From NCBI GenBank assembly GCA_021781555.1, contig JAJXWQ010000025.1:1-43054 (forward strand): 43,054 nt of DNA, written 5' to 3'. A program made the translations under genes and the position numbers. The DNA comes from a bacterium. GTDB taxonomy: Bacteria > Cyanobacteriota > Sericytochromatia > S15B-MN24 > VGJW01. Positions 1 through 43,054 of this stretch are shown piece by piece (the first letter of the stretch is position 1; every line of letters starts with the position of its first letter). The notes beneath the pieces were generated by a model, which worked only from the letters and a program-made list of their open reading frames with translations, made no database searches and was not told the origin of the DNA.

Positions 1-1611
1 AAGATCGACCTCTTGGGCCTGGGGATGATGGGGGTGCTGCAGGATGCCGTGCCGCTGGTGCGCGCGGCCGAGGGCATCGAGATCGACTATGCCCGCCTGC
101 CCGACGACGACCCCGCCATCTGGGACATGCTGTGCCGGGCGGACACGGTCGGGGTCTTCCAGCTCGAGAGCCGGGCCCAGATGAACATCTTGCCGCGACT
201 GCGACCACGCTGCTTCTACGATGTCGTGGTGTCCATCGGGCTCATCCGGCCCGGGCCGATCGTGGGCAAGATGGTCAGCCCCTATCTCCAGCGCCGGGCC
301 GGTCTGGAGAAGCCTTCCTACCCCCACGTCGACCTCGAGCCTGTCCTCACGCGGACCCTGGGGGTGCCCATCTTCCAGGAGCAGGTCATGCGGATGGCCA
401 TGGTCATGGCGGGGTTTTCCGGCGCCCAGGCCGAGCAGCTCCGCCGGGCGATGGGCTTCAAGCGCCGTGACGAGCGCATGAGCGATATCGAGCGCCAGCT
501 GCGGGATGGCATGGCCAGGCGGGGCGTGTCCGGTGGGGTCGCCGACGCGGTGGTCAACCACATCACGAGCTTCGCCCAGTACGGTTTCCCGGAGGCGCAC
601 AGCTGCAGCTTCGCCCTCCTGGCCTTCGCCACCGCGTATCTCAAGGCCCACCACCCGGAGGCGCTGCTCTGTGGCTTGCTCAACCACTTCCCCATGGGGT
701 TCTATCACCCCGCCACGCTCATCCGCGACGCTCAGCGTCACGGCGTCGAGGTGCGCCCCATCGACGTCGCCGTGTCCAGCTGGGATTGCACGCTCGAGAC
801 GGTCGATGCCGTCTTTTCACCCGACCTGGATCCAGCCGACGTCCGGTTTCGAGATGACCAGGCGCAGTCGGCACCTCGCCCGGCCGTCCGCCTGGGATTT
901 CGCTACGTCCAGGGCCTGGGCGAGGGGGTGGTCCGGCATCTGGTCGCCGAGCGCCAGCTGGTGCCTTTCGCCGATATCAGCGATCTCATGCGGCGCACCC
1001 GTCTGCGCACCGACGATCTCGAGCATCTGGCGACCATCGGGGCCCTGGCGGCGCTGGGCGGGGAAGCCCAGGAGCGAGCCTCGCGCCCTGCCGGCCGACG
1101 CGAGGCCCTGTGGCAGGTCCAGGGCCTCGCCGACTACCGTCGGGGCCTCCTGGCCGGAGCCGAGCCCGACGACGACCCCTTCGAGCTCGAGGAGATGACT
1201 CCGGCCGAGGCCCTGGTCGCCGACTACCGGGGCACGAGCGTCAGCACGAGCACCCATCCGATGGCCATCCTCCGCCCGCTGCTCGAGCGGCGTGGCATCG
1301 TACCGGCGAGGGCTCTCGACGGGATCCCTACCGGTTCGACGGTCACGATCGCCGGCTCCGTCATCGTCCGAAACCGTCCGCCCACGGCCAAGGGCATGAC
1401 CTTTCTCTCGCTCGAGGACGAGACGGGCCTCATCAACGTCGTCATCGAGCCGCCGTGCTACGAACGCTACCGCGTGGCCATCGTCACGGCCGGATCCCTG
1501 GTCCTCTCGGGCCGGCTCGAACGCCGCCAGGGCGTGACCAGCATCCGGATCCAGCGCGTCGAGCCCCTGGCCAGTCTGGACCTCCCGAGGTCCTCCCGAG
1601 ATTTCCACTGA
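1..1611 (+). CDS. dnaE2: Error-prone DNA polymerase DnaE2/ImuC, C-terminal part (5' end outside window)
   Basis: The reading frame is open from base 1, so the gene starts before the window; 536 C-terminal residues are present. This is a C-family polymerase alpha subunit of the DnaE2/ImuC branch, which carries out translesion synthesis in the SOS mutasome with ImuA and ImuB. Seen: KIDLLGLGMM at the left edge, GVFQLESRAQM, IRPGPIVG and GVPIFQEQVM of the palm/fingers region, then FPEAHSCSFALL followed by MGFYHPATLIRDA and VRPIDVAVSSWDCTLE, wording typical of DnaE2 rather than replicative DnaE. A helix-hairpin-helix region (LGFRYVQGLGEG) and a C-terminal OB fold (TAKGMTFLSLEDETG) follow. No beta-clamp motif is obvious at the extreme C-terminus. 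The imuA/imuB partners, if present, would lie upstream and cannot be seen. Confidence 0.93.
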   Translation, partial: KIDLLGLGMMGVLQDAVPLVRAAEGIEIDYARLPDDDPAIWDMLCRADTVGVFQLESRAQMNILPRLRPRCFYDVVVSIGLIRPGPIVGKMVSPYLQRRAGLEKPSYPHVDLEPVLTRTLGVPIFQEQVMRMAMVMAGFSGAQAEQLRRAMGFKRRDERMSDIERQLRDGMARRGVSGGVADAVVNHITSFAQYGFPEAHSCSFALLAFATAYLKAHHPEALLCGLLNHFPMGFYHPATLIRDAQRHGVEVRPIDVAVSSWDCTLETVDAVFSPDLDPADVRFRDDQAQSAPRPAVRLGFRYVQGLGEGVVRHLVAERQLVPFADISDLMRRTRLRTDDLEHLATIGALAALGGEAQERASRPAGRREALWQVQGLADYRRGLLAGAEPDDDPFELEEMTPAEALVADYRGTSVSTSTHPMAILRPLLERRGIVPARALDGIPTGSTVTIAGSVIVRNRPPTAKGMTFLSLEDETGLINVVIEPPCYERYRVAIVTAGSLVLSGRLERRQGVTSIRIQRVEPLASLDLPRSSRDFH

Positions 1612-1643
1612 CCCGGGGCAGCTCGCTTTTTGCTGCCGGTCAC
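1609..1643. terminator. Stem-loop overlapping the dnaE2 stop codon
   Basis: TGACC pairs with GGTCA and, inside a 3-nt bulge, GGCAGC pairs with GCTGCC around a T-rich loop. It begins at the TGA stop of dnaE2. There is no U-tract after the 3' arm, so it may be a weak or factor-dependent end rather than a classical intrinsic terminator. Confidence 0.4.
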
Positions 1644-1733
1644 GCTCCACGAATCCGAAGGCGTCGGCCTTGCCCGGGCATCACCGGTGGCCGGGCTCCC
1701 TGCTATGCTGGCGGGTAGCTGGAGATCCAGGAC

Positions 1734-3176
1734 ATGCGCCTCGCCTTCTTTTCTCGACTCGTCCCGACGGCAACCGCCCTCGCATGCGGCCTTTGGGGCT
1801 CGAGGACGCGCCTTCGCACCTTGGGGATCCCGCGGTGCAGCCGGTCTGCCCGGGGCCTTGGCTCGGTGGGTCAGCTGCTGCTCGGGGCCCTCGCAGTCCT
1901 GTTTCTGACCTTGCCCGCCTATGCGCAGGCCACCGCGCTGTCCGGCAGCCAGTCGGAGGTTCCCAACTTTCCCTCGGTCCCGACCGGGCCCTCTGCGCCC
2001 ACGGCCGACGCGGGATCGATCTCGAGCGTCCTGTCGGGATCCATGCTCGGAGCGACCTCTTCGGCTGGACTCTCCCTGCACGTGCACGCCCGGGCGGAAG
2101 TCGGCAACGAGCCCACGATCACCGGCGGCAACCTCGACCACCTCAAGACCCTCAACGGCGCGCTTCCGCTCACCAACACCCAGATCACGGGCCGTCTTCC
2201 GGCCGTATCCGTCGCCCTCGAGGAGATCGTCATGCCGGGGGTTGGGGTGCGCTTGTCAGGCGACCTGACCCAGCAGATGCACGAGCCGATCACCAACGGC
2301 GATCAGGAGGATGCCTTCCAGCAACGACAGCAGTGGCGTCTGCACGGGTACTCTGGCCAGAAGCCGCTCTATTTCGGCGAGATCGCCGATGCCTACCTGG
2401 CCATGACCGACCCGACCCGCCACGGCGGCATGGAACTCGGCCAGTTCCGCATTCCCTTCACCTTTGGCAGCTTCTCGACGCTCGAGCCCCCGCTGGCCAT
2501 CGCTCCCGAGGAAACCCCCATGACCGACCTCATCGCGGCTCGCGGGGCGGTCGACTACCAGCCTTCCACCCTGGTCTGGCGCCGGGATATCGGGATCATG
2601 CTTTTCGGCCAGGGCAACAACGGCACGTACATGTTCGGCGTGTTCAACGGCAGCGGCCCCAACCGGCTCGACGACAACGGCGACAAGGACCTCTTCGCAC
2701 GCCTGGACTGGAAGCCGGCGCCCAACCAGGGCCTCGGGGTCTCGACGCTCGTCGGGAACGACGTCGGATACCCCGGCGGACTGGCTCCCACGGCCGCCGT
2801 CTCACCCGTGCCGGTCCAGCGGCGCATGTACGGCGTTCACGCCTTCTTCGATCTCTTCCGGATTCACGTCAAGGCCGAGTGGCTCCAGTCCTTCGAGGTC
2901 GGCCTGGACCACGCTCCGCGCCGCGGCTGGTACGTGGATCTCGATGGTCCGCTGTCTTCCAGCGATGACGTGTACGCGCAGTACAGCGACTACACGGATC
3001 CCTCGACCCCGATCGGTCCGCCCTACCACAGCAACCAGGTCGCGATCGGCGAGGCCCACGAGTTCGCTCCCGGACTCAAGTGGCGGACCGAGATGCTCTG
3101 GCGCTGGGAGCAGCTCGGCAAGTCCGTGCAGGACAGCTACCCCACGTACCTGACCGGCGTCGAGATGACCCTTTGA
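1734..3176 (+). CDS. Exported porin-like outer-membrane beta-barrel protein
   Basis: A 480-residue protein. The ATG at 1734 has a Shine-Dalgarno-like GGAG 9 nt upstream. The hydrophobic signal core (LLLGALAVLFLTLPAYAQA) lies only at residues 48-66, giving an unusually long n-region; a GTG at 1866 would shorten it but has no good ribosome site. The mature part is rich in short alternating hydrophobic/polar strands with aromatic residues, and the stretch MFGVFNGSGPNRLDDNGDKD followed by LFARLDWKP resembles the barrel of phosphate-selective porins (OprO/OprP type). It ends TGVEMTL. A diffusion channel role in the outer membrane is inferred from these family-like features; no substrate can be named. 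The gene converges on rodA, with a copy of the dispersed hairpin element between them. Confidence 0.6.
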   Translation: MRLAFFSRLVPTATALACGLWGSRTRLRTLGIPRCSRSARGLGSVGQLLLGALAVLFLTLPAYAQATALSGSQSEVPNFPSVPTGPSAPTADAGSISSVLSGSMLGATSSAGLSLHVHARAEVGNEPTITGGNLDHLKTLNGALPLTNTQITGRLPAVSVALEEIVMPGVGVRLSGDLTQQMHEPITNGDQEDAFQQRQQWRLHGYSGQKPLYFGEIADAYLAMTDPTRHGGMELGQFRIPFTFGSFSTLEPPLAIAPEETPMTDLIAARGAVDYQPSTLVWRRDIGIMLFGQGNNGTYMFGVFNGSGPNRLDDNGDKDLFARLDWKPAPNQGLGVSTLVGNDVGYPGGLAPTAAVSPVPVQRRMYGVHAFFDLFRIHVKAEWLQSFEVGLDHAPRRGWYVDLDGPLSSSDDVYAQYSDYTDPSTPIGPPYHSNQVAIGEAHEFAPGLKWRTEMLWRWEQLGKSVQDSYPTYLTGVEMTL

Positions 3177-3229
3177 GTTCGCCTGAGCCAGGGGATAGAG
3201 GACCTGGCCCGGACGGGAGCGAGCCAACG

Positions 3230-3300
3230 GAGTCGAACGGGGCACGGTTGCGCAGCGCAGCGGCTGCGCCGAGGGAGCCGTTCAACCTGCAAAAGATCTA
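3230..3300 (-). repeat. Dispersed hairpin element, copy A (follows rodA stop)
   Basis: Read on the minus strand it starts with the TAG stop of rodA (TAGATCTTTTGCAG) and continues into the stem-loop. The outer stem GAACGG/CCGTTC is perfect although both arms differ from other copies. It sits between the convergent ends of the porin-like gene and rodA. Confidence 0.8.
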
Positions 3301-4533
3301 GAACATCAGCTTCTTCTGCCGCATCGCGATCGCCTCCAGCAGACCGATCGCGATCACGTCCGTCAGGAGACTGGTCCGCCCGAAGCTCATCAGTGGCAGC
3401 GGGATCCCCACGACCGGCATCAGGCCTGTAGCCATGCCGACATTCACGAACACGTGGAACAGCAGCATCGTCACGACGCCGATCGCCAGCAACGAGGCGA
3501 AGGGATCCTTGGCCCGGTTGGCGATCACGATGCCGCGGCCGATGAGGATGGCGTAAAGTGCCAGCAGCACGATGGCGCCGATGAATCCGAGTTCCTCGCC
3601 AACGACCGAGAAGATGAAATCGGTGTGCTGCTCGGGGATGAAGTGGAGCTGGGTCTGGGTCCCGTGGAACAAGCCCTCGCCCAAGAGTCCCCCGCTGCCG
3701 ATGGCGATCTTGGACTGGATGACGTGATAGCCTGCGCCCAGGGGGTCCGAGTTGGGATTGAGGAACGTGAGGATCCGCTGCTTCTGGTAGGGCTTGAGCA
3801 TTCCCCACACCTTGTGCGTGGCGATGCCCGTGAGCAGGTTCAGCCCGCCGAGGCTGATCGGTACGAGCCAGTGGTGGCGTCGGCTCCACAGCAGGAAGAC
3901 AGCCAGACCGAACATGTAGGCGATCCACCACCAGAGCCCCAGGGCGAACACGATCATCGAGACGACGGGTGACAGCATGTTGAAGATGGCCGCCGGTGAG
4001 AGGCCGGCCCAGTACAGCATGCCGAGGGCGATCGCACCGTAGACCAGGGCCGTTCCGAGGTCCGGTTGCTTGAAGATCAAGATCGCCGGCACGGCGACGG
4101 TCGCCAGCACCGTGATGACCCCATCGGGCGCGTGGACGTTCTTGTCGGAAAGGACCTTGGCCAGGGTCACGATCAGCGCCAGCTTGGCGAACTCGGAGGG
4201 CTGGAAGCGGAAGCCCGCCAGGCTGATCCACCGCTGGGCCCCGAGTGCCGAATGCCCGACGACGATGACCGCCGCCAGGGCCACGATGTTGACGATGTAG
4301 ATGTATTTGGCCGAGGAGCGTAACCACTCGTAGCCGTAGGCCGCCACCAGCAGGATCGTGCCCAGCGCCGGGATCACCATCTCGAGCTGCTGGGTGAAGT
4401 CCCGGTGCAGGGCCGTGTTGTGGGTGACCGAATCGATGCAGGCCAGAGAAAAGCCCAGCAGGGCCACGGCGGCCAGGAACATCACCCAGTCGAACTGCCG
4501 CCAGAGCCGCGGGTTGGCGGTCCCTATGGCCAA
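3298..4533 (-). CDS. rodA: RodA, SEDS-family peptidoglycan polymerase
   Basis: A 411-residue polytopic membrane protein with about ten hydrophobic segments. RodA polymerises lipid II into glycan strands in the elongasome, paired with the transpeptidase PBP2 encoded by mrdA about 2.4 kb upstream on the same strand. Family hallmarks seen: GSGGLLGEGLFHGTQTQLHF, PEQHTDFIFSVVGEELGF (the conserved extracellular loop with the catalytic Asp region) and GIPLPLMSFGRTSLL near the C-terminus. The rod-shape context (MreBCD, PBP2) favours RodA over FtsW. It is the last gene of the minus-strand cluster, about 130 bp after minE. The dispersed hairpin element begins at its TAG stop. Confidence 0.95.
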   Translation of the reverse strand: MAIGTANPRLWRQFDWVMFLAAVALLGFSLACIDSVTHNTALHRDFTQQLEMVIPALGTILLVAAYGYEWLRSSAKYIYIVNIVALAAVIVVGHSALGAQRWISLAGFRFQPSEFAKLALIVTLAKVLSDKNVHAPDGVITVLATVAVPAILIFKQPDLGTALVYGAIALGMLYWAGLSPAAIFNMLSPVVSMIVFALGLWWWIAYMFGLAVFLLWSRRHHWLVPISLGGLNLLTGIATHKVWGMLKPYQKQRILTFLNPNSDPLGAGYHVIQSKIAIGSGGLLGEGLFHGTQTQLHFIPEQHTDFIFSVVGEELGFIGAIVLLALYAILIGRGIVIANRAKDPFASLLAIGVVTMLLFHVFVNVGMATGLMPVVGIPLPLMSFGRTSLLTDVIAIGLLEAIAMRQKKLMF

Positions 4534-4664
4534 GGGATCTCCGGTCGGCAGCTCTGCATCGTCATCCTGCCTTCAGGATAGCATCTCCGCGACGGCGCTC
4601 CGGGCGCGCCGACAGGCCCGGCGAGGGCTCCCTGCGGCCAGCGCGGGGAGCTCGCAGGGCAAGG

Positions 4665-4982
4665 CTATGCCAGAGCCGGTTCGGCTTTCTCCGGGTTGTC
4701 GGGGCCCTCGGAGGCAACGTCGGTGCGGACCCGCAGGATGGGAACGTTGGCCAGGAGTGCAACCGTGCCCTCGGAGCGCTCGAGGTTGATCTCGAGCGCC
4801 TGCTGATCGATCTCGACGTACTTCGACAGAACGGTCAGGAGCTCGGAGCGCATCTGCTCGAGCACCGCAGCCGGAATGGCGGCGCGATCGTGCATGAGAA
4901 CGATCCGGAGGCGGTTCTTGGCGGTGTCCTTGCTGGCCTCGGGGCGACCGAAAAGCCGTTCCAGAAACGATGGCAGCGGCAT
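4665..4982 (-). CDS. minE: Cell division topological factor MinE
   Basis: A 105-residue protein. MinE stimulates the MinD ATPase and drives Min oscillation, restricting FtsZ inhibition to the poles. The N-terminal amphipathic membrane-targeting helix (MPLPSFLERLFGR) and the MinD-contact segment (AKNRLRIVLMHDRA) are both visible, followed by the topological-specificity domain (VLSKYVEIDQQALEINLER). The final 20 residues are a less conserved tail. Its start is 12 nt after the minD stop, so the two are very likely co-transcribed and perhaps translationally coupled. Confidence 0.95.
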   Translation of the reverse strand: MPLPSFLERLFGRPEASKDTAKNRLRIVLMHDRAAIPAAVLEQMRSELLTVLSKYVEIDQQALEINLERSEGTVALLANVPILRVRTDVASEGPDNPEKAEPALA

Positions 4983-4994
4983 GTTCGTGACCTC

Positions 4995-5798
4995 CTAACG
5001 AGCACCGGCGAACAGGCGCCGGAGCCGCGAGAAGAAACCGCCTTCCTCGAGATCCATCAAGGGGACCTCCTCGCCCTTGATACGGCGGGCGATGTTGCGA
5101 TACGCCTGCCCGGCCCGCGCGCCATCCTGGAGGATGACGGGCTCGCCGCGGTTGGTCGAGTTGATGATCGCCTCGTCGTCCGGGACGATGCCGAGCAACG
5201 GTATGGAAAGGATCTCCTGCACGTCCTCGACGCTCATCATGGTCTCGTTCTTGACCAGGTGCGGGCGCAACCGGTTCACGACGAGTCTCGGGTTGCGCAG
5301 GTCCTCGGCCTCCAGGAGCCCGACGATGCGGTCGGCATCCCGCACGGCCGAGACCTCGGGATTGGTCACGATGATGGCCTCGGTGGCGCCGGCCGTGGCA
5401 TTGCGGAAGCCTTGCTCGATACCCGCCGGGCAGTCGATCAGGATGTAGACGTAGCCGTCCTCCTGGAGGTCGGCGATGAGCTGGCGCATCTGGTCGGGAT
5501 TGACGGCCGACTTGTCGCGAGTCTGGGCGGCAGGCAAGAGCACGAGGTTGGGCATGCGCTTGTCCTTGATGAGCGCCTGGCGAAGCTTGCAGCGCCCTTC
5601 CACGACGTCGACGATGTCGTAAACGATGCGATTCTCGAGGCCCAGGATGAGATCGAGATTACGCAACCCGATATCGGCGTCGATCAGCGCGATCTTCTCT
5701 CCCATCGCCGCGAGCGCCATCCCGAGGTTGGCCGTGGTGGTCGTCTTGCCGACGCCCCCCTTGCCGGACGTGATCACGATGACGCGACCGTTGGACAT
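4995..5798 (-). CDS. minD: Septum site-determining ATPase MinD
   Basis: A deviant Walker-A ATPase of the ParA/MinD family; ATP-bound dimers bind the membrane and recruit MinC, and MinE triggers release. From the start MSNGRVIVITSG, the Walker A GKGGVGKTTT has the signature Lys13 and catalytic Lys18. LIDADIGLRNLD and DCPAGIEQGF (Walker B) follow, and the C-terminus GGFFSRLRRLFAG is the amphipathic membrane-targeting helix. The start at 5798 is chosen because AGGAGG lies 10 nt upstream; an in-frame ATG at 5807 sits only 1 nt from that site. This gives 267 residues, normal for MinD. Confidence 0.96.
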   Translation of the reverse strand: MSNGRVIVITSGKGGVGKTTTTANLGMALAAMGEKIALIDADIGLRNLDLILGLENRIVYDIVDVVEGRCKLRQALIKDKRMPNLVLLPAAQTRDKSAVNPDQMRQLIADLQEDGYVYILIDCPAGIEQGFRNATAGATEAIIVTNPEVSAVRDADRIVGLLEAEDLRNPRLVVNRLRPHLVKNETMMSVEDVQEILSIPLLGIVPDDEAIINSTNRGEPVILQDGARAGQAYRNIARRIKGEEVPLMDLEEGGFFSRLRRLFAGAR

Positions 5799-5913
5799 CC
5801 GCGACATTCCTCCTGCAAAAACGACCCAGAAACGGACAGATTGCAACGCGCTGAGCCCATTCTAGCAGAGGGTCAGCCGAAACGTCCCGAATTCGTTGGC
5901 CGGATCGGGCCTC

Positions 5914-6708
5914 CTAGGCCGGGACCACGTGGATCTCACCGTCCTCGACGACGGCCTTCTCGGGGAACTTGGACAGCGGAGGCTGACCGCCGTCGGGCGC
6001 CCGAGCGATGAGGTCGCCGATGCGCAGCTGCGTCGGGCGCAGGTTGAGCGCCTGGATGCGCGCATCGAGGTCGCCAGCGGCCCCGGCGTGCGCAACGCCT
6101 CGCAGGGTGCCGAAAACGACGATATCGCCCCCGGCTCTGACCTCGGCGCCGGCGTTGACGTCGCCGAGAACCACCAGGTGTCCGGGCGCCTCGACCACCA
6201 TGCCCGAGCGGACCGTGCCCTTGAGATAACGCGCAACCGGAACCTCCTCCGCGGCAGTCCCCTTGGAGGTCGGAACCGGAACATCGCCGTGGGCCTCGAT
6301 CCCACGCCGCAGGGCGAGCTGGCGGGTTGGCTCGTCGCTGGAGATCACCCCCACGACGGCCAGATCGAAGTCGGCTGCTAGCTTGTCGAGCAGTGCCGCC
6401 AGGGCCTCGGGCGCGAGCTGACGAGCGCCGAGGTCGAGCGTGCAGGGTGCGCCCTCCCAGAAATCACGGGCCTGGGCCATCCGTTCGAAGAGACCATCGA
6501 GCGAGCCTTCCCAGTCCACCTCCGCGGGGAACGTCACCAAGAGCCCGCCGCGCCAGCCCTTGAAGCGGACGGCGTTGCGCAGATCCAGCGGGGCCTCCAG
6601 CCGCTCGGGCGAGGTGCGGGATTCGTCCGTGGCGGCCTCGAGCGTGGAGGTCAAACCACCATCAGGGGATTCGAGCCGGGGTTCGTCGAGCATGGCCAGG
6701 TCCTCCAA
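5914..6708 (-). CDS. minC: Septum site-determining protein MinC
   Basis: A 264-residue FtsZ polymerisation inhibitor activated by MinD. The N-terminal domain (about residues 40-140, RFKGWRGGLLVTFP and TLDLGARQLAPEAL) matches the FtsZ-inhibiting domain; the C-terminal right-handed beta-helix that binds MinD is clear in GTVRSGMVVEAPGHLVVLGD followed by VNAGAEVRAGGDIVVFGTLRG. The first 40 residues are a poorly conserved Glu/Asp/Thr-rich extension. About 115 bp separate it from minD and 190 bp from mrdA upstream, so an internal promoter is possible. Confidence 0.93.
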   Translation of the reverse strand: MEDLAMLDEPRLESPDGGLTSTLEAATDESRTSPERLEAPLDLRNAVRFKGWRGGLLVTFPAEVDWEGSLDGLFERMAQARDFWEGAPCTLDLGARQLAPEALAALLDKLAADFDLAVVGVISSDEPTRQLALRRGIEAHGDVPVPTSKGTAAEEVPVARYLKGTVRSGMVVEAPGHLVVLGDVNAGAEVRAGGDIVVFGTLRGVAHAGAAGDLDARIQALNLRPTQLRIGDLIARAPDGGQPPLSKFPEKAVVEDGEIHVVPA

Positions 6709-6898
6709 GGTTCCAGGCCCCCTTAGAGGCCTGTCTAGCCCTCACGGGACGGAGGGCAAGTCGCTGCATGGACGCCGACGACCGGCGTTCGGTCAGGATG
6801 GCGCCGACTGGAGCCGGCGAATAGCTCAATTGTACCTTGCGCGGCCCCGTGGCTCGCCAGCTGGGGGGGGCTGCTGCCAACTTCAGCTGGCGCCGGGG

Positions 6899-8743
6899 TC
6901 AATCGGCGGCACCGGGTCTGGCCGGGATGTAAGGATTGACCGAGGCCACCACGCCGGTGGCCGGCTTCTCGAGGGCCAAGGTTGCCTTGGCCGACTGCGT
7001 GGCGTTGGGGGAAAGCGGCAGGCCGTAGAACTGCCGCAGCATCCTGTTGAGAATCGGGCCGCAGCCCAAGGCCCCTTCGCCGCCGTGCTCGATGGCGCAC
7101 GAAATCGCGATGCGGGGGTGCGAGATCGGTGAGAAGACGACCATCATGGCGTTCGTCTTCTTGCCACGCCACTGCGCCGTGCCGGTCTTGCCGGCGATCT
7201 GGATTCCCGGGATGTGAACGGTCGTTCCCGTGCCACGATCGATGACGTCGCGCATGGCCGTCCGCAGCATGTGCCACGTGGCGGCGCTCCAGTGGTTGAC
7301 GATCCCGGGATCCTTGGCCTCCTGGGGCGCGGGGGGAAGCAGCAGCTTCGGTCGGACGACGCGGCCGCCATTGGCCACGGTCGAGACCATGACCGCCAGC
7401 TGCAGCGGTGTGGCCAGGACATAACCCTGGCCGATCGCCATGATGGCCGACTCCCCCGGGTAGAGGTCCCGGTGCAGGTGCCGCTCGGCCCAGGCGTTGT
7501 CGGGGATGACGCCCGGGGATTCGCCGTCCAGCAGGATGCCCGTCCTCTGCCCCAGCCCCATCAGGTGGGCGTAGTGGGCCATCCTGTCGGCGCCGAGTTC
7601 GACGCCCAGCTGGTAGTAGACGGTGTCGATCGAGTTGACGAGGGCGTCGTGGAACGTGACACGGCCGAAGCCGCCCTTCTTCCAGTCGTGGAAAATGTGG
7701 CCGCCGAGCGTGAAGATGCCCGTGCTGTCGAAAGGCGTGTCCTCCTTGACGATGCCGCTCTGCATGGCAGCTACCGTCGTGACGACCTTGAATGTCGACC
7801 CCGGGGGATACGTTGCCGAAATCGCGCGATCGAGGAGCGGGTGCAGGCGTGAATTGAGGGCCTTCCAGTCTTGCGGCGTGAGCCTGCCCGCGAAGACATT
7901 GGGGTTGAAATCGGGCTTGCTCGCGAGCGTCAGGACCTGGCCATTTTGCGGGTCCAGGGCGACGATCGCCCCGACCTTGCCCTCGAGGCCCTGTTCGGCC
8001 ACGGCCTGGAGTTCCGCGTCGATCGTGGTCGTGATGTTCTTGCCAGGAACCGGCGGGATCTCTGCCAGGGTCTGAATCGGCCGGCCCCGGGCGTCTACCT
8101 CGACCTGTAGCCGGCCTGGTTGGCCGCGCAGGATGGAGTCGAAGGTCTTCTCCAGCCCGCTCTTGCCGATGATGTCGCCCTGGCGGTAGCCGTCGTCCTG
8201 CATGGTCTGGAGCTCGGCGTTGGTGATCTCGCCCGTGTAGCCGAGGAGATGGGCCGCGAAGCGGCCCCTGGGGTAGTAGCGCACCGTGAGGGGTTCGATC
8301 GACACCCCGGGCAAGAGGCGCTGATTCTCGGCGATGATCGCGATGGTCTTGGGATCGACATCCTGGAGAATGCGCACCGGGAGATTGCGCGCCTCCTTCC
8401 ACCTGGCCAGGATCTGCAGCGGTGAGAGGGCGAGCAGGCGACCCAGGCGATCGATGACGGCCTGCGTCTGGGCGCGCGTGAGCTTGATCGGATAGAGGAC
8501 GACCGAGTACGCCTGCCGGTTGGCGGCCAGGATCTCCCCGTGCCGGTCCAGGATGAGCCCTCTGGGCGCGGGTTCGAGCGTGATGCGCAGGCGGTTGCCG
8601 TCGGCGCGTTCCCTGAACTCCCCGGAGCCGATGAGCTGAAGCTGGACCAGGCGGAAGACCAGCGTCGATACCGCGGCGGCCAGCCACAGGCCCATCACCA
8701 GGCCACGAAATCGGCTTGGCTGTGCCACTCTTGCTTTGGCCAT
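6899..8743 (-). CDS. mrdA: Penicillin-binding protein 2 (elongation transpeptidase)
   Basis: A 614-residue class B PBP that crosslinks peptidoglycan in the elongasome. Seen in order: one N-terminal membrane anchor (LAAAVSTLVFRLVQLQL), the pedestal with RGLILDRHGEILAANR, and the transpeptidase domain with the catalytic SxxK motif in YPPGSTFKVV, an SxD motif (NSIDTVYYQLG, the usual variant in PBP2) and KTGTAQ. Its start overlaps the mreD stop (TGATG), consistent with translational coupling. It lies between mreD and minC in a cluster otherwise ordered as in Bacillus (maf-radC-mreBCD-minCD). Ends RPGAAD with no long tail. Confidence 0.95.
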   Translation of the reverse strand: MAKARVAQPSRFRGLVMGLWLAAAVSTLVFRLVQLQLIGSGEFRERADGNRLRITLEPAPRGLILDRHGEILAANRQAYSVVLYPIKLTRAQTQAVIDRLGRLLALSPLQILARWKEARNLPVRILQDVDPKTIAIIAENQRLLPGVSIEPLTVRYYPRGRFAAHLLGYTGEITNAELQTMQDDGYRQGDIIGKSGLEKTFDSILRGQPGRLQVEVDARGRPIQTLAEIPPVPGKNITTTIDAELQAVAEQGLEGKVGAIVALDPQNGQVLTLASKPDFNPNVFAGRLTPQDWKALNSRLHPLLDRAISATYPPGSTFKVVTTVAAMQSGIVKEDTPFDSTGIFTLGGHIFHDWKKGGFGRVTFHDALVNSIDTVYYQLGVELGADRMAHYAHLMGLGQRTGILLDGESPGVIPDNAWAERHLHRDLYPGESAIMAIGQGYVLATPLQLAVMVSTVANGGRVVRPKLLLPPAPQEAKDPGIVNHWSAATWHMLRTAMRDVIDRGTGTTVHIPGIQIAGKTGTAQWRGKKTNAMMVVFSPISHPRIAISCAIEHGGEGALGCGPILNRMLRQFYGLPLSPNATQSAKATLALEKPATGVVASVNPYIPARPGAAD

Positions 8744-9279
8744 CAGCTCCCTGCTGCCCGGCTAGAGCTCCGGCGGGTCGGCGCCGGACCCCGGCCGGGT
8801 CGCCATATGGCGGCGGCAAGCCAATACAGCGGCCAGGCGAGGAGGGAGTTGGCAAGGACGGCGAACAGCCAGATCTGCTCGAAATGCAACCAGTCGTGGT
8901 GCGCCAGGGCCACCACCGCCTCTTGCAGCACGGTCGCCAGGGCCACGAGCGGCACGCTGATGGCGGGTTGCCGGACGTTGAGAACCGGTCGCAGGCGTCC
9001 CATGGCCCAGCCGAGGAGACCCCGTACGATCGTGAACGTGACACCGCCCCCGATGAGGGCGTCCTCCACGGCACCGGAGGCCATCCCGAACACGAGGCCC
9101 CGCCTCGAGCCCGTCAGTGCGGCCCAGGCCATGGCCAGGACCAGCAGACCGTCGGCGCGTATCGGGCCCCACGCCGCGAGCGGTGAGATCTGCAAACCCG
9201 CCAGCACGAGGAGGACGCCGATACCCGCGATCCAGGCCAGCAGGCCGCCCTCGTGGCTGGGGGTTTCGTGCTGACTCAT
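8743..9279 (-). CDS. mreD: Rod shape-determining protein MreD
   Basis: A 178-residue integral membrane protein with roughly five hydrophobic segments, the size and topology of MreD, an elongasome scaffold linking MreC with PBP2/RodA. Sequence is divergent as usual for this family, but the central GSRRGLVFGMASGAVEDALIGG fits the MreD pattern, and the position between mreC and mrdA, with a 4-nt ATGA overlap with mreC, makes the call secure. The tail after the last helix is Arg/Ser/Pro-rich. Confidence 0.88.
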   Translation of the reverse strand: MSQHETPSHEGGLLAWIAGIGVLLVLAGLQISPLAAWGPIRADGLLVLAMAWAALTGSRRGLVFGMASGAVEDALIGGGVTFTIVRGLLGWAMGRLRPVLNVRQPAISVPLVALATVLQEAVVALAHHDWLHFEQIWLFAVLANSLLAWPLYWLAAAIWRPGRGPAPTRRSSSRAAGS

Positions 9280-10097
9280 TGCAGCGGGCTGGGCAGGGCG
9301 TCGAGGATCAGAACCTCTTCGAGTCGGTCGAGATCGGCGTCCGGCACGACCGAGACGTCCGGGGTGATGGCGTTGGCCTGGCGGGTCACGGCAGAAACGG
9401 TTCCAAGGGGAAGGCCCTTGGGGTAGACGCCTCCGTACCCGCTGGTGATGAGGGCGTCTCCGACCCGGAAATCAACCTGCTGCTGCAGGTACTTCATCAC
9501 GAGCGTGGACTCGCCCTCGCCGGCGACCACCCCGGGCGAGCGGGAGCGCTGATCCAGGCAGGACACCTCGTTGCCGGGGTCTGTCAGGAGGGCGGCTTCG
9601 GAGGTGTGCGGCCCGACCTTGATGATCTTGCCGACCACTCCTTGCGGGGCGACGACCACCCCGTCGATCTGCACGCCGTCCGCGCTACCCTTGTCGAGGT
9701 AGACGCGGGCGTGCCAGTTATCGGGCGAATGCCCGATCACCTCGGCGGCCCTTCCGTGCTGGGGTATCTGGCTTTGGAGCCCGAGGAGAGCCTCGAGGCG
9801 GACGGCTTCTTTCTCGGCCTCGACGTGCTGCGATAGCTTCTGCTGCAACGAAGCCACCTGGGCCTGGAGTGCGGTGTTTTGCTGCTGGAGCTGGGCGAGG
9901 TTCTGGAAATAACCAGCCCCGCCCTGGACCGCCGAAAACGTCGCGCTGATCGCCCCGAGACCCGGCCGGAAGATCTCGGGAAGCAGCATGCTCCGGCCGC
10001 TGGCCCAGCTCGATACACCGGCCAGCAAGAGCAACCCGACCGCGAACGAGATCTCGCGAACGGGCAGGCGAGCGGCTATGGGTGCCATCCCTGGCAA
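9276..10097 (-). CDS. mreC: Rod shape-determining protein MreC
   Basis: A 273-residue periplasmic elongasome protein. There is one N-terminal transmembrane segment (ISFAVGLLLLAGVSSWA), a coiled coil (about residues 65-105, LAQLQQQNTALQAQVASLQQ) and the twin beta-barrel domain with KGSADGVQIDGVVVAPQGVV and the conserved VGDALITSGYGGVYPKGLP. MreC contacts PBP2 and stimulates RodA activity. It starts about 15 bp after mreB and its stop overlaps the mreD start. Confidence 0.94.
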   Translation of the reverse strand: MPGMAPIAARLPVREISFAVGLLLLAGVSSWASGRSMLLPEIFRPGLGAISATFSAVQGGAGYFQNLAQLQQQNTALQAQVASLQQKLSQHVEAEKEAVRLEALLGLQSQIPQHGRAAEVIGHSPDNWHARVYLDKGSADGVQIDGVVVAPQGVVGKIIKVGPHTSEAALLTDPGNEVSCLDQRSRSPGVVAGEGESTLVMKYLQQQVDFRVGDALITSGYGGVYPKGLPLGTVSAVTRQANAITPDVSVVPDADLDRLEEVLILDALPSPLQ

Positions 10098-10112
10098 CGA
10101 CTCTGGAATCCT

Positions 10113-11141
10113 TTACGCGGTTCCAAGCACGCGCTTGAGCGTCGGGAACTCCTCGAGCACGCGGCCGGTGCCCATGACGACGCAGGACAGCGGGTCGTCC
10201 GCGATGTGCACCGGCATCTCGGTGTCGTGGCTGATGAGTTCGTCGAGGCCTTGTAGCAAGGCCCCACCCCCGGCCAGGACGATCCCGCGGTCGATGATGT
10301 CGGCCGCTAGCTCGGGAGGGGTCTTCTCGAGCGTGTCGCGCACGGCGTCCACGATGGCTGTGACGGGCTCCAGGATGGCTTCGCGAACCTCCGAGGAGCT
10401 GATCGTGACGGTGCGAGGCAGGCCGCTGATGAGGTTGAGGCCGCGGACCTCCATGATCTTTTCGTCGCCCCGCGGATAGGCGGATCCCAGCCGGATCTTG
10501 ATCTCCTCGGCGGTGCGCTCCCCGATGGACAGGTTGTGCACCTTCTTGAGGAACTGCACGATCGAATCGGTGAGCTCGTCCCCCGCGATGCGAACCGACT
10601 TGGACACGACGATGCCACCCAGCGAGATGACGGCGACCTCGGTGGTGCCCCCGCCGATGTCCACGATCATCGATCCCGTCGGCTCCGAGACCGGCAAGCC
10701 CGCACCGATCGCCGCGGCCATCGGTTCCTCGATGAGGTAGACCTCGCGAGCCCCGGCCTGCAGGGCGGCATCCATGACTGCCCGGCGCTCCACGCCCGTG
10801 ACTCCGGACGGGATGCCGATCACCATGCGCGGTCGGAAGCCCCCCTGGCGCTCATGCGCCTTGTTGATGAAGTGCTTGAGCATGGTCTCGGCGACGTCGA
10901 AGTCGGCGATCACCCCGTCCATGAGAGGGCGGATGGCGACGATGTTGCCCGGCGTCCGGCCAAGCATCTGCTTGGCCTCCTCGCCGACCGCCAGGGCAAC
11001 GCTGCGCTGGTTCTGCTGAATGGCAACGACGCTCGGCTCCCGGAGAACGATGCCCTTGCCCCGCACAAACACTAGGGTGTTGGCGGTGCCGAGATCGATC
11101 CCCATGTCGCGGCTGAAGCGGCTGAAGATGCTGTCGAACAC
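10113..11141 (-). CDS. mreB: Rod shape-determining actin homologue MreB
   Basis: A 342-residue bacterial actin that forms membrane-bound filaments guiding the elongasome. Phosphate-1 motif [31 protein letters not shown], phosphate-2 motif [20 protein letters not shown] and adenosine motif [15 protein letters not shown] are all present. The start chosen is the GTG at 11141, preceded by GGAAGGA about 9 nt upstream; the N-terminus [17 protein letters not shown] is normal for MreB, whereas a longer frame would add an unlikely Thr/Ala/Pro-rich extension. The gene begins 4 nt after the radC stop and its ribosome site lies inside radC. Confidence 0.96.
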
Positions 11142-11145
11142 GAAG

Positions 11146-11871
11146 TCAGATCCTTCCTGGATGGCCGCCCCCGCGGGCGGTGTGCTGGCCTGAACTGTGC
11201 CCTGGGTCAGGGCTTGAGTCCCACAAGGCACTCGTGGCCCTGAGGCTGGTATAGCGACCGTTCCCCACGATGAGGTGATCGACGATGGGGATACCCACGA
11301 TGTCGGCGACCCCGAGCAGGCGACGGGTCGCCGTCAGATCCTGGGCGCTCGGCCGGGGATCGCCCGAGGGGTGTCCATGGGCGAGCAGCAGGCTCGCCGC
11401 CCCCTGGCGGATCGCCGGCCTGAAGACTTCCCGGGGATGAAGCTCCACCTCGAAGAGGCCTCCGAGCGCGACCAGCGGTTCGCCGAGCAGGCGGCCCTTG
11501 GCATCCAGCAGGAGCGCGACCACGCTCTCCTGGGGGCAACCATCGAGCCGCGGAGCGACCAGGGCGTACGCATCCTGCGCCGAGCGTACCACCGGCCGCT
11601 CGTCGGCAGGCGCAAAGGCCCGGCGACCCAGCTCGATGGCGGCGCTGAGTCGGGCTGCCTTGGCCGGACCCACGCCCGGAATCTCGCAGAGCTCGGTGGG
11701 ACTGGCGTTGCCGAGCGAGCGCCCGCTGAACGCCTTGAGGAGCTCGGCCGCAACGACCAGCACCGGAGCGCCCGGCCGCCCCGTGTTGAGCACGATCGCC
11801 AGCAGCTCGGCGTCGGAAAGAGCTGCGGCCCCCTGGCGCCACAGCCGCTCGCGAGGTCGCAACGCGATCAT
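11146..11871 (-). CDS. radC: RadC/YeeS family JAB-domain protein
   Basis: A 241-residue protein. N-terminal helix-hairpin-helix region ([22 protein letters not shown]) and C-terminal JAB/MPN-like domain with the metal-site pattern [14 protein letters not shown]. RadC was named for DNA repair but its biochemical role is not established; location between maf and mreB is conserved in many bacteria. The start ATG at 11871 has GGAGG about 6 nt upstream and overlaps the maf stop by 4 nt. The last 25 residues after LRATSALWD are not conserved and carry the mreB ribosome site. Confidence 0.92.
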
Positions 11872-12467
11872 CCGACCCTCCAGCCGAGTTGCCGCAAGGC
11901 GGAGGCGATCGCCGGGAGCGGAAGGCCGACGACGTTGGTGTAGTCCCCGGAAATACCCTGGATCAGCAGGGCGCCGCGTCCCTGGATGCCGTAAGCGCCT
12001 GCCTTGTCGAGCGGCTCGCTGGTGCCGACGTAGCGGGAGATCTCGGAAGGCTCGAGCCGCCGGAAGCGCACCTGCGTCGTCTCGGCACCACAAACCCGCG
12101 TGTCGCGGCCGAGCACGGCAAAGCCCGTCACCACGTCGTGTTCTCGGCCAGACAGGCACGCCAGCATGCGCTCGGCATCCGCGGAATCCTGGGGCTTGCC
12201 CAGGGCCAGGCCGTCGATGGCGACGACCGTATCGGCCCCGATGATGAGGTCGGCGTCGGGGTACCGCGACCGAGCGGCCTCGGCCTTGGCCTCGGCGAGG
12301 CGACGGGCCGTCTCGGACGGAGTTTCATCGGGCAGGGCACGCTCCTCTACCCCCAAGGTGGAAGCCACCTGGAAGGGAATGCCGACTTGCTCAAGCAGCT
12401 CCGCTCGGCGCGGAGAGGCGGAAGCGAGGATCACGACTGCGTCGTCAAGCGTTCTGAAATGCGACAT
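11868..12467 (-). CDS. maf: Maf family nucleotide pyrophosphatase
   Basis: A 199-residue Maf/YhdE-type protein that hydrolyses non-canonical or canonical nucleoside triphosphates to monophosphates (substrate in this lineage unknown). Seen: the N-terminal LASASPRRAELLEQVG, the catalytic GADTVVAIDGLALGKP, and YGIQGRGALLIQGISGDYTN followed by VVGLPL near the C-terminus. It is the first gene of the maf-radC-mre-min-rod cluster, so the cluster promoter should lie in the gap upstream (12468-12851). Confidence 0.94.
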   Translation of the reverse strand: MSHFRTLDDAVVILASASPRRAELLEQVGIPFQVASTLGVEERALPDETPSETARRLAEAKAEAARSRYPDADLIIGADTVVAIDGLALGKPQDSADAERMLACLSGREHDVVTGFAVLGRDTRVCGAETTQVRFRRLEPSEISRYVGTSEPLDKAGAYGIQGRGALLIQGISGDYTNVVGLPLPAIASALRQLGWRVG

Positions 12468-12851
12468 GAAGACCTGGACGTCGACATTGTACCGCGCTCG
12501 GAGGGGCTCAGGGATGGCGGCCAGGTGTCCAAACGGTTAGTGCCAGGTTATGCCGCTCGAAATCCGGCCGAAATCCGTCAGAAACAGGCTACCGCCGCGG
12601 TTCGATACGCCCGATATCGCTAGGATGTGGTCCTGGGCGGATCCTTGGGGTAGCACCCAAGTGGATCGGGCCCCAGCTGGCCGCGCTTGGACGGTTCCAT
12701 GTTTGTCAGCTTGCAGATCGTTGCTGGAAAAGAGCCAGGACCTGGCGCAGAGCCCGTCGAAGCAGCCCCGCGACCGCGCAGAGGCACCCGTCGAAGCCGG
12801 AAACCGGCAGGCGGGTGTCGGCACGGCTGGGGATCGCGTAGAGTGGTCATC
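12468..12851. other. Divergent intergenic region maf / mtaB
   Basis: A 384-bp gap between the divergently read maf and mtaB genes that should hold promoters for both. I see no convincing -35/-10 pair. Bases about 12770-12800 (GCGACCGCGCAGAGG then ACCCGT) resemble the right half of the dispersed hairpin element and may be a decayed copy. No coding frame here is convincing. Confidence 0.5.
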
Positions 12852-14183
12852 ATGCCTTCCGTGCCCCGCATCGCCTTCGCGACCCTGGGCTGCAAGACCA
12901 ACCAGGCGGAGGTCGTCAGCCTCGTCTCGCAGCTGGCCTGGGACCTGGCGGTCGTTCCCTTCGACGCCCCGGCCGACATCTACGTCGTCAACACGTGCAC
13001 CGTCACCCACGCGGCCGATCGCCAGAGCCGCCAGCTCGTGCGGCGGGCCCATCGTGCCAATCCTGACGCTGCGATCGTCGTGGCGGGTTGCGCGGCAGAT
13101 TACGCCACCGAGGATCTAAGCGAGCTTCCCGGCGTACGCCTGGTCGCGCCCAACGAGCGCAAGGATCTGATTGCCGGCCAGGTCGCCGCCTGGTACGGCT
13201 TGCAGCTTTCCCCCCGGAGGCTGCTGGGCCCCGGCGATCGCGCGACTTCGGGGCCAGGCGCGGCGCTGCTCGACCTGGTCACCACCCGGGCCTGGCTGAA
13301 GATCTCGGAGGGTTGCGACAATGCCTGCGCGTACTGCGTCATCCCGCGGGTACGCGGCGCCAACCGCAGTCGCCCGGCCCGGGACCTGATCGGCGAGGCC
13401 AGGGCTCTGGTGGAGGCGGGCTACCGGGAGATCGTCCTCACCGGAACCAACATCGGGTCGTATGGCCAGGACGGCGAATCGGGCCTGGTCAGCCGCGCCC
13501 GCGGGACGCTGCGCGGTTCCACGCTGGCCCCCCTCGTGCATGGTCTGGTCGCGTCGGCTCCGGCGAGGTGGCGGATCGGCTCCATCGAACCGCTCGAGTT
13601 TCCCGAGGATCTGGTGGAGGTCTTCGCCGACGACCGGGTGTGTCCGCACCTGCACCTGTGTCTCCAGAGCGGCAGCGACCGGATTCTGGCGCGAATGCGC
13701 CGGCGCTACAACACGTCGAGCTTCGCTGCTCTGGTCGACCGCTTGCGCGCGGTCCGGCCCGATATCGCGATCTCGACCGATGTCATCGTCGGATTTCCCG
13801 GCGAGACCGAGCCGGACTTCGACGAAACACTCGCTTTTCTGCGGCAGATCGGATTTTCGGGAGTCCACCTGTTTCCCTATTCGGACCGAGAGGCCACGGC
13901 CGCGGCGGCGCTCGAGGGGCACGTCGGGCCTGCGCTCATCGCCGGGCGGATGGAACGAGCGCAGGGGGTCGCCCGGGAGCTGCAGACCGCCTTCCACCGG
14001 AGCTGGCTGGGCCAGACGGTAGAGGCCCTGGTCGAGCGTGTCGGCCCCGACTTCGCCACGGCGACCACGCCCCACTACCTCAAGCTGCGCCTGGCCCCGG
14101 ATCGCCTGAGCTCGAACACCCTCGTGCGTGCGAGCGTCGAGGGTGTTGCCGATGGCCGGGCAGAAGCCCGGCTGGTGGACTGA
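12852..14183 (+). CDS. mtaB: tRNA t6A37 methylthiotransferase MtaB (radical SAM)
   Basis: A 443-residue MiaB-like methylthiotransferase; MtaB converts t6A37 to ms2t6A37 in tRNAs. N-terminal UPF0004 domain with three cluster cysteines (TLGCKTNQAE, VVNTCTVTHAADRQSR, VAGCAADY), radical-SAM motif CDNACAYC in KISEGCDNACAYCVIPRVRG, IAISTDVIVGFPGETEPDF, and a short C-terminal TRAM-like segment. TLGCKTNQ at the start favours MtaB over MiaB (MtaB proteins usually read GCKVNQ) but RimO/MiaB cannot be excluded without alignment. The ATG at 12852 is used because homology begins there, although the upstream ribosome site is weak. Confidence 0.88.
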   Translation: MPSVPRIAFATLGCKTNQAEVVSLVSQLAWDLAVVPFDAPADIYVVNTCTVTHAADRQSRQLVRRAHRANPDAAIVVAGCAADYATEDLSELPGVRLVAPNERKDLIAGQVAAWYGLQLSPRRLLGPGDRATSGPGAALLDLVTTRAWLKISEGCDNACAYCVIPRVRGANRSRPARDLIGEARALVEAGYREIVLTGTNIGSYGQDGESGLVSRARGTLRGSTLAPLVHGLVASAPARWRIGSIEPLEFPEDLVEVFADDRVCPHLHLCLQSGSDRILARMRRRYNTSSFAALVDRLRAVRPDIAISTDVIVGFPGETEPDFDETLAFLRQIGFSGVHLFPYSDREATAAAALEGHVGPALIAGRMERAQGVARELQTAFHRSWLGQTVEALVERVGPDFATATTPHYLKLRLAPDRLSSNTLVRASVEGVADGRAEARLVD

Positions 14184-14250
14184 CCCGCCTCCCGCACGGG
14201 TCCGGACCCCGGGGGCCGAATGGGGTGTCAGGCGGCGGGGCGGGGCGGGC

Positions 14251-14517
14251 TCAGGACCAGATCGCCGTGCCCGTCAGGGAATCGCCGTAGGACTCCGAGA
14301 GGCGCCGCGCCAGATCCGCCAGGAAGCCGTCTCCCCCGCTGGCCAGCGCCCGGGAGTAGCGGCCGAGCGCCGCTTGCTTCCACTCGAGCGCCCGCCGCTC
14401 GTCGAAGATGAGCTTGCAGACTCTGTCCCAGAAACGCTCGACACGCGCATCCCGCGCCTGATCCGGCGCGGTGGTCACGAGGACGGTGCGAGCCTGGGTA
14501 ACTAACGGGGACAGCAT
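14251..14517 (-). CDS. Small protein of unknown function (88 aa)
   Basis: An 88-residue protein with a strong ribosome site (AAGGAG, 6 nt before ATG), which supports real expression. Composition is charged and helical (VERFWDRVCKLIFDERRALE) with no signal peptide or membrane segment. I do not recognise the family. It converges on mtaB and is read in the same direction as the PP2C phosphatase upstream. A relatively A+T-rich leader (14530-14640) contains TTAACA and GATACT with an 18-bp spacer, a possible promoter. Confidence 0.6.
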   Translation of the reverse strand: MLSPLVTQARTVLVTTAPDQARDARVERFWDRVCKLIFDERRALEWKQAALGRYSRALASGGDGFLADLARRLSESYGDSLTGTAIWS

Positions 14518-14574
14518 GTCTCACTCCTTGAACTGAGTATCCACCCCTCAGTCTTACCGCGCGAGTATCAATGC

Positions 14575-14604
14575 TCGGAGAAGCGATTGTTAAGGATTGG
14601 GTAA
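14575..14604 (-). promoter_or_regulatory. Possible promoter for the 88-aa gene
   Basis: On the minus strand TTAACA (5 of 6 to TTGACA), an 18-bp spacer and GATACT (4 of 6 to TATAAT) lie in an A+T-rich leader about 60-85 bp upstream of the ATG at 14517. Weak by sequence alone. Confidence 0.3.
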
Positions 14605-14679
14605 GAAGCGGATAAAAGTTTAACCTAATCTTAGCCAGGAAGTCCAGCTCGGGGTCGGTTCCCGCAGGGCTGGCTCGAT

Positions 14680-15393
14680 TCAGTCGTGCGAGACCAGGAC
14701 GACCGTGACGTTGTCTCGGCCCCCGTTGGCGAGGGCAGCCTCCACGAGGGCCGCGCATGCGGCCTGGGGCTCCTGGATGCGCAGGATGATATCCCGGATG
14801 GCGGGTTCCTCGACGAACCTCGTCAACCCATCGCTGCACAGCAAGAGGAAGTCGCCGGAACGCCACTCCTGGGTCTGGACGTCGGTCTGCACCTCCCGGA
14901 ACTGGCCGAGGCTGCGGGAGATCGCGCTCCGGTAAGGATGCGTCGCCGCCTGCTCTTGCGTTATGACGCCGGCACGGACGAGTTCGAGAACCATCGAGTG
15001 GTCTTCGGTGAGGGCCCGCAGCTCGCCTTCGCGCAGCAAGTAGGCCCTCGAATCCCCGACATGGGCGACCGTGAAGCTGTCGGGTTGCACGATCGCCGCG
15101 ACGACCGTGGTGCCCATACCCTTCAGGGCCCGATCCGCTCTGCCAGCAGCCTCGATCTGGGCGTTCGCCTCGTCTACCGCTTGCACGAGAGCTTCGTGGG
15201 CTGGGCTGCCCTGATCCCAGTCGCGCAGCATCTCGAGGATGACATCGACGGCACGCTGGCTGGCAACCTCGCCCGCCTGGTGTCCGCCCATGCCGTCCGC
15301 GACGACGAAGACACCGCGATCGGAGGATACCCCCATCGCGTCTTCGTTGTTGGGGCGCAACTTGCCCACATCGGTGAGGCTGCCGACTCGCAC
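14680..15393 (-). CDS. PP2C-family Ser/Thr protein phosphatase
   Basis: A 237-residue soluble phosphatase of the Stp/PrpC type, Mn/Mg dependent. Motifs seen in order: RVGSLTDVGKLRPNNEDA, VVADGMGGHQAGEVAS (metal Asp), GMGTTVVAA, AHVGDSRAYLL, LTEDHS, SRSLGQ, LLLCSDGLTRFV and the C-terminal GGRDNVTVVLV. The start is a GTG with GGAGG about 6 nt upstream. Such enzymes usually counter a PASTA or similar Ser/Thr kinase; no kinase gene is seen in the window. Confidence 0.93.
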   Translation of the reverse strand: MRVGSLTDVGKLRPNNEDAMGVSSDRGVFVVADGMGGHQAGEVASQRAVDVILEMLRDWDQGSPAHEALVQAVDEANAQIEAAGRADRALKGMGTTVVAAIVQPDSFTVAHVGDSRAYLLREGELRALTEDHSMVLELVRAGVITQEQAATHPYRSAISRSLGQFREVQTDVQTQEWRSGDFLLLCSDGLTRFVEEPAIRDIILRIQEPQAACAALVEAALANGGRDNVTVVLVSHD

Positions 15394-15544
15394 CGTAACC
15401 TCCAGAATGGCAATTTGAAGAGGATACCAGATCCGAGCGGTCGTGCGCTGACGGCGATCACCGTCTTCCCCCGCCAGGCAGCCCTTTCGGCGGCAAGAAG
15501 GTGATCGTCGTTCGATTGCGTGGGAATCGAGGCATCATGGCTCC

Positions 15545-16003
15545 GTGATGATCCACCGAGATGCGATGCGTGTTGCCCTCGACCAGGCGCGGCTGGCGCT
15601 GGACGGTGGCGAGGTCCCGGTAGGGGCGGCGATCGCCTGCGCCGGGGAGATCGTCGGTCTGGGCCGAAATACCCGCGAGGGCGACGCCGATCCGCTAGGC
15701 CATGCCGAGCTCGGCGCCATCCGCCAGGCCGCCAGCCGGCTCGGGCGCTGGCGGTTGACCGGATGCACTCTCTACGTGACTCTCGAGCCCTGTCCGATGT
15801 GCGCCGCTGCCGCCATGCAGGCTCGCCTGGACCGGATCGTGTTCGCCGCCTACGACCCCAAGTTGGGGGCCTGTGGTTCGGTCTTCTCCGTGGTCGAGGC
15901 TCGCCCCTGGAATCACCGCCTCGAGGTCATCGGCGGCATCTGCGAGGAGGAGTCGGCCCAGCTCCTCAAGGGGTTCTTCGCGCAACGCCGCCCATGCTCG
16001 TGA
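15545..16003 (+). CDS. tadA: tRNA-specific adenosine deaminase TadA
   Basis: A 152-residue zinc-dependent deaminase that makes inosine at the wobble position of tRNA-Arg(ACG). HAE (His53-Glu55 in GHAELGAI) and PCPMC (Cys83, Cys86) form the zinc site and proton shuttle; GEVPVGAAI and the C-terminal GSVFSVVE/NH region fit TadA rather than guanine deaminase. Two adjacent start codons (GTG 15545, ATG 15548) cannot be separated by eye. It is divergent from the PP2C gene and lies 40 bp upstream of a tRNA gene. Confidence 0.92.
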   Translation: MMIHRDAMRVALDQARLALDGGEVPVGAAIACAGEIVGLGRNTREGDADPLGHAELGAIRQAASRLGRWRLTGCTLYVTLEPCPMCAAAAMQARLDRIVFAAYDPKLGACGSVFSVVEARPWNHRLEVIGGICEEESAQLLKGFFAQRRPCS

Positions 16004-16042
16004 TCTCGGAGGCATCCCGTGCTAGACTTGGAAGCCAGCCGT

Positions 16043-16127
16043 GGAGGGTAAGCGAACGGTGAGCGGGCCGCCTCGAAAGCGGTTGCCGGTGACGAACCGG
16101 TTGCGGGTTCGAATCCCGTGCCCTCCG
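16043..16127 (+). tRNA. tRNA-Ser (anticodon CGA)
   Basis: An 85-nt type II tRNA. Acceptor GGAGGGT pairs with GCCCTCC (last pair wobble) and the discriminator is G. Anticodon arm GCCGC-CTCGAAA-GCGGT places CGA at 16074-16076. A long variable arm (CCGGT/ACCGG) marks a serine/leucine-type tRNA and the T arm has GCGGG-TTCGAAT-CCCGT. The D arm is unusually weak by eye (GC/GC around GAACGGTGA). CCA is not encoded. An intrinsic terminator follows 5 nt later. Confidence 0.85.
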
Positions 16128-16132
16128 CCTTC

Positions 16133-16175
16133 CCGGAAAGCCTGTGATCGCAAGGCTTTCCGGATTGTTTTGTTT
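16133..16175 (+). terminator. Intrinsic terminator after tRNA-Ser
   Basis: A perfect 11-bp stem (CCGGAAAGCCT/AGGCTTTCCGG) with a 9-nt loop, followed by ATTGTTTTGTTT. Confidence 0.9.
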
Positions 16176-16233
16176 GGGTGGCTTTTCGGCTCTGGAGCTT
16201 GGCCGGGGCCGGGCCGGGGCGGCGGGCGTGGGT

Positions 16234-17145
16234 TCAGCTGTTGGCGGTTTCGAGGGCCGACAGCTGGACGATGGCTTGTTCCCTCTGGCTGGCGATGCGC
16301 AGGCTCATCAGATGTGAATCCTGGAGATCGGCGTCCATGGAGTGCAGCTCTTCCATGATGCGCCCCAGGGCGCCGTCGAGCCTCGCGACTCCCTGAGAGG
16401 CCTGGGCCACCTCGTCGGCCGACCGCTGTACCGACAGCGCCGTCGCTCCCGACTCCTTGGCGACCGACTCGAGCAGCTCCCGGATATCGGAGGTCGACTG
16501 CGAGATCGTCTGGGCCAGGTTCTGCACCTCGTCGGCCAGAAAACCGAAGCTCTTGCCTTGCTGGCCGGCGCGGGCGGCCTCGATGGCTGCGTTCAGGCTC
16601 AGCATGCGAGTGAAGTAGGCGATGTCGGCGATATCCTTGAGGACCTCCTCGATCTGGCGACTGCGCTGCCCGAAGGACTCGACCAGTTGCAAGGAATCCT
16701 GGATCGAGGCTCGTACGGCGGCCATGGCCGCGAGGGCTTCCTTGAGCATGGCCCGGCCCTCGACGAGGAGGGCATCGGCCGCTTCGCTGGTCCCGACGAG
16801 CTGACCGACGGAGTCCGCCACGATCCCCACGTGATCCAGCAGCGGTCCGAGCTCCTGGCGGACTCGAGCCAGATCCGAGCGCCGGCCGTTTGCGGCCTCC
16901 AACAGGCGCTGGCGTTCAGCTTCGAGGAAAGCGACCCGGTCCGCCAGGGCCTGCTCGCGTCGTCGGAGCTCGGCCAGTGCCCGATCTTGCCCGGCCAGCT
17001 GCTGCCTGGCCCGGTCCAGGTCGCCCTCGAGATCGTGCTCGGCGGGCGCCGGGTACGAGGCGGCCGATGTCGGGGATCGATCCGGCGTCCGGAGCCAGGG
17101 GCGGATCCAGGAGGACAGCCACGGGGAGCGCTCGCGCATGGTCAT
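16234..17145 (-). CDS. Soluble chemoreceptor-like protein (MCP signalling domain)
   Basis: A 303-residue protein with no transmembrane segment or signal peptide. Residues about 38-90 are a charged coiled coil; about 110-290 form the MCP helical hairpin, with the conserved tip region centred on YFTRMLSLNAAIEAARAGQ and KSFGFLADEVQNLAQ. It should signal to a CheA/CheW complex or an equivalent from the cytoplasm; the N-terminus has no recognisable sensor domain, so the input may be a partner protein. No cheA or cheW is in the window, but a CheY-like receiver and a CheX-like protein lie 1-3 kb away. Divergent from the unknown gene at 17222. Confidence 0.82.
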   Translation of the reverse strand: MTMRERSPWLSSWIRPWLRTPDRSPTSAASYPAPAEHDLEGDLDRARQQLAGQDRALAELRRREQALADRVAFLEAERQRLLEAANGRRSDLARVRQELGPLLDHVGIVADSVGQLVGTSEAADALLVEGRAMLKEALAAMAAVRASIQDSLQLVESFGQRSRQIEEVLKDIADIAYFTRMLSLNAAIEAARAGQQGKSFGFLADEVQNLAQTISQSTSDIRELLESVAKESGATALSVQRSADEVAQASQGVARLDGALGRIMEELHSMDADLQDSHLMSLRIASQREQAIVQLSALETANS

Positions 17146-17221
17146 CGGCCCGCCTTACCCGTACACCTCGACAGCCCGAATTCTGGGTATACCTAATATG
17201 CGGGAGATGTGGGAGGTCACG

Positions 17222-17806
17222 ATGGCTCTATCTCCGATCACTGGATCCTATGGCAATGTTAGCAGTGTTGGACCCTTCGGGGCGAATACCGGGACCACGG
17301 TTCCGGGCCTTGGTTTCGATGCCAAGAATGCCACGGATGTGATGACCTTGGCCGGCAGGGCCATGCAGATGTGCCAGACCCTACCACCGCAGTTCGCGAG
17401 CGTCGTCGACAGCTACATGCGTGGCTTCCAGGCGCTGTCCTCCCCGGACGCGGTCGACATCCAGGCGGCCAGCGTCAAACTCAACAACGTGCTGCAGATC
17501 CTCGCTCGCGCCAACGCGCAGACCGCGCTCAGCCGTGTCGAGAACCTGCTCGTCGACCCGACGCAGTATCTCGAGGACGGCCAACAGGATCCCTACTCCG
17601 AGATCGGGTCAGGGTATTCGACGGTCCCGGACCCCTCGCAGATCCAGGTGGACTCCGGGGTCGACACGGGCGTGCAGACGGCCTATCAGGCGATCCTGGG
17701 CCAGCTTGGCAACCTCGGCGCGGATTCGCTCACGACGACCAGCACGCAGCTGAGCGTCGAGGCGTCGCTCTCCTCGATGATCAGCCAGAGTCTTTTCGGC
17801 AGCTAG
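17222..17806 (+). CDS. Unknown protein (194 aa)
   Basis: I do not recognise this 194-residue protein. The ATG at 17222 is chosen because GGGAGG lies 5 nt upstream; the frame is open further upstream but without a better site. The N-terminal 45 residues are Gly/Ser/Thr/Pro-rich (SPITGSYGNVSSVGPFGAN) and the rest is predicted helical, Gln/Ala/Leu-rich, with an acidic stretch in the middle (YLEDGQQDPYSEIGSG). There is no signal peptide or membrane segment. The style (low-complexity Ser/Thr/Gln, few charges) recalls secreted or filament-associated proteins but this is only an impression. Its TAG stop is the first three bases of the dispersed hairpin array. Confidence 0.6.
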   Translation: MALSPITGSYGNVSSVGPFGANTGTTVPGLGFDAKNATDVMTLAGRAMQMCQTLPPQFASVVDSYMRGFQALSSPDAVDIQAASVKLNNVLQILARANAQTALSRVENLLVDPTQYLEDGQQDPYSEIGSGYSTVPDPSQIQVDSGVDTGVQTAYQAILGQLGNLGADSLTTTSTQLSVEASLSSMISQSLFGS

Positions 17807-18090
17807 ACCTTTTGCAGTTCGAACGGGGCCCTCTGCGCGGTCGCTACGCTGCGCTGCGCAACCGGGCCCCGTATCTTTTTCGAGTGTGAACGGGTCCCTC
17901 TGCGCGGTCGCTACGCTGCGCAACCGGGCCCCGTATCTTTCTCGAGAGTGAACGGGTCCCTCTGCGCGGTCGCTACGCTGCGCAACCGGGCCCCGTATCT
18001 TTCTCGAGTGTGAACGGGTCCCTCTGCGCGGTCGCTACGCTGCGCAACCGGGCCCCGTTTGACTCCCGGGGCCCGGTCCTGTCCGGGCGA
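17804..18090 (+). repeat. Dispersed hairpin element, four-unit tandem array (copies B1-B4)
   Basis: Four head-to-tail units start at 17821, 17888, 17950 and 18012 (spacings 67, 62, 62; the first carries a 5-bp GCTGC insertion). The array begins with the TAG stop of the upstream gene (TAGACCTTTTGCAG) and fills the gap between convergent genes. Each unit can form an outer stem ACGGG..CCC/GGGCCCCGT with an inner GCGC/GCGC stem. Units 1-3 are followed by TATCTTTTTC or TATCTTTCTC on the plus strand, so they could work as serial intrinsic terminators. The last unit ends in the longer GTTTGACTCCC tail seen at other loci. Confidence 0.9.
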
Positions 18091-18097
18091 ATTTGCC

Positions 18098-18355
18098 CTA
18101 AGTCTCTTCGGGGACGAGCTCTAGGCCGCCGAGGAGTTCGCGAAGCTCCTGGAACTCCTCGGCAGTGAATGTGATGCCGTTCTTGCCGGGCTTGTACTCG
18201 TCGGTCTTACGATCCTGGTAGTACTGGCGCAGAGAGACGTAGATGCGGTTCTTGAACGACTTCTGCTCGACCCGGATGACATCGCCTGAAGCCTTGGGCA
18301 GCTCGGCCAAGGTGGCGATCGTCTTCCATTCATCTGCTGCTGCTTCTGCTGGCAT
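18098..18355 (-). CDS. PC4/p15-like ssDNA-binding protein
   Basis: An 85-residue protein matching the bacterial transcriptional coactivator p15 (PC4) family: IRVEQKSFKNRIYVSLRQYY followed by KTDEYKPGKNGITFTAEEFQEL is the core beta-sheet plus helix that binds single-stranded DNA as a dimer. Bacterial members have been linked to ssDNA binding and transcription but their role is poorly defined. AGGAGA precedes the ATG. It is the third gene of a probable cheY-like, cheX-like, PC4 operon, 15 bp after the CheX-like gene. Confidence 0.82.
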   Translation of the reverse strand: MPAEAAADEWKTIATLAELPKASGDVIRVEQKSFKNRIYVSLRQYYQDRKTDEYKPGKNGITFTAEEFQELRELLGGLELVPEET

Positions 18356-18370
18356 GGAATCTCCTAAAAT

Positions 18371-19252
18371 CTAGCGAGGACGAACCAGGACGTTGGGTAG
18401 AACGAGAGCCACGTCGACCTTGGAATCGATGGCCGCCATGACCGTGATCACGGTGTAGCCGTCGGTCAGCGGCAAGCCGGCCGGGGCGTCGGTGACGACC
18501 GGAGCCTTGAGGTCGACATTGAGATCGCGCTGACTCTGCTTGGAGCAGACGTTGCCGCAGATCACGTTGAGAAACTCCCGGGTTGCATCCAGGACCAGGG
18601 CATCGTCCCCGGCGATCTCTTCTCCGAGCATCTTGGATGCGATCTTGACCGCCGTATCCCGTGGCAGGCCCAAGGTAAGGGTCGCATCGACGTCCCCGAT
18701 GAAGCGCTGAGACACGGTCACGTCGTGGGCATCCCAGCTATCACGTTCCTGGTGGCAGTCCTCGATCAGGACCGTTTCGTGGACCAGGCGCTTGAACGTC
18801 TTCAAGACGAGGTCCAGGACGTCTACCACGAATTCGACCCCCTGGAGCTGCATGAGGGCCCCGCGGATCATCATCTGGCCCGCGTGCTGTTCGGCTTCGA
18901 AGGCGGTCAGCTCTGCCTCGAGTTCGCCGGCCGAAAGGATGCCCTTGTCGACGAAGGCTTCTCCGAGAAAGAGTCGGGAGGATCGCTGCAGATCCAGCAA
19001 CTCGGCGAGCTGGTCCGGGTCCAGCAGGCCCATGTCCACGGCCAGATCGCCGAACATCCGATCGGTGGTCCGCTGTGCGGCATTGATGGCGTCGGCCTGG
19101 GCGGGCGTCAGGTAACCCCGTTCGAGTGCCAGGGCTCCGAGCAGTGGATTGGCGGAACGCTGCCTGGAGACGGCCTCGAGGAGCTGATCCTGGGTGATCC
19201 GCCCCTTTTCGAGCAAATACTGGCCGAAGAACTTGACTGATATTGTGGTCAT
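18371..19252 (-). CDS. MshEN-type repeats fused to a CheX-like domain
   Basis: A 293-residue protein. Residues 8-118 consist of four 24-residue motifs at 8-31, 37-60, 66-89 and 95-118, each separated by exactly five residues; this is the spacing of the c-di-GMP-binding MshEN domain, so there are two MshEN-like domains in tandem. The Arg usually first in each motif is replaced by Phe, Leu, Met and Phe. Residues about 120-293 resemble CheX/CheC phosphatases, with the conserved E-x2-N in ATREFLNVICGN. CheX dephosphorylates CheY-P, and a CheY-like gene is directly upstream (6 bp), so these two likely act together. Whether it binds c-di-GMP or has lost that is not decided by sequence. Confidence 0.75.
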   Translation of the reverse strand: MTTISVKFFGQYLLEKGRITQDQLLEAVSRQRSANPLLGALALERGYLTPAQADAINAAQRTTDRMFGDLAVDMGLLDPDQLAELLDLQRSSRLFLGEAFVDKGILSAGELEAELTAFEAEQHAGQMMIRGALMQLQGVEFVVDVLDLVLKTFKRLVHETVLIEDCHQERDSWDAHDVTVSQRFIGDVDATLTLGLPRDTAVKIASKMLGEEIAGDDALVLDATREFLNVICGNVCSKQSQRDLNVDLKAPVVTDAPAGLPLTDGYTVITVMAAIDSKVDVALVLPNVLVRPR

Positions 19253-19258
19253 CGGCGC

Positions 19259-19639
19259 TTACGGGCGGCCTTCATACGCCTTCTTCAACGCCTGGAGCAG
19301 CGTATCTCGCTCGAACGGCTTCATGATGAAATTCTTGGCGCCCTTCTTGATGGACTCGAGAACCTTGTCCTTGCTTCCGAGCGAGGACACCATCACCACG
19401 CGCGCTGCGGGGTCGAAGTCGATGATCTGGGCCAGCGCCGTTACCCCGTCCACCTCCGGCATGACGATATCCATCACGACGAGGTCAGGCCGGTGCTGGA
19501 TGTACTGGCTAAGCGCCTCCTGGCCATCGGCTGCCTCGGCGACGGTGTCGAACTCCGTATCCGTGAGCGACTTCCTGAACATGGTCCGGAGCGTCAGGGA
19601 GTCGTCGACGATCAAGACGCGGATCTTCTTGTCTTCCAT
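19259..19639 (-). CDS. CheY-like single-domain response regulator
   Basis: A 126-residue stand-alone receiver. VLIVDDS carries the acidic metal-binding pair, VVMDIVMPEVDG the phosphoacceptor Asp, VVMVSSLGSKDKV the switch Ser region and KGAKNFIMKPFE the conserved Lys. There is no output domain, so it should act by protein contact, as CheY does on the flagellar motor or other targets. It is the first gene of the operon with the CheX-like and PC4-like genes. A copy of the hairpin element lies about 65-135 bp upstream. Confidence 0.92.
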   Translation of the reverse strand: MEDKKIRVLIVDDSLTLRTMFRKSLTDTEFDTVAEAADGQEALSQYIQHRPDLVVMDIVMPEVDGVTALAQIIDFDPAARVVMVSSLGSKDKVLESIKKGAKNFIMKPFERDTLLQALKKAYEGRP

Positions 19640-19700
19640 CTAAGCTGGCAATGTCCCCGGAAATTTCATCGAGGCCGAGCGGCCGGCATCCCGTGGGCCT

Positions 19701-19799
19701 GTACCTTTTGCAGTGTGAACGGGTCCCTCTGCGCGGTCGCTGCGCCACGCAACCGGGCCCCGTTTGACTCCTCAGGTCCGATGCCTTCAAACCTGGGCC
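19701..19799 (+). repeat. Dispersed hairpin element, copy C
   Basis: CCTTTTGCAGTGTGAACGGG through CGTTTGACTCC, then a second short dyad GTTTGA/TCAAAC. It lies upstream of the CheY-like gene, reading away from it, rather than after a gene end. Confidence 0.85.
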
Positions 19800-19938
19800 C
19801 ACTCTCCGAGGGCTTGGGGGAAGAGTAGCATACCTCGGCGGGCCCTGTCACCGACCGCGGAGGGCGAGGGTCAACGCGCGAGAGGCGGGCGCAAGGCCGC
19901 TTGCGCCCGCCCTGAACCTGGAATCCCGCCGCTGTCGA

Positions 19939-20064
19939 TCAGCGTGCCGGCGCTACCTTGCCAGGGATGATGATCTGAAGCTTGGTCGGGTTGAAGAGAT
20001 AAGCGTTTCCCCGACTGTCCGTGATGGCTGGGCGGATGCTCGGATAGACCTGTTTCAACCACAT
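19939..20064 (-). CDS. Small ORF, 41 aa, unknown
   Basis: ATG at 20064 has a near-consensus ribosome site (AAAGGAGGG, about 8 nt upstream) and encodes 41 residues beginning MWLKQVYPSIRPAITDSRGN and ending TDSRGNAYLFNPTKLQIIIP then GKVAPAR. There are no Cys, no signal peptide and no membrane helix. I do not recognise it. The strong ribosome site and an A+T-rich leader upstream argue for real translation, but coding status rests on that alone. Confidence 0.5.
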   Translation of the reverse strand: MWLKQVYPSIRPAITDSRGNAYLFNPTKLQIIIPGKVAPAR

Positions 20065-20517
20065 TGCGTGGACCCTCCTTTGGTCCGTTGGATTCCGAAA
20101 GAGCGCCGAGGGTCCGGAGGCAAAATGGTCGGTGGGATGCGGGTTTCAGACTAGGTGCGAGCGGCCCTCCAGCTTGGATGATAGGTCCGGTCGTTTATCT
20201 TGGAGTTAGGTCGGCATAACAGCTCCTTCAAATGTGCGATAAAAGTTACGTTACCCAACAAGTAATAGTTGTACACAAAAGATTGTAACGACGCTATGGT
20301 GCAGGCAGACGAGCTTGGCGGGCCATGATCGCCAAGTTTCTCCTTTTGAGTCTCGGAAGATTCCTGCCGCCAGACGAGGGTCTCTTGAGGGGGGTGCGGT
20401 AACAAAATGTCCGGCGTGGGTTGAAATGTTGTGAAGATGGGGGCCAGGGGGCGGTGTCGACACGGCTGGTGCGTGGTAAGATCCGGACGTCCCCAGCATC
20501 AGGAGGTTATCCCGGCG
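20065..20517. other. A+T-rich intergenic region upstream of the 41-aa ORF and the Fe-S carrier gene
   Basis: A 453-bp gap between divergently read genes. Bases about 20215-20300 are much richer in A+T than the rest of the window and contain the direct repeat GTTACGTTAC and the near-palindrome TTGTACACAA. On the minus strand AAGGAG precedes a three-codon ATG-CCG-ACC-TAA at about 20217-20206, a possible leader micro-ORF. An open frame on the minus strand here starts only with TTG and looks non-coding. No promoter pair is clear. Confidence 0.45.
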
Positions 20518-20910
20518 ATGATCACGTTGACCGAAGTCGCGAGCGCCAAGGTCAAGGACTTCATCAAGGCGCAGAATCGCGACGATCTTGCGCTGCGGGT
20601 CTACGTGAAGCCCGGCGGGTGCTCGGGATTCAGCTTCGGCATGGGCCTGGATGAGCCCCGCGAGGACGACGAAACCACCGAGATCAACGGGATCCGCGTC
20701 GTCGTCGACCCCCAGAGCATCCCCTACGTCGAGGGTGCGGTGGTGGACTACAAGAACACCATGATGGGCGGCGGCTTCGCCATCACCAATCCCAATGCCG
20801 TCTCCTCGTGCGGCTGCGGCTCGGGTGGCTGCGGGGGCGACGAGGATGCCGAGGATCCCGAGGGCTGCGGTTCGGGTGGCTGCGGCTCGGGCGGCTGCGG
20901 CTGCCACTGA
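20518..20910 (+). CDS. A-type iron-sulfur carrier (IscA/ErpA/SufA family) with Cys-rich tail
   Basis: A 130-residue protein with AGGAGG 9 nt before the ATG. Residues 1-100 are a standard HesB/IscA fold: ITLTEVASAKVKDFI, VKPGGCSGFSFGM with the first cluster cysteine, DPQSIPYVEGAVVDY, and the paired cysteines in SSCGCGSGGCG. A-type carriers deliver Fe-S clusters from the scaffold to apo-proteins. Unusually, the C-terminus is extended by an acidic linker and a repeat of CGSGG units, giving seven Cys and a terminal His after residue 95. No isc/suf partner genes are adjacent. Which paralogue (ErpA, IscA, SufA) cannot be told. Confidence 0.88.
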   Translation: MITLTEVASAKVKDFIKAQNRDDLALRVYVKPGGCSGFSFGMGLDEPREDDETTEINGIRVVVDPQSIPYVEGAVVDYKNTMMGGGFAITNPNAVSSCGCGSGGCGGDEDAEDPEGCGSGGCGSGGCGCH

Positions 20911-20986
20911 GCCACGAGTGAGGCCGCGATCGCGCTGAATCTTCCGCAAACGCGGTAGCGGTCGGCGCCGGCTTTCTCTCCGAAGG

Positions 20987-21040
20987 GTGTGTTCTGCGGC
21001 TCGCGGCAAGCGTGCGCATGAACACACTTCCTGTGTGTTC
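20987..21040. repeat. Triple 8-bp inverted/direct repeat
   Basis: GTGTGTTC at 20987-20994, its complement GAACACAC at 21020-21027 and GTGTGTTC again at 21033-21040. The middle copy can pair with either flank, with a 5-nt loop on the right. It lies 80 bp upstream of the small ORF at 21122. Confidence 0.6.
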
Positions 21041-21121
21041 GGGCAGACGGCAAGACGGCCTGGCGAGGGATACTATCGACCTCGGTCAGCAACGCCACCG
21101 CAGCGCCGGGAGAGGAGCGTC

Positions 21122-21250
21122 ATGAAGACAGGCCCCTGGATTGCCCTGGTCTGCCCCTTCCCCTGGCCCGCTCTGGCTCCGACGGCTGTCAGCCAACCCA
21201 TGGCAAGATCCGCCTTGTGCCGGGCTCATCCCCGGCGTCGCGACAGATAA
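21122..21250 (+). CDS. Possible small exported protein (42 aa)
   Basis: ATG with AGAGGAG 4 nt upstream; 42 residues beginning MKTGPWIALVCPFPWPALAP and followed by TAVSQP, signal-peptide-like, then a short Arg-rich end (HPRRRDR). It may be a genuine small protein or the 5' remnant of a larger exported protein whose body has been lost. No family recognised. Confidence 0.3.
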   Translation: MKTGPWIALVCPFPWPALAPTAVSQPMARSALCRAHPRRRDR

Positions 21251-21272
21251 CCGACCGAACTTCCGATCCGCC

Positions 21273-21302
21273 CTCTCCGCCTGGCTTCGGCCGGGCGGAG
21301 AG
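21273..21302 (-). terminator. GC-rich hairpin with TTCG loop after the FAD oxidoreductase gene
   Basis: CTCTCCGCC and GGC pair with GCC and GGCGGAGAG around a TTCG tetraloop (12 bp with one mismatch). It begins 4 bp past the minus-strand stop at 21307. There is no U-tract in either direction. Confidence 0.55.
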
Positions 21303-21306
21303 TCGC

Positions 21307-22467
21307 TCAGATGACCATGACTTCTTCGCGGCCCTGGTGGTTCGTCGTCGAGAATCGCGCCAGTCCCAGATCCGAGATATCGAGCGTCGTACGAGCGTCC
21401 AGGATCAGCTCCGCCATCGTCTCTCCGGCTGCCGGAGACTGCATGAAGCCGTGTCCAGAGAATCCCGCGCAGGTGAACAGCCCCTCGGGCTCCGTGTGGG
21501 CCTCGAAAATCGCGTGGTGGTCGGGCGTCACCTCGTAGAGTCCGGCCCACGCGGAGTTGATCTCGGCCGTTTCGAGCGAGGGAATGCGGTCGACCGCGGC
21601 TCCCACGATCTCCATCACGAAGTCCTCGTCGACGTCCGTACGATAGGCCGGAGGCTCGTCGCGCTTGGCCATCCCCATCAACAATCCGCCGCTCTCGGGG
21701 TGCATGTACAGCCCGGAGCCGTTGTCCACCATCATCGGATAGGTCGTGGAGATGAAGGGCAGCGGCGCGGTCGTGGCGATGTGGCGGCGGACTGGCACGA
21801 TCGGAACGTCGACCCCGGCCATCCTGGCGATCTGTGCGGCCCACGCCCCCGCGGCGTTGACCACCCGCGGTGTCGAGATGGTGCCCGCTGGCGTGACGAC
21901 CCCCTGGATCCGTCCACCCTTCACCTCGAGACCCGTGACGGGTCGCTGCGCGAAGGCGCGAACCCCGAGCTCGCGGTTGCGCTTGACGTAGCCCTGAAGG
22001 AACTCGTGGGGATCGGCCAGGCCATCCTTCGCGCTGTAAGTTGCGCCCACGACATCGTCCGTGCGGAGGTCGGGGACGAGGTCGTTGACCTGCTCCGCCG
22101 TCAGCAATTGGACCTCGACTCCGAGCGAACGCTGCAACTGGACGGCCCTCTGAGCTGCCTCCCACTGTGCTGGGTCCGTGGACATGAACAGGTAGCCCAC
22201 CTGGTGGAACGCCACCGGGGCACCCATCTCCTCGGCGAAACGCTCGAACGCGGCGATGCTCGCCAGCGACAGCTGGATGTTGATGGGAGTGGTGAACTGG
22301 GCCCGGATGCCGCCCGCGCACTTGCCGGTCGACTCCGCACCGAAGAAGAGCTCCTTCTCGAGGAGGACGATGTCCTTGATGCCGCGCATCGCCAGATGGT
22401 AAGCGATACTCGCCCCGATGATTCCCCCGCCGACGATGACGACTTCTGCACGTTCCATATCTGACAT
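21307..22467 (-). CDS. FAD-dependent oxidoreductase, DAO family
   Basis: A 386-residue flavoenzyme of the D-amino-acid oxidase/sarcosine oxidase beta/glycine oxidase group. N-terminal dinucleotide-binding motif VVIVGGGIIGASIAYHLA, LLEKELFFGAESTGKCAGG, the mid-protein VVNAAGAWA and the C-terminal AGFSGHGFMQSPAAGE that contacts FAD. The substrate is probably a secondary amine or amino acid but cannot be specified. No signal peptide. It stands alone, with no obvious electron acceptor or amino-acid pathway gene beside it. Confidence 0.85.
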   Translation of the reverse strand: MSDMERAEVVIVGGGIIGASIAYHLAMRGIKDIVLLEKELFFGAESTGKCAGGIRAQFTTPINIQLSLASIAAFERFAEEMGAPVAFHQVGYLFMSTDPAQWEAAQRAVQLQRSLGVEVQLLTAEQVNDLVPDLRTDDVVGATYSAKDGLADPHEFLQGYVKRNRELGVRAFAQRPVTGLEVKGGRIQGVVTPAGTISTPRVVNAAGAWAAQIARMAGVDVPIVPVRRHIATTAPLPFISTTYPMMVDNGSGLYMHPESGGLLMGMAKRDEPPAYRTDVDEDFVMEIVGAAVDRIPSLETAEINSAWAGLYEVTPDHHAIFEAHTEPEGLFTCAGFSGHGFMQSPAAGETMAELILDARTTLDISDLGLARFSTTNHQGREEVMVI

Positions 22468-22580
22468 TCTAGGAGACAGAAGCCCGGATCGTCACGAAGT
22501 TCAAGCGCAGCGAGGCCGGAATCGGCGGATGTTACGGAGGCCAGGCGAGCCGAGGGTCGGGGCGGCCGCGCCAGGCATCA

Positions 22581-23327
22581 TCACGGATTGGGCGTGGCTG
22601 GCCCGAGGAGGTCCTGCAGCGAGCCAGCGGGCGAGCCGCCTCCGGGCAGGGTCCCGGGGAACTGCAACCCCGCCGCCCCGGCTCCCGACTGGCGAAGCAT
22701 GTCGCTCATGTCCATCACGCGCACGCCGGCAGGCGCGCGGAAGTAGGAGGCGGGAGTCTGTTGCGGCTTGAGGGAGCGCAGTTCCACCGTGGTCGTGCCC
22801 CGGGCGTTGCGGATCCGCGTCCCGATGGTGTACGGGCCCCACTTCCACTCGTCGATGACCGTGGCCCCGTCCGGGCTCGTCATCTCCTCGCCCTGGCAAA
22901 GCTTGCCATCGATGGCCTGCTGGCCGAGGGGCCGCTTGCGGTATCCCTTCAGGGCGGATGCCGCCGCCTGCTGGGACCTGGAGAGGTTGAGGCTGGTCAG
23001 CGACATCTCGAACCAGGTCTTGCCGAACCCGCTGTACATGACGTGCTCGGGGAGGTCGACGATGGATACCATTCCCTGCGGTCCGGGGAGACCCGAGAGC
23101 GGTTCGATGCGGACCCGACCGGTCTCATGGAAGATCCGGTAGGTCGACCTGTGGCCCGTCGCGTCGGTGACGACCATCCGGGCCACGAAGGGAGGAGACT
23201 TGTCGAAGGTCCCGAGATTGGCCGGCAGGCCAGAGCTGGCGGGCGCGAATCCAGACGTCGTCTGCGCCGGGGCCATCGATGGGATCGCCCAGATTGCCAG
23301 TGCGAGTGCCAGGGCTCGCTTGCGCAT
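22581..23327 (-). CDS. Exported protein of unknown function (248 aa)
   Basis: A clear Sec signal peptide (MRKRALALALAIWAIPSMAP, cleavage near AQ). The mature part has a beta-rich pattern with FVARMVVTDATGHRSTYRIF and a central GQQAIDGKLCQGEEMTSPDG then VIDEWKWGPYTIG, reminiscent of LolA-like or DUF4412-type periplasmic proteins that read out a matrix of antiparallel strands. The C-terminus is Gly/Pro/Ala-rich. The family assignment is tentative. The gene sits between argF and the FAD oxidoreductase on the same strand. Confidence 0.6.
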   Translation of the reverse strand: MRKRALALALAIWAIPSMAPAQTTSGFAPASSGLPANLGTFDKSPPFVARMVVTDATGHRSTYRIFHETGRVRIEPLSGLPGPQGMVSIVDLPEHVMYSGFGKTWFEMSLTSLNLSRSQQAAASALKGYRKRPLGQQAIDGKLCQGEEMTSPDGATVIDEWKWGPYTIGTRIRNARGTTTVELRSLKPQQTPASYFRAPAGVRVMDMSDMLRQSGAGAAGLQFPGTLPGGGSPAGSLQDLLGPATPNP

Positions 23328-23451
23328 GGTCTTTCCTCCTTACCGAGGCATCGTACCCGGCCGGCGGGCAGCCGACATCTTTGGCTGCGAGATCGCCCGG
23401 CGCCGGGAATCTCCGGGCGAGCGTCCGGTGCCGCGCTGCGATCGGACCCGC

Positions 23452-24387
23452 TCAGGCCATCAACAGAGCCAAGATCGCCTTCTGTACATGCAGGCGATTC
23501 TCGGCCTGGTCGAAGACCACCGAATGCGGGCCGTCGATGATCTCGGGCGCGACCTCCTCCCCGCGATGCGCCGGCAGGCAGTGCATGAAGAGGAAGTCTT
23601 CCTTGGCGAGCGAACAGAGCTTGGAGTCCACCTGATAGCCCTTGAAGTCCTTCAGGCGCTTGGCATGCTCTTCTTCCTGGCCCATGCTTGCCCAGACATC
23701 CGTGTACACGACATCGGCGCCCGTGACGGCCTCGCTGGGATCTGTCGTGACCGTGATCGAGGCGCCCGTTCGCTTGGCGATGGCTCCGGCCTGTTCGGCG
23801 ATCTCCGGCCGGGGTTGGTAGCCCTTGGGTCCTGCGATCACGACGTGCATCCCGGCCAGCGCGCCGGCGCCCATCAGGGAATGGGCCATGTTGTTGCCGT
23901 CGCCGATGTAGGCCAGCTTGCGGCCCAGGAGCGCGCCGAGCTTCTCGCCGATCGTGAAGTAGTCGGCCATGGCCTGGCACGGATGGTTGAGGTCGGTCAA
24001 GCCGTTGATGACGGGAATGGTGCCATACGTGGCCAGGTCGACGATGTCCTGATGCGCGAAAACGCGGGCCATGAGCCCATCGAGGTATCGCGAGAGGGTT
24101 TGGGCGGTGTCGGCGATCGTCTCCCCGCGCTTGAGCTGGAGATCCCCGGCAGACAGGAAGATCGCTGACCCTCCGAGCTGGATCATCCCGACCTCGAAGC
24201 TGACGCGCGTGCGGGTGGACGCCTTCTGGAACAGCATGCCCAGGACCTTGCCTGCAAGCAGCGGATGGGCCTTGCCGATCAGTTGCTCCACCTTGAGTTG
24301 CTTGGCCAGCTCGAGGATCTGGAAGAACTCCTCGACGGTCAGATCCATCTCGGACAGGAAGCTCTTGCTCTTCATGTTCGTTGCCAT
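23452..24387 (-). CDS. argF: Ornithine carbamoyltransferase
   Basis: A 311-residue enzyme converting ornithine and carbamoyl phosphate to citrulline in arginine synthesis. Carbamoyl-phosphate motif ASTRTRVSFE, NGLTDLNHPCQAMAD (HPCQ), and the ornithine-binding DVWASMGQEEE and MHCLPAHRGEEV are all present, which separates it from aspartate carbamoyltransferase. The start at ATG 24387 gives MATNMKSKSFLS; an in-frame ATG four codons on is also possible. No other arginine gene is adjacent. Confidence 0.96.
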   Translation of the reverse strand: MATNMKSKSFLSEMDLTVEEFFQILELAKQLKVEQLIGKAHPLLAGKVLGMLFQKASTRTRVSFEVGMIQLGGSAIFLSAGDLQLKRGETIADTAQTLSRYLDGLMARVFAHQDIVDLATYGTIPVINGLTDLNHPCQAMADYFTIGEKLGALLGRKLAYIGDGNNMAHSLMGAGALAGMHVVIAGPKGYQPRPEIAEQAGAIAKRTGASITVTTDPSEAVTGADVVYTDVWASMGQEEEHAKRLKDFKGYQVDSKLCSLAKEDFLFMHCLPAHRGEEVAPEIIDGPHSVVFDQAENRLHVQKAILALLMA

Positions 24388-24487
24388 AGCTGCGACAAAG
24401 ACCTCTCTGGTGATTCGGAAGCGAGGGAGACCGTTCCGGGTTGAAAAACGAAGTCAGGAGCGTCTGGGTGAGATACCCGACCCGATC

Positions 24488-25108
24488 CTAGGGAGGGGGG
24501 AGCGACAGGAGTCCTCGGGCAGCACCTGGACTCTGGAACCGGAAATCGAGCCCGAAAACCACGCCGCCGAGGTCCGCCGGATTGGGGCTGAACGCGTACC
24601 CCCCGAAGAGCGATGCCGCCACGCCGTCGGCAGCCACTCCGAGCTCCAGGCGAGGCTCGGCGATCCAGAAGCCACGCAGCTGGGCCACGTCGCTCACACC
24701 CGCGACCGTTGCGGTGCGCAGCATCGCACCCAGACCGAGAAGGGCGCCGACGTCGACCCGGACCGGACCGGCCTGGTAGCCCAGGCGGGGCACGATGCCG
24801 CCCAGGCTTGACACCCACCCGCCGGCCCCTGGCTCGCTGGGGGTCAGCTGGTATCCGAGGGCCGTCTGGGCGCCGAGGTGGAACCAGCTGGTGAGTGCGA
24901 GATCGTTGCCTTGGGCCAGGAGCAGCGCGTTGCTCCTGGCCTCCGGGCCGATCCCCGGCAGGTAGGAGATCTCGGACCCCTTCCACCAGCGGGAGGCTCC
25001 CGGCGCGGCGCCGTAGGGCGAGATGCTCGCCGGCTGGGCGAGCGCAGGGGGCGCAAAGAGGCATGAGGTGGCGCTCATGGCCAGAAGCGCGAGGCAAGGC
25101 CTTGGCAT
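24488..25108 (-). CDS. Exported beta-rich protein, possible small outer-membrane barrel
   Basis: A 206-residue protein with a signal peptide (MPRPCLALLAMSATSCLFAP, cleavage near LAQ). GGAG lies 7 nt before the ATG. The mature part alternates Gly and hydrophobic residues in strand-like blocks (HLGAQTALGYQL, VRVDVGALLGLGAML, PRLELGVAADGVAASLFGGY) and contains FGLDFRFQ near the end, the look of a small 8-stranded barrel. No family recognised. Confidence 0.55.
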   Translation of the reverse strand: MPRPCLALLAMSATSCLFAPPALAQPASISPYGAAPGASRWWKGSEISYLPGIGPEARSNALLLAQGNDLALTSWFHLGAQTALGYQLTPSEPGAGGWVSSLGGIVPRLGYQAGPVRVDVGALLGLGAMLRTATVAGVSDVAQLRGFWIAEPRLELGVAADGVAASLFGGYAFSPNPADLGGVVFGLDFRFQSPGAARGLLSLPPP

Positions 25109-25244
25109 GGCCGACTCCTTTCGGAACCCGTCATTCTACCTGGCAGGCGGGCCTTGTTTAAAGGATGGCCCCGGAACGTTTCGCTGGCCCAGAACTTCGT
25201 TAAGCGCCCGTGAAACTTATCCGGCGGCGAGTCCCGGGGGGGCA

Positions 25245-25268
25245 TAATCCCTCTGTGGCGAGGGATTA
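25245..25268. promoter_or_regulatory. Perfect 9-bp inverted repeat overlapping a -10-like sequence
   Basis: TAATCCCTC and GAGGGATTA are separated by TGTGGC. The left arm overlaps CATAAT (25243-25248), a 5 of 6 match to a -10 hexamer, 43 bp upstream of the small-protein gene at 25311. It may be an operator or a hairpin at the 5' end of the transcript. No matching -35 is visible. Confidence 0.45.
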
Positions 25269-25310
25269 GCGAGGCGTGCACCGCCCGCGAGCGAAGAAAG
25301 GTGGGAGACC

Positions 25311-25640
25311 ATGGGTGGAGTCGTCAAGGGGATCGAGAGCGCCTTCAGCGACGTGATGAAGATTGCCCAGCCCCTGTTGGGTATCGCCTCGACGTTCTTC
25401 CCGGCCCTGGCCCCGATCACGGCGGCCGTTGGCGCGGCCTCGAAGGCCCTGGGGTTCTTCCAGAGCGCGACCGGTCAGAGCGACTCCAACAAGCAGAGTG
25501 CGAACGACTCTGCCAAGAAGGCTGGCGGGGTCGTCAATGCCGTCGGCAGTCTGGTCGGCACATTCGACAAGGGTGCGGGCAACGAGATCAGTTCGTTCGC
25601 CTCGAAAGTCGGCTCGCTGGCTTCAGCATTCGGCTTCTAG
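25311..25640 (+). CDS. Small hydrophobic Gly/Ala/Ser-rich protein (109 aa)
   Basis: A 109-residue protein with GGTGGGAG just before the ATG. It has a long hydrophobic N-terminal half (IAQPLLGIASTFFPALAPIT followed by AAVGAASKALGFF), a Ser/Asn/Lys-rich linker, and a second amphipathic half (VVNAVGSLVGTF, SFASKVGSLASAFGF). There is no basic n-region, so a classical Sec signal is unlikely. No Cys. The composition recalls pore-forming or surface-active peptides and small secreted proteins, but I recognise no family. It is a single-gene unit bounded by an inverted repeat upstream and a strong hairpin downstream. Confidence 0.6.
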   Translation: MGGVVKGIESAFSDVMKIAQPLLGIASTFFPALAPITAAVGAASKALGFFQSATGQSDSNKQSANDSAKKAGGVVNAVGSLVGTFDKGAGNEISSFASKVGSLASAFGF

Positions 25641-25656
25641 AAAGCTTCGGGAGGGT

Positions 25657-25683
25657 GGCCCCGCGATCATCGATCGCGGGGCC
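25657..25683 (+). terminator. Hairpin downstream of the 109-aa gene
   Basis: A perfect 12-bp stem GGCCCCGCGATC/GATCGCGGGGCC with a 3-nt loop, followed by TTCGGGTT. Strong stem, weak T-tract. Confidence 0.75.
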
Positions 25684-25759
25684 TTCGGGTTAGCTGGGTA
25701 CAACATTGTGCAGCGATCGCCCGATGGTCGGCGGGCTCCAGAGCGGTTTGCCTGAAATG

Positions 25760-25840
25760 GATCGGTCCACGGGAGTCAATCGGCCCCGGTTCCGCGGCGA
25801 GGCGACCGTGCAGAGAGATCCGTTCGAACCGAGAAACGTA
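25760..25840 (+). repeat. Dispersed hairpin element, copy D (diverged)
   Basis: GATCGGTCCACGGGAGTCAA leads into a diverged core with GCGACCGTGCAGAG and CCGTTCGAAC. The outer stem AA(T)CGG/CCGTT persists with a bulge. It ends about 20 bp before the start of the next gene. Confidence 0.7.
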
Positions 25841-25860
25841 TAGCGAAGGGAGAGGCCCAC

Positions 25861-26970
25861 TTGCCCACAGAGAACTTCGATTTCGACCGCCTGAAACCCG
25901 AGCATCTGTCCCAGCTCTCAGAGGCCGAGCAGCAGCAGTTGCTGACCGACGTCAAGGCCGAGCTGGTGCGGGTCGAGGCCAAGGCCAAGGGGACGCAGCG
26001 CGAAGCCATCAAGAAGCTGCAGGCGCAGATCTCGCGCCACGAGGCTCAGGCCGCCTGGTACGAGGAGGAGCAGGCCAAGCTCGAGGCCCTGTTCGCCAAG
26101 CGTCCGCCGGAAGAGGATACCCCGGAGCAGCACAAGGCGCGCCAGGGCCTCGAGGTGGCCCGGACCTTCTTCAGCTCGGGGCGCAAGATGCTCACGCTCG
26201 AGCTCCACGGGATGAATGAGGATCTTGCCAAAGTAACCGGGGAACTGGCTGCCGTCGCGGCCGAGGTGGAGAACGGAGCAAAGCTGGCCGATCCCTTCGC
26301 GACCTACGACTGGCGGCTCGCGAGCGCCGAGTGCGACCTCGCCGCCGTCTCGTTGTCGATGTTCAGCTACGAGGTCGGACACCGGATCCTGGCGGGTGCA
26401 CTGGGCGTGCCACGCTATGCCCAGCCCGAGGCCGATGGCGCCACGTCCAGGCAAGCCACGACCGCGGCCTTGAAGGCGTCGGGCGGGAGCCGGGGCCTCA
26501 GCCAGACCCCGGTCGCGAGCGGCCGGGTCGCGACCTCGACCCTTGGCCTGGATGAAAGCGTCCCACCACCCGTCGAGGCGTTGCCGGCAGATCCCCTCGA
26601 GGCGGAGCCAGCGGTCGCCGAGGACCCCACGGCCGATCTCACGGACGAGGAGCGGCCGATCGTCGATCTGGTGTCCAGGCGGATCGCGTCGGATTCCAGC
26701 TTCGAGGCCCGGGCCAGGACGATCGCCACGCAGCTGGCCGAGGTCAACTGGATGATTCGCCAGGGGCGGGATTACCTGGCGCGCGCCGCGAGGGTGTCCC
26801 CCAAGGAAGCGATGCCGATCCTGCAGCAGGCGTTCTGGACGCGGCTGAACGGCAGGATCTACTTCCTTCAGCGGCTGGGCGAGCAGTGTGCCGACGACCG
26901 TGGACTGTCGGCCCTGTTCCCCAAGATCGAGATCCCGATACTGCCATTCCAGAAGTCCGAAGACGAATAG
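25861..26970 (+). CDS. Coiled-coil protein of unknown function (369 aa)
   Basis: A TTG start is used because GGGAGAGG lies about 6 nt upstream and the frame reads MPTENFDFDRLKPEHLSQLS. Residues about 15-90 are a Glu/Lys/Gln-rich coiled coil; 90-180 are helical (TFFSSGRKMLTLELHGMNED); 185-260 form a low-complexity Ala/Pro/Ser linker; 265-350 form a compact helical domain (VDLVSRRIASDSSFEARART and WMIRQGRDYLARAARVSPKE). There is no signal peptide or membrane segment. Not recognised. Probably co-transcribed with the GNAT gene 13 bp downstream. Confidence 0.65.
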   Translation: MPTENFDFDRLKPEHLSQLSEAEQQQLLTDVKAELVRVEAKAKGTQREAIKKLQAQISRHEAQAAWYEEEQAKLEALFAKRPPEEDTPEQHKARQGLEVARTFFSSGRKMLTLELHGMNEDLAKVTGELAAVAAEVENGAKLADPFATYDWRLASAECDLAAVSLSMFSYEVGHRILAGALGVPRYAQPEADGATSRQATTAALKASGGSRGLSQTPVASGRVATSTLGLDESVPPPVEALPADPLEAEPAVAEDPTADLTDEERPIVDLVSRRIASDSSFEARARTIATQLAEVNWMIRQGRDYLARAARVSPKEAMPILQQAFWTRLNGRIYFLQRLGEQCADDRGLSALFPKIEIPILPFQKSEDE

Positions 26971-26983
26971 CTCGGTTGGCGCC

Positions 26984-27859
26984 ATGAGACCTGCAGCAAG
27001 CCTCGACTTTCTGCAGGTCGATCGGCAGGTCGAGCGGTTTCTCCAGCAGGCCAGGCTCGAGGCCGATCCGCGGGCCTGGCAGGCAGAGTTCTGGCACCGC
27101 TTCATGCATGGCCCCTTTCCGGCAGCCTATGTCGCCGAGGGGGCGACCGTGCTGATCGGGGGAACGCCGGGCCACCGCATCGTCGAGTTCCATGCTGGCG
27201 ACGGGTGGGAGCGGGCGCTCGAGCTGCTGGCCGCCGATGACCGAGTCCAGGCGATATCCATTCCGTCCTGGCGTATTCCCGAACTGCCGGACAGCCCGCC
27301 GGCGCCGGGTTTTCGCCGGGTCACCCGCCTCGAGCACCGGTTCGATCTGAGGTTCGCTCCCCCTACGATCGGCCCGCCTCCGCCCGGTTACGAGGTCGAA
27401 CCCTACGATCCGGCGCGTCGCCAGGAGGTCGCCGCGCTCCTTTCCGCCGTCAATCAGGGGCTCGATGGCCTGTTTTTGACGTATCCAGAGCTTCCGGCGC
27501 AGTCGACCCTGGCGGTGGTGCTCGAGCGCCTGGAAGCCGGCGCGATCGGCGAGTTCCTGCCCGGTGTCTCCTTTCTGGCCTCGCGGCGAGGCCAGCTTGT
27601 CGGCCTGACGCTCGGCGTGCGCCAGTCTCCTGCGGAGACCCTGCTCTTCGAGATCGCCGTGCGCCTGCGACACCGGGGAAGCGGGCTGGCCCCGTATCTG
27701 ATCGCTCGTCTCGAGCACGAGCTGGCGCGTCAGGGCGCTTCGTGGATCCTGTTTGCCACGTCCGACACCCACCGGGGCGCAAACGCCCTTTTCGATCCGG
27801 CGCACGCCCGCACCGCCGTGGCTGGCTCGGTCTGGATATGGCTGCGCGGGTCGACTTGA
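26984..27859 (+). CDS. GNAT-family acetyltransferase
   Basis: A 291-residue protein. The C-terminal half (about 140-280) carries the GNAT fold: VSFLASRRGQLVGLTLGVRQ, FEIAVRLRHRGSGLAPYLIA with the acetyl-CoA loop R-x-R-G-S-G, and ILFATSDTHRGANALF. The N-terminal half (residues 1-120) may be a second degenerate GNAT-like half. The acceptor substrate is unknown. The ATG at 26984 is 13 bp after the preceding gene. Confidence 0.75.
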   Translation: MRPAASLDFLQVDRQVERFLQQARLEADPRAWQAEFWHRFMHGPFPAAYVAEGATVLIGGTPGHRIVEFHAGDGWERALELLAADDRVQAISIPSWRIPELPDSPPAPGFRRVTRLEHRFDLRFAPPTIGPPPPGYEVEPYDPARRQEVAALLSAVNQGLDGLFLTYPELPAQSTLAVVLERLEAGAIGEFLPGVSFLASRRGQLVGLTLGVRQSPAETLLFEIAVRLRHRGSGLAPYLIARLEHELARQGASWILFATSDTHRGANALFDPAHARTAVAGSVWIWLRGST

Positions 27860-27929
27860 GAGGGAGATCGCTGCTGCGTGCAAGCAGCGCCGCGAGGGCC
27901 GGGCTCGAGCCCGCGGGCCGCGAGACGAG

Positions 27930-29234
27930 ATGAAACCGATGGCAGCCTGGGAAACTCGGTCGAGTGCGCCGACGCCGGACGGGCCCGAGAAGCTCGCCCG
28001 GATGGAAGCCGTGCTGGCGCGCCTCGGCGATCCCCACCGGGGGGTGCGGGCCATTCACGTGGCAGGGACCAACGGCAAGGGTTCCGTCTGCGCCCTCCTC
28101 TCCAGCATCCTGACGGAGGCCGGGCTGGCGATCGGCAGGTATACCTCTCCCCATCTCGCAAGCTGGACCGAGCGGATCTGGGCGAATGGCGCCAGTCCGG
28201 GCACGGACACCTTCGACAAGCTGCTGGCCGAGGTTCGTCGGGCCGAGAAGCAAGCGCTCGGCGACGCGACCCTCGGGGAGTTCGCCCGGGTGACAGCGGC
28301 GGCATTCCTGTATTTCAAGCATTCTGCCGTGGACCTCGCGATCCTCGAGGCCGGACGGGGCGGCCGGTTCGATGCCACGAACGTGGCCTTTGCGCCCCTG
28401 CTTTCCATCGTCACGAACGTCGCAGACGATCACCTCGACGTCCTCGGTCCGAGCCTGGCCGACGTCGCCTGGCACAAGGCGGGGATCGCCAGAGCCGGCC
28501 GCCCTCTGCTCACGCAGGCCACCGGGGAGCCCTATGAGGTCCTCGCCCGGGTAGCCGCGGAGCGCGGGGCCCAGCTGGTGTCCGTCGCACCGGCCATGGC
28601 TCTGGCTGCGGACGCGCACAGCCAGAGCATCGCCTGTGCCGGTCGCACCTGGAACGTGAATCTGCTGGGGACCTACCAGGTTCAAAACACGGCCATGGCC
28701 GTCGCCGCGGCTAGCTTCCTGCGCCAGGATGGGCTGTGCGTGCCGGATGCCGCGATCGAATGTGGCCTGGAGCGGGTCAGCTGGCCCGGGCGGATGGAGG
28801 TATTCGAATCCAGCTCGGGGCGCTGGCTGTTCGACGGCGCCCACAATCCCGCGGGGGTTGCGGAGCTCTTGAGCTCTCTGGAACGCCACCTGCCAGACGA
28901 GGAGATCGTACTGGTCTTCGGGGCGATGCGGGACAAGCCGGCGACCCGGATGGCCGGAAGGCTCGCCGAGAGGGCCAAGGTCGTCATCTTGACCGCGCCG
29001 CCGTCGCCGAACGCGTTCGACCCGGTCCAGCTCGCACGAGACCTTGGCCCCCGGGCTGTCCAGGTCATCCCCGATCCCACCGAGGCACTCGTGGCCGCCC
29101 GACAACTGGCCGCCGGGCGCCGGATCCTGGTGAGCGGCTCGCTGTACCTGATTGGCCTGGCCCGGCGCTGGCTCGAGCTGAGCTACCCGGCCGGAACGGC
29201 GGGGGACAAGCTGGTTTTAAACAAAGCTGGCTGA
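27930..29234 (+). CDS. folC: Folylpolyglutamate synthase / dihydrofolate synthase
   Basis: A 434-residue Mur-ligase-like enzyme adding glutamate to dihydropteroate and reduced folates. Motifs: AIHVAGTNGKGSVCALLSS (P-loop), YTSPHLASWTERI, LEAGRGGRFDATNV, SIVTNVADDHLDVLG, LLGTYQVQNTAMA, SWPGRMEV and LFDGAHNPAG in the C-terminal Rossmann domain. The start ATG at 27930 (MKPMAAWETR) is followed by another ATG at 27939; either could be used. It follows the GNAT gene by 70 bp. Confidence 0.94.
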   Translation: MKPMAAWETRSSAPTPDGPEKLARMEAVLARLGDPHRGVRAIHVAGTNGKGSVCALLSSILTEAGLAIGRYTSPHLASWTERIWANGASPGTDTFDKLLAEVRRAEKQALGDATLGEFARVTAAAFLYFKHSAVDLAILEAGRGGRFDATNVAFAPLLSIVTNVADDHLDVLGPSLADVAWHKAGIARAGRPLLTQATGEPYEVLARVAAERGAQLVSVAPAMALAADAHSQSIACAGRTWNVNLLGTYQVQNTAMAVAAASFLRQDGLCVPDAAIECGLERVSWPGRMEVFESSSGRWLFDGAHNPAGVAELLSSLERHLPDEEIVLVFGAMRDKPATRMAGRLAERAKVVILTAPPSPNAFDPVQLARDLGPRAVQVIPDPTEALVAARQLAAGRRILVSGSLYLIGLARRWLELSYPAGTAGDKLVLNKAG

Positions 29235-29316
29235 CCATTTAGGTTTCCCTTTACCGGATCAAGAGGATCGCGACCGATAAGATGGCAGCTTCGCCCCGAA
29301 TGTCGTGAGGTGCCCT

Positions 29317-29925
29317 GTGATCAGCGTTCGGCCATCTGCTTTATCTGTCGTCCGTCCGCGGGACGGCGCCTCGCCCACTCCGCCCACGCTGGCCGCGGCG
29401 CCGGTGGCGAGCTCCACCCAGGTGCAGCCGGCCCAACCGGCGCAACAGACGGTGCAGAGCGTCTTCTCCTCCATCTGGTCGGCGGTTTCCGGGTTCTTCT
29501 CTTCGGTCGTCAACTGGTTCAAGAGCCTGTTCGCCGGCTCGAGTTCGGGCACGGGCTCGAGCTTGAGCCCATCCGATCAGGCCCTGGCGAGCCAGTACGG
29601 TCTCCTGGCCACTTCCGCCAACGTGGCGGCCTTCAAGACGGAGGTCAGCCAGTACGCGACGAATGGCACGCTGGGTCCTGGCTCGACCAACGCCGGAGCC
29701 GTCAGCCAGTTGCAGGCGGCGCTGTCGCAGCTCGGCTACAGCGTTTCGGTGACCGGGCAGTTCGACCAGACCACCGCTGCCGCCGTCACCAATTTCAAGG
29801 CGAGCAACGGCTTGCACCAGTCCTACCAGGCGGCCGATGGCAGCTGGGCCATCAACGAGTACGCGACGCCGGACGTGGTCTCGGCGATGCTCTCCGCCCT
29901 CAGGCAAAAGCTCGGCGCCCACTGA
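29317..29925 (+). CDS. Peptidoglycan-binding-domain protein with amphipathic N-terminal segment
   Basis: A 202-residue protein read from a GTG at 29317 (an upstream in-frame GTG at 29305 is possible). The C-terminal part (about 110-165, GAVSQLQAALSQLGYSVSVT followed by GQFDQTTAAAVTNFKASNGL) is a PG_binding_1 repeat, which binds peptidoglycan. Before it lies a Trp/Phe-rich amphipathic stretch (VFSSIWSAVSGFFSSVVNWF) and a Ser/Gly linker, with a Pro/Ala/Gln-rich N-terminus and no standard signal peptide. There is no hydrolase domain, so it may anchor or target something to the wall. Confidence 0.7.
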   Translation: MISVRPSALSVVRPRDGASPTPPTLAAAPVASSTQVQPAQPAQQTVQSVFSSIWSAVSGFFSSVVNWFKSLFAGSSSGTGSSLSPSDQALASQYGLLATSANVAAFKTEVSQYATNGTLGPGSTNAGAVSQLQAALSQLGYSVSVTGQFDQTTAAAVTNFKASNGLHQSYQAADGSWAINEYATPDVVSAMLSALRQKLGAH

Positions 29926-30064
29926 TCCGGCGAGGTCCAGCTCGGATCCAGGACCACCGCGGCCTCCAGGCTACCCTGCTTGGAGGCCCGAAGGGTGGGC
30001 GGGTTCGCCGCCGCGAGGGACCTGGACGGCGACCGGCGGCAACAGGAAGTATCATGGGCGCACG

Positions 30065-31081
30065 ATGACCGACAAGATCGTTTCGCCCATGCCCAGGATC
30101 GGCGATCGCCTGGCCGAGGTGCTGGTCCGGGTCAGCCACCTCCGGCGCATCGAGCGCAAGGACGGCGACGGGGCGTTTCACATCTTCAAGATGACGAACG
30201 CCTCGGTCCAGATCGGCGCGGTGATCTGGCGCGAGGCGGTCGACTTCCAGAATGGCGACTACCTACGCATCTGGGGTGACGTGAGGTCCTACCGCGATGG
30301 CATCCAGGCCGTGGTCGGGCGCTGGGAGCTGGTGCCGCGCGAGGAGGTCAACGGGCAGGACCTGGTTCCGCGCTGTCCGCGCCCTTTGGATGCCTTGGAG
30401 GCCGATCTCGAGGCGGCAATCGCCGGCGTCGAGGAGCCATGGATCCGGCGCCTCCTCGAGCACATGCTCCTCAAGGATCCCTACAGCGCCCGGCTCTACC
30501 GGCTGGCTCCGGCTGCCAAGACCCACCACCACCCGTACCTGCACGGATTGCTCGAGCACAACCTCCAGGTGCTCGAGCGCGCCTTGGGCCTGGCGGGATC
30601 GCTGCCCGTGGACCGGTCGCTGATCGTGGCCGGGGCGTTGCTCCACGACATTGGCAAGATCGAGGAATACGCGTTCGAGGGGGATAGCATCGAGTTCACC
30701 GAGGTCGGCAACCTCACCGGCCACATCGCCCTCGGCTATTACCTCACGCGCCGGGCGATCGAGCGGATCGAGGGCTTCCCTTCGGATCTGGCGACCGGCC
30801 TGCTGCACATTCTCCTGGCGCACCAGGGCCGCCTCGAATGGGGTTCGCCCGTCGAGCCCAAGACCGCCGAGGCCTTCATTGTCCACGAGGCGGACTCGCT
30901 CGATGCCCACCTTTACCAGGTTACCCGCACCGGCTTCGAGTCCCCGGGCCAGCGGATGGGCTTCTCCCGGAGCCTCGGGCGCGTCGTGCTCGGTAATCCG
31001 CACCTGGCCAGCGCCTCGGTTTATGATTACGCCCGGCCAGGGGCTATCGAGCCACCGTCAGATCAACAAGCTCTCCTCTGA
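30065..31081 (+). CDS. YhaM-type 3'-5' exoribonuclease (OB fold plus HD domain)
   Basis: A 338-residue protein. Residues about 10-95 form an OB-fold nucleic-acid-binding domain (GAFHIFKMTNASVQIGAVIW); residues about 150-300 form the HD domain with THHHPYLHGLLEHNLQVLE, LLHDIGKIEEYA and HILLAHQGRLEWGSP, the layout of Bacillus YhaM. YhaM is a metal-dependent 3'-5' exonuclease acting on RNA ends (and ssDNA in vitro). The last 15 residues are unconserved. It converges on mutS across a two-unit hairpin element. Confidence 0.85.
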   Translation: MTDKIVSPMPRIGDRLAEVLVRVSHLRRIERKDGDGAFHIFKMTNASVQIGAVIWREAVDFQNGDYLRIWGDVRSYRDGIQAVVGRWELVPREEVNGQDLVPRCPRPLDALEADLEAAIAGVEEPWIRRLLEHMLLKDPYSARLYRLAPAAKTHHHPYLHGLLEHNLQVLERALGLAGSLPVDRSLIVAGALLHDIGKIEEYAFEGDSIEFTEVGNLTGHIALGYYLTRRAIERIEGFPSDLATGLLHILLAHQGRLEWGSPVEPKTAEAFIVHEADSLDAHLYQVTRTGFESPGQRMGFSRSLGRVVLGNPHLASASVYDYARPGAIEPPSDQQALL

Positions 31082-31095
31082 GCCATTTGTCCTGG

Positions 31096-31222
31096 AGAGG
31101 ATCGGGCCGAAGGAGTCAAACGGGGCCCGGTTGCGCAGCGTAGCGACCGCGCAGAGGGACCCGCTCATACTGAGAAAGATACGGGGCCCGGTTGCGCAGC
31201 GTAGCGACCGCGCAGAGGGATC
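31096..31222 (+). repeat. Dispersed hairpin element, two-unit array (copies E1, E2)
   Basis: Two units with a 61-bp period (ACGGGGCCCGG at 31120 and 31181) between the convergent ends of the YhaM-type gene and mutS. The first unit has the full GAGAGGATCGGGCC leader seen also upstream of deoB; the second stops short, just after GCGCAGAGGGATCG, 15 bp from the mutS stop. Confidence 0.88.
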
Positions 31223-31234
31223 GCCGCGCCGGAG

Positions 31235-33799
31235 CTACAGGGCTCCGGAAAGCAGGTCGAAGAGCGGGAGCTGAGAGACCTCGGTCTCGTCTGTCGAAGC
31301 CTGGCGCAGTGCCAGCGACAGGCGGTTGCGCCGCTCGATCTCGGCCAGGATCTGCCGGGCCCGGCTCAAGATGGCCGGGGGCAGGCCGGCCAGTCGCGCG
31401 ACCTCGATGCCATAGCTGCGATCCGCTCCGCCCGGAACCACGCGCCGGAGGAAGACGATGCCGTCCTCGTGCTCCTCGACCAGCACCTGGCAGGTGCGCA
31501 CCCCTGGCTGTGACTTGGCGAGGTTGGTCAACTCGTGATAGTGCGTCGCGAACAGGGTCCGGGATTGCACCGTGCTGGCCAGGTGCTCTGCGACCGACCA
31601 GGCGATCGAGATGCCGTCGAAGGTGGACGTGCCCCGTCCGATCTCGTCGAGGAGCACCAGGGCGCGAGGTCCGGCCTGGTGGAGGATGGCGGCGGTCTCG
31701 TTCATCTCGACCATGAAGGTCGACTGGCCGGTGGCCAGGTCGTCCACCGCGCCGACGCGGGTGAAGATCCGGTCGACGACGCCGATCCGTGCCGCACGGG
31801 CGGGAACGAAGCAGCCGATCTGCGCCATCAGGACGATGAGGGCATTCTGCCGCATCCAGGTGCTTTTCCCGCTCATGTTGGGGCCGGTGATGATCAAGAG
31901 GCGGTTGCGATCGGTATCCAACCGGGTGTCGTTGGGGACATAGGTACCGGGCGGCAGCAGTCGTTCCACGACAGGGTGCCGTCCCGCGGTGATCTCGAGG
32001 GTGGTGGAGGCGTCGACGACGGGTCGGACGTAGTGGTGCTTGACCGCGCTCTCGGCGAACGCCAGCAGGACATCCAGATCGGCGATGTGGCCCGCCGTCT
32101 CGAGCAGTTGCGGTACATGGCCCTGAGCCTCTGCACGCAGCTCGACGAAGAGGTCGTACTCGAGATTGTGCATGCGTTCTCGGGCCGTCAGGAGCTCCCC
32201 TTCACGCTCCTTGAGATCGGGAGTCACGTAGCGTTCGGCGTTGACGAGCGTCTGCTTGCGCTGATAGTCGGCCGGGACGGCATCCCGGTTGGCGTGCGTG
32301 ATCTCGATGAAGTAGCCGAAGGTCTTGCTGTAGCCGATCTTGAGGCTGCGGATTCCGGTCCGCTCGCGCTCGGTCTGCTCGAGGGCAGTCATCCAGCTCT
32401 CGGTCTGGCTGGTCATGGCTCGCAGGCGGTCGAGTTCGGGGTCCAGGCCATCCTGGATGAGGCCGCCTTCGGTGACGGTGGCGGGCGGCGCATCGACAAG
32501 GGTCCGGGATATCTGCGCGGCGAGCGCCGTGAAGTCCGGATGGACGGTCGCGACAGGGTCGAGCAGGGCGTTGGCTCCAGCCCCTGCGACGCCGGCAGCG
32601 ATGGTGGGTAGAGCCGCCAGGGAATCGCGGAGCGCGAGCAGGTCGCGGGCATTGGCCGTGCCCGCTGCGATCCGCGTCGCCAGGCGCTCGAGGTCACGGA
32701 CGCCGGCCAGCGCCTCGAAGAGGCGCTGCCGCACGACTCCGGATCCGACGAGGAGCTCGACAGCATCGAGCCGGAGACCGATGGCGTCGGGATCGAGCAG
32801 GGGGTGGAGCAGCCAGGTGCGCATACGGCGTCCGCCCATCGCTGTGCGCGTGGAGTCGAGCACGTTGAGCAGCGATCCCGATGCCGCCCCGGCCCGGGCC
32901 GTCTGGGTAAGCTCGAGGTTGCGCCGCGAGCCGGCGTCGAGGCCCATGAAATCGGACTGGCGGTAGGGAACGATGGCGTGGAAGGGAGGCATGTGCGAAA
33001 GCTGGGTCTCCTGGAGATAAGCCAGGACGGCTCCGCAAGCCGCGACCGCGAGAGGATGCTGCTCCAGTCCGAAGGGCTCCAGGCTCACCACGCCGAAGTG
33101 ATCGAGGATCTGCTGCCTGCCTCGCTGGGGGCCAAACAGGTGATCCGGGCGCGGGGTGAGGGCGAGTTCCTCTCCCAGCGCCGCTTGCCACTCGGGGTCC
33201 AGGCGATCGGGAGTGAGCCGGATGGGGCCCCGGCCCCAGGCGATCTCCTGCCAGAGCGCAACGGGCACCGGCACCACGATCTCGGACGGAGCCAGACGCT
33301 GGAGCTCCGTCTGCACCTGCACTGCCGAACCGACCTCGGTGGCCTTGAACTCGCCGGTCGAGACGTCGCAATACGCGATCCCGAATCCCTTGCTCCCCTT
33401 GCAGACCGCCGCCAGGTAGTTGTTCTGCCGCTCGGAGAGGTACTGGCTCTCGAGCAACGTGCCGGGGGTCACCAGCCGCGTGACCTCGCGCTTCACGAGC
33501 CCCTTGGCGAAGCGTGGATCCTCGACCTGATCGCACATCGCGACGCGGTAGCCCTTGTCGATGAGACGCGCCAGGTACCCGTCGACCGCGTGGTGGGGCA
33601 CGCCAGCCATCGGCACGCGTTCTCCGCCCGATTCCCGGCTCGTGAGCGTGATCTCGAGTTCTCTGGCCGCGATCTGAGCGTCCTCGAAGAACATCTCGAA
33701 GAAGTCGCCCATGCGGTACATGAGCAGGCAATCCGGATGCTGCTGCTTGACCTCGAGGTACTGCTGCATCATCGGCGTGTAGACCGCGGCAGGTTGCAT
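31235..33799 (-). CDS. mutS: DNA mismatch repair protein MutS
   Basis: An 854-residue MutS1. The mismatch-recognition Phe-x-Glu is in MYRMGDFFEMFFED (residues 28-41), then the connector, lever and clamp domains, and the ABC ATPase with ITGPNMSGKSTWMRQ (Walker A), LVLLDEIGRGTSTFDG (Walker B) and ATHYHELT. Length and domain set are normal. It binds mismatches and recruits MutL; mutL is not in the window. The ribosome site before ATG 33799 is weak. The hairpin element lies on both sides of the gene (downstream at 31.1 kb, upstream at 34.0 kb). Confidence 0.97.
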   Translation of the reverse strand: MQPAAVYTPMMQQYLEVKQQHPDCLLMYRMGDFFEMFFEDAQIAARELEITLTSRESGGERVPMAGVPHHAVDGYLARLIDKGYRVAMCDQVEDPRFAKGLVKREVTRLVTPGTLLESQYLSERQNNYLAAVCKGSKGFGIAYCDVSTGEFKATEVGSAVQVQTELQRLAPSEIVVPVPVALWQEIAWGRGPIRLTPDRLDPEWQAALGEELALTPRPDHLFGPQRGRQQILDHFGVVSLEPFGLEQHPLAVAACGAVLAYLQETQLSHMPPFHAIVPYRQSDFMGLDAGSRRNLELTQTARAGAASGSLLNVLDSTRTAMGGRRMRTWLLHPLLDPDAIGLRLDAVELLVGSGVVRQRLFEALAGVRDLERLATRIAAGTANARDLLALRDSLAALPTIAAGVAGAGANALLDPVATVHPDFTALAAQISRTLVDAPPATVTEGGLIQDGLDPELDRLRAMTSQTESWMTALEQTERERTGIRSLKIGYSKTFGYFIEITHANRDAVPADYQRKQTLVNAERYVTPDLKEREGELLTARERMHNLEYDLFVELRAEAQGHVPQLLETAGHIADLDVLLAFAESAVKHHYVRPVVDASTTLEITAGRHPVVERLLPPGTYVPNDTRLDTDRNRLLIITGPNMSGKSTWMRQNALIVLMAQIGCFVPARAARIGVVDRIFTRVGAVDDLATGQSTFMVEMNETAAILHQAGPRALVLLDEIGRGTSTFDGISIAWSVAEHLASTVQSRTLFATHYHELTNLAKSQPGVRTCQVLVEEHEDGIVFLRRVVPGGADRSYGIEVARLAGLPPAILSRARQILAEIERRNRLSLALRQASTDETEVSQLPLFDLLSGAL

Positions 33800-33985
33800 T
33801 CCCGGCAGGCTCCTGGTCTGGACTGGAGAGGGTTCCCTGGAACGCGGGCGGCGGATCGCCCCGAGAAAGGATCCGCGAGGGCAAGGAACGTTTCAGCGCA
33901 GGGTGCGAGTGGCGCCCCGCGACGGCATCAAGGCGCCGATACCCGCCAGGATAGCACCCGCGGGGCGATCGTGGGCTCGTGGAGA

Positions 33986-34076
33986 TTTCGCAGGGTGAAC
34001 GAGTCCCTCGGCACGGTCGCTGCGCTGCACAAGCGGGCCCCGTTTGATGGCTTCGGCCCGAGCCCTTCCGGGCAGA
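33986..34076 (-). repeat. Dispersed hairpin element, copy F
   Basis: Read on the minus strand: GGGCTCGGGCCGAAGCCATC, then AAACGGGGCCC and the diverged inner stem (GTGC/GTGC in place of GCGC/GCGC), ending at GTTCACCCTGCG. It lies about 190 bp upstream of mutS in the leader orientation. Confidence 0.8.
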
Positions 34077-34082
34077 ACCGCT

Positions 34083-34286
34083 CTAGCGGCTTTGATCGAA
34101 GGCACTCTGTGCGATCGCGGGAACCTTGCCGCGTGGGAGGGCGATCGGCCGGCCCCCGAGCGTCAAGCTGTCCTTGCCGAGCAACCCGGTGCGGTTGGGC
34201 TGTGCCGGGCGCCGGGAGGTCGGGGCCTGCGAAAACGGGGACCGGATGGCCAGGCTGAGCTGGTCGCGGCCGACAGCGCCGCTCAC
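34083..34286 (-). CDS. Doubtful small ORF (67 aa)
   Basis: A GTG-initiated frame of 67 residues ending LGGRPIALPRGKVPAIAQSA then FDQSR, with GAGG about 7 nt upstream. Its TAG stop is directly followed by hairpin copy F, as with three better-supported genes. No family recognised; Arg/Pro/Ser-rich composition is compatible with chance in high-GC DNA. Confidence 0.25.
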   Translation of the reverse strand: MSGAVGRDQLSLAIRSPFSQAPTSRRPAQPNRTGLLGKDSLTLGGRPIALPRGKVPAIAQSAFDQSR

Positions 34287-34388
34287 CGGGGGATCCTCAC
34301 TTCAACGCGCACGTCATGGGTTGTCGACCGCAGCGCCGGTCGCTGGCCCAAGGCCCGGTTAAAGTTGTGACAAGGTTGGAGGGTCGAG

Positions 34389-35348
34389 CTACCCTTGCAT
34401 CCGCTTTTGCATCGCCATGGCCTCTTGCACCTGCGAGGGCCGGGCGTAGTTCATCTCGACGAGGATCTCCCCGAGCCACATGTAGCGACCCTTGCGGGCG
34501 AGTTCGGCCTGCCTGCGCAGGGCCGCCTCCAGCTGGACCTCGGTGATGATGCCCTTGGCGATCATGTACTCGCCGATGCGGAACTTGGTCTGCTTGAGGT
34601 GCTCGGTGGACGGATCGAAGGTCGAGAAGCGGAGATAGCCTTGCTGCTGGAGCTCCTCGATGACGTTCATGAGGCGATCGCCCAGGATGTTGACCGCCTC
34701 GCCGATCTGGTAGAGCGTCGAGGTCCCGTCCACCTTGCCAAGAATCCGCCAGGTGTCGGCCTCGACCTGCACTCCCCGCAAGGCATAGTTGGTCTGGATG
34801 CTGCGAAGGGCGATCCGCCCCTTGTCGGTGAGCTCGGGTACCCGAGAGGAGGGGCCGGCTCCGGCTCCGGGGGTCCGGGTTGCCGGTGCGCGCGGGATTC
34901 CGGCTGCCGGAACGGCGGGAATGCGGGCGCTGCTCGCGCGATCGGACGCGCTGGCGGGAGTTGGCGCCGAGGCCTTGCTGAGCTGGGGCACCGGCACCGG
35001 CACCGGCACCCGTACCGGTGCCGGCCGGTTCAGACCCGTCATGGCATGGAGGTGCCGGAAGATGGACTGGTTGTCGGGAAACTGGAGCAGATCCGGGTGG
35101 CGGTTGGGATCCTCGGACAGGCGGACCGAGAAGGTGCCCGTCTTGAGTCCTGCGATGCCGGACAGGGCGTTGACACCCTGATCCGTGGCGGTGTTGGCCC
35201 CGACGATCTTGCCCTGGACGAAATAGAGCTGGCCCTTGTCCGGGCCATCGAAGCTGACCTCCGCATTGATGCGGATCGACTCGAGGATGCGGACCAGCAT
35301 CTCGACGCGGAAGTGGCCGAGGTCGCCCGAAAGAACGAGCTTGCTCAT
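34389..35348 (-). CDS. DUF4388 protein with C-terminal MshEN-type motifs
   Basis: A 319-residue protein. Residues 1-105 match DUF4388 (LSGDLGHFRVEMLVRILESI, GQLYFVQGKIVGA, GTFSVRL). A Pro/Ala/Val linker (about 110-170, including a PVRVPVPVPVP tract from a GGCACC-type microsatellite) leads to a winged-helix-like segment (GRIALRSIQTNYALRG to LQQQGYLRFS) and then two 24-residue MshEN-type motifs at 257-280 and 291-314, separated by ten residues. The first keeps the leading Arg (RIGEYMIAKG). DUF4388 proteins are often found with two-component and gliding/type IV pilus systems, but their activity is unknown. GAGGAGAGG precedes the ATG. Confidence 0.72.
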   Translation of the reverse strand: MSKLVLSGDLGHFRVEMLVRILESIRINAEVSFDGPDKGQLYFVQGKIVGANTATDQGVNALSGIAGLKTGTFSVRLSEDPNRHPDLLQFPDNQSIFRHLHAMTGLNRPAPVRVPVPVPVPQLSKASAPTPASASDRASSARIPAVPAAGIPRAPATRTPGAGAGPSSRVPELTDKGRIALRSIQTNYALRGVQVEADTWRILGKVDGTSTLYQIGEAVNILGDRLMNVIEELQQQGYLRFSTFDPSTEHLKQTKFRIGEYMIAKGIITEVQLEAALRRQAELARKGRYMWLGEILVEMNYARPSQVQEAMAMQKRMQG

Positions 35349-35506
35349 CGCCTCTCCTCACGGTCGGGCCTGCCGTGCTGCTCTGGCATTCTCTCCTCTT
35401 CAAGAAAAGCGATCAAAGCCGGACTCCCATTTTCCGGCAACACGCTGGCTCCGGGCGGAGGCCCGAAATGAGACCATGGTGAATGCGACGTAATGCAGGC
35501 GAGTGC

Positions 35507-35534
35507 ATTATACACAGCACCCAGGGGATGGTAA
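35507..35534 (-). promoter_or_regulatory. Probable sigma-70-type promoter for the DUF4388 gene
   Basis: On the minus strand TTACCA (35529-35534), a 16-bp spacer and a perfect TATAAT (35507-35512), giving a leader of about 150 nt before the ATG at 35348. This is the best -10 in the window. Confidence 0.55.
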
Positions 35535-35726
35535 CCCATCACGGCCGGGGTCGAGCCGTGCTGCTAGAATTGGTCGGCACGGAAGGGAATCGTGTCGGTC
35601 CTCTGGCCATCACGGCGCTTCCCGGGTACATGATCCAGGCCTCGCAACCGGCTGGCCCCGCCAATCCACTTCCAGGCCCTGATCCTGGAGCGCGGCCGGA
35701 CCCTCACGCAGGGCCGTCGAGCCAAG

Positions 35727-36605
35727 ATGTCAACGCGCTACGAGAAGCAAATCGAGCGTCTGGTCGCCTACGTAAAGCGGCTCAACCAGACCGTCGAGGA
35801 GCGCAACCAGCAACTCCACTACTGGCAGGGCTATGCCCGCAAGCTCCGAGAGGAGCGCCAGCGCCTCGGCTCGTCGATGATCTCCCAGGTGCACCAGGTC
35901 CTCAAGGATGCCGCGAGCCGTTACCAGGAGGCCAGGCTCGAGATCGGCCGGCAGCGGGATTACATCGACCACTCTTCCCAGCTGGCGCAGCGCAAGGATG
36001 TGGTGTTGCAGAACCAGCTCCAGTACGCGCTCTCGCGGATCGACGACCTCTCGTTGGAGCGCAAGGCGATGCGACAGGAGATGGGCGAGTTCAAGCGCCG
36101 CGCCTGGCAGGCCGAAGCCCGGCTCAAGGACCTCGCGGCCGGCCAGGATGAACATGTGCTGGAGCTCGAGGCCGCCCTCGAGGCGGCCCTTACATCCAAC
36201 CGCCAGCTGGCGGGCGACATGGCGGCCTTCCAGGAGCAACTCGGCATCCAGGAGGCCCAGTGGCAGGAGATGATGCGAACGAACCAGGCGCTCTCGAGTC
36301 GCCTGGAGCAGGCCGAGGCCGCCCTCGAGCAGGCGCAGTCCGCCCTTTCCGGCACACTCGCCAGTCGGACCCTCTCGACCGCCCGCGAGGTCGACGACCT
36401 CCGCAGCCTCGTCGTATCGCTCCAGCAGCAGACCGAGGCCTTGCGCGCCGAGATTGCCACGCACCAGGAGGTGGTGCAAAACCAGGAGCGTTTCGTCGCG
36501 CTGCTCAAGCAGGGCGATAAGCCCAGCATCCGTCCCCTGCGCCGCCCCGAGGCTCCGCCGGCGCCATCTCCCGAAGCGCCGGATACCGGCGCTCTGGGAA
36601 GCTAG
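35727..36605 (+). CDS. Long coiled-coil protein of unknown function (292 aa)
   Basis: Nearly the whole protein (residues 1-255) is a charged heptad-type coiled coil (YEKQIERLVAYVKRLNQTVE, LEQAEAALEQAQSALSG), followed by a Pro-rich tail (LRRPEAPPAPSPEAP). There is no signal peptide or membrane segment. It could be a cytoskeletal or scaffold protein; sequence alone gives no function. It lies 162 bp upstream of the pyrimidine-nucleoside phosphorylase gene on the same strand. The 380-bp gap on its 5' side holds the promoter of the divergent DUF4388 gene but no clear promoter for this one. Confidence 0.7.
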   Translation: MSTRYEKQIERLVAYVKRLNQTVEERNQQLHYWQGYARKLREERQRLGSSMISQVHQVLKDAASRYQEARLEIGRQRDYIDHSSQLAQRKDVVLQNQLQYALSRIDDLSLERKAMRQEMGEFKRRAWQAEARLKDLAAGQDEHVLELEAALEAALTSNRQLAGDMAAFQEQLGIQEAQWQEMMRTNQALSSRLEQAEAALEQAQSALSGTLASRTLSTAREVDDLRSLVVSLQQQTEALRAEIATHQEVVQNQERFVALLKQGDKPSIRPLRRPEAPPAPSPEAPDTGALGS

Positions 36606-36767
36606 CGAAGAAGCCATGCGCCTCCGGAGTGCAGCGGCCTTTGCCACCGCGGTCGCCGCGATTCGATGTCGCCGTGCCCCGCACCAGGGGGAATCCCGGG
36701 CCGCGGGCCGGGCCCTTGGAGCCAGTGCCCGAGCCGGCGCGAGCGAATTCATAGCGAGGAACCGATA

Positions 36768-38165
36768 ATGGCTGGGATCGTCGATCTCATCGTCGCCAAG
36801 CGCGACGGCCGGCAGCACACCGAGGCAGAGATCGCCTGGATCGTGGACAACCTGGCCGCCATCCCGGATTACCAGCTCTCGGCCTGGCTCATGGCCGTCG
36901 TCTGCCGCGGCATGAGCGAGGACGAGACGACCTGGCTGACCGACCGGATGGCCCGATCGGGCGAGATGCTCGATCTCTCCGGCGTTCCCGGACCTCGGGT
37001 CGACAAGCACAGCACGGGTGGGGTGGGGGACAAGGTCTCGCTCGTCCTGGCCCCGATGGTCGCCGCTTGCGGAGCCACGATGGCCAAGCTCTCGGGTCGG
37101 GGCCTCGGGCATACCGGCGGCACGATCGACAAGCTCGAGAGCTTTGCCGGTTTTCACGCCGACCTGGCCCCCGAGCAGTTCCGGGATCAGCTTTCGGACA
37201 TCCGGGTTGCGATCGCAAGCCAGAGTTCGCGCCTGGCTCCGGCCGATGGTCGTCTCTACGCGCTTCGTGACGTGACGGGGACCGTCGAGAGCGCCCCTCT
37301 CATCTGCGCTTCGATCCTGTCCAAGAAGATCGCCGCGGGGGCCGATGTGATCCTGCTCGACGTCAAGACGGGGGCCGGTGCCTTCATGCCGACCGAGGAA
37401 GCCGCCGCCGAGCTCGCCGGATTGATGCAACGGGTGGGTCGCCGCCTGGGACGAAACATCGTCTGCGTCGTGAGCGAGATGGGTCAGCCGCTGGGTCGCG
37501 CCGTGGGTAATGCCATCGAGGTCGAGGAGGCGCTCGAGACGCTCTCGGGACGGGGGCCCGCCGATCTGCGCGAACTCTGCTTGATCCTGGGCTCCCTCTT
37601 GCTCGAGGCCGGCGGCGTCGAGCAAGATCCCGAGCGCGCCCGTGAACGTCTCGAGCGCTCGCTTGCCGACGGGAGCGCGCTGGCCAAGTTAGGGGAGCTC
37701 ATCGAGGCCCAGGGAGGCGACGCGGGCTGGCTCGACGACCCGACGCGGTTGCCCCATGCCCGTGCATCGGAGCTGCTCTTGGCCCGGCAAGGCGGGTTCG
37801 TGCAGGTCATCGATGCGCGCCTGGTGGGGGCAGCTGCCGCCGACCTGGGCGCCGGGCGTCAGCAGAAAGGCGATCCGCTCGATCTCTCGGCCGGCATCGT
37901 GCTGCTGGCCAAGATGGGCGATCGCGTGGAGGCTGGTCAGCCCCTCGCCCGGCTGCTCACCGGTGATCCGGATCGGCTGCCGGTGGCGCTGGGCCGGCTC
38001 GAGGCCGCCTTCCAGATCGGCCCCTCGCCCGTCGCCCCGCCCGCGCTGGTCAAACGCGTGTTCAAGGCGCAGGCTGCCCCGGAGACGGCCCCTACGAGGG
38101 ACCACGGGGATCCCTGGACGGCTCTGCCTGGTCGCCAGGGCCTCGAACTCCCCGGCAACCGATGA
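36768..38165 (+). CDS. Pyrimidine-nucleoside / thymidine phosphorylase
   Basis: A 465-residue class II nucleoside phosphorylase that releases pyrimidine base and (deoxy)ribose-1-phosphate. Signature SGRGLGHTGGTIDKLES, phosphate loop KHSTGGVGDKVSL, DVKTGAGAFM, and the C-terminal alpha/beta domain (VGAAAADLGAGRQQKGDPLD). The choice between Pdp (Tyr/Thr/uridine) and DeoA is not settled by eye. A Pro/Ala-rich tail of about 30 residues exceeds the usual length. Its product feeds DeoB, encoded 1.8 kb downstream. Its TGA overlaps the next gene's ATG (ATGA). Confidence 0.93.
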   Translation: MAGIVDLIVAKRDGRQHTEAEIAWIVDNLAAIPDYQLSAWLMAVVCRGMSEDETTWLTDRMARSGEMLDLSGVPGPRVDKHSTGGVGDKVSLVLAPMVAACGATMAKLSGRGLGHTGGTIDKLESFAGFHADLAPEQFRDQLSDIRVAIASQSSRLAPADGRLYALRDVTGTVESAPLICASILSKKIAAGADVILLDVKTGAGAFMPTEEAAAELAGLMQRVGRRLGRNIVCVVSEMGQPLGRAVGNAIEVEEALETLSGRGPADLRELCLILGSLLLEAGGVEQDPERARERLERSLADGSALAKLGELIEAQGGDAGWLDDPTRLPHARASELLLARQGGFVQVIDARLVGAAAADLGAGRQQKGDPLDLSAGIVLLAKMGDRVEAGQPLARLLTGDPDRLPVALGRLEAAFQIGPSPVAPPALVKRVFKAQAAPETAPTRDHGDPWTALPGRQGLELPGNR

Positions 38166-39775
38166 CGGTCACCAAGCGTCTGCGGCTCGGCGAGATCCTG
38201 ACCCGGGCCGGCATCATCACCGAAGAGCAGTTGCTCCTTGCCCTCGACCAGCAAAAGCTGTCGCGCGAGCCGATCGGGGAGATCCTGGTCCAGCTCGGAT
38301 TCGTATCGACCGGTCAGCTCACCAGTGCGCTGGAGCTCCAGTATGGCGTCCGATCGGTCTCCCTCGCCTCTGCCGCCAGTCTCGACCTCGTGCGCCTACT
38401 CCCGGCCAGCGAGATCCGGCGGCTCCGGGCCGTGCCGGTCGGGATCGGTCAGCTCACGGTGGCCATGGTGGACCCGGCCAACGTGACCGCACTCGAGGAT
38501 CTGAAGGCGCGGTTCAAAGGGGTGGCGATCCAGCCGGTCGTGGTTCCTGACAGCGAGTTCGAGGAATTCATGGCGATCCTCGACAACTCCCCGGTACCGG
38601 CCGAGGACAAGGTCCCGGAGCACGGACCGGCCTCGCCGGGGCTGGACTTCCTCGAGACGGCGCTGGAACGCAGGGCCTCCGAGATCGTCCTCGCGGCCCA
38701 CGAGACGCTGACCCGCGTCAAGCTGCGCATCGATGGTCGCTGGCAGGAGGCTCCGCCGCTGGCGAGCGCGGACCGGTTGCGTCTGGACGAGCGCTTGCGT
38801 TTTCTGACCGGGCTCCGGCCCGATGCCGTCGATGAGCCGCAATCCGGCAGCTTCCGGTTCTTTTACCGGGGACGGCCGGTGCGCGGCTCCTATCATGGTT
38901 TGCCTGGCCTGCACGGCCCGATCGCCACGGTGCGGCTCTACGATCCCGAGCGTTACGGCCAGGCCACGCTCGAGGGCTTGATCTCCGATCCCAAGATCGT
39001 CGAGACGCTGGCGCGTCTGCTGGATCTTTCCGGCGGCTTGGTCCTGTTCTCGGGTCCCGCCCATCCGGTCAAGACCGCGCTCCTGTATGCCTGTCTGCGC
39101 TACCTGGCGGGGCACGGTCGGACCGTGATTTCGCTGGAGTCGAACCTCGAGCTCGACGTCGCGGAGATCGGACAGATCCAGACCGGTCCGGCGCGGGGGG
39201 CGACGGCCCCCGAGCTGCTGTCGGCCGCTCTCGACCAGGCTGTCGACGCGATCGCCGTCTGGGATCTCGACGACGCGGCCACGGCTCAGCAGGCTCTTCG
39301 CGCCGCTCTTGGCGGCCGCCTGCTGCTCGGGCGCTGGAACACGGTCGAGCCGTCGCTGGCCGACGCCAGCGCCACGTGGAAGCTCCTGCCGGCCGCCCTC
39401 GCTCGTGGCCTCGCAGGCATCGTCAACGTGCGGACCGTGCGCGCCCTGTGTCCGCACTGTCGCGTGTCCCGCCCCATCCCGCCCGACGTCCACCCGCTGG
39501 TCTTGCAATACAGTGCAAACGCCCACCTGGCCGAGCCTTCCGGCTGTCCGGAGTGCGCCGGTACCGGCTATCGGGATCAGATCGGGGTGGTCGAGGTGGT
39601 GCCCGTCGACGCGGAGGCCCGGCAGCTCGTCGCTGCGGGGACGAGCCACGAGGCCCTGGTGCGCCGCGCCGAGAGCCAGGGTTTGATGACCTTGCCACAC
39701 CATGCGGCTTTCCTGGTCGCCTCGGGACGAACGTCCTGGGCCGAGGTCGCCGCACTCGGGATCTTCGAGAGCTGA
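38162..39775 (+). CDS. Degenerate GspE/PilB-type ATPase with N-terminal MshEN domain
   Basis: A 537-residue protein. Residues 8-31 and 37-60 are a textbook MshEN pair (24 + 5 + 24; RLGEILTRAGIITEEQLLLA in the first), so the domain may bind c-di-GMP. The rest aligns with type II secretion/type IV pilus ATPases: GLVLFSGPAHPVKTALLYAC is in the Walker A place but reads GPAHPVKT instead of GPTGSGKT, and the Walker B area reads AIAVWDLDDAATAQQALRAA in place of the usual GEIRD-E block. The C-terminal zinc tetracysteine (CPHC...CPEC followed by GTGYRDQIGVVEVV) is kept. It is therefore probably not an active ATPase. Translationally coupled to the phosphorylase gene by a 4-nt overlap; no pilus genes are nearby. 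Confidence 0.8.
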   Translation: MTVTKRLRLGEILTRAGIITEEQLLLALDQQKLSREPIGEILVQLGFVSTGQLTSALELQYGVRSVSLASAASLDLVRLLPASEIRRLRAVPVGIGQLTVAMVDPANVTALEDLKARFKGVAIQPVVVPDSEFEEFMAILDNSPVPAEDKVPEHGPASPGLDFLETALERRASEIVLAAHETLTRVKLRIDGRWQEAPPLASADRLRLDERLRFLTGLRPDAVDEPQSGSFRFFYRGRPVRGSYHGLPGLHGPIATVRLYDPERYGQATLEGLISDPKIVETLARLLDLSGGLVLFSGPAHPVKTALLYACLRYLAGHGRTVISLESNLELDVAEIGQIQTGPARGATAPELLSAALDQAVDAIAVWDLDDAATAQQALRAALGGRLLLGRWNTVEPSLADASATWKLLPAALARGLAGIVNVRTVRALCPHCRVSRPIPPDVHPLVLQYSANAHLAEPSGCPECAGTGYRDQIGVVEVVPVDAEARQLVAAGTSHEALVRRAESQGLMTLPHHAAFLVASGRTSWAEVAALGIFES

Positions 39776-39890
39776 TCGCCTAGGCCGGGTCTCGCCGCGA
39801 GGGCGGCCGGGCGCTCGGGCGCCATCGACCGAGCCCGCCGCCGATCCGGTACAATTGGCCAGGAGATCGAGATCGGGGCGGTTTCGCTTC

Positions 39891-39980
39891 GAGAGGATCG
39901 GGCCGCAGGAGTCAACCGGGGCCCGGTTGCGCAGCGAAGCGACCGTGCAGCGGGACCCGGTCAAACTGGAAAAGGTACAG
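39891..39980 (+). repeat. Dispersed hairpin element, copy G (just upstream of deoB)
   Basis: Almost identical to copy E1 over about 85 bp, but the outer stem is ACCGGG/CCCGGT rather than AACGGG/CCCGTT, a compensatory change. It ends GGAAAAGGTACAG, 2 nt before the deoB ATG, so AAAAGG is at ribosome-binding distance. Confidence 0.9.
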
Positions 39981-39982
39981 AG

Positions 39983-41185
39983 ATGCTCGGGCGGACCTTC
40001 ATCATCGTGCTCGACGGCGTGGGAGTCGGCGAGCTTCCCGATGCTGCCAGGTTCGGCGACACGGGATCCAACACGCTCGGCAACACGGCGCGCAGCGTCG
40101 GTGGCCTCGCTCTCCCCACGCTGGGCCGGCTGGGGTTGGGGAACATCGTCGCCATCCCCGGGGTTGCGCCCGTCGGAAATTCGCTGGGGTTCTGGGGCAA
40201 GGCGGCCGAGCGCTCGCCCGGCAAGGACACCCAGACCGGCCACTGGGAGATGGCCGGGTTGCCGCTGGATTTCGCGTTCCGCACCTATCCAGATGGCTTC
40301 CCCGACGAGATCCTCGACGCCTTCGTCGCGGCCACCGGCCGGGGCGTCCTTTGCAACGCTCCCGCATCCGGCACCGAGGTGATCGAGCGCTTCGGCCCGG
40401 AGCACGAGCGTACCGGCAAGTGGATCGTCTACACGTCGGGCGATTCCGTGTTCCAGATCGCCGCTCACGAGAGCATCGTCGAGCTCGACGAACTCTACGC
40501 CGCCTGCCACAAGGCGCGGGATATCCTCACCGGGCCCCATACGGTGGGTCGGGTCATCGCCCGCCCGTTCTTCGGCACGGCCGGGGCGTATCGGCGCAAT
40601 CAGGGCGCCCGCCATGATTACTCGGTCAAGCCGCCCGGCCTCACGGTCCTCGACCACGCCGGCAAGGCCGGCCGCAAGGTCATCGGCGTGGGCAAGATCC
40701 ACGATATCTTCGCCGGTGTCGGCGTCCAGGAGTCCATCCATACCGCGCAGAACTCCGAGGGCATGGATGCCACGCTGCAGCTCGCCGGCTCGGCTCCGGA
40801 TGGCGCGCTCATCTTCACCAACCTCGTCGATACCGACAGCATGTTCGGCCACCGGAACGACGCGCAGGGCATGGCCCGCGCCCTGGTGGAGTTCGACGGG
40901 CAGCTCGCCCGGTTCCTGCCGGTCTTGCGTGCCGACGACCTGCTCCTCATCACGGCCGATCACGGCAACGATCCGACCGACATCTCGACGGATCACACCC
41001 GCGAGTACATTCCCATCGTCGCCTACCGTCCCGGCATCCCGGGTCAGCCGCTGGGCACCCGGGAGGGCTTTGGCGACATCGCCGCCACGATCGCTGATGG
41101 CTGGAGCCTGAAGGGCGATCTGGTCGGCACCAGTTTCTGGTCCATCCTTGCGGCGGGCGATCCCGCCCGCACCCCGGCACGCTGA
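39983..41185 (+). CDS. deoB: Phosphopentomutase
   Basis: A 400-residue Mn-dependent enzyme of the alkaline phosphatase superfamily converting (deoxy)ribose-1-phosphate to the 5-phosphate. Metal and active-site motifs: FIIVLDGVGVGELPDA, GSNTLGN, FTNLVDTDSMFGHRNDAQG, LITADHGNDPT and STDHTREY. It completes nucleoside catabolism with the pyrimidine-nucleoside phosphorylase encoded at 36768. The only plausible ribosome site before its ATG comes from the hairpin element. Confidence 0.96.
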   Translation: MLGRTFIIVLDGVGVGELPDAARFGDTGSNTLGNTARSVGGLALPTLGRLGLGNIVAIPGVAPVGNSLGFWGKAAERSPGKDTQTGHWEMAGLPLDFAFRTYPDGFPDEILDAFVAATGRGVLCNAPASGTEVIERFGPEHERTGKWIVYTSGDSVFQIAAHESIVELDELYAACHKARDILTGPHTVGRVIARPFFGTAGAYRRNQGARHDYSVKPPGLTVLDHAGKAGRKVIGVGKIHDIFAGVGVQESIHTAQNSEGMDATLQLAGSAPDGALIFTNLVDTDSMFGHRNDAQGMARALVEFDGQLARFLPVLRADDLLLITADHGNDPTDISTDHTREYIPIVAYRPGIPGQPLGTREGFGDIAATIADGWSLKGDLVGTSFWSILAAGDPARTPAR

Positions 41186-41214
41186 ACCCCGTTCACCGAA
41201 AGGAACGCCCTCCC

Positions 41215-41583
41215 ATGCCCGAGATCGAAGACCTCAAGCAGAGCGCCGACCGCCTGGCCTCCACGGCCAAGGACAGCGTCGAGAAGATTACGGCTGCCGC
41301 CAAGGAGACCGCCGAGATCGGTGTCCAGGTCATCCGCGAGCAGATCCACGGCCTGGTCAAGGACCCGACGGTCGTCGCCAAGATGAAGGAGGTCGAGGAC
41401 GCCTTCGATCGCCAGGTCGCCGAGGCCACGCGTCAGATCGAGGACGGCGCCAAGCAGCTCATGAACTTCTGGGGCCACCTCGCCAGCCAGGCCCAGGCCG
41501 ACAAGAGCTCGTCGCAGCCGATGCGCGTCGAGGTCGAGATCGAGCCCAAGAAGTCTGAGAAGGCGGACAAGGCCGAGAAGTAG
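41215..41583 (+). CDS. Small amphipathic helical protein, phasin-like (122 aa)
   Basis: A 122-residue Lys/Glu/Ala-rich protein that is almost wholly helical (LASTAKDSVEKITAAAKETA, VEDAFDRQVAEATRQIEDGA), with a charged disordered tail ending EKADKAEK. AAAGGAA precedes the ATG. Size and pattern resemble phasins and apolipoprotein-like or stress-associated helical proteins; no PHA synthesis genes are nearby, so the comparison is only to shape. It follows deoB by 29 bp and may be in the same transcript. Confidence 0.65.
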   Translation: MPEIEDLKQSADRLASTAKDSVEKITAAAKETAEIGVQVIREQIHGLVKDPTVVAKMKEVEDAFDRQVAEATRQIEDGAKQLMNFWGHLASQAQADKSSSQPMRVEVEIEPKKSEKADKAEK

Positions 41584-41609
41584 GCGGTCGCTTCAGGCGG
41601 TCGTAGCGA

Positions 41610-41638
41610 GGGCGAGGCGGATCTTTCCAGCCTCGCCC
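41610..41638. terminator. Bidirectional terminator hairpin between convergent genes
   Basis: A perfect 9-bp stem GGGCGAGGC/GCCTCGCCC with an 11-nt loop, directly after the xthA stop (minus) and about 27 bp past the phasin-like gene (plus). No strong U-tract on either side. Confidence 0.65.
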
Positions 41639-42400
<762 letters not shown>

Positions 42401-42489
42401 GAAAACCTCCGGGGATCAGGCGTTCGAGCCGGCGGCTCTTTGCGCCGAGGCCGGAACCATCTGCGAGAGTCATTAAAGCAGTTTCGCCA

Positions 42490-42546
42490 AGAGAGGACCG
42501 GCCCGGGTTGCGCAGCGCAGCGAGCGCGCAGAGGGATCCGGTCCAA
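42490..42546 (+). repeat. Dispersed hairpin element, copy H
   Basis: The outer stem is GGACCGG/CCGGTCC, perfect but different in sequence from all other copies, around the usual GTTGCGCAGCGCAGCGAGCG core. It lies about 90 bp upstream of xthA. Confidence 0.85.
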
Positions 42547-42580
42547 ATAAAAACGCCCCCTGCTCGGCGGACGGGAGGCG
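42545..42580 (-). terminator. Intrinsic terminator (minus strand)
   Basis: On the minus strand CGCCTCC pairs with GGGGGCG (one wobble) and is followed by TTTTTATTT. It would stop transcripts coming from the gene at the right edge that read through copies J and I. Confidence 0.7.
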
Positions 42581-42604
42581 CGCGGCTCGATCGCCGGGCA
42601 AGAG

Positions 42605-42635
42605 AGAAGGGCCGGGCGATCCGCCCGGCCCTTCT
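42605..42635. terminator. Perfect 14-bp hairpin
   Basis: AGAAGGGCCGGGCG/CGCCCGGCCCTTCT with a 3-nt loop. On the plus strand it is followed by GGTGGTTTGG, so it is a stable structure without a clean U-tract; with the neighbouring minus-strand terminator it makes a double barrier. Confidence 0.65.
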
Positions 42636-42650
42636 GGTGGTTTGGCCTGT

Positions 42651-42754
42651 CTAGAGTGCTCCCGGTTTGAATGGATCGAGCCCGATGAGTCAAACGGGGC
42701 CCGGTTGCGCAGCGTAGCGACCGCGCAGAGGGCCCCGTTCAAACTGCAAAAGGC
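42651..42754 (+). repeat. Dispersed hairpin element, copy I (first 104-bp unit)
   Basis: Starts CTAGAGTGCTCCCGG and contains GTTTGA...TCAAAC-type and AACGGGGCCC/GGGCCCCGTT stems (10 bp perfect in this unit). It is joined head-to-tail to copy J with no spacer. Confidence 0.93.
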
Positions 42755-42858
42755 CTAGAGTGCTCCCGGTTTGACTGGATCGAGCCCGATGAGTCAAACG
42801 GGGCCCGGTTGCGCAGCGCAGCGACCGCGCAGAGGGCCCCGTTCAAACTACAAAAGGT
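42755..42858 (+). repeat. Dispersed hairpin element, copy J (second 104-bp unit)
   Basis: Differs from copy I at only a few positions (GACTGG for GAATGG, GCGCAGCG for GCGTAGCG, CTACAAAAGGT for CTGCAAAAGGC). The next bases CTAGA contain the complement of the TAG stop of the edge gene, so the element again abuts a stop codon. Confidence 0.93.
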
Positions 42859-43054
42859 CTAGATCTTGAACGGCACGTACTTGGTCGAGCCGAACATGTT
42901 GGCCATGGTCATGTCGGCCGGGGCCCCGTTCGCGAAGAACTTGATCTCGTAGTAGTAACTGCCCGGGATCAGGGTGCTCAGGTCCACGGTGATGGGCGAC
43001 GTCGACGCCGTGGCGACCGGGACGGAGGAGACTGCGCTCTTGCTGGAGTTGAAG
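42859..43054 (-). CDS. 3' end of an unknown gene (5' end outside window)
   Basis: The last 64 residues of a minus-strand protein: a Ser/Thr/Val-rich beta pattern (SAVSSVPVATASTSPITVDL) followed by LIPGSYYYEIKFFANGAPAD and a C-terminus KYVPFKI. The spacing of Tyr/Phe and the PGSYYYEI turn resemble the last strands of an Ig-like or fibronectin type III domain, so an extracellular protein is likely but unproven. The stop TAG is the first codon of hairpin copy J on that strand. Confidence 0.6.
   Translation of the reverse strand, partial: FNSSKSAVSSVPVATASTSPITVDLSTLIPGSYYYEIKFFANGAPADMTMANMFGSTKYVPFKI

Follow-up and report, generated by a model that had tools for sequence, protein, structure and literature searches.

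A tandem hairpin array between convergent genes as a probable expanded copy of a MITE-like transposable element

The window analysed here, a bacterial stretch of 43,054 nt, contains four near-identical hairpin units that stand in tandem between two convergent genes, and the question raised by this locus is what these units are and how they came to lie there. A reading made from the sequence alone had offered a series of intrinsic terminators insulating the two genes or a tandem small-RNA cluster. Our results favour a different answer: the array is probably (about 0.83) a tandem-expanded copy of a non-autonomous, MITE-like transposable element whose transposase would be supplied in trans. This account, based on a mobile element, takes the place of the functional guesses (terminators, small RNAs) and presents an element family of high copy number from a bacterial lineage that has been little studied.

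The array and its neighbours

The array that the sequence-only reading described is real, and its hairpin cores start at 17821, 17888, 17950 and 18012, with the predicted spacing of 67, 62 and 62 nt in a repeat search. TRF reports 17821-18058 with a period of 62, 3.8 copies, 94% match and a score of 410. Hairpin cores 2 (17888-17934), 3 (17950-17996, delimited by the repeat search and TRF) and 4 (18012-18058), all on the + strand, do not differ across 47 nt. Core 1 (17821-17872, + strand) carries the 5-nt insertion noticed earlier (an extra CTGCG) and also differs by G for T in GGGGCCC. Strong hairpins are likewise found, with + strand folds of -39.0 kcal/mol for core 1 (z -5.9), -33.5 kcal/mol for core 2 (z -4.1) and -33.4 kcal/mol for core 4 (z -3.2). 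The three + strand junctions, as defined by sequence, lie at 17873-17887 (ATCTTTTTCGAGTGT, similar to the 5' end module), 17935-17949 (ATCTTTCTCGAGAGT) and 17997-18011 (ATCTTTCTCGAGTGT), and the sequences said to follow three of the units are indeed present there as TATCTTTTTC, TATCTTTCTC and TATCTTTCTC.

The extent of 17804-18090 given earlier contains the array, and only its edges are slightly off. The whole multi-core element is 293 bp long and runs from G17806 to C18098 on the + strand, bounded by end modules that are placed as in full-length copies. Its 5' end reads GACCTTTTGCAGTT, and the 5' end module GACCTTTTGCAGTTC (17806-17820, + strand) matches the family's 5' end pattern with at most three mismatches. 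The 3' end module (18059-18098, + strand) is of an older subfamily and has diverged in sequence, while it retains the length seen in full-length copies and ends in C before TA. The two copies of the target duplication are TA at 17804-17805 and TA at 18099-18100, assigned from the sequence and from the TA rule given by full-length flank pairs and empty sites; the target here is C-TA-A.

The array fills the convergent gap as proposed, and both flanking genes, as called by a home-made gene caller, stop with TAG at the element edges. The left gene (17138-17806, + strand, 222 aa, no Pfam match) ends in a TAG composed of TA 17804-17805 and G17806. The right gene (18098-18355, - strand, 85 aa) encodes a PC4 domain (PF02229, E 1.3e-15) and ends in a TAG at 18100-18098 composed of TA 18099-18100 and C18098. 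The locus lies 17.8 kb inside its contig. Ten matches to the core pattern occur in the window, compared with 0.00 expected from shuffles. On the - strand, 42692-42845 contains the cores of two full-length young copies in tandem, with CTAG at the element edges. Elsewhere in the window, a 15-bp tandem repeat at 20863-20902 codes for a tail rich in Gly and Cys in a protein predicted to be of iron-sulphur assembly type.

A dispersed family inserted at TA

The array is one locus of a dispersed repeat family. Searching the 3.8-Mb genome with one 62-nt unit gave 458 candidates at first look and 82 strong matches, and the family's 5' and 3' end patterns occur at 242 and 228 genome sites, respectively, with at most three mismatches (reversed controls, 0 each). 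In sampled stretches of 0.95 Mb, which include the window and are weighted to element-rich contigs so that their density is not to be extrapolated, 232 core matches form 175 groups, namely 132 single, 33 double, 6 triple and 4 quadruple. Aligned contexts show young single copies to be 102 bp long (GRCCTTTTGCAGTTTGAACGGGGCCC TCTGCGCGGTCGCTTCGCTGCGCAACC GGGCCCCGTTTGACTCATCGGGCTCGATCCATTCAAACCGGGAGCACTC), with the gene-free form G[A/G]CCTTTTGCAG...GGGAGCACTC flanked by a duplicated TA. Such a unit consists of a 5' end module, a GC-rich core predicted to form a hairpin in either RNA or DNA, and a 3' end module; 93 young full units in the sample diverge from the consensus by a mean of 1.6%. Short, gene-free and present in many near-identical copies with fixed ends, the 102-bp family has these features in common with MITEs. 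What its two ends have in common is mainly GTTTGAAYGG, located 11 nt in from either terminus (13 of 21 positions match by eye), and most of the terminal 10 nt differ, so that the terminal inverted repeats expected of a MITE are poor. No relatives were found in phages, plasmids or viral contigs. A second dispersed palindromic repeat (GTTCGAGGGAACCGGCGGGTTCCCTCGAG...) was seen at L029:13941-14039 and at loci L071-L078 of G001, a genome placed in the same genus as the source genome by kinship lists; this second repeat has dozens of matches in G001 and a few in the source genome.

The element duplicates TA within a YTAR target that is mostly CTAG. Among copies in which both ends can be recognised, the flank pairs are CTAG/CTAG (57), TTAG/CTAG (11), CTAG/CTAA (8), CTAA/CTAG (3) and TTAG/CTAA (2), with a few others besides. 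Before the 5' TA stands C or T, and after the 3' TA the base is A in 12 of 114 copies. This independent variation of the bases outside TA accords with TA as the duplicated sequence. Duplications of four bases (CTAG) or three bases (TAG) were also considered and rejected, as the flank pairs are often unlike outside TA. CTAG is rare in this genome, at 0.16 of expectation. Across the window and sampled stretches, CTAG, TTAG and CTAA are all strongly depleted (0.10-0.16 of expectation), and GATC and TCGA are over-represented 3.5 and 3.3 fold.

Empty sites support movement of the element. Orthologous sites of six insertions are present in G001 without the element, and therefore the element behaves as a non-autonomous, MITE-like transposable element. 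The clearest is CAGCTCAGGACC (CAGCT-CA-GGACC) in G001, where the genome under study has CAGCT-TA-[element]-TA-GGACC. Other empty sites in G001 keep TA beside one flank and have diverged on the other side, several of them without a base-exact junction, and the site of a three-core array on contig C24 lacks the array in G001. Locus L010 of the MAG DBS2-1.bin124 is identical in sequence to a G001 locus. By their phylum composition, the kinship lists hint that the source bacterium may be a non-photosynthetic relative of Cyanobacteria. The flanks of the 17804-18100 array were not found in the relatives G001-G004, with a contig break in G001, and insertion at this particular locus is therefore inferred from the family.

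The first base of the element is G and its last is C, which turns the flanking TA into TAG on both strands. Of the 64 insertions with both ends intact, 37 adjoin a TAG stop of a predicted gene, at the 5' edge in 16 cases, at the 3' edge in 19 and at both in 2; the other 27 are away from TAG stops, and none of the 64 lies inside a gene. By comparison, the 322 CTAG sites away from elements comprise 77 at stops, 120 in genes and 125 in intergenic positions. When only non-coding sites are considered, 58% of elements are at stops versus 38% of unoccupied CTAG (chi-square about 7.7), a moderate enrichment for which target choice and the removal of damaging insertions are sufficient in most part. Selection for a gene-end function may also contribute. 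A stronger version seems to us unlikely: in it the element is adapted to stop codons, its termini always restoring TAG from TA on either strand, so that overlapping convergent stops can be occupied free of coding cost, and tandem duplication adjusts the number of hairpins, which would serve as a variable transcript-end or supercoiling barrier. The rule of TAG on both strands explains how several hundred insertions can border coding sequences without harm, and with it convergent-gap arrays of related genomes are readily interpreted.

The sample contains 43 arrays, of which 13 have periods up to 75 and 24 have periods near 100-104. In the family, one to four cores stand between the end modules, a BOX-like modular architecture. 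All 51 pairs of neighbouring cores in these arrays are head-to-tail and none is opposite, and this uniform orientation favours tandem duplication over a series of separate insertions into CTAG, which is palindromic. Cores are 96.3% identical within short-period arrays and 91.8% identical between arrays. The suggestion of recent local expansion is accordingly upheld as to tandem expansion, and "recent local" holds only in part, since the identical spacer of the window array (junction 3) recurs exactly at C6:46142-46203 on another contig, next to one core and a second, broken one. This recurrence implies that the array form was copied or shared between loci. It is very improbable that the unit number is an artefact of assembly. 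The assembly is fragmented (181 contigs) and several contigs start inside such elements, which could lead to a miscount, but the units of the array differ from one another (the insertion in core 1, unlike junctions), and similar arrays occur at the 13 short-period sample loci and, with a related core in short tandem arrays, in a different genus (G004). Contigs C9, C15, C16, C128, C152 and C169 start inside, or at most about 60 bp from, element copies, and the element family appears to fragment the assembly.

These observations can be arranged into a possible course of events. Flank statistics and empty sites show the 102-bp element inserting at TA in YTAR, with CTAG preferred and TA duplicated, and movement would have depended on a transposase supplied in trans. 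Because the termini are G and C, a TAA or TAG stop hit by an insertion would remain a stop. CTAG is rare and often located at TAG stops, and insertions within genes, which are missing from the pattern, were apparently purged by selection. The window copy most likely entered a CTAA common to the overlapping stops of the convergent genes: deletion of the element on paper gives CTAA, where both stops would overlap, and the pre-insertion allele would have been GGCAGCTAAGTCTC, with a single TA and overlapping TAA/TAG stops. After insertion, the core was presumably duplicated head-to-tail, yielding the observed architecture of four cores with one 5' and one 3' module.

Terminators, small RNAs and the source of transposase

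That a bank of intrinsic terminators insulates the convergent genes, and was selected for that role, is unlikely on our evidence, and a purpose-made bank is unsupported for the family. The hairpins are strong (z -3.2 to -5.9 on the + strand), T-runs stand behind three cores of the window array, and the family is enriched at gene 3' ends. However, at least five T in the eight positions after the core, in the sense direction, were found behind 17 of 51 array-internal cores (those of the window array among them) and behind 2 of 94 single copies, leaving 92 of 94 without a T-tract; there were none on the opposite strand, and none behind the last core of any sampled array. The T-run of the array is similar to the 5' end module that the element itself carries (CCTTTTGCAG, in some copies TATCTTTCTCAG) and that in single copies is located upstream of the hairpin. 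Orientation relative to genes is about equal, with 18 elements facing stop codons by the 5' edge versus 21 by the 3' edge and thus no bias. Arrays also lie between divergent genes, stop-codon placement follows the CTAG/TA target, and a simple terminator scan found none in the array. Native terminators behind the element did not serve as a test, since the scan detected 21 of 595 versus 15 of 595 shuffled. Pairing of the outer stem, at 72.6% of cells in 46 diverse cores (those of relatives included) compared with 67.4% on average and 71.5% at most in 1000 column shuffles, points to selection on the hairpin and would suit a terminator, yet this is only suggestive, as the shuffles ignore relatedness and arm-to-arm palindrome correction could mimic the signal. 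The inner stem is nearly invariant in sequence and so gives no sign of covariation. Judging from sequence, it is possible that the internal junctions of the window array have some, weak terminator activity, and any effect on transcript ends between the two convergent genes is most likely a by-product. A tandem small-RNA cluster or structured regulatory RNA, the other function suggested earlier, is extremely unlikely. The whole array folds very stably (z -9.6) and the inner motif is kept between genera, but no Rfam family was matched in scans at both thresholds, a promoter-like site was looked for and none was found, and the several hundred copies are dispersed with transposon-like flanks.

A third alternative concerns the mode of movement and holds that the array is a REP-type element moved by an IS200/IS605-like Y1 (HUH) transposase, with no target duplication and with the 3' CTAG as part of the element. 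The element is palindromic and located at gene ends, GTAG-tagged REPs are reported to give flanking genes TAG stops (PMC3733652), and the genome has one Y1 transposase with a decayed element copy upstream. Nevertheless, the bases outside TA vary as a TA duplication predicts, with A in 12 of 114 after the 3' TA and C or T before the 5' TA. Aligned contexts show neither GTAG nor CGTC beside the stem. In the Y1 protein the first His of the HUH motif is replaced by Gln, and the protein falls short of the cut-off for REP transposases. We regard this origin as improbable. The single IS200/IS605-type Y1 gene lies at L009:1456-1884 (G000:C155), and the decayed copy about 170 bp upstream of it corresponds to the element's 3' half.

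For the MITE-like element that we favour, the helper transposase may be of the IS630 or the IS5 type. Duplication of TA and preference for CTAG are what would be expected of an element mobilised by IS630, and this family is plausible as helper because the genome's IS630 copy sits inside CTAG. This candidate helper lies at L031:610-2131 (G000:C164); its transposase frame is open, its inverted repeats are perfect and stand within CTAG, and it carries one IS630-family gene (NF033545, E 2.4e-72). The ends of this IS630, GTACCTCTGCACAGAGG, have only weak likeness to the element ends, and the 5' end of the element resembles the IS5-type ends GAGACCTTTGCA of BrickBuilt and ISNme1 (PMC4596501). The pattern TANRCCTTTTGCAH, used for an autonomous partner with the same 5' end, was unmatched in the genome (such a partner is usual for a MITE but no requirement), and the transposase loci scanned for element-like ends (IS630, six DDE_Tnp_1 and Y1) gave none that was convincing.

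Comparison with known elements

The element is a new family of a known kind, MITE-like and TA-targeting with BOX-like internal modules, and it resembles BOX, BrickBuilt and RUP. In the BOX elements of Streptococcus pneumoniae, boxA and boxC ends surround a variable number of tandem boxB modules (PMC3049150). Both are non-autonomous and have end modules, variable tandem middle modules and stable RNA folds, but the likeness is architectural only and no sequence relation is expected, as our element is GC-rich and has a TA target often at stops. BrickBuilt of Porphyromonas gingivalis is a MITE with a minisatellite between leader and tail (PMC4596501). Its IS5-type end, GAGACCTTTGCA, is similar to GACCTTTTGCA at the 5' end of our element. 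BrickBuilt differs in its 23-nt repeats, in target duplications of varying length and other sequence, and in having 19 copies. RUP of S. pneumoniae is a 107-bp element with ends like those of IS630-Spn1 (PMC3049150). RUP shares inverted repeats with its IS, whereas the ends of our element are poorly matched and no partner IS was found.

Other comparisons bear on the target. The IS630 family duplicates TA and IS630 prefers TA in CTAG, as stated in the part of PMC2170065 that cites Tenzen and Ohtsubo (1991), and the element is alike in both respects. MITEPsy1 of Pseudomonas syringae is 100 nt long and inserts at CTAG or YTAA (PMC3189936), while differing from the element in its 18-nt inverted repeats, 4-nt duplication and few copies. 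GTAG-tagged REPs are short palindromes near gene ends, often clustered and sometimes giving a TAG stop (PMC3733652). REPs carry GTAG or CGTC at one stem end, whereas in our element 13 or 37 nt separate the core from the TAG, which is formed by TA together with the terminal base.
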